Made by a program: the position numbers and the translations under genes. The notes beneath the pieces are model-generated. The model was not told where the DNA came from and did not search any database. It worked only from the letters and a program-made list of their open reading frames with translations. A stretch of 64,000 nt of DNA from Fervidobacterium pennivorans DSM 9078 (GTDB lineage Bacteria > Thermotogota > Thermotogae > Thermotogales > Fervidobacteriaceae). This document shows, piece after piece, positions 1 through 64,000 of the stretch. Within the stretch, counting starts at the first letter, position 1, and each line of letters starts with the position of its first letter. Location of the stretch: assembly GCF_000235405.2 (NCBI RefSeq), contig NC_017095.1:1079501-1143500 (forward strand), written 5' to 3'.

Positions 1-2
1 TT

Positions 3-866
3 GCTGAGAACGACACTGTAAAAAATGATATTGAAGTTGTCTTTTCAGAATTTGAGAAAATTAAGAAATGCAAAGATTACGCCGAGCTCACGGAGAGTAT
101 TTCGAAAGCAATTTTTACCATATCCGATAATGTAAAAAACCCTGAATTGGCTTTAGCAGCAGTAGATTTGTTGCATTGGATGCTTGAAATCGTGCGTCCA
201 GCAGCAAACAGATTAAAGCCAAGAGCAGATTTCTTTCCACAGAAACCAAAAGAAATGGTCGTGGTTGATAACATAGTTCCAATACCAAAATTAGCAGTTC
301 GGCAAGGCAGTTCAAATCTTAATCGAAATCTTGATGAATGGAAAGATGCAGAAGCTACCGGCGAATTCCTTTACCATGATAGTGGGCAAAAACCTGACGT
401 AAAGACATTTGCAAAGGTCATGTACGACACTGAGAATTTGTATGTTCTTTTCATATGCGAAGAACCGGATCTCAGCTCTGTAAAAATAGTTTCTGGACCA
501 CGTGATACTCGTACTTACTTAGGCGACTCTGTTGAGGTCTTTATACTTAAAGATGAAAAGAACAATACTTATTACCACTTTGTCGTAGGCTTCGATGGTA
601 CTATTTACGATGAAGTGGGTTACGATAGCAAATGGAACGGCGATATTGTAGCAACCACCTGGAAGGAGAACAATGTGTGGTATGCAGAGATAAAGATTAA
701 TATGAATTACTTAGGGTTGTCTTTAGATGATATCTCTGAACTCAGAGTCAATTTGTGCAGAAATCGTTGGAAAGGCAATGATGCGTTTTACTATGCTTGG
801 AGTGTCACTTATGGTACGTTCCACACACCTGAAAGGTTCGGAAAATTTATTTTTGGTAGAAAATAA
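3..866 (+). CDS. C-terminal part of a protein with a CBM9-like carbohydrate-binding domain (partial)
   Basis: The frame is open from the first bases of the window to the stop at 864-866, so this is the last 287 codons of a gene that starts upstream. The first ~85 visible residues look helical. The last ~190 (from about 285) read as a CBM9/DOMON-like beta-sandwich: a 'LDEWKDA' opening, a 'YDTENLYVLF' strand, a 'GDSVEVFI' core strand and a 'WYAEIKI' strand. Such domains often close large secreted glycosidase-like proteins (for example DUF4838 proteins), but the catalytic part is not visible. The amino-sugar genes downstream make a role in processing GlcNAc-containing glycans plausible. A TTG at 147 is an internal codon, not a credible start. 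Confidence 0.75.
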   Translation, partial: AENDTVKNDIEVVFSEFEKIKKCKDYAELTESISKAIFTISDNVKNPELALAAVDLLHWMLEIVRPAANRLKPRADFFPQKPKEMVVVDNIVPIPKLAVRQGSSNLNRNLDEWKDAEATGEFLYHDSGQKPDVKTFAKVMYDTENLYVLFICEEPDLSSVKIVSGPRDTRTYLGDSVEVFILKDEKNNTYYHFVVGFDGTIYDEVGYDSKWNGDIVATTWKENNVWYAEIKINMNYLGLSLDDISELRVNLCRNRWKGNDAFYYAWSVTYGTFHTPERFGKFIFGRK

Positions 867-931
867 ATCACACTGAAACTTCGGTCATTTAAACCAAAGT
901 AAAATCAAACATACTAGAGTGGGAGGTGTTT

Positions 932-986
932 TGTACGCACCTTGCTTTCGTAAAAATGCTCGGTTTTAAACTGCAAGGTGCGTACA
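932..986 (+). promoter_or_regulatory. 14-bp perfect inverted repeat overlapping the translation start region of the DUF4127 gene
   Basis: Arms at 932-945 (TGTACGCACCTTGC) and 973-986 (GCAAGGTGCGTACA) are perfect reverse complements separated by 27 nt. The right arm contains AAGGTG (975-980), the most likely Shine-Dalgarno sequence for the ATG at 995, so an RNA hairpin would bury it. There is no T-run after the arm, so it does not look like an intrinsic terminator. It may be an operator or a translation-control hairpin; this is inference. Confidence 0.6.
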
Positions 987-994
987 TTTTGCAA

Positions 995-2476
995 ATGAGA
1001 GTGCTATTTCTTCCTATAGACGAAAGATTTTGCACAAAGGATTATTTCCTACATCTCTGTTCGTCCGTCGGAATAGATGTTCTCGTTCCTGAATATTTCG
1101 GTCTTAAGAAAATACCAGCTGACGTTGACTACATAATTAACTGGTTATTTGAGAACTCAAGTAACTGCGATATAGCAATACTATCATTAGACATGCTTTT
1201 GCACGGTGGACTTGTCCCTTCGAGGTTGGATTACACACAAGAGGAAACGTTAGTCAAACGGCTGAACGTATTATCTCTGTTAAAAAGGCAAAATACTAAC
1301 CTAAAAATATACGTAACAAAAAGTATTACAAGAATCCCGACTTATAATTCGATGGAGGAAGAACCAGATTACTGGGGCTATTTTGGAAAAGCACTTTACG
1401 AGTATTCGCTTGAACTTGCAAAGGGGTCGAAAGTAAAAAAGACAGATATTCCAAATTGGATTATTGAGGACTTTTTGTGGAGAAGAAGGAGAAATCTGAA
1501 AATAATAAGAGAAACCATCAAACTTGTTCGGTCAGAGGTTATAGATTTTCTTACCATCATGCTCGATGACAACTCTGAAGGAAGCCTTGTTTACAAGGAA
1601 GCTTGCGAACTTCATGAGCTGGTCAAGCAACAAGGATTAAGCGACAAAATACAAATCAGAAATGGAGCAGATGAAGCTTCTTTAAGTTTGCTTTCGAAAT
1701 CTCTGTGTGATTACTTTGGTCTCCAACCAACCTTCAAAATTGTTTACAGGAAACCAGAGTACGCCCATCTCGTCCCCCCATATCACAGTGACGATTTAGA
1801 TACGTCAACTAAGTCACATATTGTCGGTGCTGGAGGAAAGTTAACCGACTCAGAACGTGAATTTGATATATTGCTTTACGTAAACAACTTCGCTCCGGAC
1901 GAACCAAGGGAAGCACCTTTTCAAGAAAACTTACATGAACAAGAAAGTCACGACAAATTGAAGCACTTGATAGAGTTAGCCCTTGAGCAAAGCAAAATAA
2001 TAGCTATTGCAGACGTAAGATATGCAAACGGCTCAGATAATATTTTAGTCGAAGAACTTTTGCAAAGGCCAATTGATTGGAAAAGCGTAACTTACTATGG
2101 TTGGAATACTGCCGGTAACACCCTTGGATCAACATGTGCACACGCTGTAATACTTTACTTCAGCAAGGTTGGGTTGCTTAAACTAAACGTACAAGATCTG
2201 GAAAAATACCAATCTATACTTTTGTTAGAACACTGGGGATATCAAGCTAATGTCAGAAAAATGCTCTATGGAGAAATAGAAAAGCTTGGTTACAGCGCTG
2301 GCTCTTGTCTCTCAATGATAAAAGACGAGGATTGGGCTAAGAACTTTGTACAAGAAAATCTTAAACCATACCTTGAGAAGATCAACAGGGCTTTTAAAAA
2401 GAGTTGGAAATGTTCCATTTTCTTTCCTTGGCATAGACCTTTCGAAATCGGCATAGTTCTGCACGATACTCAATAA
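995..2476 (+). CDS. DUF4127 family protein
   Basis: A 493-aa protein recognised as DUF4127 from its start 'MRVLFLPIDERF', the 'DIAILSLDMLLHGGLVPSR' region and the 'DVRYANGSD' and 'YYGWNTAGNTLGS' motifs typical of the family. The family has no established biochemical function to my knowledge. I chose ATG 995 because the conserved family N-terminus begins there. The same frame extends back to a GTG at 926, which would add 23 unconserved residues lying across the inverted repeat. No signal peptide is visible, so it is probably cytoplasmic. It sits between a carbohydrate-binding protein and a ROK kinase, which suggests a role in amino-sugar or glycan use (inference). Confidence 0.8.
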   Translation: MRVLFLPIDERFCTKDYFLHLCSSVGIDVLVPEYFGLKKIPADVDYIINWLFENSSNCDIAILSLDMLLHGGLVPSRLDYTQEETLVKRLNVLSLLKRQNTNLKIYVTKSITRIPTYNSMEEEPDYWGYFGKALYEYSLELAKGSKVKKTDIPNWIIEDFLWRRRRNLKIIRETIKLVRSEVIDFLTIMLDDNSEGSLVYKEACELHELVKQQGLSDKIQIRNGADEASLSLLSKSLCDYFGLQPTFKIVYRKPEYAHLVPPYHSDDLDTSTKSHIVGAGGKLTDSEREFDILLYVNNFAPDEPREAPFQENLHEQESHDKLKHLIELALEQSKIIAIADVRYANGSDNILVEELLQRPIDWKSVTYYGWNTAGNTLGSTCAHAVILYFSKVGLLKLNVQDLEKYQSILLLEHWGYQANVRKMLYGEIEKLGYSAGSCLSMIKDEDWAKNFVQENLKPYLEKINRAFKKSWKCSIFFPWHRPFEIGIVLHDTQ

Positions 2477-2517
2477 AGGTATTAAACATACTGAAAACAA
2501 GAAAGGAGTTAAGGCAA

Positions 2518-3405
2518 GTGGGAACCAAGATCATAGGAATTGATATAGGGGGAACCACTGTAAAAGGTGCAATATACGATAATGGGATCCTCGTAGATAA
2601 GATTGTCCGAAAAACATCAAAAACGAACCCGCTTGACACAGCTATGCAAATTATCTATCAGCTACTCACAAACAATAAAAAAATAGCAGCGATAGGAATT
2701 GCAACAGCTGGCAGGGTTAACTCAAATACTGGAGAGATTTTGTACGCCACTCCTAATTTAAAAAATTGGACCGGGAGGAACATTAAAAAAGAGGTTGAAA
2801 CCACTTTAGGAATACCGACTTATGTTATAAACGATGCTAAAGCAGCAACATTAGCTGAAGCCCATGTTCGAGACGTTCAATCATTAGTTTTCTTAACTGT
2901 AGGAACAGGACTTGGTGGTGGAGTTCTCATTGATGGAAAGCTGGTAGACGGAAATTTCTGGGAAGCGGGAGAAATAGGGCATACCATACTATATCCTAAT
3001 GGCCGCAGATGCAACTGTGGCAAGCGTGGATGTGCTGAGAGATATGTATCGATGAGTGTAATTCACAGATATGCAAAAGTTCCATTGAACAAACGTGCTC
3101 AATTGATTAATTATTTTAAAAACAACGAACAAAAAGTCCTGACTGCTGTTGAAAAAGTGTGTTCCGATTTGGCAATCTTGATTGATAAGATATTTCTTAT
3201 GATTGACCCTGAACTTGTTGTCGTTGGTGGAGGTTTTTCGGAACTGGGCGAAGGAGCTTTACAAATACTTAAAACTAAAGTTGGAATTCATGCTTCTAAA
3301 TCACTTTATCGACCTGAACAAGTCGAGCTTAGCGTTTTTCAAAACGATGCAGGGCTCATCGGTGCTTCTCTTTTCGCTATAAAAAATCTTGAGGAGGGAG
3401 CATAA
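2518..3405 (+). CDS. ROK family sugar kinase, probable N-acetylglucosamine (amino-sugar) kinase
   Basis: A 295-aa protein starting at GTG 2518 with AAAGGAGTT about 9 nt upstream. The N-terminal phosphate-binding motif 'GIDIGGTTVKGAI', the 'TVGTGLGGG' motif and the zinc site 'CNCGKRGC' (residues 165-172) define a ROK kinase. There is no N-terminal helix-turn-helix, so it is an enzyme rather than a ROK repressor. 'EIGHTILYPNGRRC' carries the usual E/H residues of the sugar and zinc site. With NagA and an SIS-type deaminase downstream, GlcNAc to GlcNAc-6-phosphate is the likely reaction; N-acetylmannosamine or glucose are alternatives. It is followed after 3 nt by the RpiR regulator. Confidence 0.88.
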   Translation: MGTKIIGIDIGGTTVKGAIYDNGILVDKIVRKTSKTNPLDTAMQIIYQLLTNNKKIAAIGIATAGRVNSNTGEILYATPNLKNWTGRNIKKEVETTLGIPTYVINDAKAATLAEAHVRDVQSLVFLTVGTGLGGGVLIDGKLVDGNFWEAGEIGHTILYPNGRRCNCGKRGCAERYVSMSVIHRYAKVPLNKRAQLINYFKNNEQKVLTAVEKVCSDLAILIDKIFLMIDPELVVVGGGFSELGEGALQILKTKVGIHASKSLYRPEQVELSVFQNDAGLIGASLFAIKNLEEGA

Positions 3406-3408
3406 ATT

Positions 3409-4245
3409 ATGGCTAAAGACATCTTTACACTTTTAACTTATCAGCGTGGTGTTCTTACTAAAAAGGAAAAAATTATTGCACAATACGTTTTAGAAAATGT
3501 TGAAGAAGTTGTACATATGAGTATTACAGAACTTTCTGAGCTTTTAGGTGTTGGTGAAGGCACAATTGTTCGATTCTGCCAAAAACTCGGTTTTCAAGGT
3601 TTCCATTCGTTCAAAATCTTCCTTGCAAAAAGCATACCAAATAACAAAAGTGAAAATGGTGCTCTTTCATCGGGGGATATACTTTCACAGATTAAAATAA
3701 ATCACGTTACTGCTATTGAACAAACATACGAGCTACTCAGCTCATCCAAAGATGTTCTAATGAAGTGTGCTGAGATAGTTTCCACATGCAGAAAACTTTA
3801 CACTGTTGGTGTTGGAGCCTCTGGCGCAACTGCACTGGATGCGTACTATAAATTCATGCGAATAGGTATCGATGCATTCTTTTCTCAAGACGCACATTTA
3901 GTAGCTATGGTCCTGTCAAGTTCTACGTCAGAGGATGTTCTTCTTACCTTTTCTCAGAGCGGTTCAACATCAGTCATTATAGACTTAGCAAAATTAGCAA
4001 AGGAAAATAACACTAAAGTTATTGCAGTAACGGGTCACAAAAGGTCTCCCCTTGCTGATATTGCTGATTATGTCCTACTGACACCCATTCGTGAAGCACC
4101 TTTTGAAAGTGGTGCAATAAGGTCAAAGATATCACAACTGCACGTTTTAGAAGCTCTGTTTGAGATGACAAAACAAACCATGAAAGACAAGGCAACTCAA
4201 TGTGTGCAACGAACTGCTCGTGCTGTAGAAAAATGGATCTATTAA
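3409..4245 (+). CDS. MurR/RpiR family transcriptional regulator
   Basis: A 278-aa protein. Residues ~1-80 form the RpiR helix-turn-helix ('MSITELSELLGVGEGTIVRFCQ' region); residues ~125-245 form an SIS sugar-phosphate-binding domain ('YTVGVGASGATALD', 'LTFSQSGSTSVIIDLAK'). The family senses phosphosugars and controls amino-sugar or sugar catabolic genes. GAGGAGG stands about 12 nt before ATG 3409, and the gene lies 3 nt after the ROK kinase. It is probably the local regulator of the cluster, with GlcNAc-6-P or GlcN-6-P as effector (inference). Confidence 0.9.
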   Translation: MAKDIFTLLTYQRGVLTKKEKIIAQYVLENVEEVVHMSITELSELLGVGEGTIVRFCQKLGFQGFHSFKIFLAKSIPNNKSENGALSSGDILSQIKINHVTAIEQTYELLSSSKDVLMKCAEIVSTCRKLYTVGVGASGATALDAYYKFMRIGIDAFFSQDAHLVAMVLSSSTSEDVLLTFSQSGSTSVIIDLAKLAKENNTKVIAVTGHKRSPLADIADYVLLTPIREAPFESGAIRSKISQLHVLEALFEMTKQTMKDKATQCVQRTARAVEKWIY

Positions 4246-4395
4246 TTCAATTAAGGCAGCAAAAGAATTTCGTAGAACATTAATCCTGCGTTGCTTAAAA
4301 AGAATATGAAAAATGCGATAAATTGAAGAAACATGCCAATGGTTAGTTTTTTTCAGATTCATTCAACTGATGTCAAAGTTTGTGGCGATGCTTAA

Positions 4396-4581
4396 AGTGT
4401 TCGCAATAAAACACTTTTGAAAGATTTAAACTACCTTTTTGAAGTAACGCGTATAAACTTTCGAGAGGCAGTATCCATTGCTCTGCTTGGTGAGTTATTC
4501 TTAAGAGGTATGGCACATCACACCTCAGTCACCGGTGCTATGAAACCTTCTGTCCTCGGTAAACTTGCGTTACCGGTTTAA
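4396..4581 (+). pseudogene. Possible gene remnant in the 379-nt gap before the SIS gene
   Basis: The stretch 4246-4624 has no intact gene. In it, 4396-4581 is one open frame of 61 codons ending in TAA with no plausible start codon or ribosome site at its beginning. Its translation has normal amino-acid composition ('NKTLLKDLNYLFEV', 'ALLGELFLRGMAHH'). I do not recognise a family. It could be the decayed 3' end of a gene lost between the regulator and the SIS protein, or chance. No clear terminator was seen. Confidence 0.25.
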
Positions 4582-4624
4582 GAACAATTAATAACATTTG
4601 CCAAATTTCTGGAGGGATTAGACC

Positions 4625-5560
4625 ATGGCAAGTTTCAAAACGTACTATGAGATAATGAAAGTTGGAGAATTGTTCAAAACCGTTGATAAAATGACACCAC
4701 CCAAGTTTGAGAAGGTTAAAAGATACATTTTCATAGGCTGTGGTAGTTCGTATAATGCGGGATTGATAATTTCAGAAATTATGCGGAAAAATGGTTATAG
4801 CGCCGATGCTATAACGGCTGGTGAAGTATTAGTTAAAGAGATGTTCGACGAAATCATAAAAAACTACGACCTTGCAATCCTGATCTCACGAACAGGTTAT
4901 ACAACTGAGACTGTCAAAGTTGCTGAACTGCTAAAGGGGCGTATCCAAACGCTCGGTGTTACTTGCGACAGAAAAACTCCATTGGCTAACGTTTGCGACT
5001 TAGCGTATGAACTCGATTTTGCTCACGAGGATTCTGTAATCATGACCGGAAGTTTCTCAGCTATAGTGAGATTATTCCTGAATGGTATCAAACGAATTGA
5101 CATTGATGTGGAAGAAGTTCTAAAGAAATTCGACGAAATGACCTCAAATGACATTGTGCACAAAAAGAGTCATTTCATTTTCTTAGGTTATCGCGAACGC
5201 TACCATATGGCTAAAGAAAGTGCACTCAAGGTACAAGAGTTATCGCTTGACCACAGTGAATTCCATGAGACCCTCGAATACCGCCATGGTCCCATAGCAT
5301 TGCTTTCTCCTAATTCGCATGTGGTAATCTTTTCTGAATTCAAAAATCCAAGTCCCCTTGAAGAGAATTTAGCAAAAGAAATCATGGATCGTGGAGCAAG
5401 TGCACAGATCATTGTTCCCTTCACCAATGATCCTGCCCTTGAGGTGCAAGTACTCAATCTCTATGGTCAACTTCTTGGCTATAAGCGAGCGATACACAAG
5501 GGTTTAAATCCTGACAAACCTCATGGACTTACGAAATTTGTTTCACTCAAAGATGTTTAA
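4625..5560 (+). CDS. SIS-domain sugar-phosphate deaminase/isomerase, probable glucosamine-6-phosphate deaminase (NagB-II type)
   Basis: A 311-aa protein with two SIS domains like the isomerase half of GlmS: 'FIGCGSSYNAGLI' (~37-50) and 'ILISRTGYTTETVKVAELL' in the first, 'YHMAKESALKVQELSLDH' and 'ETLEYRHGPIALLSP' in the second. It lacks the glutaminase domain. In Thermotoga a protein of this class beside nagA serves as GlcN-6-phosphate deaminase (NagB-II), giving fructose-6-phosphate and ammonia. Adjacency to nagA supports the same role here. ATG 4625 is preceded by GGAGGG about 7 nt away. An AgaS-type enzyme acting on galactosamine-6-phosphate is the main alternative. Confidence 0.82.
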   Translation: MASFKTYYEIMKVGELFKTVDKMTPPKFEKVKRYIFIGCGSSYNAGLIISEIMRKNGYSADAITAGEVLVKEMFDEIIKNYDLAILISRTGYTTETVKVAELLKGRIQTLGVTCDRKTPLANVCDLAYELDFAHEDSVIMTGSFSAIVRLFLNGIKRIDIDVEEVLKKFDEMTSNDIVHKKSHFIFLGYRERYHMAKESALKVQELSLDHSEFHETLEYRHGPIALLSPNSHVVIFSEFKNPSPLEENLAKEIMDRGASAQIIVPFTNDPALEVQVLNLYGQLLGYKRAIHKGLNPDKPHGLTKFVSLKDV

Positions 5561-5600
5561 AACCATAGGACTTTAGCACTTGATGTAAAGGAGTGATTAT

Positions 5601-6656
5601 ATGCTGGTTGAAAACGTGCTTATAGTCGACCCAGTCGATGGAGAATATGTAGGAACCGTTGAGTTTGAAGATGTAATATTAGAAATCAGAAAAAGCGATA
5701 AATCCAGCTTTGAACATATCCTGATGCCTGCGTTTGTCGACCCACATATCCATGGGATTAAAGGTATAGACACAATGACGGCATCGCAAGAAGATTTTGA
5801 AAGATTCAAAGAATACGAGGCTTTAGAGGGTGTTTGGTATTTTCAACCAACGACTGTAACATGTCCCCTTGATGAACTCAGAAAGATAAAAATACCATCG
5901 GAGCTTAAACTACACATTGAAGGTCCGTTTATAGCCCCCAAAAGGAAAGGTGCACATAGCGAGTCGTATATTCAGTCTCCTCCAAGGGACGTTCATGAGC
6001 TCGAGCAATATCTTTCCTTATCTTCGATTGGTACGATAACCGTTGCCCCAGAATATGATTCTTTCCTGGATTTTGCCAAGAGTTGCGAGCTAAACAACAT
6101 TAGAATATCCATTGGACACACAGATGCAACTTTTGCTCAAGCGAAAAGAGCATTCGAAAACGGGTTTAGACGTATCACGCACTTTCCAAATGCTTTGAGT
6201 CCTCTTCATCACAGAGAACTTGGGGTAACTGGTGCAGGATTACTTTTGGACTTTACTCTGGAAATAATTGCAGATGGGATTCACTGTGCACCAGAGTTTG
6301 TAAATTTGGTCTACAAAGTCAAAGAAGCTGAAAAAATAATACTTGTTACCGATAGCATAAGCGCTACAGGACTGGAAGATGGTAACTACATGCTTGGAGA
6401 TTTGCGCGTTAAGGTTGAAAATGGAATAGCAAAACTAAGCGATGGCACATTGGCTGGTAGCACTTTGAAATTTTCTCAAGCGGTGAAGAATTTTGCTAAA
6501 TTCACAGGATGTTCTTTAAAAGAACTTGCAATGGTAAGCTCTTATAATGCTTGTAAAGACTTAAATCTGAATGGCGGCAGAATAAAAGAAGGATATCCTG
6601 CAAAGTTAGTTCTACTCGATAACGAACTGAACATTAAAAAGGTCTGGAATTTCTAA
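5601..6656 (+). CDS. nagA: N-acetylglucosamine-6-phosphate deacetylase
   Basis: A 351-aa amidohydrolase that converts GlcNAc-6-P to GlcN-6-P and acetate. Metal and substrate motifs are present: 'DPHIHGIKG' (HxH), 'HIEGPFIAPKRKGAH' with the metal Glu, 'SIGHTDAT', 'THFPNALSPLHH', and the catalytic Asp in 'VTDSISATG'. Length is a little below the usual ~380. AAGGAGTGA precedes ATG 5601. It lies 40 nt after the SIS gene, so the two probably form one transcript that feeds GlcNAc-6-P into fructose-6-P. Confidence 0.92.
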   Translation: MLVENVLIVDPVDGEYVGTVEFEDVILEIRKSDKSSFEHILMPAFVDPHIHGIKGIDTMTASQEDFERFKEYEALEGVWYFQPTTVTCPLDELRKIKIPSELKLHIEGPFIAPKRKGAHSESYIQSPPRDVHELEQYLSLSSIGTITVAPEYDSFLDFAKSCELNNIRISIGHTDATFAQAKRAFENGFRRITHFPNALSPLHHRELGVTGAGLLLDFTLEIIADGIHCAPEFVNLVYKVKEAEKIILVTDSISATGLEDGNYMLGDLRVKVENGIAKLSDGTLAGSTLKFSQAVKNFAKFTGCSLKELAMVSSYNACKDLNLNGGRIKEGYPAKLVLLDNELNIKKVWNF

Positions 6657-6719
6657 GGTTACCAGGTTATAATAATATTAACTGAACTGACTCCAAAAAG
6701 CAAGTTTGGGGGGATTGGA

Positions 6720-6926
6720 ATGCCAGCAGGATGTCCATCTCTTGAAAAGAACCTGAAAAATTGCACATGCACTTATCTTTCTTGTGACAAGCGTGGAAAG
6801 TGCTGCGAATGCGTTGCTTACCACAGAAGCCTTGGTGAAATTCCAGGTTGTTTCTTTACAAAAGAGGGTGAACGCACTTGGGACAGGTCTATTGAGAATT
6901 TCATAAGAGATAGAGGTAGAAAGTAA
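6720..6926 (+). CDS. Small cysteine-rich protein, DUF6485 family
   Basis: A 68-aa protein with eight cysteines at positions 5, 15, 17, 22, 28, 29, 31 and 44, plus 'AYHRSLGEIPGCFF'. The pattern 'NLKNCTCTY...CDKRGKCCEC' fits DUF6485, a small, probably metal-binding family of unknown function. A strong GGGGGGA ribosome site precedes ATG 6720. Its TAA stop overlaps the ATG of the MoxR gene by one base, so the two are translationally linked. A TATAAT box at 6668-6673 lacks a clear -35 partner. Confidence 0.8.
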   Translation: MPAGCPSLEKNLKNCTCTYLSCDKRGKCCECVAYHRSLGEIPGCFFTKEGERTWDRSIENFIRDRGRK

Positions 6927-7864
6927 TGGGGGAGAAATTACTACATCAAAGAATTCTCGAAAACGTTCAAAAAGTTATTAAAGGCAAAAACGAAGAGACC
7001 AAAGTTATTCTCGCTGCGATGTACGCGGGTGGTCATGTTTTATTAGAAGATGTACCCGGTGTTGGGAAAACTATACTCGCCAGATCTCTGGCTATTTCAT
7101 TAGGGCTTAATTTCAAGCGCGTCCAATTTACACCTGACCTGCTTCCAACCGACTTAACAGGTTTATCTGTATACGATAGAAAGACCGAAACGTTTGTTTT
7201 CAGGGAAGGCCCCATCTTTACAGACATCCTCTTAGCCGACGAAATCAACCGCGCAACTCCAAGAACACAATCAGCACTTCTAGAAGCTATGGCCGAAAGG
7301 CAGGTTACCGTAGATGGGGTAACACATAAATTGTCTGATGATTTCTTTGTTATAGCAACGCAAAATCCTATAGAATACGAAGGAACTTTCCCGCTTCCTG
7401 AAGCACAACTTGATAGATTCACGATAAGGATTAGCCTTGGCTATCCCGACAAACAAAGCGAAATAGAAGTATTAGAATCGCAAAGGGTCAGACATCCCAT
7501 TGAGGACCTTAAACCCGTTGGAAGCCCAGAAGAGTTTTCTCAAGAGAAACAAAAAGTGCGAGAAGTTAAGGTAAGTCAGGAAGTAAAAGAATACATTGTC
7601 AACATCGTTGATGCAACAAGGCACCATGAATCATTGAAATACGGTTCAAGCCCAAGAGGCAGCTTGGCGTTGATGCACGTCAGTATGGCTTGGGCATACA
7701 TAAATGGGAGAGACTTTGTGTTACCTGATGACGTGAAGAAAGTTGCTCCATACGTGTTGATTCATAGAATCATCCAAAGCACAGAATCGAAGATTTTAAG
7801 AGAGTCAAAGGAAGATATTCTGAACAATATACTCGAGAAAGTACCAGTAGTTGCAGAAGAATAA
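6926..7864 (+). CDS. MoxR family AAA+ ATPase
   Basis: A 312-aa MoxR/RavA-type AAA+ ATPase. Walker A 'GVGKT' lies at residues 45-49, Walker B is 'ILLADEINRATPRTQSALL', sensor 1 is 'FFVIATQNPIEYEGTFPLP', and the C-terminal lid contains 'YGSSPRGSLALM'. MoxR ATPases act as chaperones that assemble metal- or VWA-type complexes, usually with a DUF58 protein encoded next to them. Here the DUF58 gene lies 1.5 kb away on the opposite strand, convergent with moxR. The start overlaps the stop of the DUF6485 gene. A terminator follows directly. Confidence 0.92.
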   Translation: MGEKLLHQRILENVQKVIKGKNEETKVILAAMYAGGHVLLEDVPGVGKTILARSLAISLGLNFKRVQFTPDLLPTDLTGLSVYDRKTETFVFREGPIFTDILLADEINRATPRTQSALLEAMAERQVTVDGVTHKLSDDFFVIATQNPIEYEGTFPLPEAQLDRFTIRISLGYPDKQSEIEVLESQRVRHPIEDLKPVGSPEEFSQEKQKVREVKVSQEVKEYIVNIVDATRHHESLKYGSSPRGSLALMHVSMAWAYINGRDFVLPDDVKKVAPYVLIHRIIQSTESKILRESKEDILNNILEKVPVVAEE

Positions 7865-7876
7865 CCTTTAGATTGA

Positions 7877-7912
7877 AAAGGCCATCCAAGTAGAACCGGG
7901 TGGCTTTTTTGT
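7877..7912 (+). terminator. Intrinsic terminator after the MoxR gene
   Basis: Stem GCCATCC (7881-7887) pairs with GGGTGGC (7898-7904) with one G-U pair, followed by a seven-T run (7905-7911). It ends the DUF6485-moxR transcript just before the convergent gene. Confidence 0.75.
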
Positions 7913-7930
7913 TGTATTTGGTCTTTAGCT

Positions 7931-9382
7931 TTAGGTGTTTTGCATAAAAATAAGTTCTAACAACCTTTCTTTGTTTTCAATAATCGTAACAAAATCATTT
8001 TTGAGTTTTTCTATATCCTTTTGCATCACTTCCGATTTGAATGCATACTCTACTTCTACGTATTTGGCTGTTATTCCTTCAAGTTCAGGAATGTTGAACC
8101 TTTCAAAAAGTTCGTAAGGTGTCAAATGATCAAAGCCTTTGAAAACATTTTGTCTAACGTAATGGTATGCATGATGCACAAATTCTACACCGGACAAATC
8201 GAGAATCTCTTTGTAAGAAAGATTTGTCTGATACACTGGTGATTGAGTTGGTTCTGACTCTGTGACTTTATTGTCTTCCTGGTCAGTTTTTTGTGTTAGA
8301 AAATCGTAGTACATTTTCCCCAAAAAGAAAACAGCAAAAAGGCCAGCAGCGGTTGATAAGAGCTGAAAGATAAAAAGGATGTGGTCAGTTGTGTTATTTG
8401 AAGAAGCATTAGTTACCACTGATTTTTCTTGTGTGATTACTGTCGTTGCTGGATTTGTTTGATTAAAAGCACTCCTAGTTGAAAATTCTGATTCCAAAGT
8501 TCTTTGAGTTCTTAGATTAGAAATAACGCCAGAAATCGTTGGAGCAAATACAAAGAGGAAAAATAGCAGAATAGCTATTGTAACCCAAAAGCTGGAGATT
8601 ATAGTCCTTCTTTGTTCGTAGGGTGCTCGTCTTATGACCGCCAAAATGTAGAGCAAAACTGTAGTTACAACTAGCATCGACAGAGTTTCCAACAGTTTAA
8701 ACAATCGTTCTCTGCTAAGATTTTCTATCTTTTCTATGAGCTCTGGATTTTTCGTTATATCCGTTTCCAATGTTTGACTCGAGCGATTCTGAACGACTTC
8801 TTCAGGGATGCTGTATCTTTCCACTTTTTGTTGAGTTGAAGTTTTCGCTGGTCTTTCTTGTGATTCGACTACTTTTACAATGTTGAACCTAACGTCTGGA
8901 AGCGGCAGTGAAAGAAAGATAACAAACAAAGAGGAAAGTAAGATCATCTTTTTCACTTTCGCTTTGTTTTCAAAAAGAGCTTTAAATTCAGGCGTGTCTG
9001 AAAAGTTAAGAACTACAAACAAAAAGACAAAGAATGGAGTAAGGTAGTGGTTAAAGAACGCTAGCGCCGAAAGATAAAGTGCTAACGTCAACCACTTGTT
9101 CTGGAAATACTTACCAATGCTTAAAGCAAAAAGCACAACGACGAGCAGGTATTTTAGCGAATCCACCCTGAAAAATGAAAGGGCATACAGCGTGGAGAAA
9201 AATAGAAGAATTCTGGAAATTATAATGCTCTGCGATAAGATATACGTCAAGAGTAATATAGTAAAAACCCAAAAATGTAAGTTTTTGGCTACTCCCGCAC
9301 TAGGTACAATCAATGAGAACATTATCGAAAATAGTAACATTATCCTTCGTAATGTTTCATTAATTTTCCTATACTGCTCCAT
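7931..9382 (-). CDS. Multi-spanning membrane protein with DUF4129-like C-terminus
   Basis: A 483-aa protein. The first ~160 residues contain several hydrophobic helices. An extracytoplasmic-looking loop (~165-235) follows, then more membrane helices near ~240, ~280 and ~345. The cytoplasmic tail reads 'TPYELFERF...AKYVEVEYAF', like the DUF4129 tail of transglutaminase-type membrane proteins. No transglutaminase Cys-His-Asp core is seen. I chose ATG 9382 because AAGAGGTG lies just upstream and a start at 9424 would overlap the preceding gene. It is co-transcribed with the DUF58 gene; the pair probably serves as client of the MoxR ATPase at the membrane (inference). Confidence 0.65.
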   Translation of the reverse strand: MEQYRKINETLRRIMLLFSIMFSLIVPSAGVAKNLHFWVFTILLLTYILSQSIIISRILLFFSTLYALSFFRVDSLKYLLVVVLFALSIGKYFQNKWLTLALYLSALAFFNHYLTPFFVFLFVVLNFSDTPEFKALFENKAKVKKMILLSSLFVIFLSLPLPDVRFNIVKVVESQERPAKTSTQQKVERYSIPEEVVQNRSSQTLETDITKNPELIEKIENLSRERLFKLLETLSMLVVTTVLLYILAVIRRAPYEQRRTIISSFWVTIAILLFFLFVFAPTISGVISNLRTQRTLESEFSTRSAFNQTNPATTVITQEKSVVTNASSNNTTDHILFIFQLLSTAAGLFAVFFLGKMYYDFLTQKTDQEDNKVTESEPTQSPVYQTNLSYKEILDLSGVEFVHHAYHYVRQNVFKGFDHLTPYELFERFNIPELEGITAKYVEVEYAFKSEVMQKDIEKLKNDFVTIIENKERLLELIFMQNT

Positions 9383-9407
9383 AATTTCACCTCTTGGCGG
9401 TAAGTTA

Positions 9408-10685
9408 CTACACCTGTGCACCATCAGTGAGTTTCAAAAGGCCTTCCATAAAGCTTGTGTTCTCATGCCACACTTCCACCATTATATTTTCCTCTTCCAA
9501 AACCCTTGCGTAGTTGTACAATTCCCTTACTTCAAGAGGAACATCAAAATATGATTTAAACTTTTTGCTCGTTGCTTCTCTAAAACCGTAGGGCATAATC
9601 AGTACGACAATCCTACCGCATCTTTTTCTCAATCTTAGCAGACTTTCAACCTCATCCTTTGTCAAGAACATACCTATCAATATAACTGTATCCGTTGGTT
9701 GAACTACATCAATTACATGTTCGAGAAGTTCGGTAGTGTTTTGGTTGCCTTCAAGTGTTCCTTCCACTTCAGCCAAGTAATCAAAATAAAGCACGTAATC
9801 TGTGAATGAAAGGTTGTAAGTGCCTTTTGAATGTGATATCAACAAATTTGTCTTTTCGTGTTTGCCGGTGAAATATTTCAGCAAACCGGCTGTCGCTCTA
9901 ATAGCTTCTTCTTGATATTTCCTATGTATATATTCCCAAGCTGTCTTTGAATAAATGCCTGCTGGAAGGTTTAGGTCAAGTAGAATATAATTCCTCGTCG
10001 TTCCTGCGTACTCATATTCTTTTACCATCAGTTCACCCATCTTGGCGCTCTGCTTCCAATGAATTCGGCTCAAAGGTTCACGCTCGTATTCTCTCACGTT
10101 TCTGATATAAGAAATATCTTCAACAAGCTTGTACTTACTCTTCACAACCGGAAGCATCTCAAGTATTCTTTCAACCTCAGCCTCGGCGTATTCAAGTTTT
10201 GGAAAAACCTTGACCTTGAATGGTATGTCCTCCGTAATTAACACTTGGAAGAGTCTTGTGAAACTCTCTATCTTTATCGTGTAGTATCCCATGTCCTTTG
10301 TTCCGCGTGTTCCAAAAAACGTATCAAATGAAAGTGAAACACTATCTTGTGGGTTCAAAACCAAACGCACCGAAGCTTTTTTAACAACCGCTGGTGGCAC
10401 AACTTCTATAACCAATGGTCTTTTCGCCTCAGAGGAAATGTTGATAACTATGTCAAACCTTTCATTGATAAATACTCTTGTTTTCCCACTTACATTAGTC
10501 TTAATTAATCTCGAGTAGGCTTTTAGTGTAAGATATTCCAGAATCAACCATCCTGAGAAGATATCAAGTAGCCATACATATTTGTTGTAAACGAAAGCAC
10601 TTAAAACAACTGAGATAATTATTATCACATAGAACACCGGGCTTACTCTTGCCCATGTTTTTCTTTTTTGACGCACGTGTTCCAT
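9408..10685 (-). CDS. DUF58 domain membrane protein
   Basis: A 425-aa protein with two N-terminal membrane helices (about residues 14-50), a beta-rich region, then the DUF58 core 'EPLSRIHWKQSAKMGELMVK' (about 205-225), which precedes a VWA-like fold. DUF58 proteins work with MoxR ATPases. ATG 10685 is preceded by GAGAGG at nine nt; an upstream TTG at 10694 is too close to that site. The downstream DUF4129-like gene starts 25 nt after its stop. The divergent WD40 gene shares its upstream region. Confidence 0.85.
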   Translation of the reverse strand: MEHVRQKRKTWARVSPVFYVIIIISVVLSAFVYNKYVWLLDIFSGWLILEYLTLKAYSRLIKTNVSGKTRVFINERFDIVINISSEAKRPLVIEVVPPAVVKKASVRLVLNPQDSVSLSFDTFFGTRGTKDMGYYTIKIESFTRLFQVLITEDIPFKVKVFPKLEYAEAEVERILEMLPVVKSKYKLVEDISYIRNVREYEREPLSRIHWKQSAKMGELMVKEYEYAGTTRNYILLDLNLPAGIYSKTAWEYIHRKYQEEAIRATAGLLKYFTGKHEKTNLLISHSKGTYNLSFTDYVLYFDYLAEVEGTLEGNQNTTELLEHVIDVVQPTDTVILIGMFLTKDEVESLLRLRKRCGRIVVLIMPYGFREATSKKFKSYFDVPLEVRELYNYARVLEEENIMVEVWHENTSFMEGLLKLTDGAQV

Positions 10686-10768
10686 ATTCAACAACCTCTC
10701 ATTTTAGGTTGATATTAAACAACAATATTAAACCACGAATACGCCTTAAGTTCAAACCAAAGACTAAT

Positions 10769-10797
10769 TTTCCTAAAAGTTCAAGCAGGAGTATAAT
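10769..10797 (+). promoter_or_regulatory. Possible promoter of the WD40 gene
   Basis: TATAAT at 10792-10797 with a weak -35 (TTTCCT, 10769-10774) at 17 nt spacing. It would give a ~90-nt leader before ATG 10894. The -35 is poor, so only the -10 is well supported. Confidence 0.35.
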
Positions 10798-10893
10798 AGT
10801 AACATGAATAAAAAGACTCACATTAAAAGCAGATTTCTCAATACTTTTGATATAACTAAGCGAAGAACTAATCGATATTTGAGAGGGGGACAA

Positions 10894-13512
10894 ATGATTG
10901 TAAAGTGCGAAAGATTCAAAAGATTGAAAAGCTTCTTATTGCTTGCTTCATTTACTTTCTTGGTGATTGCAATTATACATAATCACGGATACGCCCTTGA
11001 CTTTGTGCTTTATGGTCATAACTCCGTAGTTTGGGAGTTAAGTTTCGACAATGACAAGCTCTATTCAGTCGGTGCGGATGGTACTTTGAAGGTTTGGAAT
11101 AAAGAACTATTGCCGTTACAAAATATTACCTCACACGAAAGCTGGGCAAGGTGTATAGATGTTAGCGATAAATATGTCGCCGTAGGAGGTTACAAGCCTG
11201 ATAACACAATAAAGGTCTACGACAAAAACACACTGAAATTAATTTACACCTTGAAAGCTCATAAAGGCTCAGTTTTCACCCTGCTTTTCTACAAAGCGTT
11301 TCTTATTTCCGCTGGCTCAGACAACACAATAATCGTCTGGAAAGATTTTAAACCTCTCAAATTTCTGAAAATTCACGACGGCTGGGTTAGAAAACTCACA
11401 ATCTACAACGGTTATCTTGTCTCAGGCGACGAAAATGGTAGACTTTCATTCTCTACGCTCGACGACTTTAAATTTGAACGTTCTTTTGAATTAAAATCTC
11501 AAATCCTTTCGCTACACGTATTTCAGAATAAACTTTACGTTGGTTCATCCGATGGTTCTGTGTACAGATTTTTGCTTGATAAAGGACAGATAAAATATGA
11601 GAAGGTTCTTTCTCTCAAATCCGCAGTTCAATCAATAACAGACGATGGAAAGTTTTTGTATCTGTCGGTAGAAGGGAAAGTTATCGTTGTTAACGATGAA
11701 ACAATTGGTGCAAAAATCGTGCGCAATTTCGATATGTCTGCCTCAGAGATTACTTCACTACAAATTATTGATAAAACAATATATGTCTCAAACAGGGAAG
11801 GTGACATATTCAAGTACTCAATCGATGGAAGGTATTTAGGAAAAGCACCAAAGCATTTCCTATCCTCTGCAAAAATCTCAGCAAACGGAAATTCGCTTGT
11901 AATAGGCCGTGAAGATGGGAGTATCGAAAGATACAACGTAGATAATGGTTTACTGATATGGAGTTACAAGAACGATACCAGCATCAGGTTTGTCTTAACC
12001 TTGGACGAATCTGTTATCGCAGGAGACTCGTCAGGGAAGTTGCTCGTTCTAAAAGATGGGAAAGTTCAAAGCGTTTTTTACAACGAAGACGCGTTTTTAA
12101 CCTGCACTCTCGACAATTCAAAAAAGAATCCCATCTATCTTGGAAGCCGGGGAAAGGTATTTTCGCTTGAAGATATCCAGGGAAGATGGAACCTCAAAAC
12201 GATTGCAGTCATCTCTGAAGAATGGATCTGCTCAATATACAATAGTGAAGGAATTCTTTACGTTGGAACCAATCTTGGAAACGTATATGCATTAGACAAA
12301 ATGTCTTATAAGCCAAAGCTTATAAATTCATACCCAAGTCCTGTAGTGAAAATATCAAGACTAAACAGTCAAATTGTTGTTTTTCACTTTAACGGAACAA
12401 TCGCCGTGTTTGATGGTAAAGTTTGGAAAGTTCAAAGAAGTGATGTCTTTCCACTCTATTCAGGCTTAGTTATCGAGTCACAGATTATCACGGGTGGCTC
12501 GAAATTGAGAATCGGTAACAGTTCCTATGAATTTGAAGCCTTTATTGTGGATTTGGCAGAATTTCGAAAGACAAAAAACAACATTTTCGCAAGCTTATCA
12601 AATGGTATGGTCGTTCAAATCGAAGACGGCAATGTTGTCCGTAGGTTCTCGAGTCAAATAAGCTCGATTTCGACTATTTATGCAGATGATTTAGTCATTT
12701 GTGGACATGAAGATGGAAAGGTAAGCTTGTGGAACTACAATAAAAAACAAGCTAAATTCGAATTATCGATGATTTTCGACGACCACACAGATGCAGTGAA
12801 GAGTATCACAAGATACAAAAAATACATAATATCTGCATCAAACGATAAAACTATTAAAGTATGGGATTCCAAAACTGGAAAGTTGCTGAATATTTTAACC
12901 GGCCATACTGGTTACGTATGGAGCATATTTGTGGTTGGTGATATACTTGTAAGTGGTGGATGGGACGGCAAAGTTATATTGTGGAATTTAAAGAACTTTC
13001 AAAAAATAAAAGTCTATGAGCTCCCAAAGCTTTCCATTACGGGTATTTTTGCATTTTCAAGTGACGAGATATACTTAACAACTTTGGAAGGTTTTGTGGT
13101 AAGAATAAACAAAGATAAAGTCACAAAAATAAAAGCTTCCGAGCAAACGCTTTGGTCTATTGACAGTAATTATTCTGACAACTCAAATCCTTCTCAAATC
13201 AAAATATACGTTGCTGGATGGGATGGAAGAGTGTATGTATTAGACAGAGAACTTAGAAACATTGGACAATTTAAAGGGCATAATTCAACTATTTTCAAAA
13301 TTATGTTTTTTGACGGCAAGCTTTTTACCGCTGGAACGGATAATTTGATTAAGGTATGGAGGATAGTCAGTGATAAACCAGAAAACATCGGTTCGTACTC
13401 AAATTTTCGTCAATCAATTCTTTCTGTAGCAATTTCAAAAACGCTTGGGAAAGTGATAACAACAGATGGGAAGGGCCTAATTTCTATCGACTTAGAAGAA
13501 ACGTATAGATAG
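10894..13512 (+). CDS. Exported WD40-repeat beta-propeller protein
   Basis: An 872-aa protein. A basic start followed by 'LLLASFTFLVIAIIHNHGYA' (about 14-35) is a signal peptide or anchor. The remainder is almost all WD40-type blades, for example 'LYSVGADGTLKVWNK', 'LISAGSDNTIIVWKD', 'IISASNDKTIKVWDSKTGK', 'ILVSGGWDGKVILWNLKN' and 'LFTAGTDNLIKVWRI', with weaker blades in the middle; this is enough for two propellers. The GAGAGGGGGA at 10881 selects ATG 10894 over 10804. No enzyme domain is seen. It is probably a periplasmic or toga-associated scaffold. It is divergent from the DUF58 operon and may or may not be functionally linked. Confidence 0.88.
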   Translation: MIVKCERFKRLKSFLLLASFTFLVIAIIHNHGYALDFVLYGHNSVVWELSFDNDKLYSVGADGTLKVWNKELLPLQNITSHESWARCIDVSDKYVAVGGYKPDNTIKVYDKNTLKLIYTLKAHKGSVFTLLFYKAFLISAGSDNTIIVWKDFKPLKFLKIHDGWVRKLTIYNGYLVSGDENGRLSFSTLDDFKFERSFELKSQILSLHVFQNKLYVGSSDGSVYRFLLDKGQIKYEKVLSLKSAVQSITDDGKFLYLSVEGKVIVVNDETIGAKIVRNFDMSASEITSLQIIDKTIYVSNREGDIFKYSIDGRYLGKAPKHFLSSAKISANGNSLVIGREDGSIERYNVDNGLLIWSYKNDTSIRFVLTLDESVIAGDSSGKLLVLKDGKVQSVFYNEDAFLTCTLDNSKKNPIYLGSRGKVFSLEDIQGRWNLKTIAVISEEWICSIYNSEGILYVGTNLGNVYALDKMSYKPKLINSYPSPVVKISRLNSQIVVFHFNGTIAVFDGKVWKVQRSDVFPLYSGLVIESQIITGGSKLRIGNSSYEFEAFIVDLAEFRKTKNNIFASLSNGMVVQIEDGNVVRRFSSQISSISTIYADDLVICGHEDGKVSLWNYNKKQAKFELSMIFDDHTDAVKSITRYKKYIISASNDKTIKVWDSKTGKLLNILTGHTGYVWSIFVVGDILVSGGWDGKVILWNLKNFQKIKVYELPKLSITGIFAFSSDEIYLTTLEGFVVRINKDKVTKIKASEQTLWSIDSNYSDNSNPSQIKIYVAGWDGRVYVLDRELRNIGQFKGHNSTIFKIMFFDGKLFTAGTDNLIKVWRIVSDKPENIGSYSNFRQSILSVAISKTLGKVITTDGKGLISIDLEETYR

Positions 13513-13573
13513 TAGCGAATGGCGAGCAAAAATAGAAATTCACAAACGCAAATTATGGGAGGTAAAGAAAGCT

Positions 13574-14110
13574 ATGGAAAAGACGATAACAACAGAGGTA
13601 GTATTCAACGGTATGCTATTAACTGTTCTAAGAGATGAGGTACTTTTGGAAAACGGTGCTATGAGTATTCGAGAGCACGTGCTACACCCCGGTGCGGTAG
13701 CAGTCGTTCCAATAACAAGCGATGGAAAGATTATCCTGGTTGAACAATATCGGTATCCAATAAAACAAAAGCTATTGGAAATTCCTGCTGGAAAATTTGA
13801 TAAACCAGGTGAAGATGCTTTAGAATGTGCTAAGCGTGAACTCTGGGAAGAGACAGGTTACACAGCAAGAAAATACACATATTTGGGATACATCTACACA
13901 ACACCTGGTTTTTCCAACGAGATTATCCATCTGTACCTGGCACAAGATTTAGTTCCTGGAGACTCTAATCCAGATGAAGATGAAATTCTCGAAGTTCGAA
14001 TTGAGGATTTTGACGCAGTTGTGAAGAAATGTATAAGTGGAGAGATAACTGATGCCAAAACAGTTGCTGGTGTCATGAGAGCATATTTTAAGTTAAGAGG
14101 TGAAAAGTGA
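13574..14110 (+). CDS. Nudix hydrolase, probable ADP-ribose pyrophosphatase
   Basis: A 178-aa protein with a Nudix box at about residues 73-96: 'GKFDKPGEDALECAKREL' followed by 'WEETGY'. Compared with the strict Gx5Ex7REUxEExGU pattern there is one extra residue in the first gap, a variant I believe is tolerated. 'HPGAVAVVPI' and 'EQYRYPI' before the box are typical of the NudF/ADP-ribose pyrophosphatase group. GGAGGTAAAG precedes ATG 13574. The stop overlaps the start of the next gene. Confidence 0.88.
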   Translation: MEKTITTEVVFNGMLLTVLRDEVLLENGAMSIREHVLHPGAVAVVPITSDGKIILVEQYRYPIKQKLLEIPAGKFDKPGEDALECAKRELWEETGYTARKYTYLGYIYTTPGFSNEIIHLYLAQDLVPGDSNPDEDEILEVRIEDFDAVVKKCISGEITDAKTVAGVMRAYFKLRGEK

Positions 14111-14703
14111 TGGTAAAAGTTGTCGTAAACGGCGAAGAAAAACTTTTCAACTCACAGGACTTTGAAAACTTCAACGCTTTACTCAGAACTGTCGTTACTG
14201 AAGGTCAAGTTTTGAAAAGTTTAAAGATTAATGGCAAGGAAATTCCTGTTGCTTACGTTGAGGAACTCAAAAACGCAAAGCTAGACGAAGAATTACTAAT
14301 AGAAATTGAGACACAAGATGCTGTTTCTTTTTTAAAAGAGACGTTACAGGATGTGCTGGGTTACATCCAGCATGTTAAGGAACTCTTACCACAAGTAGCG
14401 AGTAGCATAATAACAGGAAATGAAGCTGGATGGAAGGCGATAAAGGACTTATCAGAAGGCTTGGCAGCAATTGAAAACTTAAGAAGTTCGACAAATCAGA
14501 TTACGAAGTTAAACGAAAGCGAATTGGCTCTTGCAACAGATAAAAATGAAATATCAAACATTCTCAGAGAAATGTTGGAAGCGCTTGATAAAAGGGATGT
14601 TTTTGAAATCTCCGATGTCGTGGAAAATAAAATACCTGTAGTTTTAGATTACTACATAGAGTATTTCACAAAAGTATTAGAAGCAATAGCAAAAGTAAAT
14701 TGA
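14110..14703 (+). CDS. Protein of unknown function encoded before fliS
   Basis: A 197-aa acidic protein that I do not recognise. The first ~75 residues are predicted beta-rich ('VKVVVNGEEKLFNSQDF', 'LKINGKEIPV'), and the rest is helical. There is no signal peptide or membrane segment. ATG 14110 overlaps the stop of the Nudix gene; a GTG at 14107 is an alternative. The next gene, 46 nt on, is fliS, so a role in flagellar export or chaperoning is possible, but the link to the Nudix gene is as strong. Confidence 0.7.
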   Translation: MVKVVVNGEEKLFNSQDFENFNALLRTVVTEGQVLKSLKINGKEIPVAYVEELKNAKLDEELLIEIETQDAVSFLKETLQDVLGYIQHVKELLPQVASSIITGNEAGWKAIKDLSEGLAAIENLRSSTNQITKLNESELALATDKNEISNILREMLEALDKRDVFEISDVVENKIPVVLDYYIEYFTKVLEAIAKVN

Positions 14704-14749
14704 TTTTATTATTAAGCAATTCACGAAATAAAAAAGGGAGGTATCGTGA

Positions 14750-15157
14750 ATGGACTATATTGAACAAATGGTTTTAACTGCAAGCCCTGCCAAGCTTATA
14801 GAACTGCTCTTGCAAAAAGCAATAAGTGTCATAGATGAGGCAAAGAACTACATAGATGAAAAAGATTATAACAATGCGAACGCAAAAATTGTTAGGGCTC
14901 AAGATATAGTAATGGAGCTGAATTTGGCACTCGACATGGAGAAAGGTGGAGAAATAGCTAAAAATCTCAGAGCACTTTACAACTACATGTACAGAACATT
15001 AGTTGAAGCAAACATCAAAAAAGATAAAAAGATGCTTGATGATGTGAAATCGTTGCTCGAGGATTTACTCTCAACTTGGAGAGAGGCTATGAAATTGGCA
15101 GGAAGCACTGCCAGTCAAATTGATGTTAACAAACCTAGGATAAATCTAACCTACTAA
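14750..15157 (+). CDS. fliS: Flagellin export chaperone FliS
   Basis: A 135-aa helical protein. 'YIEQMVLTASPAKLIELLLQKAI' near the N-terminus and 'LYNYMYRTLVEANIKKD' in the middle are hallmark FliS sequences. FliS binds the C-terminus of unpolymerised flagellin in the cytoplasm and delivers it for export. GGGAGG precedes ATG 14750. No flagellin or fliD gene is in the window. Confidence 0.92.
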   Translation: MDYIEQMVLTASPAKLIELLLQKAISVIDEAKNYIDEKDYNNANAKIVRAQDIVMELNLALDMEKGGEIAKNLRALYNYMYRTLVEANIKKDKKMLDDVKSLLEDLLSTWREAMKLAGSTASQIDVNKPRINLTY

Positions 15158-15195
15158 TTTTCCGGAGAATCTGTTATCAATATCAAAGGACTGAT

Positions 15196-15414
15196 GTGAA
15201 AATGAAGATATCGTATATTCTTTCAAACGTGCTTTTCTTAGGCTTTGTTCTTAGTTTAGTCGTAGCTATTGTTTTTTTCGAAATCGGTTTGAGGGCTTTT
15301 AGAAACGCAAACGAAAAGAAATCAAAAGAAAGCAATTCACTAGGATTTCGATGGCTTTTTTATGCGGGAATACTTCTCGCACTTTCCATTGTGTTTTCTT
15401 TAATTAAGTTCTAG
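15196..15414 (+). CDS. Small membrane protein, two predicted helices
   Basis: A 72-aa hydrophobic protein. Helix 1 covers about residues 7-30 ('VLFLGFVLSLVVAIVFF') and helix 2 about 52-70; a charged linker 'NANEKKSKESN' sits between them. The start is either GTG 15196, with AAAGGA six nt upstream, or ATG 15202. No family is recognised. It lies between fliS and cheW. Confidence 0.6.
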   Translation: MKMKISYILSNVLFLGFVLSLVVAIVFFEIGLRAFRNANEKKSKESNSLGFRWLFYAGILLALSIVFSLIKF

Positions 15415-15484
15415 GAGACTTTATTTGTTTTCGGACTGTGATATAATAAAAATAGCAGTCAACCAAAAACTTGGGGGTGAATCT

Positions 15485-15940
15485 ATGGAGCTCAAGTTTC
15501 TTACTTTTTACCTAGGCGAAGAGGTTTTTGCAATTAATATCATGAAGGTTGAGCGTGTTAAAGAGTACGAAAAGACAACCAAAATACCAAACATTGCAGA
15601 TTTTGTGGAAGGAATTATTAACCTGATGGGAGAAATTGTTCCTATTATTAATTTGAGAAAAAAGTTCTTAATGGATGATTTCGCAAACAAAGAGAAGTCA
15701 AAGATTATTGTTGTCAAACTTGAAAATGGTAAGAAAGTTGGATTACTTGTTGACGATGTTAGAGAGGTGTTAACGGTTACCGAGGATATGATAGATGAGC
15801 CACCTGCACATGTAGCGGGTATGTCTGGTGCAAAATTCATATCGGGTGTTATAAAGCTTGAAAACGAGATGGTGTTAACCCTCGAGGTTGATAACTTATT
15901 AACAACCGAAGAAAAAATTGCTTTAGCAAATATTGGATAA
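15485..15940 (+). CDS. cheW: Chemotaxis coupling protein CheW
   Basis: A 151-aa single-domain CheW that links chemoreceptors to CheA. Typical sequences: 'FYLGEEVFAINIMKVERV', 'FVEGIINLMGEIVPIINLRK' and 'GLLVDDVREVL'. GGGGGTGA precedes ATG 15485, so the longer reading from 15425 is not used. TATAAT lies upstream at about 15442, with a weak -35. Confidence 0.93.
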   Translation: MELKFLTFYLGEEVFAINIMKVERVKEYEKTTKIPNIADFVEGIINLMGEIVPIINLRKKFLMDDFANKEKSKIIVVKLENGKKVGLLVDDVREVLTVTEDMIDEPPAHVAGMSGAKFISGVIKLENEMVLTLEVDNLLTTEEKIALANIG

Positions 15941-15976
15941 AAAATCATTAAAATTCTTGTTGGTTCAACACAGGGC

Positions 15977-16004
15977 TTGAAAAAATACAAAGATATGATA
16001 AAAT
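15977..16004 (+). promoter_or_regulatory. Promoter of the tRNA-Val gene
   Basis: TTGAAA (15977-15982), a 16-nt spacer and TAAAAT (15999-16004), about 30 nt before the mature tRNA 5' end. This is a good sigma-70-type match. Confidence 0.6.
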
Positions 16005-16033
16005 CTATCATGCACATTTCAGAAATAAAAAAT

Positions 16034-16108
16034 GGGTGTGTAGCTCAGTGGAAGAGCACTTCCCTCACGAGGAAGGGGTCGTAGGTTCAATTCCTACCAC
16101 ACCCACCA
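16034..16108 (+). tRNA. tRNA-Val, anticodon CAC
   Basis: A full cloverleaf can be drawn. The acceptor GGGTGTG (16034-16040) pairs with CACACCC (16098-16104). D stem GCTC/GAGC has a 7-nt loop. The anticodon stem CTTCC/GGAAG holds loop CTCACGA, with CAC at 16066-16068. The variable loop is GGGTC, and the T stem GTAGG/CCTAC has loop TTCAATT. Discriminator A is followed by an encoded CCA (16106-16108). It reads GUG valine codons. Confidence 0.95.
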
Positions 16109-16114
16109 CAATCA

Positions 16115-16144
16115 AAAAGAGCGGCTTTTAAGCCGCTCTTTTTC
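16115..16144. terminator. Bidirectional terminator between tRNA-Val and the DUF5693 gene
   Basis: A near-perfect palindrome centred on 16129: AGAGCGGCTT pairs with AAGCCGCTCT, with T-run on the plus side and A-run on the other. It can stop transcription from both converging units. Confidence 0.85.
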
Positions 16145-16161
16145 TGCTTCATATGTTTTCT

Positions 16162-17430
16162 TCATTTCTTATTTGTCCACACGAGCCAAAGGTTTCTCAT
16201 CACAGAGAAGATAAGATAAATAACCAATGCAACAAGGACTGTTGTAATTTCTCTATAAAATACTATATAAATTGGGGCTTTTATGTGACAGAATGAATTA
16301 AAAATGGATATGAATCCGAATGTTCCAAAGAATGTCAGTATGCCGCTAATAAATTCATTGTCGATATCACCGGCAATAAAAAACATCGGTAAAAACAAGA
16401 GTTCCTTTATTCTTGGTCTTATTATAAACACGTTCTCGAGTGTAAGACGTATCTTTTCCTCAAAATCAAGGACATAGCCGTAATTACCACTACGCATAAG
16501 CATATATACTATAGCAATTCCACCTATGACACCTGTGGTAACAATATGCCAACGTTTAACTGAGTTTTTTTGATAAAGTTCTCTAAATGTAAGTAATCCA
16601 ACCATCACTGGTAATAGAACAAGGGAGACTTTAACTCCCCTATAGACTTCTAAATCATTCAAATATTCGTATGAATACAACGAAAAGTTAGTGAGTAATC
16701 CCAGTATGAAAATATTTGATACTCTTGTAAACCTATTATTGGATGAAAAGTAAGCAGCTAACGTTCCAAAAACGCTAACAACTGAAACAAATAGCCAGTA
16801 TTGTTTGAAAAGCGCGAATCCAAGAATAGTAAAAGGTGCTTGAAGAGCAACAAATACACCCAGAAGTATTCCTGAAATTTTTTGATTCCAGTTTGTGTTG
16901 TCAGGCATTGGAATTCCGGACTGCACTTGGAAAAAATTGCCAAACGATTCTAAAGCTTCCTTTGTGATTTGTGATTTCGGTAAAACGATGACATCAACAC
17001 TTCTTTCCATCACCGCTCGCCAGAGTCGTTTGAAAAGCGAATACGAATCATATCTGGACAGTTCCTTTGGCTTTACATAATGGACTTTGACAATTTTCTT
17101 GTAGCCTGTTGCTTTGTAAAAATTTCTGACAAACTCTGTGTCCCCGTAAAACTCCATAATCCCTACATACCTTGATTCTACCTTCTTGTAAAATTCTTCA
17201 GGTTTTTCGTTAATACCTTCCAATGGTATGATAATTTTTACGTCATCATTGATTTTTTCGCTTCCGGTGTAAAACAATATTGAAGGGTCATCATCGAAAA
17301 ACACAGAAACGGTTAAGTTATTTTTATCATTTGGTATCCTAAGGAATATAAACACCGATAGAACAAGGGCGAAGACTGTGAGAATTACGTTAATGTAAGT
17401 ATCATTTTTTGCAAATAATGGAAGTTTCAA
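16162..17430 (-). CDS. DUF5693 family membrane protein
   Basis: A 422-aa protein with one N-terminal helix (about 13-30), an extracytoplasmic domain to ~180, then about eight membrane helices. 'FEEKIRLTLENVFIIRPRIKELL' and the preceding 'MRSGNYG' match the DUF5693 pattern. In other bacteria such genes are often near cell-envelope polysaccharide genes, but function is unknown. Its start is 3 nt from the end of the pseudouridine synthase gene upstream, so they share a transcript. Confidence 0.75.
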   Translation of the reverse strand: MKLPLFAKNDTYINVILTVFALVLSVFIFLRIPNDKNNLTVSVFFDDDPSILFYTGSEKINDDVKIIIPLEGINEKPEEFYKKVESRYVGIMEFYGDTEFVRNFYKATGYKKIVKVHYVKPKELSRYDSYSLFKRLWRAVMERSVDVIVLPKSQITKEALESFGNFFQVQSGIPMPDNTNWNQKISGILLGVFVALQAPFTILGFALFKQYWLFVSVVSVFGTLAAYFSSNNRFTRVSNIFILGLLTNFSLYSYEYLNDLEVYRGVKVSLVLLPVMVGLLTFRELYQKNSVKRWHIVTTGVIGGIAIVYMLMRSGNYGYVLDFEEKIRLTLENVFIIRPRIKELLFLPMFFIAGDIDNEFISGILTFFGTFGFISIFNSFCHIKAPIYIVFYREITTVLVALVIYLIFSVMRNLWLVWTNKK

Positions 17431-17432
17431 AA

Positions 17433-18389
17433 CTAATCACCTTCCGCTTCCAGAAGTTTTAGAACTGTTTTTAAATCCTGGCTCACGGATGCTTCAAATT
17501 TATAATGTTTTCCATGAAAATCAAAGGCCATCTGGTTGCAATGCAAAAAATGCCTTTTCAAACCGTACTTTTTTGAAAAGGCTCTGTTCAATCTAAAATC
17601 ACCATAATCGTTGTCACAGACTATTGGGAACCCTTTCATCGAAAGATGCTTTCGTATTTGATGTTTCCTTCCTGTTTCGATTTTCACGTCAAGTAACGTT
17701 AAACTGATATCTTTTCCATCGAGCTTTGTCATAAACCTACGGACTGGTCTTATATGAGTAACTGCTTCCTGGTCGTCAATTGGTATGTTTATTGTTGCTG
17801 CTTTTGGGGAACCAAATACTAAAGCCACGTAATTTTTCTCCACATCACGAGACGAAATCATTTCGCTGAGTTCTCTTGCTACTTGTCTGCTTTTTGCAAT
17901 AATCATGACACCTGAAGTTTCTTTATCCAATCTATGCACAAGGAAAGGTTCAAAACCTTTCGTCGTACCATAATGTTTTAAACCTTCTATCAACGAAGGT
18001 TTGTGAACATTCTTTCCCGGATGTACAGAAACACCGGCTGGTTTGTTGACGACTATAATGTTTTCGTCTTCGAATATGATATCTAAGTTCATTTTCACCG
18101 GTTTTATTTCTTTATATTCACGCGTATATTTGGACAAATCTTCGTTTCTGATTTCTATCCTATCCCCGATTTCTATCTTCACAGAAGGCTCTTTAACCCT
18201 TTTCTCATTAAGATAAACTTTGCCCGTTCTTATGAGTTTGTATATTGCACTCAAAGGCACGTTTTTCAGAACATTTCTCAAAAATTTATCAACTCTTGAG
18301 AAATAGTTATCTTCGTTTACTATCCATGAGTTCTTTACTGAGACATTTGGTAGGCTATCTTTTTGGGTTCCATTTCCCATACTTTTCAT
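17433..18389 (-). CDS. RluA family RNA pseudouridine synthase
   Basis: A 318-aa protein with an N-terminal S4 RNA-binding domain ('SAIYKLIRTGKVYLNEKRV') and an RluA catalytic domain. The catalytic Asp lies in 'HRLDKETSG', and 'NIIVVNKPAGVSVHPG' and 'GRKHQIRKHLS' are conserved. It isomerises uridine in rRNA or tRNA; which of RluC, RluD or another specificity applies cannot be read from sequence alone. ATG 18389 follows GAGAGGAG. A longer reading to 18515 would overlap the preceding gene and is not supported. Confidence 0.88.
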   Translation of the reverse strand: MKSMGNGTQKDSLPNVSVKNSWIVNEDNYFSRVDKFLRNVLKNVPLSAIYKLIRTGKVYLNEKRVKEPSVKIEIGDRIEIRNEDLSKYTREYKEIKPVKMNLDIIFEDENIIVVNKPAGVSVHPGKNVHKPSLIEGLKHYGTTKGFEPFLVHRLDKETSGVMIIAKSRQVARELSEMISSRDVEKNYVALVFGSPKAATINIPIDDQEAVTHIRPVRRFMTKLDGKDISLTLLDVKIETGRKHQIRKHLSMKGFPIVCDNDYGDFRLNRAFSKKYGLKRHFLHCNQMAFDFHGKHYKFEASVSQDLKTVLKLLEAEGD

Positions 18390-18405
18390 TTGCTCCTCTC
18401 TACGA

Positions 18406-19053
18406 CTACAATAGATGTTTATCAAGCAGTTCGGAAACAATTGTTGATGGTAAACTTGAAAATTTCCTGAAATTTTGTTCGTATTCAATTTGCGCATGTT
18501 CTTCACTTGTGTCAACTATGACTTTTAGTGCGCAGAATTCCACGCCGTTTTGTTGACATACTTTTGCTATTGCGGCGCTATCCATATCAACAGCAAATGC
18601 TCCGTACTTGTCAAATAGTTTTCTTTTAAGCTCCCTATCACTAACTATTAGGTCCCCACTTACGATGGGACCAAAATTTATCTTGTCGTAAACATCCGCA
18701 ATCTTTTCCAAAAGTTTCGAAGAGCTTTCTATTCCAAACGTGTTAGTGGTTTGAAAATCGTGTTCGTAGAAAACACTACCACAAACTAAATCTCCAATTT
18801 TCAGCTCTGGATGAATTGCTCCAGCGGAACCGCAATGAATTATATAGCTGGGCCTAAACCTATCAATTATAGCTTGAGCCATCATAGCACTCTCAACTTT
18901 ACCAACGAACCCATATATTGTGACTACTTCGTTACCTCCGACAATACCCCTTGAAAAATTCCTCTTCACAAGCTCACCATTTTCAAGTAGGGGTAGCATT
19001 TCTCGAAAAACTCCAATTATCTCTTCTTTCAAAACACCGGTAACAACAACCAT
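18406..19053 (-). CDS. 5'-methylthioadenosine/S-adenosylhomocysteine nucleosidase family protein
   Basis: A 215-aa PNP/UDP phosphorylase-fold protein. 'HCGSAGAIHPELKIGDLV' binds the purine and ribose, and 'AFAVDMDSAAIAKVC' holds the catalytic Asp and the MDxE-like region in which the usual Glu is Ser ('MDSAA'). The usual MTAN reads M-E-x-A. That substitution makes the exact substrate uncertain; a futalosine hydrolase-like or other nucleosidase is possible. GAGGTG precedes ATG 19053. Confidence 0.75.
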   Translation of the reverse strand: MVVVTGVLKEEIIGVFREMLPLLENGELVKRNFSRGIVGGNEVVTIYGFVGKVESAMMAQAIIDRFRPSYIIHCGSAGAIHPELKIGDLVCGSVFYEHDFQTTNTFGIESSSKLLEKIADVYDKINFGPIVSGDLIVSDRELKRKLFDKYGAFAVDMDSAAIAKVCQQNGVEFCALKVIVDTSEEHAQIEYEQNFRKFSSLPSTIVSELLDKHLL

Positions 19054-19146
19054 AAAAATCACCTCAACAAACTACTAATCTAAAGATTTTAGGCCGTTTT
19101 CTGATAATCCATTTAACCTACTGAATCTAATCCTTCCACCAATTCT

Positions 19147-19614
19147 TTATTTCCCGCCCCTAATAGCTATGTGAAACTCTACATCCTCAGGAATGAATAA
19201 ACTAACTGGAAGTTTTATTATCAAACCTTCAGCACTAATTTTCATGTCCCTACCGGTAACCACCGTTGGAGGCGTGATATCAATTTTGTATCCAAGCTTT
19301 TCAAGGTTCATAGCGATACTTCCAGAAGTCATGTTGCCTAGTTCGCCTATAGCACTTAATGATAGCTCATCAAGGGTGTTGTATTCCATCCCCATCATTT
19401 TTGAGACAATTTTTAGAGCAGTTTCTTCATTAAACGCGTAAACAAAGTTTCCCTCTATGTTGCCAAGAAAACCAATTATTGTAACCAAGTTGTACTTTGG
19501 AGTTATATCTTTTACAGCTTGCGGTTTACCAAATTGTGCTTGCATTTGCAGAACGGCCTCATAAGTTCCTTGAACTGCTGCTAAAACTGAGTTAACAATC
19601 CTTACATCAACCAT
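19147..19614 (-). CDS. cheX: CheX-type chemotaxis phosphatase
   Basis: A 155-aa protein. The CheC/CheX active motif E-x2-N appears in 'SAIGELGNMTSGSIAMNLE', followed by 'GYKIDITPPTVVTG'. CheX dephosphorylates CheY-P and is the main such enzyme in Thermotogota, which lack CheZ. It overlaps the end of rbgA by 8 nt. Confidence 0.88.
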   Translation of the reverse strand: MVDVRIVNSVLAAVQGTYEAVLQMQAQFGKPQAVKDITPKYNLVTIIGFLGNIEGNFVYAFNEETALKIVSKMMGMEYNTLDELSLSAIGELGNMTSGSIAMNLEKLGYKIDITPPTVVTGRDMKISAEGLIIKLPVSLFIPEDVEFHIAIRGGK

Positions 19615-20419
19615 TTTTTAGCACCTCCCAAAACTTTTCAAACTCAGTATCGTAAGTTAACCTACCATGCTTACCCTCTGAAACTTCTTTGAAAAAGAGG
19701 GTCTTTGCTTTCTCGTAATCAACTTGCCCACCTTTTTTCAATAGACCGCGCGAACGTCCGTATTCCTCCAGGAACTGAACGATATCTTTCTGGACCCCTG
19801 CCGCAGAAGCATATATTTTAAAAGCGTAATCGAAGATTTCATCATCGACGTTTTCAATAGGTAAAGAACCTATGAGCAGCAGTTTTGCCGCTATATCCTT
19901 TGAAAATATCTCGGAAAACAGTATCCCAGGTGAATCCAAAACCGTAAATCCTTCGACATTGACCCACTGGACACCACGAGTAATACCAGGCTGGGCTCCT
20001 GTTTTTGCTTTGTGCCTCCCAAGTATCTTATTTATTATTGTTGATTTTCCAACATTCGGAACCCCAACAACTGCTATCCTTGGATTCGCATACTTTGTAG
20101 GAATAGACTTTAAAAAGGTCAGCAATTCTTTTCTATTCGTATCCTTGTTAACAAGAAGGGTTGGATATAACTTTGCTATCTCACAAGCCCATTTCTTATT
20201 GTATTCAGAATCCGCTAAGTCCGTTTTATTAAGCAAAAAGACACGCTGTTTATCTTTGAAAATTTTCATCTCAAAACTCGTGGTTGCAACAGGTGCGCGT
20301 GCATCAAGCACAATAACAACGATATCTATCTTTTTCAGATTTTCTCTGATTTGTCTTTTAGCCTTTTGAACGTGACCCGGATACCAAGCTTTGACATGCT
20401 CGTTGGACTGATTGCTCAC
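19607..20419 (-). CDS. rbgA: Ribosome biogenesis GTPase RbgA/YlqF
   Basis: A 270-aa circularly permuted GTPase: G4 'LLNKTDL' (~60) and G5 precede G1 'GVPNVGKSTIIN' (~120) and G3 'DSPG' (~162). 'WYPGHVQKAKRQIRENL' at the N-terminus is the YlqF signature. It assists late 50S subunit assembly. The C-terminal ~90 residues form the usual helical RNA-binding domain. Confidence 0.92.
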   Translation of the reverse strand: MSNQSNEHVKAWYPGHVQKAKRQIRENLKKIDIVVIVLDARAPVATTSFEMKIFKDKQRVFLLNKTDLADSEYNKKWACEIAKLYPTLLVNKDTNRKELLTFLKSIPTKYANPRIAVVGVPNVGKSTIINKILGRHKAKTGAQPGITRGVQWVNVEGFTVLDSPGILFSEIFSKDIAAKLLLIGSLPIENVDDEIFDYAFKIYASAAGVQKDIVQFLEEYGRSRGLLKKGGQVDYEKAKTLFFKEVSEGKHGRLTYDTEFEKFWEVLKNG

Positions 20420-20461
20420 TTACTTAAACCTCCATCTTCTACAATCTTATCACCTAATTAT

Positions 20462-21166
20462 CTACTTACTCGGGACAACGAGGGTACCTACATTTTCACC
20501 ACGGATCGCTCTAAGTAGGTTGTTATCCTCGAAGAAGTTCATAACAAGAATTTTCATTTGATAGCGTTTGCAGATAGAAAATGCTTCCGTGTCCATGATT
20601 TTCAAATCCTTCTCGATAGCCTCATCGTAGGTTATTACATTATATTTTACAGCATCGTTGTATATCTTCGGGTCTTTGTCGTAAATTCCTGAAACCTTCG
20701 TACCCTTTATCAGTAATTCCGCTTTCATCTCAACCGCCCTAAGTGCAGCTCCAGTGTCGGTCGTAAAGAATGGGTTACTTGTTCCACCAGCAAAGATAAC
20801 GATATACCCCGCATCAAAATAAAGGTCAATGTCGTCGTAGTTTATAAATTTCACACTTGGTAGGGTGACAATTTGAGAAACCACCACGGTTCTAATACCT
20901 GCGCTCTCAAATCTATCTTTCAAATATAGTGCGTTAATGACAGTACCTAACATCCCTATTTGGTCTGATATCGTTGGTCTTACACCTTCGAAGTCTCTTC
21001 CTCTAAAAAGGTTGCCCGCACCAATCACAATTCCCAGTTTCACTCCATATTCAGAAACTTTTTTTATCTCCCTTATAAGATAATTAACATGCTCTTCGCT
21101 AAAACCTTTCTGTGCTTCTCCACTGAGTACCTCACCACTTAGCTTGAGAAGAACTCGTTTGTACAT
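20462..21166 (-). CDS. pyrH: Uridylate kinase
   Basis: A 234-aa amino-acid-kinase-fold enzyme that makes UDP from UMP. 'RVLLKLSGEVLSGE', 'GIVIGAGNLFRG', 'DQIGMLGTVINALYL' and 'FAGGTSNPFFTTDTGAALRA' are all characteristic. It starts 3 nt after the SMC-like ATPase gene. Confidence 0.95.
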   Translation of the reverse strand: MYKRVLLKLSGEVLSGEAQKGFSEEHVNYLIREIKKVSEYGVKLGIVIGAGNLFRGRDFEGVRPTISDQIGMLGTVINALYLKDRFESAGIRTVVVSQIVTLPSVKFINYDDIDLYFDAGYIVIFAGGTSNPFFTTDTGAALRAVEMKAELLIKGTKVSGIYDKDPKIYNDAVKYNVITYDEAIEKDLKIMDTEAFSICKRYQMKILVMNFFEDNNLLRAIRGENVGTLVVPSK

Positions 21167-21169
21167 TCA

Positions 21170-23629
21170 TCATCCCTCCAAGAGTATGACGTTCTTTTTA
21201 TCTCTGAAAAATTCGAGTATTCTTCTATCGTTCGTCATCAATATTATCTGTCTCAATTCCGATTCTTCGTTTAAATATTCACACACTCTTTTCAACCTAT
21301 CGTCATCCAAACGTATCAAGGTATTATCTATAACCAAAGGCAAACTACCATCATAGAATGTCTTATAAAGAGCATTTTTAATGCAGAATATCAATAAGTC
21401 CTTCGTGGAACCGCTTAAAAACTCGTCAGGGGCCTTCATATCCCCTTCAACGACCAGTCTCACAGATAAATCTGGCAATACGACAAAATTCTTCTCAGCC
21501 CCGGAAACTTTCGTAAAGAGTCCGGCGAATTCATCGCTGAATATTTTATGGTAACTTTCGATGAAATTTGCAAGTCTTTCGTTAAGAAACCTATTTATCT
21601 CCGGTATTTCGTTAATCAGGTTCGATATTATCTTCGCTTTCAGCTTAAACTCGTCCAATTTTTCAACTAACGCTTGGAGTTGTTTGAAGTCCACATCGAT
21701 ATTTTCATAAAGGTTCTTCATCTCTTTGAGCTCAGTCAAAAGTGAATCTTTACTTGAATAAAGTTCACGTAGTATAGCTTTCGTTTGACTTATGGAAGTA
21801 TCAAGGTCCTCATTTTCCCTCTCTTCAACGGCTTTTTGCAATTCGATACTTAACGTCTTTTTAGCATTCTTTAATTCTTGATACTGCTCAAAGTGAGATT
21901 TAAAAGTTTCAACCTGCTCTTTTGTTATTCCAAATCTACTTAAAATCTCGTCCAAATTCTCGGCTATAGTTTTATATTCCCTTTGAACAGACAAATATTC
22001 CCCACGAAGTTGGGATAATCTTCTCTCGAGCGATTCCTTTTCGTAAAGTAACTCCTGAACTTCTCCAAATGTCGTTTGCAAATTTTCAACAGCGGAAACT
22101 ATCATCTGTGCCGCACCTGTGACACCAAACTTTGAAAGTTCTTTTATAACTTCCTGCTCGATATCTTTAAGTTCGTTGAGCAACCTTTGTCTCTCTACAT
22201 TCTGTGCCTTCCATTCTAAAAACTCTGTGTATTTTTTCCTCAGTTGTTTAACGTTGGTTATACCGTAGTTTGCAAGCACTTTCCAAACAGACGGTTGTTG
22301 AGGTTGTTTCATTGCCACTTCAACTAAGCGTTCTTGAAGGACCTCTACAAAAGCCATCTTCTTTTTCCAATTGAACATGAGAAAGACAGCTAATGCCAAG
22401 AAGACGACGGCAGGAGTATACATGAAGAGTGATATTCCTTTAAAAAGAAGTCCAAGCACAAACAAAACAATACCAGCACTGGCTGAAACTATCGATAAAT
22501 CTTTCGAATATTTAGCTATCTGTTCATTTCTCTCTATTTCGTTTTGTAGGCTCAGTTTAGTAGATTCTATTTCGTTTATAGTTTCTTTGTACCTTTGTTC
22601 CTCTTCTTCCGCCTGTTCTAAAATGTTCTCATTTTCAAGAAACAATCTCCAAAGTGGGTCCTCATCAACAACGTTTCCTACTCTTTCACTATACATCTTG
22701 GTAAGCAACGAAAGATGTTTCAAGCGCAACCCTACGTTTTCTAAATCATCAACGGAAGATGCACCAAGTTGTCTGAGCTTTTCCTCAATGTCTCTTTCTT
22801 TCTTCTGAAGTACTTCCTTCAATTTTTCTTGCTCTGTTTCCAGAGCTTCCAAACGAGCCTTTATGGAATTTAATTTGTAAATAAGGTTCTGAGCCTCATC
22901 AACAACAGTAGTATCTAATGAATCAATCCAGATATACTTCGTTAGTTCCGTTTCTATAGCTTCTATATTCCTTCTAAGTTGTGCTATTTTTGTCTCAAGT
23001 TCTGACTTTTTTACAGTTCTAAGTTCTTCTAAATTGTTCTCTAAAGTATTAATCTGTTCTTGTAAATCTTTTATTCGCTTTTCAATGTTCTTTATCTTCA
23101 CAAACAATGTATTCTTCTTATTTATCTTTTCCTCAAGTTCCGATATCATTCCCTCCGTTTTACGAATCTCTTCCGAGATTGCTACCAAACATCTGTTCAT
23201 ATCAAGTGTTTGAATTCTCTTTATTGCCTCTCTTAGGATACGGCCTTCAGATGTTTTCTCGGTCTTTTTCTTAAGTGTGCTTTCCAAAATGCCTCTATCA
23301 ACTCTTACTGCTTCAAGCTCGTCGTCTTCCATTATGAAGGCTAAACTTTCGAGCAAGCTAATATCGAACTTTGGCACTTCTGCTGTGTCTTCACCAAACA
23401 CATACTTCCCATCGGATGTTTCTAAATACCCACCAAAAACGTTATGTCCCCACGGTCTGTATTTGAGCGCTTCGTTGCTTGGTTTGCCAAGCGTGTATAA
23501 CAAAAACCTTGCTAAAGTGGTTTTACCACTCTCGTTAGGTCCAAAGACAATGTTCAGCCCTGGTCCGAACTTAAATGAAGCATTGACAAATTTTCCAAAT
23601 CCGTCTATTTGTGCTTTTTTTATAAGCAT
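21170..23629 (-). CDS. SMC/YhaN-like coiled-coil ATPase with a central membrane hairpin
   Basis: An 819-aa protein. The N-terminal Walker A is 'GPNESGKTTLARFLLYTLGK' (~30-50), next to 'LKYRPWGHNVFGG', typical of YhaN-type AAA proteins. Two long coiled-coil stretches (~130-365 and ~430-650) flank two hydrophobic helices at about 376-417, where SbcC/Rad50 would have a zinc hook. The C-terminus has the signature region 'FLSGSTKDLLIFCIKNALY' and Walker B 'LPLVIDNTLIRLDDDRL'. YhaN-type proteins are usually linked to a YhaO/SbcD-like nuclease; here the gene upstream is an unrecognised 182-aa protein. It probably handles DNA ends or structure at the membrane (inference). Confidence 0.85.
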   Translation of the reverse strand: MLIKKAQIDGFGKFVNASFKFGPGLNIVFGPNESGKTTLARFLLYTLGKPSNEALKYRPWGHNVFGGYLETSDGKYVFGEDTAEVPKFDISLLESLAFIMEDDELEAVRVDRGILESTLKKKTEKTSEGRILREAIKRIQTLDMNRCLVAISEEIRKTEGMISELEEKINKKNTLFVKIKNIEKRIKDLQEQINTLENNLEELRTVKKSELETKIAQLRRNIEAIETELTKYIWIDSLDTTVVDEAQNLIYKLNSIKARLEALETEQEKLKEVLQKKERDIEEKLRQLGASSVDDLENVGLRLKHLSLLTKMYSERVGNVVDEDPLWRLFLENENILEQAEEEEQRYKETINEIESTKLSLQNEIERNEQIAKYSKDLSIVSASAGIVLFVLGLLFKGISLFMYTPAVVFLALAVFLMFNWKKKMAFVEVLQERLVEVAMKQPQQPSVWKVLANYGITNVKQLRKKYTEFLEWKAQNVERQRLLNELKDIEQEVIKELSKFGVTGAAQMIVSAVENLQTTFGEVQELLYEKESLERRLSQLRGEYLSVQREYKTIAENLDEILSRFGITKEQVETFKSHFEQYQELKNAKKTLSIELQKAVEERENEDLDTSISQTKAILRELYSSKDSLLTELKEMKNLYENIDVDFKQLQALVEKLDEFKLKAKIISNLINEIPEINRFLNERLANFIESYHKIFSDEFAGLFTKVSGAEKNFVVLPDLSVRLVVEGDMKAPDEFLSGSTKDLLIFCIKNALYKTFYDGSLPLVIDNTLIRLDDDRLKRVCEYLNEESELRQIILMTNDRRILEFFRDKKNVILLEG

Positions 23630-24168
23630 ATTTCTTCACCTCGGATGAGTTTTAGCACAACGTAACGTTGATTAGCAGTTTTCAGAGAATTAACCAATTC
23701 GGATTCGAAGAAACTCTTAGGAAGGATTTCTACTTTAAATCCTTTAAACTTATCTCCTAAATCTTTTTCCGTAAGGTTTTCGAGCAAATACAGGCATGTA
23801 GTATAGTCACATTTAAGGGTATTTTCACTTTCCACTTTCACCAAACCTATTGTTTCAACAGAATCAATAGCAGTTACCTTTCCGTCAATACGAACATGGG
23901 GGAGATTGTTAATAGGAGAGCTGTTGAAATCGAGGAACTTATTTTCCAAATCAATTTCAAAGTTTTCGAAGATGTTCTCAAGTATTTTATATACTTCTTC
24001 CAAAAGTCCAAAGCGACCGAGAGCATTGTAGAACACGAATTTTGAGTTTGGATACATCTTCGCAAGCTGGACCAAGAATTTCAACTTACATTGAAATATC
24101 TGTTCTTGAAATCCAGAGAATCCTTCGTAATATTCAAAAAGAGAGATGTTGTTGACCTCAACGACCAC
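23620..24168 (-). CDS. Unknown protein paired with the SMC-like ATPase
   Basis: A 182-aa protein from GTG 24168, preceded by GGGAGGAG. Its stop overlaps the ATPase start by 10 nt, so the two are translationally coupled. The first ~70 residues are helical ('GFQEQIFQCKLKFLVQLAKM'), and the rest is mixed. It has no metallophosphatase motifs (no DxH or GNHD), so it is not an SbcD/YhaO nuclease. I do not recognise the family. The coupling suggests an accessory subunit. Confidence 0.7.
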   Translation of the reverse strand: MVVEVNNISLFEYYEGFSGFQEQIFQCKLKFLVQLAKMYPNSKFVFYNALGRFGLLEEVYKILENIFENFEIDLENKFLDFNSSPINNLPHVRIDGKVTAIDSVETIGLVKVESENTLKCDYTTCLYLLENLTEKDLGDKFKGFKVEILPKSFFESELVNSLKTANQRYVVLKLIRGEEICL

Positions 24169-24204
24169 TTTTTACTCCTCCCAACGGACTATTTTAGTTC
24201 ACAC

Positions 24205-25443
24205 TTACAAAAGCTCAGCAGCTAAACTGGCTAATTCGGACCTCTCACCTTTTTTCAAAAAGATATGGGCTGCTATAGATTTTCCTACAAACTTTGAAGC
24301 AGCGTAAACCAATCCGTTACTACTTTCATCAAGATAAGGTGTATCTATCTGATACGGATCACCGGTTAGAACCACTTTTGTCCCTTCTCCTGCCCTTGTT
24401 AGTATAGTCTTAACCTCCAAAGGAGTTAAGTTTTGAGCCTCGTCGATGATTATGAACTGGTTTGGAATGGACCTTCCTCTTATGTACGTTAGTGCCTCAA
24501 GCTCAACAATTTCTTTTTTCATAATTTCTTTTAGGCTAACATTGTTCAATCTACACAGATACTCAAGGTTGTCCATAACACCGCTCATCCAAGGAGAAAT
24601 CTTCTCCTCAAGAGCGCCCGGAAGATACCCTATATCCTTACCACCCATCGGTATTAACGGCCTTGCAACTATTATTCGCTCGTACAAACCTTCCACAAGA
24701 GTCTTTTGAAGTGCAGCAACAAGCGCAAGAAACGTCTTTCCTGTTCCTGCTATACCAATCAACGACACTAGCTTTATATCGTCCTCTAATAGTGCGTCTA
24801 AAGCAAAGAGCTGTTCTTTGTTTCTAGGGCTGATACCAAACACTTTTGATTTGAGACTTATTTGCTCAAAATCTTGACCATTGAACCTGAAGAAACCTTC
24901 TTTGCTTTCAACGTATTCGTTAACATACAGTTTTTCTACATTTAGGTCTTTCAAAGAATCAACAGAAACATAGCCTAGGGGCAAAAGAGATAAATCACTC
25001 TTGTCCGTAAGATAGTCTTCCGCTTGCAAACCAAGAGCCAGTGCCTTTAAACGTAAACTTATGTCTTTTGATACTATTATTGTAGGTTCCGTTCTTGTGG
25101 TTTTTAAAAACATTGCGTAGCTCAATATCCAATTGTCGACATACTTTTCAAATAAAAATTTCACCTGGTGTCTGTCAAAATCACCCTCACTAAGCACCGG
25201 TATTATTATTTTGCCACCGCTGTCTAATTTAACTCCATCGTGAAGGTTACCTTTGTTTCGTAGTTCCTCTAAGACTCTAATAGCCGTTCTGGCGCTTTTC
25301 CCAACTCGGCCTTGTTCTTTTTTGAGCTTATCTAATTCTTCTATTACAGGCAAAGGGATGAAAACGTTATTATCCTCAAAAGAATATATAGCTTCTGGGT
25401 CATGTATCAAAACGTTGGTATCTAAAACGTAATTCTTGACCAT
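24205..25443 (-). CDS. PhoH family protein with N-terminal PIN domain
   Basis: A 412-aa protein. Residues ~1-130 are a PIN nuclease domain ('YVLDTNVLIHDP', 'VIEELDKLK', and the later acidic residues). Residues ~205-410 are the PhoH NTPase with Walker A 'GIAGTGKTFLA' and Walker B 'FIIIDEAQNL', plus 'LTGDPYQIDTPYLDESSNG'. PIN-PhoH proteins are RNA helicase/nuclease-type enzymes in family studies. ATG 25443 overlaps the TAA stop of the exonuclease gene; the GGGAGGGA before it selects this start. Confidence 0.9.
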   Translation of the reverse strand: MVKNYVLDTNVLIHDPEAIYSFEDNNVFIPLPVIEELDKLKKEQGRVGKSARTAIRVLEELRNKGNLHDGVKLDSGGKIIIPVLSEGDFDRHQVKFLFEKYVDNWILSYAMFLKTTRTEPTIIVSKDISLRLKALALGLQAEDYLTDKSDLSLLPLGYVSVDSLKDLNVEKLYVNEYVESKEGFFRFNGQDFEQISLKSKVFGISPRNKEQLFALDALLEDDIKLVSLIGIAGTGKTFLALVAALQKTLVEGLYERIIVARPLIPMGGKDIGYLPGALEEKISPWMSGVMDNLEYLCRLNNVSLKEIMKKEIVELEALTYIRGRSIPNQFIIIDEAQNLTPLEVKTILTRAGEGTKVVLTGDPYQIDTPYLDESSNGLVYAASKFVGKSIAAHIFLKKGERSELASLAAELL

Positions 25444-26012
25444 TAGTATTCCCTCCCCATCCACCGCCTCAGAAATTCGTGGATTCTCTCCCATCCAAAC
25501 ATATCGAAAAACTTGATAAATACATTCGCGGTCACTAGCGCATCATCATATGCTCTATGTGTTACTTTGTGTGTAATACCCATTTCAGTTGCCAGTGTCT
25601 CCAGCTTTTTTCCCCTGCCGTATACTGCTTTTGAAATCTCCAAGGTATCTATGTAATATACATCCAGAGGAAGCTGTCCGACTTCTTTTGCAGCGTAATC
25701 AAGGAAAGTCAAATCAAAACGAGCGTTATGAAAGACCAACACGGTATCTCTGGAATACTTTCTAACGACTGATAATACATCCTCTAACCCAGGTGCACTT
25801 TGTATATCCTTTATCGAAATTTTGTGTACACTCTGTGCATAAGTCTGTATGCTGACCTTTGGGTTGACCAAAGATGTGTAAATCCAATCTTTAACTACTT
25901 TTCCCTTGTATATCGGCACAATTGCTATTTCGATAATACGGTCCCCACCTGACGGGTCTATTCCCGTCGTTTCTATATCAACAGCGCAATACACATTGTC
26001 ATCCCATGCCAC
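25443..26012 (-). CDS. DnaQ-like 3'-5' exonuclease (DEDDh)
   Basis: A 189-aa single-domain exonuclease. ExoI 'AVDIETTGIDP' gives the D and E, ExoII 'VFHNARFDLTFL' the second D, and ExoIII 'THRAYDDALVT' the H and last D. It resembles DNA polymerase III epsilon or a stand-alone proofreading or RNA-trimming enzyme. It is followed by phoH with a TAATG overlap. Confidence 0.9.
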   Translation of the reverse strand: MAWDDNVYCAVDIETTGIDPSGGDRIIEIAIVPIYKGKVVKDWIYTSLVNPKVSIQTYAQSVHKISIKDIQSAPGLEDVLSVVRKYSRDTVLVFHNARFDLTFLDYAAKEVGQLPLDVYYIDTLEISKAVYGRGKKLETLATEMGITHKVTHRAYDDALVTANVFIKFFDMFGWERIHEFLRRWMGREY

Positions 26013-26078
26013 GACTCGGTTCTCCTTTTCATTTCAGTTCTTTCCAACCTTTTCAGTACTAATATCGTGGTCTATTGC

Positions 26079-27083
26079 TTATGTGATTAACTCTTCTCCT
26101 CCACCTCTTGCGATTACGATTTCTCCGGCTTCTTCAAGTCTTCTTATAATATTAATTATCTTTTGTTGGGCTTCTTCAACATCCTTTACGCGAACAGGTC
26201 CCATGAATTCAATTTCATCTTTCAGTAGTTGCTGCGCACGTTTCGACATATTATTGAATATCTTCTGTTTCAGTTCTTCAGATGCACCTTTAAGAGCTAC
26301 AGCAAGGTCTTGCGTGTTAACCTCCCTGAGAACAAGCTGTATAGACCTGTCGTCAAGTTTCAGAATATCTTCAAAGACAAACATTCTTCTTCTGATTTCT
26401 TCGGCAAGTTCCGGTGATTCGTACGTAAGTCTTTCCATAATGGCCTTTTCAGTTGACCTATCAAGATTATTCATAATCTCGGCTGCCGTATCCAGTCCAC
26501 CAACAGCACTAAGGGTTTGAGTTGTAACACCGGCGAATTTCTTTTCAAGCAACTTTTCAACTTCTTTGACAACATCAGGAGACGCACGTTCCAAAAGAGA
26601 TATTCGTTTGATAACTTCTATTTGCAAATTCTCAGGGAGAGCACTTAAAACTTGTGCAGCAATGCGAGGTTCAAGAAAGCTAAGAACCAGTGCAATAGTT
26701 TGTGGATGCTCAGATTGCAGGAAGTTGACAATTTGCATAACATCTGCATTGCGCATAAACTCAAATGGCTTCACAGATAGGTTCGAAACAAGCCTTTCGA
26801 TAATCTGCATAGCCTTTTCTGGTCCGAAAGCTTTTATAAGCATTTCCTTGGCGTATTCAATACCTCCGGATACTATCATTTCTCTTGCTTTTGTCAAATT
26901 CTGGAATTCTTCAAGGACAGCCTTTCGTTCTTCGTTTGTGACCTTACCAAGATTCGCAATCTCTATGGTTAGCATCTCTACTTCTGATTCTTCAAGATTT
27001 TTCAGCACTTTTGCCGCCTTCTCAGGACCCATAGTGACCAACAATATGGCTGCTTTACGCCTTCCTGTCAACTTTCCAGCCAT
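26079..27083 (-). CDS. fliG: Flagellar motor switch protein FliG
   Basis: A 334-aa cytoplasmic rotor protein. 'LTGRRKAAILLVTMG' opens the N-terminal domain, 'SEHPQTIALVLSFLEPR' is the EHPQ motif of the middle domain, and the C-terminal torque domain contains 'MFVFEDILKLDDRSIQLVLREV' with the charged ridge. It lies 4 nt after fliF. Confidence 0.96.
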   Translation of the reverse strand: MAGKLTGRRKAAILLVTMGPEKAAKVLKNLEESEVEMLTIEIANLGKVTNEERKAVLEEFQNLTKAREMIVSGGIEYAKEMLIKAFGPEKAMQIIERLVSNLSVKPFEFMRNADVMQIVNFLQSEHPQTIALVLSFLEPRIAAQVLSALPENLQIEVIKRISLLERASPDVVKEVEKLLEKKFAGVTTQTLSAVGGLDTAAEIMNNLDRSTEKAIMERLTYESPELAEEIRRRMFVFEDILKLDDRSIQLVLREVNTQDLAVALKGASEELKQKIFNNMSKRAQQLLKDEIEFMGPVRVKDVEEAQQKIINIIRRLEEAGEIVIARGGGEELIT

Positions 27084-27087
27084 AATC

Positions 27088-28695
27088 TCATCCTTTCTCA
27101 GATATCCAAACTTTTAAAACTGCAGCCACATCTCCGGGAGAAGTATCAGCAACTTGTTGCAAATAAGCTTTGAGTTCTTCCAGGAGCGAATCTTCTTCCG
27201 CACCAGCTGGCATTTCCTCTTCTGTAATTGCTTCCAATGTTCTTTGAGCTTCTTCCTGTAAAGCCCTGTATCTTTGTTCCATCAACTTTCTTGCTTTCAC
27301 TTTCTTGAACTGTATTAATCCAAGGTAAGTTGCAAAGAATATTAGCACAGATGCCAGCATCAGAAGAACCAACCTGGTTCGCAATTTTTGCAGTTCCGTA
27401 GTTGCTTGCACCTGCTTGTAGAATTCTTGTTCAAATTCCCTACTGAATGGTAGAAACGCAACAGCGTAAGTTACTGAGCCTTCTGGAGTATTTGCATCTA
27501 TGCTTTTTTGAATTATCGAACTGATAAGTTTTTCAACTTGGTCTTTCGATGTTTTCTCAAGGACTGTGGAGGAAGAATCGATTATGACAGACAGTGTTAT
27601 GTTTTCTATCTCCCCCTCGGAGTTTTTCACAATATTCTCAACAATCTGGTTCAGTTCGTAATTGACTATTTCGTGGCTCTTTTGGTAATATCCCTGGGTT
27701 GTAGGAGATGTAGATTCATAAGTTGTTGGTGGGATGTTTGATTCGGTTCCCACAGGACCTCCTGTCGTTGGTTGATTGGTTGAATACTCTTGTTCAGTTT
27801 CTTTGCTTCTCACCAGTCCTTCCTTTTTGTTAGGTGCCGTATAAGTTGTTATTTGCTTTTCTATCTTTTCCCAGTTCAACTTGATGTCCGGTATAACTTC
27901 TACACGTCCTGGTCCAAAGACATTTTCAAGAGGGACTTTTATTTTCTGCTTGTAGTAATTTTCCAAGCTAACCTTAAGCTCCATCTTGGTTGAAGCCAAT
28001 GCCGTTGATGTGTCCAAATTCAAAAGGCTTGTTAAATCGCGTCCGGTTTGGTCTATAACCCTGATATTCTCAGGTTTGATTCCTTCAACAGCACCCTGTA
28101 TTAACGAAACAATGCCTTTCACTTGTTCTTTCGTTAAAGACTGTCCAGGTTTCATAACTACCATTACAGAAGCCCTTGGTTCTGACATTTCTCCTCGGAC
28201 GTAGTAAGTGTACTTTGGAAGAGTTAAAACCACCCTTGCACTGTCTACACCTTGAATTGTGGAGATAGTTCTTTCCAACTCCCCCTGAAGAGCTATCTGG
28301 TATCTTACTTGTTTATCAAAACTTGTTGCTCCAAGAGTGTTTTGATCTAGAATTTCGAATCCTCTAGATGTTCCCGCAAGCACACCAGCTGACGCTAATC
28401 GCATACGCACTTCGTAAACATTGTAATTCGAAGGTATCAATATCTTGTTTCCTGCCTCGACCTTATACGGTATACCCAAAGATTCTAGTTGTTGCAGGAT
28501 AGGACCCGCATCTTCTTCTGTCTTTGTGGTAAGTAACAAAACATACTTAGGAGCATTTATTATAGCAAGCAAAATAATAGCCATTATGACAGAAACGGCT
28601 ACCATAATAATTATTAATTTTTGAGATTTTGGTGCTTCCTTCCATTTTTGGGGTATCTTGGAAAACCAATCCAAAAATTTTCTAAACCACTCCAT
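27088..28695 (-). CDS. fliF: Flagellar MS-ring protein FliF
   Basis: A 535-aa protein with transmembrane helices at ~25-47 and ~445-465 and the ring-building region between them. 'YEVRMRLASAGV', 'DQNTLGATSFDKQVRYQIALQGELERTI' and 'PGQSLTKEQVKGIVSLI' are conserved. The cytoplasmic C-terminus is acidic and would bind FliG, encoded next. An extended -10 promoter lies upstream. Confidence 0.96.
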   Translation of the reverse strand: MEWFRKFLDWFSKIPQKWKEAPKSQKLIIIMVAVSVIMAIILLAIINAPKYVLLLTTKTEEDAGPILQQLESLGIPYKVEAGNKILIPSNYNVYEVRMRLASAGVLAGTSRGFEILDQNTLGATSFDKQVRYQIALQGELERTISTIQGVDSARVVLTLPKYTYYVRGEMSEPRASVMVVMKPGQSLTKEQVKGIVSLIQGAVEGIKPENIRVIDQTGRDLTSLLNLDTSTALASTKMELKVSLENYYKQKIKVPLENVFGPGRVEVIPDIKLNWEKIEKQITTYTAPNKKEGLVRSKETEQEYSTNQPTTGGPVGTESNIPPTTYESTSPTTQGYYQKSHEIVNYELNQIVENIVKNSEGEIENITLSVIIDSSSTVLEKTSKDQVEKLISSIIQKSIDANTPEGSVTYAVAFLPFSREFEQEFYKQVQATTELQKLRTRLVLLMLASVLIFFATYLGLIQFKKVKARKLMEQRYRALQEEAQRTLEAITEEEMPAGAEEDSLLEELKAYLQQVADTSPGDVAAVLKVWISEKG

Positions 28696-28715
28696 TGATT
28701 CACCACCAAAAAATG

Positions 28716-28744
28716 ATTATACCATACAATCGACGAAAATTTAC
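28716..28744 (-). promoter_or_regulatory. Promoter of fliF-fliG (minus strand)
   Basis: Minus-strand TGGTATAAT (extended -10; TATAAT at 28721 down to 28716), about 20 nt before the fliF start at 28695. The -35 is weak, as expected for an extended -10 promoter. Confidence 0.5.
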
Positions 28745-28765
28745 ACTAAAGTAAAGATTTTTGTA

Positions 28766-28793
28766 TTAACAAAACGAAAAAAGGTACTATAAT
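28766..28793 (+). promoter_or_regulatory. Promoter of the yceD-rpmF-plsX-glmS operon
   Basis: TTAACA (28766-28771), a 16-nt spacer, then TATAAT (28788-28793). It lies 30 nt before the yceD start in a divergent region shared with fliF. Confidence 0.65.
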
Positions 28794-28822
28794 TATAATA
28801 CCAAAGTTTTGAGGTGATTGCA

Positions 28823-29365
28823 ATGTGGAAAGTCAACGTGAAAGATTTAATAAAAGAACGACGAAAAGTTATTGAAGGGACATACGCTCCGGAATTCGTT
28901 GAACTACACACAGGAACGTATAGGGTTCTGCATGGTGGATTCAAAGTAAAAATGGTACTTACATATGCTGACAACAAGATATTACTTGGTGGATATGCAC
29001 GTGGATATGTCGAAAAACCATGCGATAGATGTTTAAAACTTTCAGAAATGTACATTGACGGAATCATAGAAGCGGTGTATACTTTTGAGAAGAAACCACC
29101 TTCAAAAAATGAAGAACTGAAAGATTTGACTAACGAAATATTGTTGACTGGTGATATAATTGACCTTGAAGAACGTATCGTAGAAGGGATAGTCAGTAGC
29201 GCACCTGATGTTTTTGTTTGTAGTCCGGATTGTAAAGGTCTATGTCCATACTGCGGTGCGGATTTAAACGAAGAACCAAACCACACATGTAAGGCTATGG
29301 AGGAAGAGCAGGTAGACCCAAGATTCGCAAAATTACTGAAAATAAAGCATACACAGGAGGGATAA
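28823..29365 (+). CDS. YceD family protein (DUF177)
   Basis: A 180-aa protein. The C-terminal half carries 'CDRCL' and 'CSPDCKGLCPYCGADLNEE', the conserved cysteine region of DUF177. The family is linked to 23S rRNA maturation and is nearly always encoded before rpmF, as here (2 nt apart). GAGGTG precedes ATG 28823; an in-frame GTG within that site (28814) is less likely. Confidence 0.9.
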   Translation: MWKVNVKDLIKERRKVIEGTYAPEFVELHTGTYRVLHGGFKVKMVLTYADNKILLGGYARGYVEKPCDRCLKLSEMYIDGIIEAVYTFEKKPPSKNEELKDLTNEILLTGDIIDLEERIVEGIVSSAPDVFVCSPDCKGLCPYCGADLNEEPNHTCKAMEEEQVDPRFAKLLKIKHTQEG

Positions 29366-29367
29366 GT

Positions 29368-29550
29368 ATGGCTGTACCAAAGCAGAAACGTTCAAGAAGC
29401 AGAACACATCACAAAAGGGCAAAGATTTACAGAGCTTTTAGCGTTGCGGTAACGACCTGTCCAAATTGTGGAGCACCAAAACAACCACACAGAGTTTGCT
29501 TGAACTGCGGCTACTACGGAAAGAAGCAGGTGTTTGAGGTAGCAAAATGA
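29368..29550 (+). CDS. rpmF: 50S ribosomal protein L32
   Basis: A 60-aa basic ribosomal protein. 'AVPKQKRSRSRTHHKRA' opens it, and a zinc ribbon is formed by Cys31, Cys34, Cys44 and Cys47. GGAGGG precedes the ATG, and its stop overlaps plsX by 4 nt (ATGA). Confidence 0.97.
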   Translation: MAVPKQKRSRSRTHHKRAKIYRAFSVAVTTCPNCGAPKQPHRVCLNCGYYGKKQVFEVAK

Positions 29551-30548
29551 TACGAGTAGCATTGGATGTAATGGGTGGAGACAAAGCGCCGGAAGAAATA
29601 AAAGCCGGCGCTTTAATGTTTGCAGAAGAGGTTAAAAGTTCTAAGAAAGCAGTTCACTTAGTGCTTATCGGAACGGAAGATGCGATATCTGACTTGAAAA
29701 ATCATAAACTGGCGGATTATTTCACGTTGGAAATAGTCAAAGACTACTTACCGATGGACATAAAACCCACTGACGCCCTACGAAGAAAAGAAAGCTCCAT
29801 GTATGTTGGTGCCCAACTTTTAAAAGAGCGCAAAGTTGATGCTTTTGTCAGTGCAGGAAACACAGGAGCGTTGTTAGCCTGTGCAACCCTTGTGGTCGGA
29901 AGGATTGAAGGAATAGACCGGCCTGCGTTAGCCGTTCCTATTCCTTCTCTCAACGGCTTTACGGTCTTGATAGACGGTGGTGCAAACGCAGAAGTACGCC
30001 CAGACTACTTGATTCAATTTGCAGCAATGGGTGTTGAATACGCAAGAATACTTGGCAAACATTCACCTAAAGTTGGATTACTAAACGTCGGAACGGAAGA
30101 GAACAAGGGAACAGATATGCATAAATTGGCTTACCAGATGTTGAAAGAGAAATTAGGTCCTATGTTCCACGGAAATGTTGAGGGGAACGACATAAATCTT
30201 GGAACTGTTGATGTTGTAGTCACCGACGGTTTTACAGGAAACGTTGCGATGAAAACAATGGAGGGTGTTGCAAAATTAATCTCTCAAACAATAAAAGATG
30301 AGGCAAAGAAAAGCATAGATGGTATCATAGGTGCGCTTATTTTCTCCAGGGTACTGAAAAAGCTGAAAGAAAAATTGGATCCTAGAACCTATGGCGGGAC
30401 GTTCTTTTTAGGAGTCAACGGGATAGTTGTAAAAGCTCACGGTAATTCCGACAGAATTGCTATTAAAAACGCATTGAAAGTAGCAGTTCAAGGAATTGAA
30501 AAACAATTAATTAAAAACTTGGAAGCCCAATTAGCGAGGTGGAAATAA
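29547..30548 (+). CDS. plsX: Phosphate acyltransferase PlsX
   Basis: A 333-aa enzyme that makes acyl-phosphate from acyl-ACP for phospholipid synthesis. 'VALDVMGGDKAPEE', 'SAGNTGALLA', 'NVGTEENKGT' and 'VVVTDGFTGNVAMKTMEG' are conserved. It is normally partnered with PlsY; one PlsY-like protein is encoded at 40604-41257. The order yceD-rpmF-plsX is widespread. Confidence 0.96.
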   Translation: MIRVALDVMGGDKAPEEIKAGALMFAEEVKSSKKAVHLVLIGTEDAISDLKNHKLADYFTLEIVKDYLPMDIKPTDALRRKESSMYVGAQLLKERKVDAFVSAGNTGALLACATLVVGRIEGIDRPALAVPIPSLNGFTVLIDGGANAEVRPDYLIQFAAMGVEYARILGKHSPKVGLLNVGTEENKGTDMHKLAYQMLKEKLGPMFHGNVEGNDINLGTVDVVVTDGFTGNVAMKTMEGVAKLISQTIKDEAKKSIDGIIGALIFSRVLKKLKEKLDPRTYGGTFFLGVNGIVVKAHGNSDRIAIKNALKVAVQGIEKQLIKNLEAQLARWK

Positions 30549-30552
30549 ACTC

Positions 30553-32364
30553 ATGTGTGGAATAGTTGGCATCATCGGTCATGAATTCAAAGTGGCAGAA
30601 CTTATAGAAGGTCTGAAAAAATTGGAATACAGAGGTTACGATTCTGCTGGTATAGCAGCGACGAACGGTAGTCAACTAATTGTTACAAAAAGCGTTGGAC
30701 GTGTTGATTCATTAAAAGCTGTCATTGAAGAAGAAAAAGTAGTAAGAAGTGGCATAGCGCATACTAGATGGGCGACACATGGTACGCCTAACGACACAAA
30801 TGCTCACCCACATACGGATTGCAGTGGAAAAATTGCGGTAGTTCATAATGGAATCATTGAAAACTATCAAGAATTAAAAACGGAGCTTATCAAAAGAGGC
30901 CATAAATTTAAATCAGAAACTGATACAGAAGTCATCAGTCATTTAATTGAAGAGAATTTCAAGGGCGACTTATTCCAAGCAGTTTTGGACACTTTAAAAA
31001 TCTTGAAAGGTGCCTTTGCGATTGCTGTTATCCATTCTGATATTCCCAACGTTATGATTGGGGCAAGAAAAGGTAGCCCACTTGTAGTTGGTTGCAACGA
31101 CAAATACTGTGTTTTAGCATCCGATGTCACCCCAATAATCAAATACACACGCGATGTTATATTCCTCGAGGATGGAGACGTGGTCTACATTGAGGGTAAT
31201 AAAATAAAAATCACGGACTTTTCAGGAAACACACTCATTAGAAAACATACACATATCACGTGGGATGAATCTGCAGCGGAAAAGGGCGGATTCAAACATT
31301 TCATGTTAAAAGAAATACATGAGATTCCAGAAGCTATAGAAAGTGCGCTTGTTGGAAGAATAGATTCTAACTACACTCCCAGCTTACATGAACTTGATGA
31401 ATTCAACTTAGAAAGAGTAAAAAGGATACTTCTTGTTGCGTGTGGAACAAGCTATCATGCTGGGCTTGTTTTCAAATACTTTGCCGAAAAATACTTAGAT
31501 GTTGACGTTCTGATAGATGTGGCTTCTGAATTCAGATACAGACCTATTAGAATCACTGAAGATACTATAACAATTGCCATTTCTCAATCAGGAGAAACAG
31601 CCGACACACTTGAGAGTGTTAGAGCTGTAAAAAAGGCCGGAGGAAAAGTTATCGCTATTTCAAATGTTGTAGGTTCGACAATTACAAGAGAAAGCGACGT
31701 AACCTTGTATATGAACGCAGGTCCGGAGATTGGAGTTGCAGCATCGAAAACATATGTAAACCAACTCATTTTGCTTTACCTTCTTGGTCTTTACATCATC
31801 AAAAAGCGTGGCCTTTGGAACCAGGAACATCGCGAAATTGTGAAACAAATTGTCGAATCACCAAAAACGCTTAAAGGAATAATCACAAACAAAGAGATAG
31901 AAAACGTAGCAGATAATTACAAAAATTACCATCACTTTATGTACATAGGCAGGGGCATAAATACAGCAACAGCACTTGAAGGCGCACTGAAACTAAAAGA
32001 AATTAGTTATATAAACGCGGTTGGTTATCCAGCTGGCGAGCTAAAACATGGACCGATCGCACTTTTGGACCCAAAATTCCCAGTCTTTGCCTTTGTACCA
32101 AAAGACAGCCTCTATGAAAAGATGAGAAGTAATATCGAAGAAACAAGGGCAAGAAACGCAAGAATAGTCGCAGTTGCAACTCAAGGAGACGAAGAAATAA
32201 AGAAAATTGCACACGATGTTATCTATGTTCCAGAAGCACACGAAGACCTCTATCCTTTGATATTTGCGCCTGTAATTCAGCTGTTCGCTTACCACATTGC
32301 CGACAAACGTGGTTATGACCCAGATAAACCCAGGAATTTGGCAAAGAGTGTTACAGTAGAATGA
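30553..32364 (+). CDS. glmS: Glutamine-fructose-6-phosphate aminotransferase (isomerizing)
   Basis: A 603-aa enzyme making GlcN-6-P from fructose-6-P and glutamine. The catalytic Cys2 follows the start Met ('MCGIVGIIG'), 'HTRWATHGTPND' and 'HNGIIENYQEL' belong to the glutaminase domain, and two SIS domains follow ('VACGTSYHAGLV', 'SQSGETADTLESV', 'ELKHGPIALLD'). It lies 4 nt after plsX, so no glmS ribozyme leader is possible between them. It runs opposite to the GlcNAc catabolic genes at the left of the window. A terminator follows. Confidence 0.97.
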   Translation: MCGIVGIIGHEFKVAELIEGLKKLEYRGYDSAGIAATNGSQLIVTKSVGRVDSLKAVIEEEKVVRSGIAHTRWATHGTPNDTNAHPHTDCSGKIAVVHNGIIENYQELKTELIKRGHKFKSETDTEVISHLIEENFKGDLFQAVLDTLKILKGAFAIAVIHSDIPNVMIGARKGSPLVVGCNDKYCVLASDVTPIIKYTRDVIFLEDGDVVYIEGNKIKITDFSGNTLIRKHTHITWDESAAEKGGFKHFMLKEIHEIPEAIESALVGRIDSNYTPSLHELDEFNLERVKRILLVACGTSYHAGLVFKYFAEKYLDVDVLIDVASEFRYRPIRITEDTITIAISQSGETADTLESVRAVKKAGGKVIAISNVVGSTITRESDVTLYMNAGPEIGVAASKTYVNQLILLYLLGLYIIKKRGLWNQEHREIVKQIVESPKTLKGIITNKEIENVADNYKNYHHFMYIGRGINTATALEGALKLKEISYINAVGYPAGELKHGPIALLDPKFPVFAFVPKDSLYEKMRSNIEETRARNARIVAVATQGDEEIKKIAHDVIYVPEAHEDLYPLIFAPVIQLFAYHIADKRGYDPDKPRNLAKSVTVE

Positions 32365-32412
32365 TGCAAGTTTGTGTTCTGACAATGAAAAACGTATCGT
32401 CAAGGAAAAATT

Positions 32413-32448
32413 AAGAGGGGATGGAATTAAAAGGTCCCCTCTTTTTGT
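32413..32448 (+). terminator. Intrinsic terminator after glmS
   Basis: AGAGGGGA (32414-32421) pairs with TCCCCTCT (32435-32442), followed by five T. It ends the yceD-glmS operon. Confidence 0.85.
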
Positions 32449-32488
32449 CAAAAAACATAAAGTTTATATACTCTTAACTTAATTTGCT

Positions 32489-32516
32489 TTGTAAAAAATA
32501 CTTTTTGGTATATAAT
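32489..32516 (+). promoter_or_regulatory. Promoter of clpX
   Basis: TTGTAA (32489-32494), a 16-nt spacer, and TATAAT (32511-32516). The leader to the clpX ATG is about 75 nt; no regulatory element such as a CIRCE repeat was seen in it. Confidence 0.6.
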
Positions 32517-32599
32517 AAACAAAAGAGCACATGAACTAAAATCTTCAAATCTGATTAAAACCGAACCGAAGAATATAACAAAGCACAGGGAGGTAAAGT

Positions 32600-33832
32600 A
32601 TGGCACAAAAGTTTTGTTCATTTTGTGGACGAGCAGCAGACAAAGTAGAAAAGCTTATCGCTGGACCCGGAAACGTCTATATTTGTAGCGAGTGTGTCGA
32701 GTTATTTCACGATATCCTTCAGAGTGATAAGAAGATAAAACCAACAAGTTTTGGCTCAAGAGATAGAAAGGAACTACCAACCCCATCACAGATAAAAAGT
32801 GAGCTTGACAAATACGTTATCGGTCAAGAGCGAGTTAAGAGAATACTTTCAGTAGCGGTTTATAACCACTACAAACGCGTATTCTTTGGTAGAGACACTG
32901 CAGACGTTGAGATTGAAAAGTCAAACATAATTCTTATCGGTCCAACGGGTAGTGGTAAGACACTTATGGCAAGGATTCTTGCAAAAATTCTCGATGTGCC
33001 TTTTGCTATAGCCGATGCCACACCCCTTACAGAAGCAGGTTACGTTGGTGAGGATGTTGAAAACGTAGTTCTTAGGTTACTTGAAGTCACGAACTTTGAT
33101 GTTGAGCGTGCACAGTACGGTATCATATATATCGATGAAATAGACAAAATAGCAAGGAAGTCTCCGAATCCTTCGATAACAAGAGACGTAAGTGGCGAAG
33201 GTGTCCAGAAAGGATTGTTGAAAATCGTTGAAGGAACGATAGCTAACGTGCCACCACAGGGCGGAAGAAAACACCCATACCAAGAGTTTATCAAAGTGGA
33301 TACAACAAACATCCTCTTCATTGTTGGTGGAGCGTTCGACGGATTGGATGAGATAATCAAAAGAAGAATAGAAGGTAGTGCGATTGGTTTCAACGCACCT
33401 GTGAAAAGTAAAGAACAGATGAGGCTTGGTGAAATCTTGAGGCATGTCACCCCTGATGATTTGGTCCAGTATGGTCTAATGCCAGAGTTCGTTGGAAGAT
33501 TCCCAGTAATCGGTACACTTGACGATTTGACCGTCGATGACTTAGTCAGGATACTCAAAGAACCGAAGAACGCAGTTCTTAAACAATACAAGAAACTCTT
33601 TGAGATAGATGGCGTCGAACTGGAAGTTGAGGAAAGTGCATTGTATGCCATAGCCAAAGAAGCTCTGAGACGTGGCACAGGAGCAAGGGCTCTCAAGAGT
33701 GTATTTGAAGAGGTTATGATAGATATCATGTTCGATATTCCTGATTTGAAAGCCGTTGAAAAGGTTGTCGTGACCGAAGAATGTGTCACTAAGCGCGAAA
33801 GACCTAAGATATACATGAAAGAATCGGCTTAA
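32600..33832 (+). CDS. clpX: ATP-dependent Clp protease ATP-binding subunit ClpX
   Basis: A 410-aa AAA+ unfoldase. The N-terminal zinc-binding domain has Cys pairs in '[12 protein letters not shown]' and 'ICSECVEL'. Walker A 'GPTGSGKT' starts at residue 114, Walker B is '[11 protein letters not shown]', and pore loop 'AGYVGEDVE' and sensor 'GRFPVIGTL' follow. No clpP is in the window. GGGAGGT precedes ATG 32600. Confidence 0.97.
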
Positions 33833-33883
33833 CCAAATTTCAACAAATGCATCTCAAGCTTAAACAAGATGAAGGTGTTGTAG

Positions 33884-34903
33884 ATGATAGTACTCGGAAT
33901 TGAGACAAGCTGCGATGAAACATCAGTTGCTTTAGTTGAAGACAACAAAGTTATAGCAAATCTTGTTTATTCACAAATACTTACGCACAAAAAGTTTGGT
34001 GGAGTTGTGCCAGAAATAGCAGCGAGGGAGCATTTAAAAAAGCTCCCCGCTCTTTTTAATCAGTTATTATCTGAAACTCAGGTGGATATTTCACAAATAG
34101 ACGGTATTGCCGTCACAAAAGGACCTGGACTCATAGGTGCTTTACTTGTCGGTGTATCTTTCGCTAAGGGATTGGCATTGAGATACAATAAAAAACTTGT
34201 TGGGGTAAATCACATAGTTGGACATGTTTATGCAAATTATTTAGCATATTCTGAGCTGAAACCTCCGTACATCGTTCTGATGGTTTCAGGTGGTCATACA
34301 CTCATACTGAAAGTCGAAAGAGAAGGGAACATAAGACTCATAGGCAGAAGTGTTGATGATGCTGTTGGTGAAGCTTTTGATAAAATAGCAAGGCTTTTAA
34401 ATTTGGGTTATCCCGGTGGTCCCGAAATCGATAGAGTCGCCAAATTAGGGAATCCTAAGGCTTTCCACTTTCCAAGACCAAAGATGTACGATGCGGACTA
34501 CGATTTCAGCTTTTCTGGACTTAAGACTGCCGTGCTCTATGAGATTGAAAAACTCAAAAAAAGCGGTATTTCCGAACTACCAACCAACGACCTTGCCGCA
34601 AGTGCCCAGGAAGCGATGATAGATGTGTTGCTTTACAAAGTAACAAAAGCGGCAAAGGACAACAATGTAGATAAAATAGTCTTAGCGGGTGGTGTTGCTG
34701 CAAACAGTAGACTCAGGGAAAAACTGAATGAATTCGCTTCTGAAATTGAGTTTTATATACCTCCTCTTGAATTTTGCTCGGACAACGCAGCCATGATAGC
34801 AAGGGCCGGGATGGAGCTACTGAAAAAAGGTATCGACGATGGATTGATGCTTGAGCCTGTTCCAAATTTATTTGAGATGAATGAAATTATCGTCGGTTCA
34901 TAA
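33884..34903 (+). CDS. tsaD: tRNA N6-adenosine threonylcarbamoyltransferase TsaD
   Basis: A 339-aa ASKHA-fold enzyme of the t6A37 tRNA pathway. 'GIETSCDETSVALVE' opens it, the metal-binding HxxxH is in 'GVNHIVGHVYAN', and 'VSGGHTLIL', 'GEAFDKIARLL' and 'AGGVAANSRLRE' are conserved. In the pathway, t6A is the substrate of MtaB, encoded at 57486-58784. Confidence 0.97.
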   Translation: MIVLGIETSCDETSVALVEDNKVIANLVYSQILTHKKFGGVVPEIAAREHLKKLPALFNQLLSETQVDISQIDGIAVTKGPGLIGALLVGVSFAKGLALRYNKKLVGVNHIVGHVYANYLAYSELKPPYIVLMVSGGHTLILKVEREGNIRLIGRSVDDAVGEAFDKIARLLNLGYPGGPEIDRVAKLGNPKAFHFPRPKMYDADYDFSFSGLKTAVLYEIEKLKKSGISELPTNDLAASAQEAMIDVLLYKVTKAAKDNNVDKIVLAGGVAANSRLREKLNEFASEIEFYIPPLEFCSDNAAMIARAGMELLKKGIDDGLMLEPVPNLFEMNEIIVGS

Positions 34904-34925
34904 CCTAAGTAGTGGTGATACAAGT

Positions 34926-36041
34926 GTGAATTATATCGTTGAAGTCGAGGCAGAAGTATTGAAGGACATAATCAAGAAAGCTGACAAAGTTTGTGGCACG
35001 TTAGAACCATCGATGAGAAAATTAGTATTCCTCTCAGAAGATGAGAGGTTGTATGTTATTGCATCGGACGGTTGTCTCAGCGGATATTTTCCTGTTGTCC
35101 CATTCTACTCCAAGATAACCTCTCCTTTTGAAGTTCCTCTTGATGTTGTAAAACATTTTGTATCAGAGCTCAGCGGAAAAATCAGCTTGCATTTCCAAGA
35201 TGGTGTTCTTAGTCTAAAATCTCAGAATGAAATTCTAAGACTTAGGATTGCACCGTTTCAAAAAGATAGAGAAGAGAAAATCTTTGTGCCAAAACATCCA
35301 GAAGGTGCTGCTTTTTCTAAAAGAAAACTTTTATCCGAGATAGATTTTGCTTCCTCATTCCTTGAAGAAGGAAGCTATGTAGACTTATATTTTTCTCGAA
35401 ACGCGCTTGAGGTTATATCGCAGCACTACGGACTTGTTGCCTACTCGCGCTTAGACGTTGAAAGGAATACAGATAATTCTGAGATGGTCTCTGAAAATGA
35501 TGTGGTGAGTTTTTCAATTCGTATACCATACGTATCCACGAGGCATTTGATAAAAGTTCTTGAAATCGAAGAGACTAACCAAGTGCAGTTTTCGTTCAAC
35601 CCAATCAGGAATAAGGTAATTATCTTCTCAGGCGATACATTCACAATGTGTGCAGATATTCCCGAAGAAACACCTCACATGCTTAGGAACTTATGCAGCA
35701 GATTTGAACCAAAAATCAGAATCTTGTCTTCTTTACTCCAAAGATTGCTACGAAGGTCGTTGATTGCAGGAAGGTTTTCGGATGTGGAAATATACTCAAG
35801 ACACGGGGAAATTGTTGTTGTCTCTCAACACGGTCCAATTGCATACAAAGGTTCGATACCAATCCAAAGAGAAAGTGAAGAAGTACGATTCTCTTTTCAA
35901 ACCAAAGCATTCATGCTCAGAAGTGTATTGAATCGAATAGGTAGCCAACATGTGCTCATCGATAATGTAGATGAATATGTTCTTTTGGCTCCACCATCAC
36001 TCTCCAGATTCCTGGTTGTTAGAAATCAGAGAATTCAATAA
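34926..36041 (+). CDS. Divergent DNA polymerase III beta clamp (DnaN)-like protein
   Basis: A 371-aa protein with the three-fold repeat layout of a bacterial sliding clamp. Domain 1 (~1-120) has 'VIASDGCLSGYFPV' and 'FEVPLDVVKHFVSEL'. Domain 2 (~125-250) has 'KRKLLSEIDFASSF', 'YGLVAYSRLDVE', 'IPYVSTRHLIKVLE' and 'SFNPIRNKVIIFSGDTFTM'. Domain 3 (~260-371) ends '...DEYVLLAPPSLSRFLVV', where true DnaN ends near 'YIVMPIRL'. It is too divergent to be the replicative clamp with confidence. GTG 34926, after GTGGTGAT, is the chosen start. An upstream ATG at 34881 would overlap tsaD. Its last 45 nt overlap convergent flgJ. Confidence 0.6.
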   Translation: MNYIVEVEAEVLKDIIKKADKVCGTLEPSMRKLVFLSEDERLYVIASDGCLSGYFPVVPFYSKITSPFEVPLDVVKHFVSELSGKISLHFQDGVLSLKSQNEILRLRIAPFQKDREEKIFVPKHPEGAAFSKRKLLSEIDFASSFLEEGSYVDLYFSRNALEVISQHYGLVAYSRLDVERNTDNSEMVSENDVVSFSIRIPYVSTRHLIKVLEIEETNQVQFSFNPIRNKVIIFSGDTFTMCADIPEETPHMLRNLCSRFEPKIRILSSLLQRLLRRSLIAGRFSDVEIYSRHGEIVVVSQHGPIAYKGSIPIQRESEEVRFSFQTKAFMLRSVLNRIGSQHVLIDNVDEYVLLAPPSLSRFLVVRNQRIQ

Positions 36042-36452
36042 TTGCAATGCTTCTAACCTTTTCTCCACGTTGTTTTCAGATTTAGTTTCTTGCGCAATTA
36101 CCTTCCCTCCAAGACTTTTGTAAATCATATCGCTCAGTTCCTTTAAATCTGTCCTTGCCGCCTTTAGCGCATACTGTTGCAAAAGCATCTCTCTAAACCA
36201 TCTTTCACCAAAACTCTCCTGTATAAGTCCACTCTTTGGGACTGTATTGTACATCTTCTTGAAAACTTCGTATATATACCACGCTGCGAACTCCTCAGAA
36301 ACCTTCCTGAGTTGTTTTTGATATTCTTCCGACTTTGTATCTATACTGAGGCTTTTTTTCGGATTCAAACTCTTTCCACTTTCAGGCTTTTGTTTACCCA
36401 AATTGATAATTCTATTCACATTGTTGTTGACCTTATTGAGTTCTATACCCAT
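35997..36452 (-). CDS. flgJ: Flagellar rod-binding protein FlgJ (N-terminal domain type)
   Basis: A 151-aa protein with the rod-binding domain: 'EFAAWYIYEVFKKMYNTVP' and 'FREMLLQQYALKAARTDLKELSDMIYKSL'. The muramidase domain of enterobacterial FlgJ is absent, as in many bacteria. AGAGGGG precedes ATG 36452. It lies 21 nt after flgI in the flgA-flgH-flgI-flgJ operon. Confidence 0.85.
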   Translation of the reverse strand: MGIELNKVNNNVNRIINLGKQKPESGKSLNPKKSLSIDTKSEEYQKQLRKVSEEFAAWYIYEVFKKMYNTVPKSGLIQESFGERWFREMLLQQYALKAARTDLKELSDMIYKSLGGKVIAQETKSENNVEKRLEALQLLNSLISNNQESGE

Positions 36453-36473
36453 GTTCAACCCCTCTTGAATAAA

Positions 36474-37481
36474 TTACATAATTCTCAGTTGCGCGTAAAT
36501 CACACCAGCTTTGTGCAACTCTTGAATAATCGCAATAATATCCTGAGGTGTTGCGCCTACGGATTTTAAGGCTGTTATGAGATTACCAATCGTAGCTTGC
36601 TTATCACCAATCTGCCCGTTAGATATAACAATAACAAAATTACCATACGAAAGCACAAAATCAGCAATTTTCACATCTCTACCGAACACCACAGTTCCAG
36701 TTCGTTCGTTTATTACTACCTGTGCTGGAGTATCTACAGGAACTTCAATCTCCTCAAGTAACGCTAGAAAAGCTATAACGTCGTCGGCAAAAGCGTTTGG
36801 AACAGTTACCCTTACACTTGCCCCATCGATAGCTTTCGCAATGTTTGTTTTGAATGTAGTATTTATAGCTGTGGCTGTTCGTGCAGCCGTTGTGAAGTCC
36901 GGTTTATCTAACAATATCGTTATGGTATTTCCATCGACTATATTCATGGGTATTTCCCTTTCAACAAGTGCACCGTTTGGGATGTAGCCAACGACTGTGA
37001 ACCGTTTTTGCAAGCTCGCAGAGCCTTTTGCATCCTCTCCACCAACAGATATTGGTCCTTGCGCAACCGCATAGATATTACCATCGGCACCGTAAAGTGG
37101 GGTTTGTAAAAGAACACCGTTACGCAAACTCTTCGCATCGTTTATACTCGCTACAACAACATCCAGCCTCATCCCAGGCTTGTAAAACGGTGGTATATCG
37201 GCAATAACCATAACAAGCGCCGCGTTTCTACTCTTCAGGTCATTGGGATTGACCGCTATTCCGAAGTTCTTCATCATATTTGCCAAAAGCGAAGAACTGA
37301 GTGTTCCACTATCACCCGTCCCATTCAAACCGACAACAAGCCCTATACCAAACAACTGGTTATCCCTGGCACCACGAAATTTAGCAAAATCCTTTATTCT
37401 AACAGTTGCTGAGAACGAAATTGTTGAAATTAAAACTAAGAAAAGCATAACAACTATCGCCTTTCTCACCATACGCATCAT
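36474..37481 (-). CDS. flgI: Flagellar P-ring protein FlgI
   Basis: A 335-aa exported protein with a signal peptide (~1-26, ending 'STISFSA'). 'RDNQLFGIGLVVGLNGTGDSG' is the hallmark opening, and 'VVVASINDAKSLRNGVLLQTPLYGADG' and 'VINERTGTVVFG' follow. It forms the P-ring around the rod and indicates a cell wall plus outer layer. Slightly shorter than typical FlgI. Confidence 0.96.
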   Translation of the reverse strand: MMRMVRKAIVVMLFLVLISTISFSATVRIKDFAKFRGARDNQLFGIGLVVGLNGTGDSGTLSSSLLANMMKNFGIAVNPNDLKSRNAALVMVIADIPPFYKPGMRLDVVVASINDAKSLRNGVLLQTPLYGADGNIYAVAQGPISVGGEDAKGSASLQKRFTVVGYIPNGALVEREIPMNIVDGNTITILLDKPDFTTAARTATAINTTFKTNIAKAIDGASVRVTVPNAFADDVIAFLALLEEIEVPVDTPAQVVINERTGTVVFGRDVKIADFVLSYGNFVIVISNGQIGDKQATIGNLITALKSVGATPQDIIAIIQELHKAGVIYAQLRIM

Positions 37482-37517
37482 ACCCTATGCCTCCACCAAG
37501 TCTCAGATACACTGAAT

Positions 37518-38150
37518 CTAAAATCTAAACAAGTTTGCAATTGCAGAAAGGAGTAATCCTAGCCACGAACTCTGTTGTGGGTCATCTTGAAAAACGATTT
37601 TGCCATTTTCCCAAATTTGTGCATTAATAAGGTCTGTTGAATTAACAATATTACCAGGCTTTATTGCATCAGGATGGACCCAACCAGTTATAATAATCTC
37701 CCTGAGGTCATTCCCAACTTTAATCTGTTTGCGTCCTTCGAGGAATAACTTTCCCTGTTCATCCACTTGCTTTACAACAGCAGTTAACTCCAAAACGGCA
37801 TTTGCCTGGCTTTTGTTGTCGCGCTTATCCGTAGTTGAACCACTTGCTGGTAGATACTTGCTTAAATCAAGCCCTACGAGTTTTGTTCCAGTGTTTATCG
37901 CGTTTAGAAAGGCATTTGTCAAAGAATTGACTTGCGATGACGTTGAAATCCTCGGCGATTCGTAGACCATTATCGTAACGTAATCTCCAACCCTGGAAGG
38001 TTTGTATGTTCCTATAAGATTTTTAAACTGGGGGTTGGTCGAAGATGTGTAAAGAGAAGTTGCGTATAGACTGGATGCTAAGAAAAATATCGCAAAAAGT
38101 GATATTACTAAAATCCTATTTGAAATGCATATCCAGAACCCTTTCTTCAT
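37518..38150 (-). CDS. flgH: Flagellar L-ring protein FlgH
   Basis: A 210-aa exported protein. The N-terminal hydrophobic stretch (~13-33) ends in 'LASSLYA'. 'RVGDYVTIMVYESP', 'LTAVVKQVDEQGKLFLEGRKQIKVGND' and 'ITGWVHPDAIKPGNIVNSTDLINA' identify FlgH. There is no cysteine at the end of the signal sequence, so it is not a lipoprotein, unlike proteobacterial FlgH. It starts 2 nt after flgA. Confidence 0.94.
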   Translation of the reverse strand: MKKGFWICISNRILVISLFAIFFLASSLYATSLYTSSTNPQFKNLIGTYKPSRVGDYVTIMVYESPRISTSSQVNSLTNAFLNAINTGTKLVGLDLSKYLPASGSTTDKRDNKSQANAVLELTAVVKQVDEQGKLFLEGRKQIKVGNDLREIIITGWVHPDAIKPGNIVNSTDLINAQIWENGKIVFQDDPQQSSWLGLLLSAIANLFRF

Positions 38151-38152
38151 CT

Positions 38153-39094
38153 CTACTTCACCTCCAACACCATTACAGTTCCATCTTGTTGAACAGTTCC
38201 TTTTATGATACTTCCATTGTCTAAATTCTTCACAGATATCACATTGCCAGCATAACCGTGTTCCAACGCTTGGGCGAGAACAGAGACTGTGACGCCTCCT
38301 ACGATGCTGTAAGCTTTTACCACCTGACCTTTTATAACGATGGGAACGTCTTTCGTGTATCGCATATCGAGTATTTCACCTTTTATAAACACCTTATCTG
38401 CTAGCAAAGGCAAATCTTCTTCAAAAATAGGAACTTTATTCAATGCAAGCACATTCTCTTCACTATAAACCACATCTGTAACCCCAATAACTTCTCCCCT
38501 TTCTATCTTTCTACTTGCAACTGCAACTTTCCTTACAAGAATTGCTTCGTACATGAGAGAAACATACCCAACCGTTCTGTTTCCTTTCTTCAACGTAATT
38601 CTGACGAATGGAGAACTCTTATTCAGTACTTGAACAAAAACAGAATAATTATCATGGTCGATAATTTGACCAACTTGATTTTTCAACCTGAACTGTGTTC
38701 CTTCGGGATATCGCTTCGAAAGTTCACTCAGCACGATACCGGTTATATTATCGACAGTTAAAACCTCACCGGTAGCACTTTGAACAGCACTTTCCTGTGG
38801 TTTAGCTTCAATTACAATTGGCATGTCATCTATTTGAGCTTCGACGTTGCCAACACGTTTTTTGATTAGATTCACAAGATAACGCTTATTTAAAGAAAGT
38901 TTGCTATTAACAGGCACATACGCAACAATTATCTTTTCGAGTACCTCCTTTGGAACATCGGTTTGAGAAGCTTCAACAAGTTCGAGCATAGTAACTGGTC
39001 CACCGGAAGTTGTAACAGAGGATTTGAATGAAACGGAGTATGATAAAAGCACTGTGGAAAAAATAAAGAAGACAAAAATAAAACTTCGTTTCAT
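38153..39094 (-). CDS. flgA: Flagellar P-ring assembly chaperone FlgA
   Basis: A 313-aa exported protein with a signal peptide (~1-20). The C-terminal SAF domain reads 'VAVASRKIERGEVIGVTDVV', 'MRYTKDVPIVIKGQVVKAY' and 'LEHGYAGNVISVKNLDNGSIIKG'. It helps assemble the P-ring (FlgI). ATG 39094 follows GAGGCGAG; an earlier start at 39121 has no ribosome site. First gene of the flgAHIJ operon; a minus-strand TATAAT lies at about 39165. Confidence 0.93.
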   Translation of the reverse strand: MKRSFIFVFFIFSTVLLSYSVSFKSSVTTSGGPVTMLELVEASQTDVPKEVLEKIIVAYVPVNSKLSLNKRYLVNLIKKRVGNVEAQIDDMPIVIEAKPQESAVQSATGEVLTVDNITGIVLSELSKRYPEGTQFRLKNQVGQIIDHDNYSVFVQVLNKSSPFVRITLKKGNRTVGYVSLMYEAILVRKVAVASRKIERGEVIGVTDVVYSEENVLALNKVPIFEEDLPLLADKVFIKGEILDMRYTKDVPIVIKGQVVKAYSIVGGVTVSVLAQALEHGYAGNVISVKNLDNGSIIKGTVQQDGTVMVLEVK

Positions 39095-39244
39095 AAAGCT
39101 CGCCTCGCTAACATACGACAAATGATATTAAATTATCCCCAAATGCGCTATTACACAACTTATTATACTACGGATTTTCTCCATTCTCCTCGAAGAGTTA
39201 TTTTGTAGCAATCATTGTAACTTGTCCTTCATTTCATATTCATT

Positions 39245-39272
39245 TTGAAAAAAGATCAAAAAATGATACAAT
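39245..39272 (+). promoter_or_regulatory. Promoter of the 39.3-45.6 kb cluster
   Basis: TTGAAA (39245-39250), a 16-nt spacer and TACAAT (39267-39272). It faces the glycosyltransferase cluster and is the only good plus-strand promoter I see in the 380-nt region after flgA. Confidence 0.55.
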
Positions 39273-39345
39273 ATTAAAAGTTAAACCTTATCCAAGCGTA
39301 ACTGAATTTCTAACCTTAGCTGCTTAAGAGTTAAAAGAGGTGATA

Positions 39346-39553
39346 ATGAGCAAAATGTTTCTGGTTCCTTGTTTAACATATCATCACTATATTTCCTTTC
39401 CTCACTTTTGTGTCATCATTCTTGTTCAATAAATTCTTTGGTACACTTATTAGTTCACTTTTTACAGCAATTTTTTGCCTTCGTTGGAGTTACTTGAGAA
39501 AGGAAGGGGATGGATCATTTGGCTTGAAAACATTATTTTTTTCAGCTTTTTGA
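39346..39553 (+). other. Leader with ribosome site and short hydrophobic reading frames
   Basis: GAGGTG is followed by ATG 39346, which opens a 28-codon frame ending at TAA 39430-39432. The +1-shifted frame is then open to TGA 39551-39553 and is rich in hydrophobic residues ('FLFNKFFGTLISSLFTAIF'). Either a small membrane protein was broken by a frameshift here, or a short leader peptide precedes the glycosyltransferase. No family is recognised. Confidence 0.3.
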
Positions 39554-40614
39554 TAATATCTGCATTTTATTACTACTATTCAACAAAAAGGGTACTACAT
39601 TTAAAAGAAAAAGCATTCAATGATGAAAAATTGAACGCAGAAAATTACTGTGTTTCTGTGATAATACCTGCCAGAAACGAGGAGAAGAATTTATCTAAAC
39701 TCTTGCCTCTTTTACTGGACCAATCTGTCCGACCATATGAAATTATTATAGTTGATGATAATTCAACTGACAACACTTCAGTTGTTGCAAGCAGTTTTCC
39801 AAATGTATGTGTTGTCAAGCTGACGACTGAGCCCCCAAAGGGTTGGATTGGAAAGTCTTGGGCAATTTGGAACGGATATCTAAACTCGCATGGTGATTAT
39901 CTGCTCTTTTTAGATGCGGATGTTGAACCAAGTAATGTATTTATTGAATCGCTTGTTAAAATACATAAGAAGTATGGTGGTTTGCTATCTATATGGCCTT
40001 ATCAACGTTTGGAAAAATTCTACGAACATTTCACATTACCATTTAATCTTATGATTGTATATGCTAGTAACAATTTAGGTTTTCCAAACAAAAAACCTTC
40101 CGGTGCTTTCGGACCAGTGATCTTTACTTCGAAAAAAGATTATCAACTAATAGGAGGACATGAAGCTATAAAAGATAGTGTCCTTGAAGATATCAAACTT
40201 GGAAGACTGTATTCTGAACATGGTTTGAATGTGTCGAATTTTCTTGGGAATCATACAGTTAAATTTAGAATGTATCCATTAGGACTTAAACAACTTTTCG
40301 AAGGCTTTTCAAAAAATATGTCCTCAGGTGCAATAACAGGTGGCTGGTTTTCTTTTATTCTCGCCATTCTTTGGATGTTCGGAATTTATTCCTCGATGAC
40401 TTCAATCTTCACTTTTGGTGGAATTTTGCGTTATTTTGTGACTTCTATTGTGTTATACATCATGGCAAAACCAACAGGAGAATACACTTTTTACGATGCA
40501 TTACTTTATCCAATGTATTACGCGTTTTTCTTGATTGTTTTCTTTAATTCTCTGTATTTAACGATATTCAAAAAAGAGGTTTATTGGAAAGGAAGAAAAA
40601 TTGATGTTCAATAA
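39475..40614 (+). CDS. Family 2 glycosyltransferase, CrtQ/HpnB-like
   Basis: A 379-aa membrane glycosyltransferase. An N-terminal helix (~19-38) is followed by the GT-A core: 'VSVIIPARNEEKNLSKLL', 'IIIVDDNSTDNT', the family mark 'PPKGWIGKSWAIWNG' and the DxD-type 'LLFLDADVEPS'. Two or more C-terminal helices follow. The 'GW-GK-WA' motif is typical of glycosyltransferases in carotenoid (CrtQ) and hopanoid (HpnB) clusters. The start is uncertain: TTG 39475 is the first possible codon, and no clear ribosome site serves it. Confidence 0.82.
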   Translation: MPSLELLEKGRGWIIWLENIIFFSFLIISAFYYYYSTKRVLHLKEKAFNDEKLNAENYCVSVIIPARNEEKNLSKLLPLLLDQSVRPYEIIIVDDNSTDNTSVVASSFPNVCVVKLTTEPPKGWIGKSWAIWNGYLNSHGDYLLFLDADVEPSNVFIESLVKIHKKYGGLLSIWPYQRLEKFYEHFTLPFNLMIVYASNNLGFPNKKPSGAFGPVIFTSKKDYQLIGGHEAIKDSVLEDIKLGRLYSEHGLNVSNFLGNHTVKFRMYPLGLKQLFEGFSKNMSSGAITGGWFSFILAILWMFGIYSSMTSIFTFGGILRYFVTSIVLYIMAKPTGEYTFYDALLYPMYYAFFLIVFFNSLYLTIFKKEVYWKGRKIDVQ

Positions 40615-41257
40615 CAAAATTCCAATTTATTTATCAATCATTGCACTACAATTTCTTTCTGGTAGTGTCATGTATTCATACATATTTGCAAAATTACTTA
40701 GGATTGATTTAACGAAAGTACGTGACGGCAATCCCGGCTCGTCTAATCTTTGGCGTGTCGCCGGATGGAAATGGGGTTTTACAGCACTTGCACTTGATTA
40801 TTTTAAAGGAACACTACCACTTGCCATCTTCATTCTTAAATACGGTCAATCTTTAAATAAATATATAATTTCTCTTGCAGCACTTGCTGGGATTCTCGGA
40901 CATGCTTTTTCACCAATGCTTAAATTCAAAGGCGGCAAAGCAATAGCAACATCTTTTGGTGCATGGTCTGTTCTTACAAAATGGGAAGGCCCCACAATCC
41001 TTGGTGGAGTTTTCACTGCATTTTCTGTGTACCACATGTTAATTGGAAAAAAGCAAACAACTCCTGAAGAGGACACTATCAGAGTTTTGTTCGGTTATAT
41101 AGCACTTCTTGTGTATGTCATATGGAAATCCATGCATGGATATTATGAGCTTACAATTCTTTACATAGGTAATTTGTTTGTTATTCTATATAAGCACAGA
41201 AGGGAATTAGCAAAAATAATATTTCATAATAAGGCTAAAGCGAGGTCCCATGTATGA
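40604..41257 (+). CDS. PlsY-like glycerol-3-phosphate acyltransferase family membrane protein
   Basis: A 217-aa multi-spanning protein. 'VRDGNPGSSNLWRVAGWKWG' and 'GHAFSPMLKFKGGKAIATSFG' are the PlsY phosphate- and glycerol-binding motifs. It differs from housekeeping PlsY in context (inside a biosynthetic cluster, far from plsX), so it may acylate a different acceptor, as CrtO does in staphyloxanthin synthesis. It overlaps the glycosyltransferase by 11 nt and the next gene by 4 nt. Confidence 0.85.
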   Translation: MFNNKIPIYLSIIALQFLSGSVMYSYIFAKLLRIDLTKVRDGNPGSSNLWRVAGWKWGFTALALDYFKGTLPLAIFILKYGQSLNKYIISLAALAGILGHAFSPMLKFKGGKAIATSFGAWSVLTKWEGPTILGGVFTAFSVYHMLIGKKQTTPEEDTIRVLFGYIALLVYVIWKSMHGYYELTILYIGNLFVILYKHRRELAKIIFHNKAKARSHV

Positions 41258-41559
41258 GAACTTCAGAAAAACTATTTTTTCTAATTTTTGTGTTAGTTTT
41301 TTTGTTTCTGATTAATATATCTATATTTTCACAGAATAACAATAATATGAATGTGTATTATCAAAGATTTTTAGATGCGCGTTCTTTCAAAAACGAGACG
41401 GAAATGCAAAAATTGAACTATGCTATAGAAAATGAATTAATGACTAATTTATACGATAATTCCGAAATTCTAAAACTTAAAACACTACCTTCTGAGGTTT
41501 ATGAGAAATTTGGCGAAGAGCTCATGGAGTACAAGAAAAGAACAAGAATGTTTATCTAA
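41254..41559 (+). CDS. Small exported or membrane-anchored protein of unknown function
   Basis: A 101-aa protein. The N-terminal hydrophobic segment (~8-26, 'FFLIFVLVFLFLINISIF') is a signal peptide or anchor, followed by a polar, helical, charged domain. ATGA overlap with the PlsY-like gene indicates translational coupling. I recognise no family. Confidence 0.7.
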   Translation: MRTSEKLFFLIFVLVFLFLINISIFSQNNNNMNVYYQRFLDARSFKNETEMQKLNYAIENELMTNLYDNSEILKLKTLPSEVYEKFGEELMEYKKRTRMFI

Positions 41560-41581
41560 AATAAGTAAAAGGGGAAGAGCT

Positions 41582-42565
41582 ATGATTAAAAATCAATGGT
41601 ATGTTGTTTTGTCTTCAAGTGAATTAAAGAAAGGGCAATTGATTGGGTTAACAAGGTTTGGTGAAAAACTTGCGATGTGGCGTGACGAAAAGGGAGATGT
41701 GCACTGTATATCTGATATATGTTGTCATCGAGGTGCTTCTCTATCTCATGGTAAACTCCTTGCTAATGGTGAAAGATTAATGTGTCCTTTCCATGGTTTT
41801 GAGTATGATCCGACTGGAAAGGTTCAGGCTATACCATCAAATGGTCGAACAGCACCAGTTCCAGAAAATTTCAAAGTGAAATCATACAAAACATATGAAC
41901 TTGCTGATTTTATCTGGATATGGTATGGAGATAACGATCCGCCTTCACCACCAAGTTACTTTGACGATATAGATGATTCATTAGTTTATAGCCAATTCAG
42001 TGAAATTTGGAATGTCCATTACAGCAGAGCTATAGAAAATCAGCTTGATCCCATACATGTTCCTTTTGTTCATTATAATACCATTGGTCGCGGAAATAGA
42101 ACAGTAGCTGATGGCCCTATTGTGAAATGGATTAACGATACTATGTTTTATTTCTACGTTTTTAATAGAGTTGATGATGGGACCCCTGCAAGAAAACCTG
42201 AGGAAATGGAAATTTCTGAAATGAGCAAAGTGTACCTTGAGTTTAAATTTCCAAATATTTGGCAAAATCACATACATGAAAAATTGAGAGTAACAGCCGC
42301 TTTTGTTCCTATCGATGATGAACATACTCTGATATATCTTCGTTTCTACGTAGGATTTACGAAAATCAAATTTATAGACAAGCTTATATCTTTACTTGGT
42401 ATGCCATTCAACAGGAAAGTATTGCACCAAGATAAAGCTGTTGTTGAAACACAGATTCCTAAGAAATCAGAGCTCAAGATGTCAGAGAATCTAATAAACG
42501 GTGATTTACCCATCCTAGAATACAGAAAGAAAAGAGAAAAATTGAAGAGTGTTATTAATGATTAA
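41582..42565 (+). CDS. Rieske [2Fe-2S] non-heme iron oxygenase (alpha-subunit type)
   Basis: A 327-aa protein. The Rieske cluster ligands are Cys47-x-His49 and Cys68-x2-His71 ('CPFHGFEY'). The C-terminal catalytic domain has the mononuclear iron motif Asp156, His159, His164 ('LDPIHVPFVHYN'), with candidate third carboxylates in the tail. 'QWYVVLSSSEL' at the start is typical of ring-hydroxylating and related oxygenases. Such enzymes use O2 and need a reductase or ferredoxin; none is in the cluster. ATG 41582 follows AAAGGGGAAG. Substrate unknown; the neighbours suggest an isoprenoid, lipid or sterol-like compound. Confidence 0.88.
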   Translation: MIKNQWYVVLSSSELKKGQLIGLTRFGEKLAMWRDEKGDVHCISDICCHRGASLSHGKLLANGERLMCPFHGFEYDPTGKVQAIPSNGRTAPVPENFKVKSYKTYELADFIWIWYGDNDPPSPPSYFDDIDDSLVYSQFSEIWNVHYSRAIENQLDPIHVPFVHYNTIGRGNRTVADGPIVKWINDTMFYFYVFNRVDDGTPARKPEEMEISEMSKVYLEFKFPNIWQNHIHEKLRVTAAFVPIDDEHTLIYLRFYVGFTKIKFIDKLISLLGMPFNRKVLHQDKAVVETQIPKKSELKMSENLINGDLPILEYRKKREKLKSVIND

Positions 42566-42577
42566 AGGGGTGAGTTA

Positions 42578-43051
42578 ATGGATATGACAAAACAAAAAAA
42601 TCAAAGTGATAATGAATACGCGATAAAATCATTAGAACAGTTAATCCAATTGTGGACAAAGACGTACAACGATGAAGGTAAGCCCGATTGGTCGCATCTT
42701 TTACCTTATTATGATGAAAATATACATTTTAGGGACACTGTTCAAGAAATATATGGTATCGATGAGTTCAAAGCTATGGTCGAGCGTTTAACAAAGCGCT
42801 CTAAAGAGCTGCATATGAAAATTTTAAACGCAGTTATGGAAGGTAATATCATCTTTGTAGAGTGGAATATGATTATAAACTTCAGAAAGACTAAAACATC
42901 AGTAGTTCACGGTACAAGTAGACTTATTCTCAATGAGAAAGGAAAGATAATAGATCAAAGGGATTACTACGACTTATGGGGTGATATATTCGACAATATC
43001 CCAATATTTGGTAAAATTTATAGAAAATTCATGAAAAGGGTGTTTGGATGA
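42578..43051 (+). CDS. SnoaL/NTF2-like protein
   Basis: A 157-aa alpha+beta-barrel protein. 'LIQLWTKTYNDEGKPDWSHL', 'YYDENIHFRDTVQEIYGIDEF' and 'VEWNMIINFRKTKTSVVHGTS' follow the NTF2-like polyketide cyclase/isomerase pattern. Members bind or isomerise small hydrophobic compounds. GGGGTGA precedes ATG 42578, and the stop overlaps the SDR gene by 4 nt. Confidence 0.78.
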   Translation: MDMTKQKNQSDNEYAIKSLEQLIQLWTKTYNDEGKPDWSHLLPYYDENIHFRDTVQEIYGIDEFKAMVERLTKRSKELHMKILNAVMEGNIIFVEWNMIINFRKTKTSVVHGTSRLILNEKGKIIDQRDYYDLWGDIFDNIPIFGKIYRKFMKRVFG

Positions 43052-44028
43052 GGAAAGAATATAATGGTTGCTCAGTAAGAAGATATTGGTCCCAGTACAA
43101 ATGGTCAAACATATTTGAGATGATACGGAATATGTCCAGCAAGCCAAAAAAATGTTCAGATAGGTTCGACGGAAAACTTGTTGTTATAACAGGAGCAACA
43201 TCGGGTATAGGTTATGAAACAGCAAAAAAGTACGCTTCAAACGGTGCAAATTTACTTACAATAAACAGAAATAAAGCTAAATCGGAGGCTCTATGCAAGG
43301 AAATATCGGAACGTTATGGAACAAAATGTAGTTACATAATTGCTAATTTAAGCAAAATAAAAGATATCAAAAATGTCGTAGAAAAATTAAATTCGCTCGA
43401 TTCAAAAATAGACGTTCTTATTCACAACGCTGGTTTGTATCTCAATAAACTGACTATTACAGAGGATGGTTTCGAAACAAACTTTGTCGTACATTATCTC
43501 GCCCCGTTTATAATAAATTACTCTCTAATTGAAAAGCTAAAGAAAGATAATTCAACCCGTATAGTATTAGTTAGCTCTGAAGGATACAGATTTTCAGCAT
43601 GGGGAATATGCTTAGATGATTTGAACTGGCAAAAGAGAAAATATTCAGGCTTAAAAGCATATGGAGCTGCAAAACTTGCTCAAATTTTGAGTATGCATAT
43701 TTTTGCAGAAATTTTCATTTCTAATAACCTCAATGTTACCATTAATGCTATGCACCCAGGCTTTGTAAGAACAAACACCGGTCAGGACAATGGACCTGTA
43801 TATAAATTTTTCAAAAAGAATTTTTTAGATAAAATATCCCGAGATCCTTCAGAGTCAGCAGAAGCACTTTATTATCTAGGAGTATCTAAAGAAGTCGAAG
43901 GAATAACAGATAAATTCTTCCATTACACTAAAATTGAAGAACTAGCACCTCCTGCAAAAGATATCGAATTAGCAAGGAATTTGTGGAAAAAAACATTAGA
44001 AATTATGAAAGACGCTTGTGGTTTTTAG
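43048..44028 (+). CDS. Short-chain dehydrogenase/reductase, retinol dehydrogenase-like
   Basis: A 326-aa SDR with a ~40-residue N-terminal extension. 'VVITGATSGIGYETAKKYA' is the nucleotide-binding TGxxxGIG, 'IHNAGLYLNKLT' the NAG motif, 'IVLVSSEGY' gives the catalytic Ser, and 'YGAAK' the Tyr and Lys. 'TINAMHPGFVRTNTG' follows. It probably oxidises or reduces a hydrophobic alcohol or ketone made by the cluster. ATGA overlap with the SnoaL-like gene. Confidence 0.88.
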   Translation: MRKEYNGCSVRRYWSQYKWSNIFEMIRNMSSKPKKCSDRFDGKLVVITGATSGIGYETAKKYASNGANLLTINRNKAKSEALCKEISERYGTKCSYIIANLSKIKDIKNVVEKLNSLDSKIDVLIHNAGLYLNKLTITEDGFETNFVVHYLAPFIINYSLIEKLKKDNSTRIVLVSSEGYRFSAWGICLDDLNWQKRKYSGLKAYGAAKLAQILSMHIFAEIFISNNLNVTINAMHPGFVRTNTGQDNGPVYKFFKKNFLDKISRDPSESAEALYYLGVSKEVEGITDKFFHYTKIEELAPPAKDIELARNLWKKTLEIMKDACGF

Positions 44029-44040
44029 AGAGGTGAAAAT

Positions 44041-45642
44041 ATGTTAAAAAAGCAAAGAAAAAAGGTAATCATAGTCGGCGGAGGGATATCAGGACTTACA
44101 GCATCTGTTTACCTGGCGAGAAAAGGTCATAATGTAACACTATTTGAAAAAAACGAGAAGTGCGGTGGTTTGGTAAATACTTTTGAATACAATGGTTTCA
44201 AACTTGAAGGTGGCGCACGCGCACTCGTGAACGCTGGTGTCATTATCCCAATGATTGAAGACCTCGGTTTAGACATAGAGATACTTAAAAATCCTATCAC
44301 AATAGGTATTGAAGATAAGATACTACGTGTCAACGGTGTTGAAAGTTTAGAAGAGTATGCAAAAATTCTAGAAGATATCTATCCTGAAGCAAATAAGGAA
44401 ATTGATGAATTGATATATGTTGAAAAGGAAATACTTGAATACATGAAAATCCTTTATGGCGTTGACAACCCACTCTTTTCTTTCAACAAAATAAAAGAAG
44501 AGGGAAAGCTTTTAGAGATGATGCCACGATACCTAATCTGGTTTTTTAAGTTCTTGAAGACCATAAAAAAGATAAATGAACTAAATGACCCCGTAGAAGA
44601 TTATATTTCAAAATTCATCAAAAACGCTTCTTTAAAAGATATTGTGATACAACACTTTTTCCGAGGTACTCCTTCATTTTTCGCATTGAGCTACTTCTAC
44701 TTATATCTCGATTACATATATCCAAAAGGTGGTGTTGGAACTTTTACACAAAAACTTGCCGAAAAGATAACCGAATATGGAGGTAAAATTTTTACTAATA
44801 CATCAGTTGTAAAAATCATTCCATCAAAAAACATGGTGATTGACAACAAAGGAAATTCACACAATTACGATGAATTGATTTGGGCTACGGATTTGAAAAC
44901 TTTTTACAAAATTCTTGATGAAACAAATCTGCCAAATTACTTGGTAAACAAAATTGAAAAGGAAAAAAATAAGGTGATGAAAGCACGTTCTGCTGAATCA
45001 GTTCTGACGGTATATCTTGGTATAGATGAGCCATCTGACTCGTTTGAGAAGATTTCAACAGGTCACTTCTTCTACACACCAAAAAGAAATGGAATTGGAG
45101 AATTCAACAAGTCTTGGCTTAAAAGGATTATAGAAAATTACGAAAATACAAGCAAAGAGGAAATTCTTAAATGGCTTGAAGGTTTTATTAACTACAACAC
45201 ATATGAAATTTCTATACCGGTTCTAAGAGACAAGAGTATGGCACCAGAAGGCAAGACTGGATTGATTGTAAGTTTCCTTATGGACTATGCTCTTGTCAAA
45301 AAGATAAGTGAAGATGGTTGGTATAACGAATTCAAAGAATACGCTCAAGACATTATAATCAAAAACTTAAAAGAAAGCATATATCCATTCATCGAAAATA
45401 AAATAATCTTTAAGTTTACTTCAACTCCACTTACCCTTGAAAAGATGTATGAAACATCAGAAGGCTCTATCGTAGGTTGGTCTTTTGAAGATGAAATACC
45501 CGTTCCTTCTGGCATTTTCAACATGAAAAAATCGGTTAAAACCCCCTTAAAAAATATATACAAGGCAGGAAAATGGGCATATTCTCCCGCTGGAGTCCCA
45601 ACTGCAATAATTACAGGTAAGTTGGCTGCAGATATGATATAA
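44041..45642 (+). CDS. CrtI/CrtN-like FAD-dependent oxidoreductase (phytoene desaturase family)
   Basis: A 533-aa flavoprotein. '[20 protein letters not shown]' binds the FAD ADP part, '[21 protein letters not shown]' is the second conserved block, and '[21 protein letters not shown]' and the C-terminal '[20 protein letters not shown]' complete the family pattern. CrtI-type enzymes desaturate, isomerise or saturate isoprenoids; the family also includes all-trans-retinol saturase-like proteins. Last gene of the cluster, 12 nt after the SDR. Confidence 0.88.
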
Positions 45643-45827
45643 CTTGAATAAGACTTTTGCTCATTTATTTGGAATGATTTTAAAAACCTTTTTGTGTATA
45701 AGAGAGGGCAATAATTCTGTATTTCACAAGTTCAGTATTACAAATGGCGAGATAAGTTTCTTTAAGGTGCCTAGAAAGGTTTTTAGTCCAATTTTTCGGG
45801 GTGAATAAATAATAAGAGGAAAAACTC

Positions 45828-46262
45828 GGTCCGGCGCTGGAACCTCACAGAGATCAGGTGTTTCTCGCCTGGAAAACGACAGAAAGAACAAAAGAAGGAC
45901 CCTGGAAAAAACTGAACGAGTCCTTGAAGAGACTCCGCACAGATCACTTCGATTTCTACCTCTTTCACGCTGTGACCACTTTAGATGAGTGGAAGCCATC
46001 TTTCCACCGGGCGGAGCTGCAGAGGCTTTTTTAAAGGCGAAAGAAGAAGGCCTTATAAGATACAGAGGAAGCATCCATGGCACTCCGTTTCACACTTTCA
46101 CTGCCTGTTACTGCTGCGGTGAGTCCAAGTCATCAGGAATTTCTGTGGTGGATGTGTGACATTGTGGAAAAACAGGGAACGGAAATCAGCAAAGAAGAGC
46201 TGAAAATACTCGAAGAAAAAGCAAAAACAGTGGTGCCTGTTTTCCCTCTGGATCACTCCTGA
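45828..46262 (+). pseudogene. Aldo/keto reductase remnant
   Basis: 45828-46074 reads in one frame as an internal part of an aldo/keto reductase ('LNESLKRLRTDHFDFYLFHA', 'AFLKAKEEGLIRYRG'). 46077-46262 continues in another frame as the C-terminus ('PVTAAVSPSHQEF', 'EELKILEEKAKTVVPVFP'). The N-terminal third and a middle section are missing, so the gene is dead. Its base composition is less AT-rich than the cluster to its left, with Thermotoga-like codon choice by eye. The end overlaps the tail of the next gene by 10 nt. Confidence 0.8.
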
Positions 46263-47836
46263 ATCATGTAGCGCATGATACTTGTTAGCTTTCTTCTGAT
46301 TTTAGCGTTTTCTTCACACCAGAAAGCCACAAAAGAGGGCTGGATTTTGAGGGAGTACTTCTTTGCAAACTCTCTCACCTCGTCTGGCCCTTTCAATCTG
46401 ATTTCAAACTTTACTCCATCGTACCTTCCATGGTTTCTCAAAAATGTATTGATCAATACCTTTTCTTCTTTTCCAAGTTCTCCATATCTTTCTATAAATT
46501 CTGAAAGCCTTCTTCCATTCATTTTATCCAGAGCTTTACTTAAAGTTGCCTTTCTTCCTTCAATATATGGATGTGCCCTGATCATCTCTGCCACAAATCG
46601 CATAGTTTCATATCTCTTGCTCATGAACTCTTTGAATTCTTCGGGATACTCAAGTAACCTGCAAGCTTCCCTAAATTTATCCTTTCTTGATATGTAGAAC
46701 TCCTTTTTTCCTATCTGTGCCATGTACGTTGAAATGAACAACTTTTTTCTTTTAAGCGGTGGCATCTCTTTGATGCTTTTTATCGCTTCTTCAAATCGCA
46801 TCTCTATCTCCAATTTGACTAGTTCATTGTACACGGGAAAAGGTGCTTTGACATTCACAGTAGAAGGTTTTATTAACTTTTTCAGAGTATTTCCCCTGAC
46901 ACTTTGTGTTTTTCCGTTTATAATCTCGGAAAGCCTCCCGGCTGACACCCTTTCTTTTCTGTATGTTCCTACCATGCCTTTAATGAAAGTCCTCAGTTCT
47001 TCTGTATTTGGATACTCTGACACGTTATAGCAGGGCTTCCACATTCTAACCTCATCTAAAAATTCTGAGTGGATCTCTGGAACTGTCAAAGAAGAGATTA
47101 TTTCTGCCGTGAACGCGGTAGAAACAAGGCCAAGGTATTTTTCAATTGTGAAAAGGGTATCAAATGCATCAAAAAGATTGCCTGCTTCTTCGCGATAGTA
47201 TCCAAGCCAGAACACAGCCTTCTGCGAGATGGAATAAGCCCAGATGGGATGTGTTTTTCTTATTCGCCATGCTATGCCATTCAAAGCGCTGACCATACCG
47301 GATGGGTGAGGTACTTTCTTTGAATGTTTGTACGACCGAACATAATGGAATATTGCCTCTGAGATCTTACTCTGCTCTGCGAGTTTCCTAGCCCTTGCAA
47401 GATGCAAGAACGCAGATGTTGGATCATCTACTTCGTACTCCTTTCCCCATATTCTCACGGATCGTGAAGATGATATACCGAACGCTTCGGCGTTTATTAA
47501 CACAGGTAAAGCAACATTACGAGCTATTTTTGACATCGAAGGTAGTCTTTTTTTCAAGTATCTGTACAGCTTCAAATCAGGTTTTCCCAGGTTTCTGGAG
47601 ATACCCAGTTTCTTAGCCATTAAAATGTCTCTTGCCGTTTTTGACCTGCAGACTTTCAGTGCTTTTTCTATCATCTGAAGAGCTGGTTCATACTCACCTC
47701 TCCAGATATGTTTAATCACCTGTGCGAAAACTTTCCAGTTTTCGGGGAAATCATTCTCAAGAAGATAGTTAACAAAAGGAACTGTGAAAGAACCGTATGT
47801 GAATATTGGTCGAAGAATATCCGGTATTTTCTTCAT
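46253..47836 (-). CDS. Large helical protein of unknown function (possible TPR-like repeats)
   Basis: A 527-aa basic, almost all-helical protein. The first ~280 residues resemble tetratricopeptide-type pairs ('KHIWRGEYEPALQMIEKALK', 'ARKLAEQSKISEAIFHYVRS'). Around residue 325-350, 'VSAGRLSEIINGKTQSVRGN' and 'TLKKLIKP' look like the second half of a Cro/XRE-type helix-turn-helix. I do not recognise a named family; a regulator is one guess. ATG 47836 follows AGGGGGA. The IS21 element begins within ~20 nt of its ribosome site, so its promoter has been replaced. Composition matches the foreign genes around it. Confidence 0.65.
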   Translation of the reverse strand: MKKIPDILRPIFTYGSFTVPFVNYLLENDFPENWKVFAQVIKHIWRGEYEPALQMIEKALKVCRSKTARDILMAKKLGISRNLGKPDLKLYRYLKKRLPSMSKIARNVALPVLINAEAFGISSSRSVRIWGKEYEVDDPTSAFLHLARARKLAEQSKISEAIFHYVRSYKHSKKVPHPSGMVSALNGIAWRIRKTHPIWAYSISQKAVFWLGYYREEAGNLFDAFDTLFTIEKYLGLVSTAFTAEIISSLTVPEIHSEFLDEVRMWKPCYNVSEYPNTEELRTFIKGMVGTYRKERVSAGRLSEIINGKTQSVRGNTLKKLIKPSTVNVKAPFPVYNELVKLEIEMRFEEAIKSIKEMPPLKRKKLFISTYMAQIGKKEFYISRKDKFREACRLLEYPEEFKEFMSKRYETMRFVAEMIRAHPYIEGRKATLSKALDKMNGRRLSEFIERYGELGKEEKVLINTFLRNHGRYDGVKFEIRLKGPDEVREFAKKYSLKIQPSFVAFWCEENAKIRRKLTSIMRYMIQE

Positions 47837-47980
47837 CTCAATCCCCCTGTTTCTGTTATATACAAAAAAAATCAAAATATTGTTAATGATAAAATAAAAA
47901 TGTACTGAAAGTGGAATATAAGGATGTACAAAATTGTACATTGATATGATATCCTTTCTCATAGTGAGGAGGGATATCAA

Positions 47981-49183
47981 ATGCAGAACTTAACAGCACA
48001 TTTAAACATGATAAGGGCGATGAAAATGAAACCTAACTTTTCAGAACTTGCAAGAATATATGGGATGGATAGAAGAACAGTTAAAAAATATTATGAGGGT
48101 TATGAAGGAAAACCTAAGAATAGAAATAAACCAAGTAAATTGGACAAATACTATGATGAGATAAAATCAAAGCTTGCTATCAAAGGAGTTACAGTCAAGG
48201 GTGTTTATGAGTATTTAAAATCAAAAGATGAGACAATAGGAACATACTCAAATTTCAATAAGTATGTTAAGAAAAAAGGATTAAAGCCAGAGAAGAAAGT
48301 AAAAGGTCACCCAAGATTTGAGACAGATCCAGGTGAGCAAGCGCAAGTTGATTGGAAAGAGAATATAAAGCTTGTCTCAAGAAATGGAGAGGAGTTTGTT
48401 ATTAATGTTCTTGATTTTAAATTAGGTTATTCAAGATATTGCTGCTTTGAGATAAACAGGACAAAAACTCAAGAAGAATTAATAGAAAGTCTAATAAGAA
48501 TATTCAAAGATATAGGCGGAGTACCTAAAGAGATTTTATTTGACAATGCAGCAGCAGTTGTTGATATAACAGGTGAGAAAATTAAAGTAAATTCAAGATT
48601 TAAAAGTTTTGCAAAAGACTTTGGGTTTGAAGTGAAACTGTGCAAACCAAGACATTCGTACACAAAAGGAAAAGTTGAAGCAGCAAACAAGTTTATAGAT
48701 TGGATACTGCCATATCAGGGTGAATTTGAAACAGAAGAGGACTTAGCAAGGATAATAAAAGAGATAAACGCAAAGGTCAATATGCAGCCAAATCAAACAA
48801 CTCAAGTCCCACCTGCTCTTCTGTTTCAAAAAGAAAAAGAGTATTTACAACCCTTGCCAGACAAAAGGTTAATAGAGAGTTACCTAAATTCCTACAAGTC
48901 AGTTAAAGTCCAAAAGGACTCTCTGATTTACTACAAGGGAAGTAAATACTCTGTTCCACCCGAATACATAGGAAAAACAGTCCAAGTAAAGGAGGTGGAA
49001 AACAAAATTTATATTTATTATAACACAAACCTGTTAAGGATACATGTTATTGATGAAAAAAGTATCAATTATCACGATGAAGATTACAAACAGCTAATGC
49101 TAATGAGAGTTGGTCAAAAAGAAGAGCTTAACAAGATATGTGAGGAGAACGTAAAGAAATTTGATAATCTGTTGAAAAACTAA
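47981..49183 (+). CDS. istA: IS21-family transposase IstA
   Basis: A 400-aa DDE transposase. An N-terminal helix-turn-helix ('NFSELARIYGMDRRTVKKYY') is followed by the integrase-like core with Asp124 ('QAQVDWKE'), Asp188 ('EILFDNAAAVV') and Glu233 ('KGKVEAANKFID'). All three catalytic residues are present, and length is normal. GAGGAGGGA precedes ATG 47981. Confidence 0.95.
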   Translation: MQNLTAHLNMIRAMKMKPNFSELARIYGMDRRTVKKYYEGYEGKPKNRNKPSKLDKYYDEIKSKLAIKGVTVKGVYEYLKSKDETIGTYSNFNKYVKKKGLKPEKKVKGHPRFETDPGEQAQVDWKENIKLVSRNGEEFVINVLDFKLGYSRYCCFEINRTKTQEELIESLIRIFKDIGGVPKEILFDNAAAVVDITGEKIKVNSRFKSFAKDFGFEVKLCKPRHSYTKGKVEAANKFIDWILPYQGEFETEEDLARIIKEINAKVNMQPNQTTQVPPALLFQKEKEYLQPLPDKRLIESYLNSYKSVKVQKDSLIYYKGSKYSVPPEYIGKTVQVKEVENKIYIYYNTNLLRIHVIDEKSINYHDEDYKQLMLMRVGQKEELNKICEENVKKFDNLLKN

Positions 49184-49203
49184 AGAAAGGAGAAAATCTA
49201 AAA

Positions 49204-49968
49204 ATGAGCAACTATGTGAAACTACTTAACAACTTAGAAGAGTTAGGTCTTCACAACATAAAGAATAATCTTGACAAATACTTAGATTTAGTGGCAAGCG
49301 GAGAAAAGAGTATGACAGATGCATTGTATGAACTTAGCAACTTAGAGATAAAAGCCAAAGAAGAAAGGGCTATATTAGGATGTGTGAGGGTGGCAAATTT
49401 CCCATTTATAAAAGGTATAGAAGATTTTGATTTTTCATTTCAGCCAAGTATAAACAAGCAACAGATAATGGACTTAATGAGTTTGAGATTTTTAGAGGGT
49501 AATGAAAATATACTATTTGTCGGAACACCAGGGGTAGGGAAAACGCATCTAGCCACAGCAATAGGTATAGAGTGTGCAAAACGAAGGTATTCAACGTATT
49601 TTATACATTTTCAAGAGTTAATAGCTCAGCTAAAGAAAGCATTATTGGAGAACAGATTAGAGTACAGACTTAAGCATTTTTCGAAATACAAAGTTTTAAT
49701 AATAGATGAGATAGGTTATTTGCCAATAGACAATGATGGAGCAAATTTATTTTTCCAGCTGATATCAAGCAGATATGAGAAGAGCAGCACAATAATAACA
49801 ACTAATGTTGTATTTTCAGAGTGGGGAGAGATATTTGGTGGAGCGACGATAGCAAATGCAATTTTGGATAGGCTACTCCATCATTCTTACGTGATTTTCA
49901 TAAAAGGTCCTTCATACAGATTGCAGTCAAAAACAGTATATTTTAGCAACACAAACCAGCAAAACTAA
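49204..49968 (+). CDS. istB: IS21-family ATPase helper IstB
   Basis: A 254-aa DnaC-like AAA+ ATPase. Walker A 'GTPGVGKT' (107-114), Walker B 'VLIIDEIGYLP', sensor 'STIITTNVVFSEWGEIFGG'. It selects target DNA and activates IstA. It lies 20 nt after istA with AAAGGAG before the ATG. Confidence 0.95.
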   Translation: MSNYVKLLNNLEELGLHNIKNNLDKYLDLVASGEKSMTDALYELSNLEIKAKEERAILGCVRVANFPFIKGIEDFDFSFQPSINKQQIMDLMSLRFLEGNENILFVGTPGVGKTHLATAIGIECAKRRYSTYFIHFQELIAQLKKALLENRLEYRLKHFSKYKVLIIDEIGYLPIDNDGANLFFQLISSRYEKSSTIITTNVVFSEWGEIFGGATIANAILDRLLHHSYVIFIKGPSYRLQSKTVYFSNTNQQN

Positions 49969-50126
49969 GTTTATTTTTTGTACATTTTTATTTTCGATTT
50001 TTTGTTCATTTTGATATTGACATTTACAAATATTGTGAGTTACAATAAAATTATATCTCAAACCTGCCTTCAAAAGCTAACTCTGAAGTACTCACAAATT
50101 ATTTGTAGGACTTGAAAACCATATAG

Positions 50127-50513
50127 GTTGCGCTAATATCTACTCCGGGGTGGAAAAATGGGAAAAATTTTGGCGACTGTTATCGTTTAGATGGCCCAAA
50201 AGAGATACAAAATTATACAAGACCCAGTTTAATTGACAAAACTGACAGTTTTGAACAAGTAAAAATGAACATAGATCTATTAAAACAGAGTGATTTTTAC
50301 ATGTCATTTGAGGTTACTTACACAGGCCTACACAAAAGACTCAATTGGGATATTTTAAAAATAGACACTTACTTTTACTCTGAATTCAATACCACAAATG
50401 TAATTGTCTCCCCAGTATATGACTGGAATGGTTCTTTAGAAGAGGAATTAAAAATAGACGTTTCTATGGAGGAAAAATATTATGAAATGATAAACCTCCT
50501 TTTGAAAAAATGA
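50127..50513 (+). pseudogene. Truncated 3' end of an unknown gene beside IS21
   Basis: A frame open from just after TAG 50124-50126 to the stop at 50511-50513 (128 codons). It has normal composition across its whole length ('YRLDGPKEIQNYTRPSLID', 'VTYTGLHKRLNWDIL'), but the only early ATG (50265) has no good ribosome site and lies inside the coding-like stretch. It looks like the tail of a longer gene cut by the IS or a deletion. It is much more AT-rich than the ABC genes that follow. No family recognised. An 82-aa product from 50265 is the alternative. Confidence 0.5.
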
Positions 50514-50625
50514 ACAAATAAGATTTGAATGATTTTGAACGCGTTTTCTTACATAAATTACTAATGTTATACTAAAACTGGGAAATTTTTAATCAATGAT
50601 TTTAAGGAGGAGGGAACAAACCAGC

Positions 50626-52347
50626 ATGAAGTTCTTTTCACTTCCTGAACATATCAGAGAGAGCATAAGAAAATTTGAAAGAAAATACAGAGGATACTAT
50701 CCACTTTTCTTTTTTCTTGAAGCGCTGTTTCTGATTTTCAACATTCTCACCCCTCTTCTCATCAAAAGCACCATCGATAGTGCTTTTTACAAAGGAAGTG
50801 TCAGGGAGATTTTGCTCTTTGCAGGCCTGTATCTCCTCGTTCTGATTCTTCAGTCCTTTGTGATGTACAAACTCAACTATTCAGCAGCCAGATATCTGGT
50901 CAATAACTCACGCATCAGAGAAACAAGGAGCACCTATGCAAAGCTTCTATCTCTTCCCCTCGATCATCTGAGTCCTCAAAACGCAGGTGATTATCTCTCT
51001 GTGTTCACACGGGACATACCAAAGGCAGTTTCAGGGATATACCTTGGAAGATTACAGATTTTATTCAATCTGGGATTTTTCGCCGTTGTTCTTGTGGTGC
51101 TCTTCTTCCTAAACGTGAAGCTAACCATCGCTGTTCTTGTAAGTATTTTTCTGTTTTATCTGTCGACTCTTTTCTTCAAAAAACTCGTCATCAGGACCTC
51201 TCAGAAAGATCAGGAGAGCTATCAAACGTTTATGAAGAGAGCAAGAGAGGTGATCGAAGGAACTTCAACTCTCAAACAGTTCTCTGCTTCTTCACTGCTC
51301 AAAAATTTTCTTGACTCAAGTGCCAGGGAGTGGAGCAGAGCAAATATTAAGTACAGTGTGGCAAGTGAACTATCAAACACAAACATCGATATGAACAGGT
51401 GGATAGGGAGCACCCTTGTACTTGCCTTTGGAATATACCTTCTCTGGAAAGAGGAAATAAGTGTCGGAACTCTTGTTGCCTTTCAAGCCTACATGAACTG
51501 GATATACGACACCGTGAGAATGGTGCTCACAGGTTTGACTACGTTCTTCTCCTCGCTACCAAACTGGGAAAACTTCACGAGAATCTTCTCGCTGCCTTTT
51601 GAGAAAACAAGTGGAAGGAACCTGGAAGAGTTCGAAAAACTGGAAGCTGAACACGTCGAATTCAGCTATAGCGGAAACACAGTACTCACCAATATAGATA
51701 TGAAAATAAAACGGGGTGATAAAATCGCCATAGTAGGGGCTTCGGGAGTAGGAAAAAGCACTCTTGTTTCTCTGTTCAACCGTCTCCTCTCACCCACAAA
51801 GGGTAAAATCCTGATCAACAACATTCCCATCGAGGAGTACTCTCTCTCCTCTCTCAGAAAAAGTATCATCCTTGTTCGATCAAACGACATGCTCTTCGAC
51901 ACCTCAATAAGAAACAACATCACCTTCTTCGAACACTTCCCCAAAGAAGAGATAGAGAAAGTCCTCAAAATATGTGAGTGTGATTTTGTGGAAAGGCTGG
52001 AAAACGGAATAGACACCCCTGTTGGAGAGAAAGGTGCAAAACTCTCAGATGGCCAGAGGCAGAGAATACTTCTTGCAAGAGCTCTTTTGAGAAAGCCAGA
52101 AGTGTTGATTCTGGATGAAGCCACCTCTGGCATAGACAGTGAAACAGAAGAGAGAATACTTGAAAGAATCCTGAAAGAAATAAACACCGTAATCATCATC
52201 TCCCACAGACTTTCTACAATAAAAAAGGCCAGGAAGGTATATGTCCTGGACAGCGGACGTATCCTGGACTCTGGAACTCATGAAGAACTGATGAGCAGAT
52301 GTGAAAGATACAGAGAGCTTCTAGAAAAACAGTTCATAAAGAAGTGA
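50626..52347 (+). CDS. ABC exporter half-transporter (membrane plus ATPase domains)
   Basis: A 573-aa protein. Six membrane helices span ~20-300, then an ATPase domain: Walker A 'GASGVGKST' from residue 371, signature 'LSDGQRQR', Walker B 'VLILDEATSGID' with the catalytic Glu, and H-loop 'ISHR'. The Q-loop position reads 'LVRSNDMLF', with Ser in place of Gln, and the signature has Asp for the first Gly. GGAGGAGGGA precedes ATG 50626. With the next gene it probably forms a heterodimeric exporter; substrate unknown. Base composition is higher in GC than the host genes. Confidence 0.9.
   Translation: MKFFSLPEHIRESIRKFERKYRGYYPLFFFLEALFLIFNILTPLLIKSTIDSAFYKGSVREILLFAGLYLLVLILQSFVMYKLNYSAARYLVNNSRIRETRSTYAKLLSLPLDHLSPQNAGDYLSVFTRDIPKAVSGIYLGRLQILFNLGFFAVVLVVLFFLNVKLTIAVLVSIFLFYLSTLFFKKLVIRTSQKDQESYQTFMKRAREVIEGTSTLKQFSASSLLKNFLDSSAREWSRANIKYSVASELSNTNIDMNRWIGSTLVLAFGIYLLWKEEISVGTLVAFQAYMNWIYDTVRMVLTGLTTFFSSLPNWENFTRIFSLPFEKTSGRNLEEFEKLEAEHVEFSYSGNTVLTNIDMKIKRGDKIAIVGASGVGKSTLVSLFNRLLSPTKGKILINNIPIEEYSLSSLRKSIILVRSNDMLFDTSIRNNITFFEHFPKEEIEKVLKICECDFVERLENGIDTPVGEKGAKLSDGQRQRILLARALLRKPEVLILDEATSGIDSETEERILERILKEINTVIIISHRLSTIKKARKVYVLDSGRILDSGTHEELMSRCERYRELLEKQFIKK
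51705..52218 (+). repeat. 514-bp direct repeat, copy 1 (ATPase domain of first ABC gene)
   Basis: Nearly identical to 53421-53934; I count five base differences by eye. The sequence similarity stops sharply at both ends, although the genes remain homologous. Confidence 0.95.
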
Positions 52348-52365
52348 ACTGGAGGGAAGAAAGAA

Positions 52366-54060
52366 TTGAAAGGGAAAAAACTGCGCATTATGAGAATGAC
52401 ACACATAAAACTTGCCATTTTAACAACCTTGAGTTTGATCCTCTCGAGCTTCTTCTATTCCAGAAGAGTCACTCTGCTGCAAAACGCTATTGACACGGCT
52501 TTACAAAATAAAGGGCTGTCAGCCTTTCTGGGCAATGTCATACTGTTTCTTGGATTTCTCATACTGACGATCGCTTTCGACTTTATCGCCAGTTTCGTCT
52601 CTGCCGTTAACAAAGTGGGAATGTTCAGGAACCTGGTGGAGAGTCAGATAAAACTGATGCTCAACGCCGATACAAACGATTTGAAAAGAAAAAACACGGG
52701 TGAAATAATAACACGGGTATTCGATGACGGGTGGTATGTAATTGATATATACGCTCAGGCACTTCCGGAACTGATATCTCTATCTTTCAAAGTGGCTTTA
52801 CTTGTGGTTGCATTTTACCAGCTCAGCCCCTGGCTTCTTCTGATAGCACTGTTGCTATCTCCTATATACGGCTTCCCTATATCCACCTCCCGAAAAAAAA
52901 TAAAGGATTATCAACAAAAAGAACGTTCAAGCTTTGAAGAGTGCGTCAAGTTCATAAACGAGACTATGAGCGGAATCAACGTTATCAAAGCGTTTGAATC
53001 CAAGAATGTGTTCTATAAAGAATTTGGAAAGCGCTCAAACCTCTGGATGAGCGCCCTGAACAATCTGTTCAATGTGATAGCAAAGACAGAGAGTCTCTTC
53101 CCGTTTCTGAATGGTCTGCTTCCAATAACCGTTGTTACCTTGTCCTCCATTCTCGTTGCAAGAGGAAAGATAACGATCGGAAGTGCGATCTCCTTTTACT
53201 ATTTCGTAAGTGGCTTCTACGGCTCTGTAAGCGGTGTCTACAGCTCTGCTCTGGACTTCATAAGGTTGGGGATATACAGAAGACGTATCCAAGAGATTGC
53301 TCAACTCAATCCTGAAAAAGAAGGTAAAAAAGTGCTCAGAGACATCAAGGAAATACGTTTGCAAAATGTCTCTTTCAACTATCCTGATGGTAAAGAGATT
53401 CTCACTGACCTGAATCTCAGAATAAAACGGGGTGACAAAATCGCCATAGTAGGGGCTTCGGGGGTAGGAAAAAGCACTCTTGTTTCTCTGTTCAACCGTC
53501 TCCTCTCACCCACAAAGGGTAAAATCCTGATCAACAACATTCCCATCGAGGAGTTCTCTCTCTCCTCTCTCAGAAAAAGTATCATCCTTGTTCGATCAAA
53601 CGACATGCTCTTCGACACCTCAATAAGAAACAACATCACCTTCTTCGAACACTTCCCCAAAGAAGAGATAGAGAAAGTCCTCAAAATATGTGAGTGTGAT
53701 TTTGTGGAAAGGCTGGAAAACGGAATAGACACCCCTGTTGGAGAGAAAGGTGCAAAACTCTCAGATGGCCAGAGGCAGAGAATACTTCTTGCAGGAGCTC
53801 TTTTGAGAAAGCCAGAAGTGTTGATTCTGGATGAAGCCACCTCTGGCATAGACAGTGAAACAGAAGAGAGAATTCTTGAAAGAATCCTGAAAGAAATAAA
53901 CACCGTAATCATCATCTCCCACAGACTTTCTACAGTGAGGAAAGCAAGCAAGATCATTTTAATGAACGGCGGAAAGGTGGAAGCTGAAGGAACACATGAA
54001 GAACTCATGGAAAAATCTCCTCTCTACAGAAATATCGTGAAAAACCAGCTTGTGATGTAG
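52366..54060 (+). CDS. ABC exporter half-transporter, partner of the preceding gene
   Basis: A 564-aa protein with six membrane helices (~18-290, sequence unlike the first gene) and an ATPase domain almost identical to it: Walker A from residue 363, signature 'LSDGQRQR', Walker B 'VLILDEATSGID', H-loop 'ISHR', and the same Gln-to-Ser Q-loop change. In the region after the signature, 'LLAGALL' replaces 'LLARALL', losing a well-conserved Arg. TTG 52366 after GGAGGG is the likely start; ATG 52390 is possible. It lies 18 nt after the first gene. Confidence 0.9.
   Translation: MKGKKLRIMRMTHIKLAILTTLSLILSSFFYSRRVTLLQNAIDTALQNKGLSAFLGNVILFLGFLILTIAFDFIASFVSAVNKVGMFRNLVESQIKLMLNADTNDLKRKNTGEIITRVFDDGWYVIDIYAQALPELISLSFKVALLVVAFYQLSPWLLLIALLLSPIYGFPISTSRKKIKDYQQKERSSFEECVKFINETMSGINVIKAFESKNVFYKEFGKRSNLWMSALNNLFNVIAKTESLFPFLNGLLPITVVTLSSILVARGKITIGSAISFYYFVSGFYGSVSGVYSSALDFIRLGIYRRRIQEIAQLNPEKEGKKVLRDIKEIRLQNVSFNYPDGKEILTDLNLRIKRGDKIAIVGASGVGKSTLVSLFNRLLSPTKGKILINNIPIEEFSLSSLRKSIILVRSNDMLFDTSIRNNITFFEHFPKEEIEKVLKICECDFVERLENGIDTPVGEKGAKLSDGQRQRILLAGALLRKPEVLILDEATSGIDSETEERILERILKEINTVIIISHRLSTVRKASKIILMNGGKVEAEGTHEELMEKSPLYRNIVKNQLVM
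53421..53934 (+). repeat. 514-bp direct repeat, copy 2 (ATPase domain of second ABC gene)
   Basis: Pairs with 51705-52218 at an offset of 1716 bp, about 99% identical. Of the five differences I count, two change an amino acid (Tyr to Phe and Arg to Gly). Confidence 0.95.
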
Positions 54061-54122
54061 AGAGATTGCTTCAACATCTGAAAAACAAATGAATCATTCA
54101 ATTTGTTATAAACACATTCAAA

Positions 54123-54441
54123 ATCAGGAAGGAAGATAAACCCTGGGGCATCAAAAAGGTTCTTCGTTTTTATTCTCTCGTTTAAAGACGCTTTTCTGAT
54201 CCTTATAATAATAGGCGGATTTCTTGCAACGTCTTCTGCTATTTTCGATTACTTCATTCCTCTCATTGCGAGAGATATTATCGATGCGCTGACGGGCCTG
54301 GAATTGAAACTGGGCAAGATTTATCTTCTTGGTTCACTCTTTGGTCTCTCATTCACTCTGACGTACGTTGGAGATCAGAGCTATTTAAAAGCAAAGTACA
54401 GTGCTGGACTTACCCTTCTTAACCAAAAAACACCCCCTTGA
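54123..54441 (+). pseudogene. Broken third ABC exporter gene, N-terminal part only
   Basis: From ~54147 one frame reads as the first ~95 residues of an ABC exporter membrane domain ('DYFIPLIARDIIDALTG', 'GDQSYLKAKYSAGLTLL') and ends at TGA 54439. The likely N-terminus ('RKEDKPWGIKKVLRF', 54126-54170) is in another frame, so there is a frameshift, and the rest of the gene is absent. It follows the two intact ABC genes and marks the right edge of the island. Confidence 0.75.
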
Positions 54442-54477
54442 TGGTTTTACTCTACCACTTCGGGGGTGTCTTTTTTT
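54424..54477. terminator. Bidirectional terminator between the island and gyrB
   Basis: ACACCCCC (54430-54437) pairs with GGGGGTGT (54462-54469), with T-runs beyond both arms on the respective strands. It serves gyrB on the minus strand and may also stop transcripts leaving the island. Confidence 0.8.
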
Positions 54478-54530
54478 GTTTCATTTTTTGGTTTAGTGCA
54501 AAACCGTATGTTCGCTATTTTTTGAATACT

Positions 54531-56456
54531 TCACACATCCAAATCAACCAAGCTCAGTTGTCTTGCATGTCTCATTATGTATCCTCTGCGTTCTTCTGCA
54601 TCCTTCCCCATAAGGATTTCAAATAGATTGTCCGCTTCTTCCGCATCTTCTATCGTTATTCGAATTATCTTTCTGGTCTTTGGATTCATCGTTGTCTCCC
54701 AGAGTTGCTCTGGATTCATTTCTCCAAGACCTTTGTATCTTTGAATTTCATACCGTTTTCCGTTTATGCTCGCAAGTTTGGCTTTCAGTTCTTCATCAGA
54801 ATACAAGTAAACAGGCTTTTCTCCACTGACAGTGAGTTTGTAAAGTGGTGGCATTGCAACGTATATTCTTCCGTTTTCCAGTAATGGTCTCATGTACCTA
54901 TAAAAGAGCGCCAAAAGTAGTGTTCTTATATGTGCACCATCGACGTCAGCATCGGTCATTATTATTATCTTTCCATATCTCAACTTCGATTCGTCAAAAT
55001 TATCTCCGGTCCCAGTTCCTATAGCTGTGATGATATCTCTAATTTGTTCGTTTTTGAGAAGTTTTAGTTCATTGCTTTTCTCAACGTTAAGTATCTTTCC
55101 TCTCAATGGCAAGATTGCTTGGAAGTTCCTGTCTCTTGCCTGCTTAGCACTTCCACCTGCTGAGTCACCCTCAACAATGAAAAGTTCTGATTCTTCCAGG
55201 TTTTTGGTTATGCAGTCTGCAAGCTTTCCAGGCAATGTCGACGCGCCAAGACTACTCTTTCTTTTTACAGCCTCTCTCGCACGTTTTGCAGCCTCTCTTG
55301 CCTCACGTGTTTGCTGTGCCTTTTGGATTATAACCTTCAGCACAGACTCGTTAACTTCAAAGTAATCTGTTAGCTTGTCCCTAACAACTTTTGCGACGGC
55401 ATCTTGGACTTCTTCGTTACCAAGTTTGGATTTCGTCTGTCCTTCAAACTGAGGTGTTCCCATCATCAAGACTGCTATGACTGCTGTCATCCCTTCACGC
55501 AGGTCTTCACCTCTGAACGGTTCACCTTTTATCATATTTTTCTTCTTTCCAAGTTCGTTAACAACTCTTGTGAAAGCTGTTTTAAAACCTGTCACATGCG
55601 TTCCACCGTCGACAGTCTTTATGTTATTCACAAACGAGATAATTTCCTCAGTGTCACTATCCGTATACTGGAATGCTACTTGAACCTGGACATCCTGGAC
55701 ACTACCTTCTATGTAAACCACTTCGTGAAGCGTTTTCTCTCCCCTGTTTAAGTAGGATACAAATTCTTTCAATCCTCCTGAGTAGTGAAGGGTTCTATGG
55801 ATATTGTTTCTCTCGTCAATAAATTCAATTGTGACATTCGGATTTAGGAACGCCAAATCTCTAAGTCGTGTAAGTATCGTGTCTGAATCGAATTCAACGG
55901 TTGTGAATATAGTCTTATCCGGTTTGAATCGAACTATCGTTCCACGTTTCGTAGTTTCACCAATAACCTCTACTTCTGTTACTTTTTGACCTCGTGCGTA
56001 GCGTTGGCGGTAGATTTTACCATCTCTGTGAACTTCTACTTCCATCCATTCTGAAAGTGCGTTCACAACTGAAGCACCAACACCATGTAAACCTCCACTG
56101 ACTTTGTAGCTTTCTTTTGAGAATTTACCTCCAGCATGGAGTGTGGTCATTACAACTTCCAACGCACTCGTTCCTGTCTCGGGATGTATATCCACAGGTA
56201 TTCCTCGTCCGTTGTCTTCAACTTCAACAGAACCATCGGCCTTTATAGTCACTTTAATTTTGTCACAGTAACCTTGGATGGCTTCATCTATACTGTTATC
56301 AACAATTTCGTACACAAGATGGTGCAAACCTGTCTTCCCCGTAGACCCAATGTACATACCCGGTCTCTCGCGAACGGGCTCAAGACCTTTCAAAACCTTT
56401 ATATTTTGTGCAGTGTATTGATTTGTCATTTCTTCTTTGTTTACAACATTATCCAC
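54531..56456 (-). CDS. gyrB: DNA gyrase subunit B
   Basis: A 641-aa type II topoisomerase ATPase subunit. 'GLEPVRERPGMYIGSTG', 'VYEIVDNSIDEA', 'DNGRGIPVDIHPETG' and 'GGLHGVGASVVNALS' form the GHKL ATPase site; the Toprim domain has 'EGDSAGGSAKQARDR' and 'TDADVDGAHIRTLLL'. GTG 56456 follows GGAGGTG at a good distance; the TTG at 56471 lies before that site. It follows the DciA-like gene. Confidence 0.97.
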   Translation of the reverse strand: MDNVVNKEEMTNQYTAQNIKVLKGLEPVRERPGMYIGSTGKTGLHHLVYEIVDNSIDEAIQGYCDKIKVTIKADGSVEVEDNGRGIPVDIHPETGTSALEVVMTTLHAGGKFSKESYKVSGGLHGVGASVVNALSEWMEVEVHRDGKIYRQRYARGQKVTEVEVIGETTKRGTIVRFKPDKTIFTTVEFDSDTILTRLRDLAFLNPNVTIEFIDERNNIHRTLHYSGGLKEFVSYLNRGEKTLHEVVYIEGSVQDVQVQVAFQYTDSDTEEIISFVNNIKTVDGGTHVTGFKTAFTRVVNELGKKKNMIKGEPFRGEDLREGMTAVIAVLMMGTPQFEGQTKSKLGNEEVQDAVAKVVRDKLTDYFEVNESVLKVIIQKAQQTREAREAAKRAREAVKRKSSLGASTLPGKLADCITKNLEESELFIVEGDSAGGSAKQARDRNFQAILPLRGKILNVEKSNELKLLKNEQIRDIITAIGTGTGDNFDESKLRYGKIIIMTDADVDGAHIRTLLLALFYRYMRPLLENGRIYVAMPPLYKLTVSGEKPVYLYSDEELKAKLASINGKRYEIQRYKGLGEMNPEQLWETTMNPKTRKIIRITIEDAEEADNLFEILMGKDAEERRGYIMRHARQLSLVDLDV

Positions 56457-56486
56457 AATTGCCACCTCCAATTTAAAAAACTCTTC

Positions 56487-56777
56487 TTAACCCCTACGTT
56501 CAATTTCAATCTTCAAGTCTGAAATTGCCAGTCCTAAGTGCTGTTCTATCCTTTTTTTGACCTGACGTTTCATCTTCCTCAGTTCGTTAACCCACATTAT
56601 ATCGTCACACACAACCGTTACTATCCCTGAATCGAAGTTTTTGAAAGCGCAGTGTTTTGAAACTGCACTACCGAGTATCTGCGTAGTTCCATCCTCCAAT
56701 AAAGACATGATAAGCAACTTTCTAAAAAATTCGTTGCTCTTTGCTAAATCTTCAAATGCTTTTTTTAGAGTAAGCAT
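56487..56777 (-). CDS. DciA-like protein (DUF721)
   Basis: A 96-aa protein with the DUF721 pattern: 'VTVVCDDIMWVNELRKMKRQ' and 'IEQHLGLAISDLKIEI'. DUF721/DciA proteins load the replicative helicase DnaB in bacteria without DnaC and are frequently next to gyrB or recF, as here. It overlaps the aminotransferase gene by 13 nt. Confidence 0.8.
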   Translation of the reverse strand: MLTLKKAFEDLAKSNEFFRKLLIMSLLEDGTTQILGSAVSKHCAFKNFDSGIVTVVCDDIMWVNELRKMKRQVKKRIEQHLGLAISDLKIEIERRG

Positions 56778-57502
56778 TTTACATACTCCTCAAATTCTTT
56801 GGCAAGATTCTCAGAAAAGTTTGTACTAAGAGTTTTTAATGTGCCAATCTGATGAACAGGAACAATACCTCTACTTGTGTGTGTTAAGAAAACTTCATCA
56901 GCGTAAAAGATTTCAAATGGTTCAACGTATCTTTCTTCTACATTGTGACCTTTTTCTTTCAGAAATTTTATTACATACATACGTGTAATTCCGTCCAAAA
57001 TACCAGAATCCAACGAGGGCGTTACAATCTTATTGTTCTTTACTAAAAACACGTTACTAAATGTCCCTTCGCAAAGTTGTCCTTTACTGCCGAGTAAAAG
57101 TACGTCGTAATTATCGCCTTTTGTAAGTCTTGCAAGGTATATATCTGGTCTTCCTATGGATTTCAAATCTGGAGGAATACTACTCGCATCTGCCCGTCGG
57201 ACGGTTGTAAAATCTACTTTGACATAGTTAACTTCAAAACTCTCGGTAGATTCCTGAAGGACGTAACTGATTAATCTACCGTCGTATACGTATACTACCC
57301 TTATTCGTTCTGAAAGATTGTCGTATACTAATTTTTCAAACTCCTTATAAGTAGGAGGTTCTATCTTTAAATATCCCAATGATTTACAGAGTCTACGATA
57401 ATGTTCATCAATCGCAAACGGTTTTCCGTTGTAAGTTCTAAGAGTTTCGTAAACAGCTATTCCCCTTGTCAATGCTTCTAGAATTTCACTCGTTTGATGC
57501 AT
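56765..57502 (-). CDS. Class IV aminotransferase (branched-chain aminotransferase / aminodeoxychorismate lyase type)
   Basis: A 245-aa PLP fold-type IV protein. 'VYETLRTYNGKPFAIDEHYRRL' near the start, the region holding the PLP Lys near 'KGQLCEGTFSNVFLVKNN', 'TPSLDSGILDGITRMYVI' and 'EVFLTHTSRGIVPVHQIG' are conserved. Sequence alone does not decide between BCAT, PabC and D-amino acid transaminase; the short length favours PabC. ATG 57502 overlaps mtaB by 17 nt. Confidence 0.82.
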   Translation of the reverse strand: MHQTSEILEALTRGIAVYETLRTYNGKPFAIDEHYRRLCKSLGYLKIEPPTYKEFEKLVYDNLSERIRVVYVYDGRLISYVLQESTESFEVNYVKVDFTTVRRADASSIPPDLKSIGRPDIYLARLTKGDNYDVLLLGSKGQLCEGTFSNVFLVKNNKIVTPSLDSGILDGITRMYVIKFLKEKGHNVEERYVEPFEIFYADEVFLTHTSRGIVPVHQIGTLKTLSTNFSENLAKEFEEYVKCLL

Positions 57503-58784
57503 ACTTTTGAACAACTTTCGACACCACGCCTTCGTTTGTAACGGAACATATTTTTACTTTTGAAAATTCTCCCGTGACACCACCACTGCTTTCGTGGAGT
57601 AAGTAGTATTCGTCATATCCATAAGCAATTCCATTCTGCACACCTTCGACCAATACGATGGTTGTCTTACCTACAAGCTTCTTTCTATACTCGTATGCAA
57701 CATTATCTGCGTGCTTGATAAGAATCTCTGCACGCTCTTTCTTTACATTCCCTGGAATTTGGTTTTCAAAACGTGCAGCAGGTGTATTAGGCCTTTGCGA
57801 ATATCTAAAGGTATGTACTTTGCTGAACCCTACGGTTTTAACAAAATCTAAAGTTTCTTTGAATTCTTCATCTGTTTCTGCAGGAAAACCAACCATTATA
57901 TCAGTCGTGATCGAAAACAATGGGTCAAATTCTCTGAGTTTGAGAACTCGAGAGATAAAATCATCCGCCGTATAGTTTCTACCCATCCTTCGCAACACAC
58001 TCGTGCTTCCACTTTGAGCAGGGATATGCAAATGATTACAAATTCTCTCTTCTTGAGCAATAACTTCTATCAACTCATCTGTCAAATCCTCAGGATTTAT
58101 CGAGCTCAACCTAATTCTAAAATCTCCTTCAATCTTTGCAATCGTTCTGAGTAATTGTGCAAGATTTAAACCTAAATCTGCACCATATTTTCCCAAGTTT
58201 AAACCTGTTATTACTATTTCTCTGTGTTTTTTCCTAACAAGCTTTTCTATCTCTTTGACAACAACCTCCAACGGTTTGCTTCTAATCTTTGTACCTCTCA
58301 ACGAACGTATAACGCAGTATGTACATCCATTGTTACAACCATCTTCGACTTTCACAAAAGCCCGGGAACGCTCAGTTACGGAGTTTTCAACAATCTCGAA
58401 CGATATATCATCCTCTTCCCAGTAACGCGAGTTGAAGTAACCTCCTACTTTGTTTATGAAGCTTAGTATGCGCTTTTTCTCAAGATTTCCTAGTACTAGG
58501 TCTACGCCCAAATTTTTGTATTCCTCAGCCGTTCTGGGAATCTGAACATAGCAACCTGTGAGTATTATCTTAGCATCTGGATTGAGCTTTCTTAAATGCC
58601 GTATTGTTTGTCTAACTTTCCTCTCTGCTTCGCTCGTGACAGCGCAACTGTTGAGTATATAAACCTCTGCTCCTCTGTCTTCGCCATAAAGTACTACATA
58701 TCCCGCGTTTTCAAGGATTTCTATCATTAATTCACTTTCGTATTGATTAATCTTACAACCATGAGTAATTACAGAGACTCTCAT
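57486..58784 (-). CDS. mtaB: tRNA (t6A37) C2-methylthiotransferase MtaB
   Basis: A 432-aa radical SAM methylthiotransferase. The N-terminal cluster domain has 'THGCKINQYESE', 'LNSCAVTSEAERK' and 'TGCYVQ'; the radical SAM motif CxxxCxxC is in 'EDGCNNGCTYCVIR'. A C-terminal TRAM domain follows. It converts t6A37 to ms2t6A37, so it uses the product of TsaD encoded at 33884. ATG 58784 follows AGGAGTG; a TTG 24 nt upstream is unlikely. Confidence 0.92.
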   Translation of the reverse strand: MRVSVITHGCKINQYESELMIEILENAGYVVLYGEDRGAEVYILNSCAVTSEAERKVRQTIRHLRKLNPDAKIILTGCYVQIPRTAEEYKNLGVDLVLGNLEKKRILSFINKVGGYFNSRYWEEDDISFEIVENSVTERSRAFVKVEDGCNNGCTYCVIRSLRGTKIRSKPLEVVVKEIEKLVRKKHREIVITGLNLGKYGADLGLNLAQLLRTIAKIEGDFRIRLSSINPEDLTDELIEVIAQEERICNHLHIPAQSGSTSVLRRMGRNYTADDFISRVLKLREFDPLFSITTDIMVGFPAETDEEFKETLDFVKTVGFSKVHTFRYSQRPNTPAARFENQIPGNVKKERAEILIKHADNVAYEYRKKLVGKTTIVLVEGVQNGIAYGYDEYYLLHESSGGVTGEFSKVKICSVTNEGVVSKVVQKYASNE

Positions 58785-58821
58785 CAGTCTTTCATCACTC
58801 CTATTCAATCAAATACCTTTA

Positions 58822-59289
58822 TCAAACTTCTCCAGGTATTTCGATGTTTATAGCACTCTGCAAAATCGCGGCTCTTGTAACATAACCAAGCAATACGTTG
58901 TTCACATCAACAACAGGAATAATCCTATAGCCTTTCCTCATTATCATATCTGATACGTAAAGCAATGTATCGTTAGGTTTGACTGTGAATACGGGCTTTG
59001 TTGCGTATTTACCAATGGGCTCCTTGGCTATATTCTTCAAATTTTTTATGAATAAGTTCGTGTCTGGCAAAAATGCTGCTGTTTGAAGTAAATTAAAATA
59101 GCTTGGTAAACACGCCTTGATTATATCGTCTTCGCTTACAAATCCAACAACTTTCAAGTCCGTGTCTACAACGCACAGACCCGATAATCCTGTTTTGTTA
59201 AGTATTTCTATAACCTCTTCAACGGTGTCGTTTTCGAAAACGAATGTCAAATCGTAGGTCATAAAATCCTTAACCTTGAGATTCTGCAT
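58822..59289 (-). CDS. Protein with two CBS domains
   Basis: A 155-aa protein made of a CBS pair: 'LKVKDFMTYDLTFVFENDTV...LSGLCVVDTDLKV' split as two stretches, and 'YATKPVFTVKPNDTLLYV' with 'YRIIPVVDVNNVLLGYVTRA'. CBS pairs bind adenine nucleotides. There is no attached enzyme domain. It lies 1 nt after the PfkB kinase gene, so it may sense nucleotide state for that group of genes (inference). Confidence 0.88.
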   Translation of the reverse strand: MQNLKVKDFMTYDLTFVFENDTVEEVIEILNKTGLSGLCVVDTDLKVVGFVSEDDIIKACLPSYFNLLQTAAFLPDTNLFIKNLKNIAKEPIGKYATKPVFTVKPNDTLLYVSDMIMRKGYRIIPVVDVNNVLLGYVTRAAILQSAINIEIPGEV

Positions 59290-59290
59290 G

Positions 59291-60244
59291 TTACTCCACC
59301 CTCTCAGTTGTGACATGGGCTAGGAATTCTTCAATTTGACCTACTGACGGAGGTTCTTTACCCAAATAACTCGTCTTTGCAACAGCTGCCGCGTAACCAT
59401 ACCTTGCCATATCAAGGCAGCACTTATTTTGAAGATACGCATAGACCATGGCAGCAACAAACGTGTCTCCGCTACCAAGTAAGTATGAGTGGTCTATCTG
59501 AACTTTTGGTGAGAACTTCCAAACACCGTCCTCGTTCGCAACAAAATCATGTATCGTTTTGTAGGATAGTATAACCAGTTTTGCTCCTTGTTTAATAAGG
59601 TCTTTTGCCGCATTTATGTATTCTTGTTCAGTACTTAAAATATTTCCAAGAACCTTTTCACTTCTTCGCATGTCATATTTCAAAACGTCTGGAGACGTAA
59701 TTTTTATGGAATCGGTTATAATCTCATCGCGTGCCTCCCAAAAAACAAACTTATTGTATTTCTTCGCTATCTTTGTCAGCTCGCCGTAAATGCTGTTTGG
59801 TACACCTCTCGGAACACTACCTGAAATCACAACTACCTTTACCTTTTGTACCAGTACTTCATACCTTTTGATAAACTTTCTAACGTCTTCCTCAGTTACA
59901 GTCGGACCCTCTGAGTTTATCTCTGTTAGTGTATGGTTTACTGTATCCTCAATAGCTATATTCTCACGAGTTTCATCGTTTATTCTCAAAAAGCTTGTGG
60001 TTATAAGCGTATTTTTCTTCCGTAACTCAGAAAGTAATACATTACCAACGTATCCTCCGAGAAAACCTGTTGCAATAGAACTAACACCGTAATGCGACAA
60101 AATAACAGCAACATTAATTCCCTTTCCACCAGGGGTCATTGTATTTTTTTCATTTGGAACAACATTCAATTCATCGACTTTAAAATTGTCAATTACAAAT
60201 TCACGGTCTAACGCTGGGTTGAGACATACAGCCAAAACTTCCAT
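59291..60244 (-). CDS. PfkB family sugar kinase, 1-phosphofructokinase-like
   Basis: A 317-aa ribokinase-fold kinase. 'CLNPALDREFVIDNFKVDELN' and 'PGGKGINVAVILSHYG' are typical of the FruK/LacC group, and the catalytic loop is 'LLGSGDTFVAAMVYAYL'. Candidate substrates are fructose-1-P or tagatose-6-P. There is no fructose PTS gene nearby, so the in vivo substrate is open. Confidence 0.85.
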   Translation of the reverse strand: MEVLAVCLNPALDREFVIDNFKVDELNVVPNEKNTMTPGGKGINVAVILSHYGVSSIATGFLGGYVGNVLLSELRKKNTLITTSFLRINDETRENIAIEDTVNHTLTEINSEGPTVTEEDVRKFIKRYEVLVQKVKVVVISGSVPRGVPNSIYGELTKIAKKYNKFVFWEARDEIITDSIKITSPDVLKYDMRRSEKVLGNILSTEQEYINAAKDLIKQGAKLVILSYKTIHDFVANEDGVWKFSPKVQIDHSYLLGSGDTFVAAMVYAYLQNKCCLDMARYGYAAAVAKTSYLGKEPPSVGQIEEFLAHVTTERVE

Positions 60245-60247
60245 AAT

Positions 60248-60976
60248 TTATACCCCCAATACATATTCTTTGGGATCACCGTAGAACTTTACCTGACCGT
60301 TTTTCATAACAATTAGCACGTCACCTAAACCTATAAATCTTTTCAGTGTTCTTGTTGCCAATATTATAAGCTTGTACTCAGAAAGCCCTTTAAGCACTCT
60401 TGTAACCGATTCTACGTGCTCGTCATCAAGATGGTCAAGCAAACAATCGAGTATAAGAACTGAAGATTGTCTAAGAGTGGAGACAAAAAGAAGCAGTCCG
60501 ATCTTTTCAAGTACATACAAAGAAGAAAGAGGTGTTTTTTCGAATTTATAAAGAGCTTTCAACACTCCAAAATTATCAAGCTCACTAGCGTGGTCTTCTA
60601 TTTTGAATTTATAACTCGAGCCAAAAACCAACCTAATGAGTTCTTTGAAGTTGAGATAATCAAGCGATTCGAGAAAGTTTGTATCCAAGTAAGTAACTAT
60701 CTGCCTAACTTCTTTTTCATCCATTTGAAAGATGCTTTGGCCATCAAAATATACGTTCCCTGCGTATTCTATATTCGGATAAACTTCTTGGTTCAGCAGA
60801 GCAAAGCTTCTGAGGAACGCGGACTTACCGGAACCCCTAGGACCATACAAAACTGCAAATTGACCGGTATTGAGAGATACATTCACATTTTCAAATAGCA
60901 CACTGTCTTGCACTTTTGCACTAAATTTTTCACAGGTTAGATTTGTTATCTTACTTTGAGTCTTTCTTTTTCTCAT
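60248..60976 (-). CDS. Degenerate PstB-like ABC ATPase
   Basis: A 242-aa stand-alone ABC domain that resembles PstB ('FENVNVSL', 'LLNQEVYPNIEYAGNVYFDG'). Walker A is intact ('GPRGSGKSAFLR'). The Walker B catalytic Glu is Cys ('SVLILDCLLDHLD'), the H-loop His is Arg ('IILATRTLKR'), no LSGGQ-like signature is visible, and the Q-loop has no Gln ('VTYLDTNFL'). It probably binds but hardly hydrolyses ATP. No permease gene is adjacent. It overlaps the 51-aa gene upstream by 26 nt. Confidence 0.8.
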   Translation of the reverse strand: MRKRKTQSKITNLTCEKFSAKVQDSVLFENVNVSLNTGQFAVLYGPRGSGKSAFLRSFALLNQEVYPNIEYAGNVYFDGQSIFQMDEKEVRQIVTYLDTNFLESLDYLNFKELIRLVFGSSYKFKIEDHASELDNFGVLKALYKFEKTPLSSLYVLEKIGLLLFVSTLRQSSVLILDCLLDHLDDEHVESVTRVLKGLSEYKLIILATRTLKRFIGLGDVLIVMKNGQVKFYGDPKEYVLGV

Positions 60977-61106
60977 CCTTCTTCACCATGTCTTTTAATC
61001 TTTCTTCCAGTTCCGATTTTGCCTTCTCATCACCCAAGTTGGCAAGCTTTATCAATTCGTATTGAGAAAGTATTTTTTCTTTCTTTCTTCTAACAACCTT
61101 TTGCAC
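60951..61106 (-). CDS. Small lysine-rich helical protein
   Basis: A 51-aa reading frame from GTG 61106 with AAAGGAGTTG upstream and an extended -10 promoter before that. It is strongly charged and helical ('VVRRKKEKILSQYELIKLAN', 'SELEERLKDMVKKDEKK'). It overlaps the ABC ATPase start, which uses a ribosome site inside it. Likely a genuine small gene at the head of the ABC-pfkB-CBS transcript. No family recognised. Confidence 0.6.
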   Translation of the reverse strand: MQKVVRRKKEKILSQYELIKLANLGDEKAKSELEERLKDMVKKDEKKKDSK

Positions 61107-61145
61107 TTTATCAACTCCTTTTGATTAGTTTTTCTTTTCCTCTGT

Positions 61146-61174
61146 ATTATACCACAAAACCCAGGTTCTTGCAC
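61146..61174 (-). promoter_or_regulatory. Promoter of the 61106-to-gyrB transcript (minus strand)
   Basis: Minus-strand TGGTATAAT (TATAAT at 61151 down to 61146), an extended -10 of the same form as the fliF promoter. It lies 40 nt before the 51-aa gene. Confidence 0.5.
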
Positions 61175-61228
61175 CGACTGACAGATTAATATTCTTAGGC
61201 TCAGGTTAAGAAAGGTAAACAAAAAGTA

Positions 61229-61261
61229 AAAAATGGGCTACGCAAACTGTAGCCCATTTTA
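61229..61261 (-). terminator. Intrinsic terminator after the aminotransferase gene
   Basis: AAAATGGGCTAC (61230-61241) pairs perfectly with GTAGCCCATTTT (61249-61260) around a 7-nt loop. On the minus strand it is followed by TTTTTTA. It ends the gcv-aminotransferase transcript. Confidence 0.88.
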
Positions 61262-61317
61262 CATTTTAATCCTGTCTTTTTTTCGTTACGTTTTGCTTTT
61301 TGCCCTTTAATGTTGTT

Positions 61318-62448
61318 TTATGCTTGCTGTTTAATAAACTCGCCCAATCTTCTCATACCCTCTTCTATTTTTTCCACTGATGTAGCAAAACTGATTCTCA
61401 CAAAACCTGGCATCTCAAACGCACTACCTGGAACTGTTGCAACCAATTTTTCTGAAAGTAGCTGCCTACAAAATTCTTCATCGTTACCATTGACTTTGAA
61501 GAAAAGGTAAAACGCACCTTTCGGCTCAACAAATTCTAATCCGTAATCTTTTGCAAATCTCAGTATAACCTCTCTTCGCTTTTTGAATTCCTCAATCATG
61601 GAAGCATTATCCGTGTTACATGCCTCTATTGCCGCGTATTGAGCTGGGGTATTTATATTCGAACTAACATGACTCTGGATTTTGGAAATCCTCTTTTTTA
61701 TCTCTTTGTTCTTAGTTGCCGTGTAACCTACACGCCAACCTGTCATCGCATGGGATTTACTGAATGCGTTGACGTATATAAGTAGTTCATCCTTTACAAG
61801 CCCATACATAGAAATGTGTTTTCCTTCGTAAACGAGGTCATCATATACTTCATCACTAATAACAAATATGTTTCTCTCATTCGCTATCGTTGCAATGAGT
61901 TCAAGCGTTTCTTTATCATATATGCCACCCGTTGGATTGTTTGGTGAATTCACAAGTATGGCTTTAGTCTTATCCGTTATGTGCGATATGATTTCCTCTT
62001 TTGTAGGGATGAAACCATTTTCGAATCGCGTCCTGACAATCACTGGTTTACCTCTTGCTAACAGCACCTGCGGAACATAACTAACCCACAACGGAGCAAA
62101 CATCAGAACTTCGTCATTTTCTTCAAGTATTGCAGAAAAAGCGTTGAAGAGTGCCTGTTTACCACCGTTGCTAACAACAATCTCATCAGAAGAATATGAC
62201 ACACCCTTCTTTTCTTTCAAATATTTCGATATCGCTTCACGCAGTTGAGGTATACCGTTGCTATCTGTGTACTTTGTGAACCCTTTTTGCAAAGCTTCGA
62301 TAGCTTTATCAACTATGTTTTTCGGTGTCGGAAAATCTGGCTCTCCCACGGTAAAGTTAATTACGTCTTTGCCTTCAGATAAGAGCTTTTTTGCAAGTGC
62401 ATCAATCTCCAGTGTTTTTGACGGTGCTATACATTCTGTAGGATGCAT
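61318..62448 (-). CDS. Class I/II aminotransferase, probable aspartate aminotransferase
   Basis: A 376-aa PLP fold-type I enzyme. 'FTVGEPDFPTPKNIVDKA', 'KYTDSNGIPQLREAI', 'NSPNNPTGGIYDKETLELIA' and the PLP Lys in 'NAFSKSHAMTGWRVGY' are conserved, and 'FVRISFATS' holds the carboxylate-binding Arg. The group includes aspartate and related aminotransferases. GGTGG precedes ATG 62448. The N-terminus is a little short for the family. Confidence 0.9.
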   Translation of the reverse strand: MHPTECIAPSKTLEIDALAKKLLSEGKDVINFTVGEPDFPTPKNIVDKAIEALQKGFTKYTDSNGIPQLREAISKYLKEKKGVSYSSDEIVVSNGGKQALFNAFSAILEENDEVLMFAPLWVSYVPQVLLARGKPVIVRTRFENGFIPTKEEIISHITDKTKAILVNSPNNPTGGIYDKETLELIATIANERNIFVISDEVYDDLVYEGKHISMYGLVKDELLIYVNAFSKSHAMTGWRVGYTATKNKEIKKRISKIQSHVSSNINTPAQYAAIEACNTDNASMIEEFKKRREVILRFAKDYGLEFVEPKGAFYLFFKVNGNDEEFCRQLLSEKLVATVPGSAFEMPGFVRISFATSVEKIEEGMRRLGEFIKQQA

Positions 62449-62484
62449 TTGATAACACCACCTATGTACGTTTTGCTGTTTATC

Positions 62485-63918
62485 TTACTTTTTGTATCTG
62501 AATATTGGGAACTTCGTTGCAGAAACATCATCTAACCTTTTAACAGGTGTTGTGTATGGAGCTTTCTTAACAAGCTCAGGATTGCTGTGAGCTTCTTCGT
62601 AAATCTTTTCCATGATTTCCACAAACCTGTCAAGAGTCATTTTGCTTTCGGTTTCGGTTGGTTCTATCATCATCGCTTCGTGAACGATAAGTGGGAAGTA
62701 AATAGTAGGCGCGTGCATTCCGTAATCAAGTATTCTCTTTGCAATATCTAGTGTTTTCACACCTGTTTTCTTTGCAAATTCCTCGTTGTCGATTACGAAT
62801 TCATGCATGCAAATCCTATCGTATGCAACTTTGTAAAGTCTTGAGAGCTTCTTTCTCAAATAATTTGCATTAAGAACAGCCATATCACTTACGTGTTTAA
62901 GCCCTTTATTTCCCATAGTTAGAATATAAGTGTATGCCTTAACCATCACTAGGAAATTACCGTAGAAGCTGCGCACCATACCTATAGATTTTGGTAAATT
63001 GTAGTCCAAATCGTATCCACTTTCCGTCTTTTTCACAATAGGCACGGGTAGGTAAGGTGCCAAATGTTTTTTAACACCTATTGGACCACTTCCAGGTCCA
63101 CCCATGCCATGTGGTGTGCTGAACGTTTTGTGGAGATTCAGATGAACAATATCGAATCCCATATCTCCGGGACGAGTTCTACCCATAATTGCATTCAGGT
63201 TTGCTCCATCGTAGTAAAGTAATGCACCAACTTCGTGTGCCATCCTCGCTATTTCAAGTATGTCTTTTTCAAAAAGGCCCAATGTATTTGGGTTTGTAAG
63301 CATTATTACAGCAACGCTGTCGTCCAGGTGTGCTTTCAACTCATCAAGGTTTACACAGCCATCTTCGCCAGATTTTAATTCAATAACCTCAAATCCCGCC
63401 ATCGCAGCGGATGCAGGGTTCGTTCCGTGCGCACTATCTGGAACGAGCACTTTTCTTCTCTTTTCAAGTTCGCCTTTATCTTCAAAATAAGCTCTTGCAA
63501 CCAAAAGTCCTGTCAGCTCTCCATGTGCACCCGCTGCTGGTTGGAGCGTCATATCATCGGTCCCTGTTATCTCACAAAGCAGTTCCTTTAAATGCCCCAT
63601 GAGTTTTATCGCACCAGTAATTGTTTCCCTTGGCTGGAATGGATGGAGATTTGTGAAGAGTGCTGCCATGTCTTCATTAATCTTTGGATTGTACTTCATC
63701 GTGCAAGAACCGAGAGGATAGAAACCTCTATCAACCGAGTAATTCTTAAGTGCAAGGTCTGTGTAATGCCTTACAACATCCACTTCGGATACTTCAGGAA
63801 GCATTGGAGGTTCTTTCCTCAGTAAGTGTTCAGGGATTTCACATTTAACCTCTTCGATATCGTAAACAGGTAATTCGTAACCTTTCCTACCTTGAACGGA
63901 TTTTTCAAAGATTGTCAT
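62485..63918 (-). CDS. gcvPB: Glycine dehydrogenase (decarboxylating) subunit 2
   Basis: A 477-aa PLP subunit of the glycine cleavage P-protein. '[20 protein letters not shown]' opens the conserved part, the PLP Lys is in '[16 protein letters not shown]', and '[16 protein letters not shown]' and '[13 protein letters not shown]' are typical. The P-protein is split into two subunits here, as in many thermophiles. It overlaps gcvPA by 3 nt. Confidence 0.96.
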
Positions 63919-64000
63919 TTTGACATCACCTCAACAAGTTTCATCATGGATGTCTTGGTGTTAACTTCCGTTGCACAAACAAGCGCGCTCGGTCCAAGTG
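63915..64000 (-). CDS. gcvPA: Glycine dehydrogenase subunit 1, C-terminal end (partial)
   Basis: Only the last 27 residues are in the window ('[20 protein letters not shown]'). The TGA stop overlaps the gcvPB ATG (ATGA). Position before gcvPB and the 'CATEVNTK' region, usual at the end of GcvPA, support the call; the rest lies beyond the window. Confidence 0.75.

Follow-up and report, generated by a model that had tools for sequence, protein, structure and literature searches.

A conserved SnoaL-SDR-CrtI-type gene trio in a probable lipid-modifying operon of Fervidobacterium pennivorans

Results

Two modules in one operon

Six intact genes and one chimeric ORF of Fervidobacterium pennivorans DSM 9078, placed head to tail on the + strand at positions 39475–45642 of the window (the whole 64,000-nucleotide stretch of DNA analysed), form a real bacterial operon composed of two separable modules. 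Module A consists of genes for a SnoaL-like protein, a short-chain dehydrogenase (SDR) and a CrtI-like flavoenzyme, and this trio is the most widely conserved unit of the cluster. Module B comprises a glycosyltransferase (GT), a PlsY-like acyltransferase and a Rieske oxygenase, with TPR-like and PEMT/ICMT-like genes as additional members between the latter two. The operon probably modifies a long-chain lipid that the cell already makes.

The first gene encodes a membrane GT2 glycosyltransferase resembling CruG and HpnB (39475–40614; PF00535, 1.1e-22) and is followed by genes for a divergent PlsY-like acyltransferase, the second copy in the genome (40601–41257; PF02660, 1.4e-33), and, beyond the chimeric ORF (orfX, 101 aa, 41254–41559), a Rieske non-haem iron oxygenase of the VanA type (41582–42565; PF00355, 1.4e-25; PF19112, 8.9e-13). 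The trio then comprises the SnoaL/NTF2-like gene (42578–43051; PF12680, 2.4e-11), the SDR gene, retinol dehydrogenase/LPOR-like (43048–44028; PF00106, 3.6e-29), and the gene for the CrtI-superfamily FAD oxidoreductase (44041–45642; crtI_fam 91.9 bits, cut-off 238.1). The spacing is operon-like, with overlaps of 14 bp (GT/PlsY), 4 bp (PlsY/orfX) and 4 bp (SnoaL/SDR) and remaining gaps of 12–22 bp. The Pfam families of the intact genes (GT2, G3P_acyltransf, Rieske plus VanA_C, SnoaL_2, adh_short and Amino_oxidase) agree with the gene positions and the lipid- or isoprenoid-type operon described in an earlier note on this DNA. That note also assigned the cluster a single promoter. A weak sigma-70-like match (TTGAAA-16-TACAAT, 10 of 12 consensus positions) does lie at 39245–39272 on the + strand, but such sites are not in excess (20 found against 27.2 expected in shuffles), and the assignment lacks statistical support.

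A Pfam search with orfX gave no match. The sequence resembles a TPR-like protein in that protein's N-terminal region (37% to the copy in a related locus), and the final 21 aa match a PEMT/ICMT-like protein at its C-terminal end (62%). In three relatives both of these genes are present and sit between PlsY and Rieske. The matches to both ends, together with this arrangement, indicate that orfX is the relic of an internal deletion, and the TPR and PEMT genes of Module B are thus mostly deleted in F. pennivorans. The original count of seven functional genes was therefore dropped.

Conservation of the trio

A scan yielded 141 SnoaL relatives, the best 80 of which were kept; these loci come from approximately 11 phylum-level groups, Asgard archaea included, and their SnoaL identity is 55–70%. 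Among the best 80 of the 141 loci, a SnoaL ORF was found in 75, an SDR ORF in 74 and a CrtI ORF in 64, and all three occurred, in a single order, in 60 (49 with gaps below 100 bp); the greedy longest-ORF rule by which ORFs were picked probably hid some true ones. The earlier note had regarded a lack of co-occurrence in other genomes as evidence against its proposal, and the genes do co-occur. Trio proteins 42–70% identical to those of the window are found in Thermotogota, Bacteroidota, Spirochaetota, Trichococcus and Lokiarchaeota, and identity kept over such a span implies that the trio must do something useful. Moreover, the distance matrices of the three proteins correlate (r 0.75, 0.72 and 0.89; 0 of 500 permutations each) over 67 complete trio rows, which count one locus twice. 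SDR and CrtI also occur fused, as one ORF of 856 aa, and six spirochaete loci keep SnoaL and SDR with no adjacent CrtI. Tandem CrtI genes are present in four genomes. We propose that the trio is a self-contained three-enzyme pathway spread over bacteria and archaea, many of its hosts belonging to anaerobic lineages.

Beyond the trio no neighbouring family was present in more than 11 of the best 80 loci. The families that recur within this limit are outer-membrane proteins, N7 (unnamed) and DUF2141 (11 loci), the last of which is also found in a C30-type carotenoid cluster. TspO lies near the trio in the doubly counted locus and in two others. Neighbours of a light- or oxidative-stress type were seen in single loci (photolyase in one, MsrAB in another).

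Trio proteins

The SnoaL-like protein is distantly homologous to the NTF2 protein of the ChrR/furan-fatty-acid operon (hhalign 98.1%, E 1.3e-13). Its profile gave nothing better than E=0.04 against solved structures, and that match was apparently spurious; its model resembles limonene epoxide hydrolase and other NTF2-fold proteins (TM 0.5–0.64). Alignments of 20 rows were made for each trio protein, and in that of the SDR the residues of the TGxxxGIG motif and the Ser-Tyr-Lys set (G49, G53, I54, G55, S177, Y205 and K209) are invariant, which by sequence assigns trio gene 2 to the SDR superfamily. Its score to PRK06197 (140.6 bits) is under the cut-off of that model, and its profile matches protochlorophyllide reductases.

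A carotenoid desaturase is the best match of the CrtI-like protein, whether sequences or folds are compared. Its model is closest to 4rep (Z 30.3), and PPOX and renalase folds are also among the structural matches. Trees were built with 25 rows drawn from the 67 complete trios. In the last of them trio CrtI forms its own clade of 33 rows (SH-aLRT 100), apart from the 14 carotenoid enzymes sampled and outside the CrtI/CrtN/CrtP clade. The clade tree leaves out eight rows (three UfaD-type, HpnE, Leptolinea, Shinella and two long Thermotogota paralogues) since UfaD had been placed differently in two earlier trees; the UfaD branch, at 4.6–5.1 changes per column, is too long to place.

Module B proteins

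The GT scores 93.7 bits to CruG and 92.7 bits to HpnB, both far under the respective cut-offs, and is paired with PlsY in other Thermotogota too. The cluster PlsY falls under the TIGR00023 equivalog cut-off (92.7 vs 137.2 bits); a canonical PlsY (167.2 bits) is encoded elsewhere in the same genome, at C1:1362822–1363364.

The start of the Rieske gene was moved from 41501 to approximately 41582 because homologue alignments begin at residue ~28. Numbered from 41501, residues C74, H76, C95, H98, D183, H186, H191 and D311 do not vary across the 22 aligned rows, with gaps permitted in at most two of them. We take the first four to be the CxH...CxxH cluster ligands and the others the 2-His-1-carboxylate iron site. 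As judged from these ligand residues and the VanA_C domain, the protein belongs to the Rieske non-haem iron oxygenase family. Rieske ORFs of 324–331 aa are present in five genomes, and the ORF is short (259 aa) in only one. Among 103 genomes of the phylum, 23 have the Rieske gene and 22 the SnoaL gene; both occur in 10 (one with a SnoaL remnant only), an overlap with a hypergeometric P of 0.006, uncorrected for relatedness. SnoaL is found without Rieske in 12 genomes and Rieske without SnoaL in 13. A UvdE gene lies by Rieske in three loci.

Isoprenoid routes in the hosts

The squalene/phytoene synthase model PF00494 gave no match in the F. pennivorans genome and matched 7 of 14 control genomes, so that the lack of such a synthase, already pointed out for the cluster, holds genome-wide. 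Neither squalene-hopene cyclase (PF13243) nor UbiA was found in this genome. For this genome, a hopanoid or sterol route was rejected on the absence of PF00494 and PF13243, and a prenylquinone substrate on that of UbiA. One polyprenyl synthase and one cis-prenyltransferase are present, which by elimination would point to a polyprenyl-type substrate.

PF00494 was sought in 50 SnoaL-bearing genomes from the best 80 scan loci, 43 of which show all three ORFs. PSY is present in 28, and 22 are without PF00494 at E<=1e-3, including 20 of the 43; these include isolates (Trichococcus, Puteibacter, Carboxylicivirga M1479). Most of the genomes are MAGs, and absences may therefore be gaps. None of the five PSY-bearing genomes of the phylum has a SnoaL gene. 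In 18 hosts (F. pennivorans and 17 of the best 80 loci) cis-prenyltransferase was found in 17 and UbiA in 16, bearing in mind that a marker common to hosts does not prove a common substrate. Ketoacyl synthase was absent in 4 of 11 archaeal hosts and represented by short fragments only in the other 7 (best E 8.7e-8).

Discussion

The reading we favour, although only tentatively, is redox remodelling of polyprenol-type lipids, followed in Thermotogota by hydroxylation, glycosylation and acylation. From the data at hand we infer the substrate class, every reaction, the order of the steps and that glycosylation and acylation concern the same product. The substrate of the trio would be a prenyl chain already present in the cell (polyprenol or polyprenyl-type), acted on at its allylic alcohol: the SDR may interconvert alcohol and enal, the CrtI-like flavoenzyme may saturate, desaturate or isomerise the chain next to the enal or alcohol group, and the NTF2-fold SnoaL protein may move a proton or water on the enal, as an isomerase or hydratase. 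Module B would then decorate the trio product, the GT2 adding a sugar and the divergent PlsY an acyl chain, and the Rieske oxygenase oxygenating it whenever trace O2 is available. Rieske oxygenases need O2. Fervidobacterium has been described as an anaerobe, which is at odds with such an enzyme.

This reading is favoured by the lack of a full-length ketoacyl synthase match in archaeal hosts, the cis-prenyltransferase in 17 of 18 hosts, and the GT and Rieske relatives in or near carotenoid sets of PSY-bearing genomes. For the SDR step there is the precedent of DHRSX, which converts polyprenol to polyprenal and dolichal to dolichol (PMC11607601). The parallel with the eukaryotic three-step dolichol route concerns the proposed logic only (an SDR forms the enal, a second redox enzyme acts, and the SDR reduces back); the trio has a CrtI-like flavoenzyme and SnoaL where eukaryotes have SRD5A3. 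Counting against polyprenols are PSY in more than half of the SnoaL-bearing genomes, the carotenoid desaturase as best match of CrtI, the DUF2141 neighbour shared with a C30-type carotenoid cluster, the six spirochaete loci with no adjacent CrtI, and a homologous NTF2-SDR-UfaD operon for which tests of UfaD showed action on acyl chains.

The last point leads to acyl-lipid remodelling, in which the CrtI-like enzyme desaturates acyl chains, SDR and SnoaL process the product, and PlsY and GT build glycerolipids. We consider this unlikely, though the most probable of the alternatives. The proteobacterial ChrR/sigma-E furan-fatty-acid operon (NTF2-SDR-UfaD-UfaO-UfaM) has the same order of an NTF2 protein, homologous to SnoaL, an SDR and a CrtI-superfamily flavoprotein; this NTF2-SDR-FAD oxidoreductase order was seen in Salinivibrio and in Pseudoalteromonas, where it adjoins genes for a sigma factor and ChrR. 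Acyl chains of phospholipids are desaturated by UfaD, which is related to phytoene dehydrogenases (PMC7380195), and PlsY in Module B would fit. However, UfaD (419 aa) is only 21% identical to trio CrtI (533 aa) and cannot be placed, Pfam matches to UfaO (DUF1365) and UfaM (CFA) are absent among the seven ORFs of the cluster, and the archaeal hosts lack a full-length ketoacyl synthase match. Somewhat less probable still is a small non-lipid or tetrapyrrole-like substrate for the trio, with the likeness to lipid enzymes reaching no further than the superfamily. Protochlorophyllide reductase matches of the SDR, PPOX and renalase folds and the TspO neighbours point that way, against which stand the carotenoid desaturase match of CrtI and the lipid-type companions GT2 and PlsY in Thermotogota.

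A carotenoid-type glyco-ester pathway, with the polyene supplied by an unrecognised synthase or by partners, seems improbable to us, even though staphyloxanthin logic was the model originally suggested for the cluster. A staphyloxanthin cluster (CrtO-CrtP-GT2-CrtM-CrtN type, on an S. equorum plasmid) likewise combines a CrtI-type enzyme, a GT2 and an acyltransferase in one operon; here a GT2 and a PlsY-like protein, which may glycosylate and acylate a product, are present, and CrtO (PF18927) was not found among the cluster genes. In the Thermotogota genome G008, a carotenoid set (CrtI-PSY-CruF-DUF92-GT-CrtO, Rieske nearby) has a GT 43% and a Rieske protein 50% identical to those of the window, and in G054, also PSY-bearing, a sister of trio CrtI adjoins GT and CrtO genes. 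The CruG/HpnB-like GT, the tandem CrtI genes, the 4rep fold, DUF2141 and the PSY-bearing SnoaL genomes point in the same direction. In contrast, F. pennivorans has no CrtM-type synthase in its genome and no aldehyde dehydrogenase in the cluster, which has additional SnoaL, SDR and Rieske genes and a CrtI of another clade; G008, unlike F. pennivorans, combines PSY with a carotenoid-clade CrtI and has no SnoaL gene, as is the case for all five PSY-bearing genomes of the phylum; and PF00494 is missing from 22 SnoaL-bearing genomes, isolates included. The relatives in carotenoid sets agree with the original suggestion in spirit, so that it holds in part, but staphyloxanthin logic is not supported as the organising principle: the trio is the most widely conserved unit and its CrtI lies outside the CrtI/CrtN/CrtP clade. 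The alternative offered with it, an existing isoprenoid or unusual lipid as substrate, is supported. That the genes are chance neighbours with separate housekeeping roles is very improbable: Rieske and SnoaL do occur apart in the phylum, but for the trio the order conserved over many phyla, the co-divergence and the overlapping ORFs already contradict it.

The polyprenol reading has a bolder form, in which the trio is a horizontally spread prokaryotic pathway from polyprenols to dolichol-like or otherwise oxidised or reduced polyprenoids in anaerobic bacteria and Asgard archaea, a counterpart of DHRSX/SRD5A3, and the Thermotogota product is a new class of glycosylated, acylated polyprenoids. 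We regard this as speculative, with an appreciable chance of being right at best. In the open-licence literature searched we found no description of the SnoaL-SDR-CrtI set, and nothing joining Thermotogae, carotenoid and Rieske. If the trio acts on polyprenols, it would change the view of how lipid carriers are made in prokaryotes, Asgard archaea included. A 'phytoene desaturase' annotation in a genome without phytoene synthase should not be taken to mean carotenoid synthesis.

Organisation of the cluster

The genome of F. pennivorans (own genome, G000 among the genomes compared) is one contig of 2,166,381 bp, and at 39475-45642 it holds six intact head-to-tail genes in the order GT2, PlsY-like, Rieske, SnoaL, SDR and CrtI-like, the intergenic spacing in the cluster being -14 to +22 bp. 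The earlier note had counted seven genes (39245-45642). The six stand, but the third ORF of the cluster (41254-41559, 101 aa) is chimeric, being similar to the N-terminal portion of a TPR-like protein and having a final 21 residues that match the C-terminus of a PEMT/ICMT-like protein. Genes for both proteins lie between PlsY and Rieske in relatives (extracted loci L052, L054 and L056), and the third ORF is thus a relic in which an internal deletion fused the two ends.

Excerpts of a previous study (PMC5209329) give the Rieske oxygenase of strain DSM 9078 as AFG35170 and, three accessions later, AFG35173 as a 'phytoene dehydrogenase-like oxidoreductase', a spacing that fits the gene order in the window. 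That study thus already lists the Rieske gene, and names the 'phytoene dehydrogenase-like' protein as one of several reductases that may serve it. In the excerpted text of a comparative genomics study of Fervidobacterium (PMC11673897), a partial carotenoid pathway is mentioned for F. gondwanense only. No description of the SnoaL-SDR-CrtI trio was found in open-licence PMC texts, among the matches listed.

Nearby, a 575-aa ORF on the minus strand (46253-47980) has no Pfam match, and its relatives are in two loci (L065, L066) that hold the Rieske gene of other Thermotogota. Two neighbouring ABC half-transporter-like ORFs (50596-54060) have in common a 300-nt stretch of 96% identity (51685-51984 and 53401-53700), pointing to recent gene conversion.

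Two modules within the phylum

Of the 103 phylum genomes searched, 23 have a Rieske gene and 22 a SnoaL gene; ten have both, including one (G090) whose SnoaL match is a remnant only. The gene set singled out by the earlier note does recur elsewhere: besides the own genome (G000), all of GT, PlsY, Rieske, SnoaL, SDR and CrtI share a locus in G067, G068, G069 and G070 and, in a different order, in G078. GT, PlsY and Rieske are present without the trio in G074, G071 and G066, and the trio in six genomes with no Rieske match (G023, G020, G029, G025, G033 and G034; CrtI is split in G034). Since each is found without the other, the operon in the window combines two units, Module A (SnoaL-SDR-CrtI, the trio) and Module B (GT-PlsY-TPR-PEMT-Rieske).

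The trio beyond the phylum

Scanning the SnoaL alignment against a species-level genome collection gave 141 relatives, the best 80 of which (55-70% identity) were analysed. Going by record titles, these comprised 43 loci from Bacteroidota, 11 from Spirochaetota, 10 from Lokiarchaeota and three from Trichococcus, two each from Thermotogota, Chloroflexota, Ignavibacteria and Aminicenantes, and one each from Latescibacterota, WOR-3, Clostridiales, Thorarchaeota and Bathyarchaeota. An ORF was found for SnoaL in 75, SDR in 74 and CrtI in 64 of these best 80; some contigs end early (e.g. WOR-3), and some other missing ORFs are probably hidden by greedy ORF choice. The trio was complete in 60 loci and in one order in all 60, with gaps below 100 bp in 49; of the 11 with wider spacing, 9 have a gene of an outer-membrane-protein family (N6) positioned between SnoaL and SDR. 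No neighbour family besides the trio occurred in more than 11 of the best 80 loci. With regard to coevolution of the sequences, correlations between the three trio distance matrices are 0.75, 0.72 and 0.89 over 67 complete trio rows (14 Thermotogota loci included), each value being reached by 0 of 500 permutations, and SDR and CrtI share a single 856-aa frame in one Bacteroidales MAG. Six spirochaete loci (L144, L147, L159, L165, L166 and L091) contain SnoaL-SDR without adjoining CrtI, and this pair may be the irreducible core.

A further family (N7, 303-360 aa; the member tested has no Pfam match) adjoins the trio, at times in tandem, in Lokiarchaeota and Bacteroidota alike (L109, L112, L136, L155 and L113, L135, L140, L158). 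Genes for photolyase, UvdE and MsrAB in the vicinity of the trio or of Rieske (L094, L073, L077, L079, L058) may point to a role under light or oxidative stress.

Enzymes of the cluster

The SDR catalytic residues show no variation in 20 rows. Its best NCBIfam model (PRK06197) scored under the cut-off; of the solved structures matching the SDR, those in second and third place are light-dependent protochlorophyllide reductases. The CrtI-like protein fell under the cut-off of all 25 best NCBIfam models listed, and its predicted model (pLDDT 89.3) best fitted the gamma-carotenoid desaturase 4rep (Z 30.3, rmsd 3.9 over 449 residues). A 51-row CrtI tree has one 33-row clade (SH-aLRT 100) that unites the trio CrtIs with second copies from Thermotogota, Sphaerochaeta and L095 and with two Thermotogota relatives adjoining CrtO acyltransferase genes. 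Fourteen carotenoid enzymes grouped separately from it, together with the CrtI genes adjoining phytoene synthase (PSY) in G008 and G054. The Thermotogota trio CrtIs split into at least three separate tree groups. Paired CrtI-superfamily genes of about 510 and 635 aa were seen in G023 (L068:8058-11482) and G026 (L082:9200-12635); the shorter is sister to the trio clade, and GT-PlsY adjoins the pair in L082.

The SnoaL model (pLDDT 79.6) has an NTF2 fold, nearest to limonene epoxide hydrolase and other NTF2-like proteins (TM 0.5-0.64). Rieske cluster and iron ligands showed zero deviations in 22 rows, gaps being permitted in at most two, and the PlsY-like protein is a second copy below the equivalog cut-off, canonical PlsY being encoded elsewhere in the genome.

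Candidate substrates

The analogy to staphyloxanthin synthesis drawn in the earlier note finds its strongest support in carotenoid-linked relatives of GT and Rieske. In G008 a GT relative (43%) is flanked by DUF92 and CrtO genes inside a CrtI-PSY-CruF set; close to that set are a Rieske relative (50%) and a Tocopherol_cycl-family gene. In G054, CrtI-GT-CrtO and PSY-CrtI are on separate contigs. At least GT and Rieske of Module B thus have carotenoid-linked relatives. Against the analogy stands the lack of PSY in the own genome: the earlier observation of no phytoene or squalene synthase holds for the whole genome, in which squalene-hopene cyclase and UbiA were likewise searched for and gave no match, and which has one trans-prenyl synthase and one cis-prenyltransferase. 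PSY was found in 5 of the 103 phylum genomes (G008, G009, G051, G054, G055), none of which has the SnoaL gene. More widely, PF00494, the PSY family, matched in 28 of 50 SnoaL-bearing genomes (27 above the cut-off; the sole match in T. ilyis lies under it) and gave no match in 22, of which 20 belong to the 43 with all three trio ORFs at the locus. It was not found in any of five Lokiarchaeota tested, nor in Trichococcus K1Tr, T. alkaliphilus, Puteibacter and Carboxylicivirga M1479; the remaining PF00494-free genomes are mostly MAGs, so that some absences may be gaps.

An acyl substrate, a less likely candidate, finds support in plasmid records of Salinivibrio and Pseudoalteromonas with NTF2-SDR-FAD oxidoreductase-DUF1365-CFA, adjoining a sigma factor and ChrR in Pseudoalteromonas. 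According to excerpts on the Rhodobacter system (PMC7380195), desaturation of methylated acyl chains is the task of the FAD enzyme UfaD, and furan formation depends on UfaO (DUF1365) but not on three further genes of the operon. Gene order and one homologous gene are common to both systems (NTF2 profile versus trio SnoaL: 98.1% probability, E 1.3e-13, 31% identity), but the window cluster is without the acyl-specific genes; identity to the Salinivibrio counterparts is just 26% for the window SDR and 21% for the window CrtI. Ketoacyl synthase gave no match in four of 11 archaeal hosts, and in the other seven the matches are short fragments (62 of 252 positions at the most, best E 8.7e-8). These count as above the search cut-off and are read as thiolase-like, and archaeal control genomes give matches too.

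Among 18 hosts, the own genome included, cis-prenyltransferase was found in 17 (the exception being one Sphaerochaeta MAG) and UbiA in 16. By elimination rather than proof, the cis-prenyl route is the most nearly common to hosts among the markers tested. Anatomy and evolution of the cluster are directly observed, and all chemical steps are what we infer: the trio would redox-remodel a polyprenol-type lipid, which Module B would hydroxylate, glycosylate and acylate in Thermotogota. Excerpts on DHRSX (PMC11607601) describe an SDR capable of polyprenol-polyprenal and dolichal-dolichol redox steps, a precedent reaching only as far as the ability of an SDR to perform them.

A Tocopherol_cycl-type protein (PF14249, tested in L059) adjoins the Rieske gene in L058, L059, L061 and L063 and lies near it in L046, in genomes both with and without phytoene synthase.

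Possible relocation of the cluster

A decayed C-terminal piece of a trio-type CrtI lies outside the window (about G000:C1:1226965-1227294; L051:7966-8295, the own-genome locus); the corresponding site in G068 and G069 holds the intact cluster. The vestige consists of three pieces, with 78-82% identity to the G069 CrtI and 46-77% to that of the window. Because the vestige is nearer to the G069 gene, the simplest reading of these identities suggests loss at the old site and re-acquisition of a divergent copy at the new one. As read from translations, flagellar genes adjoin the window cluster, and a putative IS21-like transposase and ATPase pair downstream (47981-49968) is a possible vehicle for its relocation.

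Follow-up and report, generated by a model that had tools for sequence, protein, structure and literature searches.

The open reading frame at positions 41582–42565 (plus strand) of the window, by which we mean the whole 64,000-nucleotide stretch analysed here, was confirmed by Pfam, ligand alignment and an AlphaFold model to encode a full-length Rieske non-heme iron oxygenase (RO) of the alpha-subunit type. We estimate a probability of about 0.45 that the protein is a functional monooxygenase or demethylase of Rieske type, which would use O2 opportunistically when a fermenter meets air and light and here would act within a lipid-tailoring operon, both the part in the operon and that in the response to light being read from gene context. 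Rieske oxygenases are usually regarded as enzymes of aerobes. Neither the operon, with its lipid-type enzymes, nor the linkage of relatives to light and UV genes was part of the original prediction, while the existence of ROs in Thermotogota, Fervidobacterium included, is already known from a catalogue published in 2017 (PMC5209329).

The Rieske oxygenase and its operon

The RO gene begins with an ATG at 41582, just downstream of the ribosome site AGGGGAAG, ends with a stop codon at 42563–42565 and specifies 327 amino acids, in which Pfam recognized a Rieske domain (PF00355, E 1.2e-25) and a VanA_C domain (PF19112, E 7.3e-13), both above cut-off. The [2Fe-2S] ligands of the C-x-H...C-x-x-H site (C47-H49/C68-H71) were present, and alignment with known ROs identified the mononuclear iron ligands H159, H164 and D284 together with the bridging D156. 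All eight residues were invariant in 20 Thermotogota sequences and in 92/92 aligned members of the subfamily described below, and were also kept in nine outgroup ROs. The expectation that every cluster and iron ligand would be intact was thus borne out, none being missing on alignment. Compared with the main Thermotogota copies, the protein showed 72–86% identity and a dN of about 0.1–0.25; dN/dS was 0.05–0.09, an indicative value limited to the three pairs with computable dS, synonymous sites being saturated in most pairs.

A search of PDB sequences returned SxtT, GxtA, NdmA and DdmC as the nearest solved relatives. In the AlphaFold model (63-sequence alignment, pLDDT 95.2) the predicted RO fold spans the whole chain, and the model superposes on guaiacol demethylase, SxtT, DdmC and NdmA with Z scores of 29–30 over 293–304 residues. 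The protein is thus like SxtT/GxtA, DdmC (dicamba), NdmA (methylxanthine) and guaiacol demethylase (7qwt) in fold, domain order and all ligands, but shares only 17–25% identity with these enzymes, whose hosts are aerobic and whose substrates and reductases are known. The best NCBIfam match was the SdmA 4beta-methylsterol monooxygenase (NF052579), with 80.1 bits over residues 4–269; identity as SdmA was rejected on account of the cut-off of 600 bits and of the lack of a squalene synthase in the window's genome. The 2017 catalogue (PMC5209329) contains the F. pennivorans RO AFG35170, ACJ75179 of Thermosipho africanus and ROs of Thermotoga, which resemble the present protein in phylum or genus and in RO alpha-subunit homology, AFG35170 being likened to it by catalogue description. 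The same paper lists the phytoene-dehydrogenase-like AFG35173 as a possible RO partner, but its aim was biotechnological aromatic oxidation, and neither an anaerobe-wide subfamily nor light-gene neighbours appear there.

The genes of the operon are all in the same orientation (plus strand) and either overlap or lie at most 22 bp apart. The first encodes a CruG/HpnB-like glycosyltransferase of family 2 (GT2; 39475–40614; PF00535, E 1.1e-22), which scored far below the NCBIfam cut-offs for CruG and HpnB, and the second a PlsY-like acyltransferase (40601–41257; PF02660, E 1.4e-33) below the PlsY equivalog cut-off. Between these and the RO gene is a remnant ORF of 101 amino acids (41254–41559) in which blastp of both halves, together with Pfam analysis of intact versions, recognized the N-terminal part of a TPR protein followed by the 20 C-terminal residues of a membrane methyltransferase of ICMT/PEMT type. 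Intact TPR and ICMT-type methyltransferase genes occupy the corresponding place in loci L027 and L029, and a deletion that fused the two genes appears to have produced the ORF. The RO gene is followed by genes for a SnoaL-like protein of 157 amino acids (42578–43051; PF12680, E 2.4e-11), a short-chain dehydrogenase/reductase (SDR; 43048–44028; PF00106, E 3.6e-29) and a CrtI/phytoene-desaturase-like FAD protein (44041–45642; PF01593, E 8.5e-22; below the cut-off of NCBIfam crtI_fam).

The GT2/CrtI-like/acyltransferase pattern of this operon is similar to the tail of a staphyloxanthin-type pathway. A carotenoid cluster in the window's genome was nevertheless ruled out by the absence of phytoene/squalene synthase (PF00494) from that genome, and Pfam and NCBIfam detected no genes for a beta subunit, a ferredoxin or a reductase among those of the operon. 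The order GT2-PlsY-RO-SnoaL-SDR-CrtI is kept in L026, L027 and L029, with variants in L028, L041 and L042. As the SnoaL-SDR-CrtI module exists without RO in other Thermotogota, and most RO relatives are found without the module, presence in one operon need not imply a common pathway. A GT2-PlsY-SnoaL-SDR-CrtI module also occurs in L172, L173 and L174, in Thermotogota without phytoene synthase, and is in some cases accompanied by TspO or a second CrtI copy (in L172, the RO-less module adjoins TspO), and might represent an undescribed lipid pathway.

A subfamily found mainly in anaerobes

The window's genome, a single contig of 2.17 Mb, belongs to the Thermotogota, in which ROs were found in 23 of 103 genomes from eight genera. 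No heme-copper oxidase (COX1) was detected in any of the 103 genomes and no cytochrome bd oxidase in the window's genome, in agreement with the anaerobic host that had been presumed; neither oxidase was found in 21 of the 23 RO-positive genomes. As the related Thermotoga maritima takes up O2 although harmed by it (PMC3065215), an enzyme that uses O2 is no contradiction in a host of this kind, and the earlier suggestion that the enzyme may work in micro-oxic settings is consistent with the data.

Seventeen sequences formed the main Thermotogota RO clade (support 0.998). A second Thermotoga type was placed with sequences of WOR-3 and Thermococcaceae (support 1.0); the copy of Athalassotoga clustered with those of Mesoaciditoga and archaea (support 0.989). 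For these two, lateral transfer in separate events is suggested. The picture of a lone gene acquired from a donor had to be given up, the main copies making up one clade and the subfamily being spread across anaerobes. In L031, L044 and L078, which come from Thermotoga and a Thermococcaceae MAG, the RO gene is followed by a gene for a similar membrane protein of no known family, which suggests transfer of the two as a pair.

Members of the subfamily occur mainly in anaerobes, namely Anaerolineae, Clostridia, Spirochaetota, Bacteroidales and Asgard and Thermococcaceae archaea. They range from 44 to 86% identity and share an invariant ENQxD motif, whose Q154 is absent from the nine outgroup ROs. 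The best 80 relatives in a collection of named genomes (44–76% identity) came mostly from anaerobic lineages, and the best plasmid-borne ROs were 28% identical to the RO of the window. Monophyly received a support of 0.84, partly by construction, as members were picked by similarity and the outgroup consisted of nine plasmid ROs; the tree left out the incomplete homologues L067 and L077 and the interrupted L081. Among 50 subfamily genomes, COX1 passed the cut-off in 14 and bd oxidase in 18, and neither was found in 29, an upper estimate as many of the 50 are incomplete MAGs. A literature search that covered few subscription journals retrieved no paper on ROs of anaerobes and, within the same scope, no report of an anaerobe-enriched subfamily, a signature residue or light-gene neighbours.

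Light and UV genes near relatives

The neighbourhoods of 75 loci (L051–L125) were surveyed. In five of them (L060, L068, L069, L087 and L097) a photolyase gene directly adjoins that of the RO, which is far from chance because PF03441 photolyase is present in only 14 of the 50 genomes (binomial P about 7e-13 if the loci were independent, which they are not, all five being Chloroflexota of shared ancestry). Heliorhodopsin adjoins RO in L053 and L078, one from a Chloroflexi and one from a Thermococcaceae MAG, and MerR-B12 (CarH-type) regulators, DUF1731-type epimerases and a TspO-like gene without a Pfam match were located nearby in 8, 5 and 4 of the 75 loci, respectively. According to PMC8612252, heliorhodopsin is associated with genes for photolyase, UvdE and carotenoids and is present in strict anaerobes too. 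The gene neighbourhoods described there are the closest known to those of the relatives, but a search of the text gave neither ‘Rieske’ nor ‘oxygenase’.

The window's genome itself has two photolyase-family genes and one heliorhodopsin gene, all far from RO. The latter (L188, 7665–8414, at about 1891 kb; PF18761, E 4.6e-97) was the only one above cut-off among the 23 RO-positive Thermotogota genomes, a broken fragment being seen in one congener. Within the window's family, photolyase was found in 8/11 RO-positive versus 0/9 RO-negative genomes (P 0.0014), but across the 103 Thermotogota no significant association was obtained (9/23 RO-positive versus 22/80 RO-negative, P 0.31). The linkage of relatives to light and UV genes suggests when O2 would be available, and judged by gene neighbourhoods the subfamily overall is best read as part of a light/oxidative-stress response of anaerobes.

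Proposed function and alternatives

The oxygenase would operate during transient micro-oxic, sunlit exposure, for example at a hot-spring surface or an oxic–anoxic edge. No dedicated reductase gene lies nearby, and electrons are proposed to reach the [2Fe-2S] cluster held by C47, H49, C68 and H71 from a rubredoxin, ferredoxin or flavodoxin serving as general carrier. From the cluster they would cross between subunits of a trimer, by way of D156, to Fe(II), which, held by H159, H164 and D284, would activate O2. A dedicated common donor was considered and rejected because the downstream proteins differ, that of Athalassotoga (150 amino acids) matching flavodoxin weakly, with a score under the cut-off, and those of the Thermotoga and Thermococcaceae copies looking like membrane proteins. 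The substrate would most likely be a membrane or envelope lipid, possibly an isoprenoid. The SnoaL, SDR and CrtI-like proteins may act on this lipid as well, with GT2 and PlsY-like steps to follow.

The concentration of the subfamily in oxidase-free genomes, and a Q154 invariant in it and lacking in the outgroup, could also point to chemistry independent of O2, in which the Rieske cluster and iron site would serve a reduction, or a redox step whose oxidant is a different one. This we judge quite improbable, as all ligands of the O2-activating site are kept and relatives occur in genomes with terminal oxidases as well; moreover, we know of no RO that works without O2 or peroxide. Modification of a carotenoid, retinoid, other light-absorbing isoprenoid or tetrapyrrole pigment is suggested by the carotenoid cluster (PSY, CrtI, CruF, CrtO and tocopherol-cyclase-like) that adjoins RO in Athalassotoga, by PSY or CrtI near L059, L097 and L124 and by TspO next to the RO operon in L042. 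However, phytoene/squalene synthase is lacking in all RO-positive Thermotogota except those of the Athalassotoga type, the window's genome included, and Pfam reported no PAO-type domain; a pigment substrate is likewise quite improbable.

An enzyme serving mainly to remove oxidants, i.e. an electron-driven O2 or H2O2 reductase (by uncoupled turnover or a peroxide shunt) with a protective role and product formation as a secondary matter, would suit anaerobic hosts without terminal oxidases, the common uncoupling of ROs to H2O2 (PMC12445004) and the MsrAB gene in the RO neighbourhood of L041. It appears unlikely nevertheless, although less so than the other alternatives, as NADH oxidases and related enzymes already remove O2 in Thermotoga (PMC3065215), H2O2 released by ROs would increase damage, and the operon contains genes of biosynthetic type. 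Automatic annotation, and the labels of related proteins (PMC5209329), point to a catabolic aromatic ring-hydroxylating dioxygenase, a very improbable assignment here given that the closest structures belong to single-component demethylases and hydroxylases and that genes for a beta subunit, ferredoxin, reductase or aromatic catabolism are missing nearby. The decayed gene at 41254–41559 and the interruption of some homologues (L019, with one stop, and L081) could be taken as signs of a functionless relic, which is scarcely credible in view of the complete ligands and the strong conservation of the protein.

An opportunistic, O2-using monooxygenase or demethylase is hence the reading we prefer for the RO of the window. 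Its extension to the whole group, namely that anaerobes of many phyla, bacteria and archaea alike, share an unrecognised RO subfamily that takes part in the response to light and air exposure, with O2 as co-substrate in the remodelling of membrane lipids or isoprenoids by cells with no other use for oxygen, is put forward as a tentative and somewhat doubtful proposal. If true, anaerobes would maintain a biosynthetic oxygenase for times of exposure to air and light. Whether strict anaerobes can have O2-dependent steps of their own becomes a testable question, and the subfamily offers thermostable ROs.

Some further features were observed in the course of the analysis. In Athalassotoga saccharophila (L045/L093), the cluster adjoining RO comprises PSY, CrtI, CruF, DUF92, GT2, CrtO and tocopherol-cyclase-like genes, and the genome encodes a bd oxidase. 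Within the window, a minus-strand ORF of 575 amino acids without a Pfam or NCBIfam match (46253–47980) adjoins IS21-type transposase genes (47981–49968). A 514-bp stretch covering the ATP-binding domain (51705–52218 and 53421–53934) is 99% identical at the DNA level between two neighbouring ABC transporter genes that are otherwise unlike, which looks like the outcome of gene conversion.
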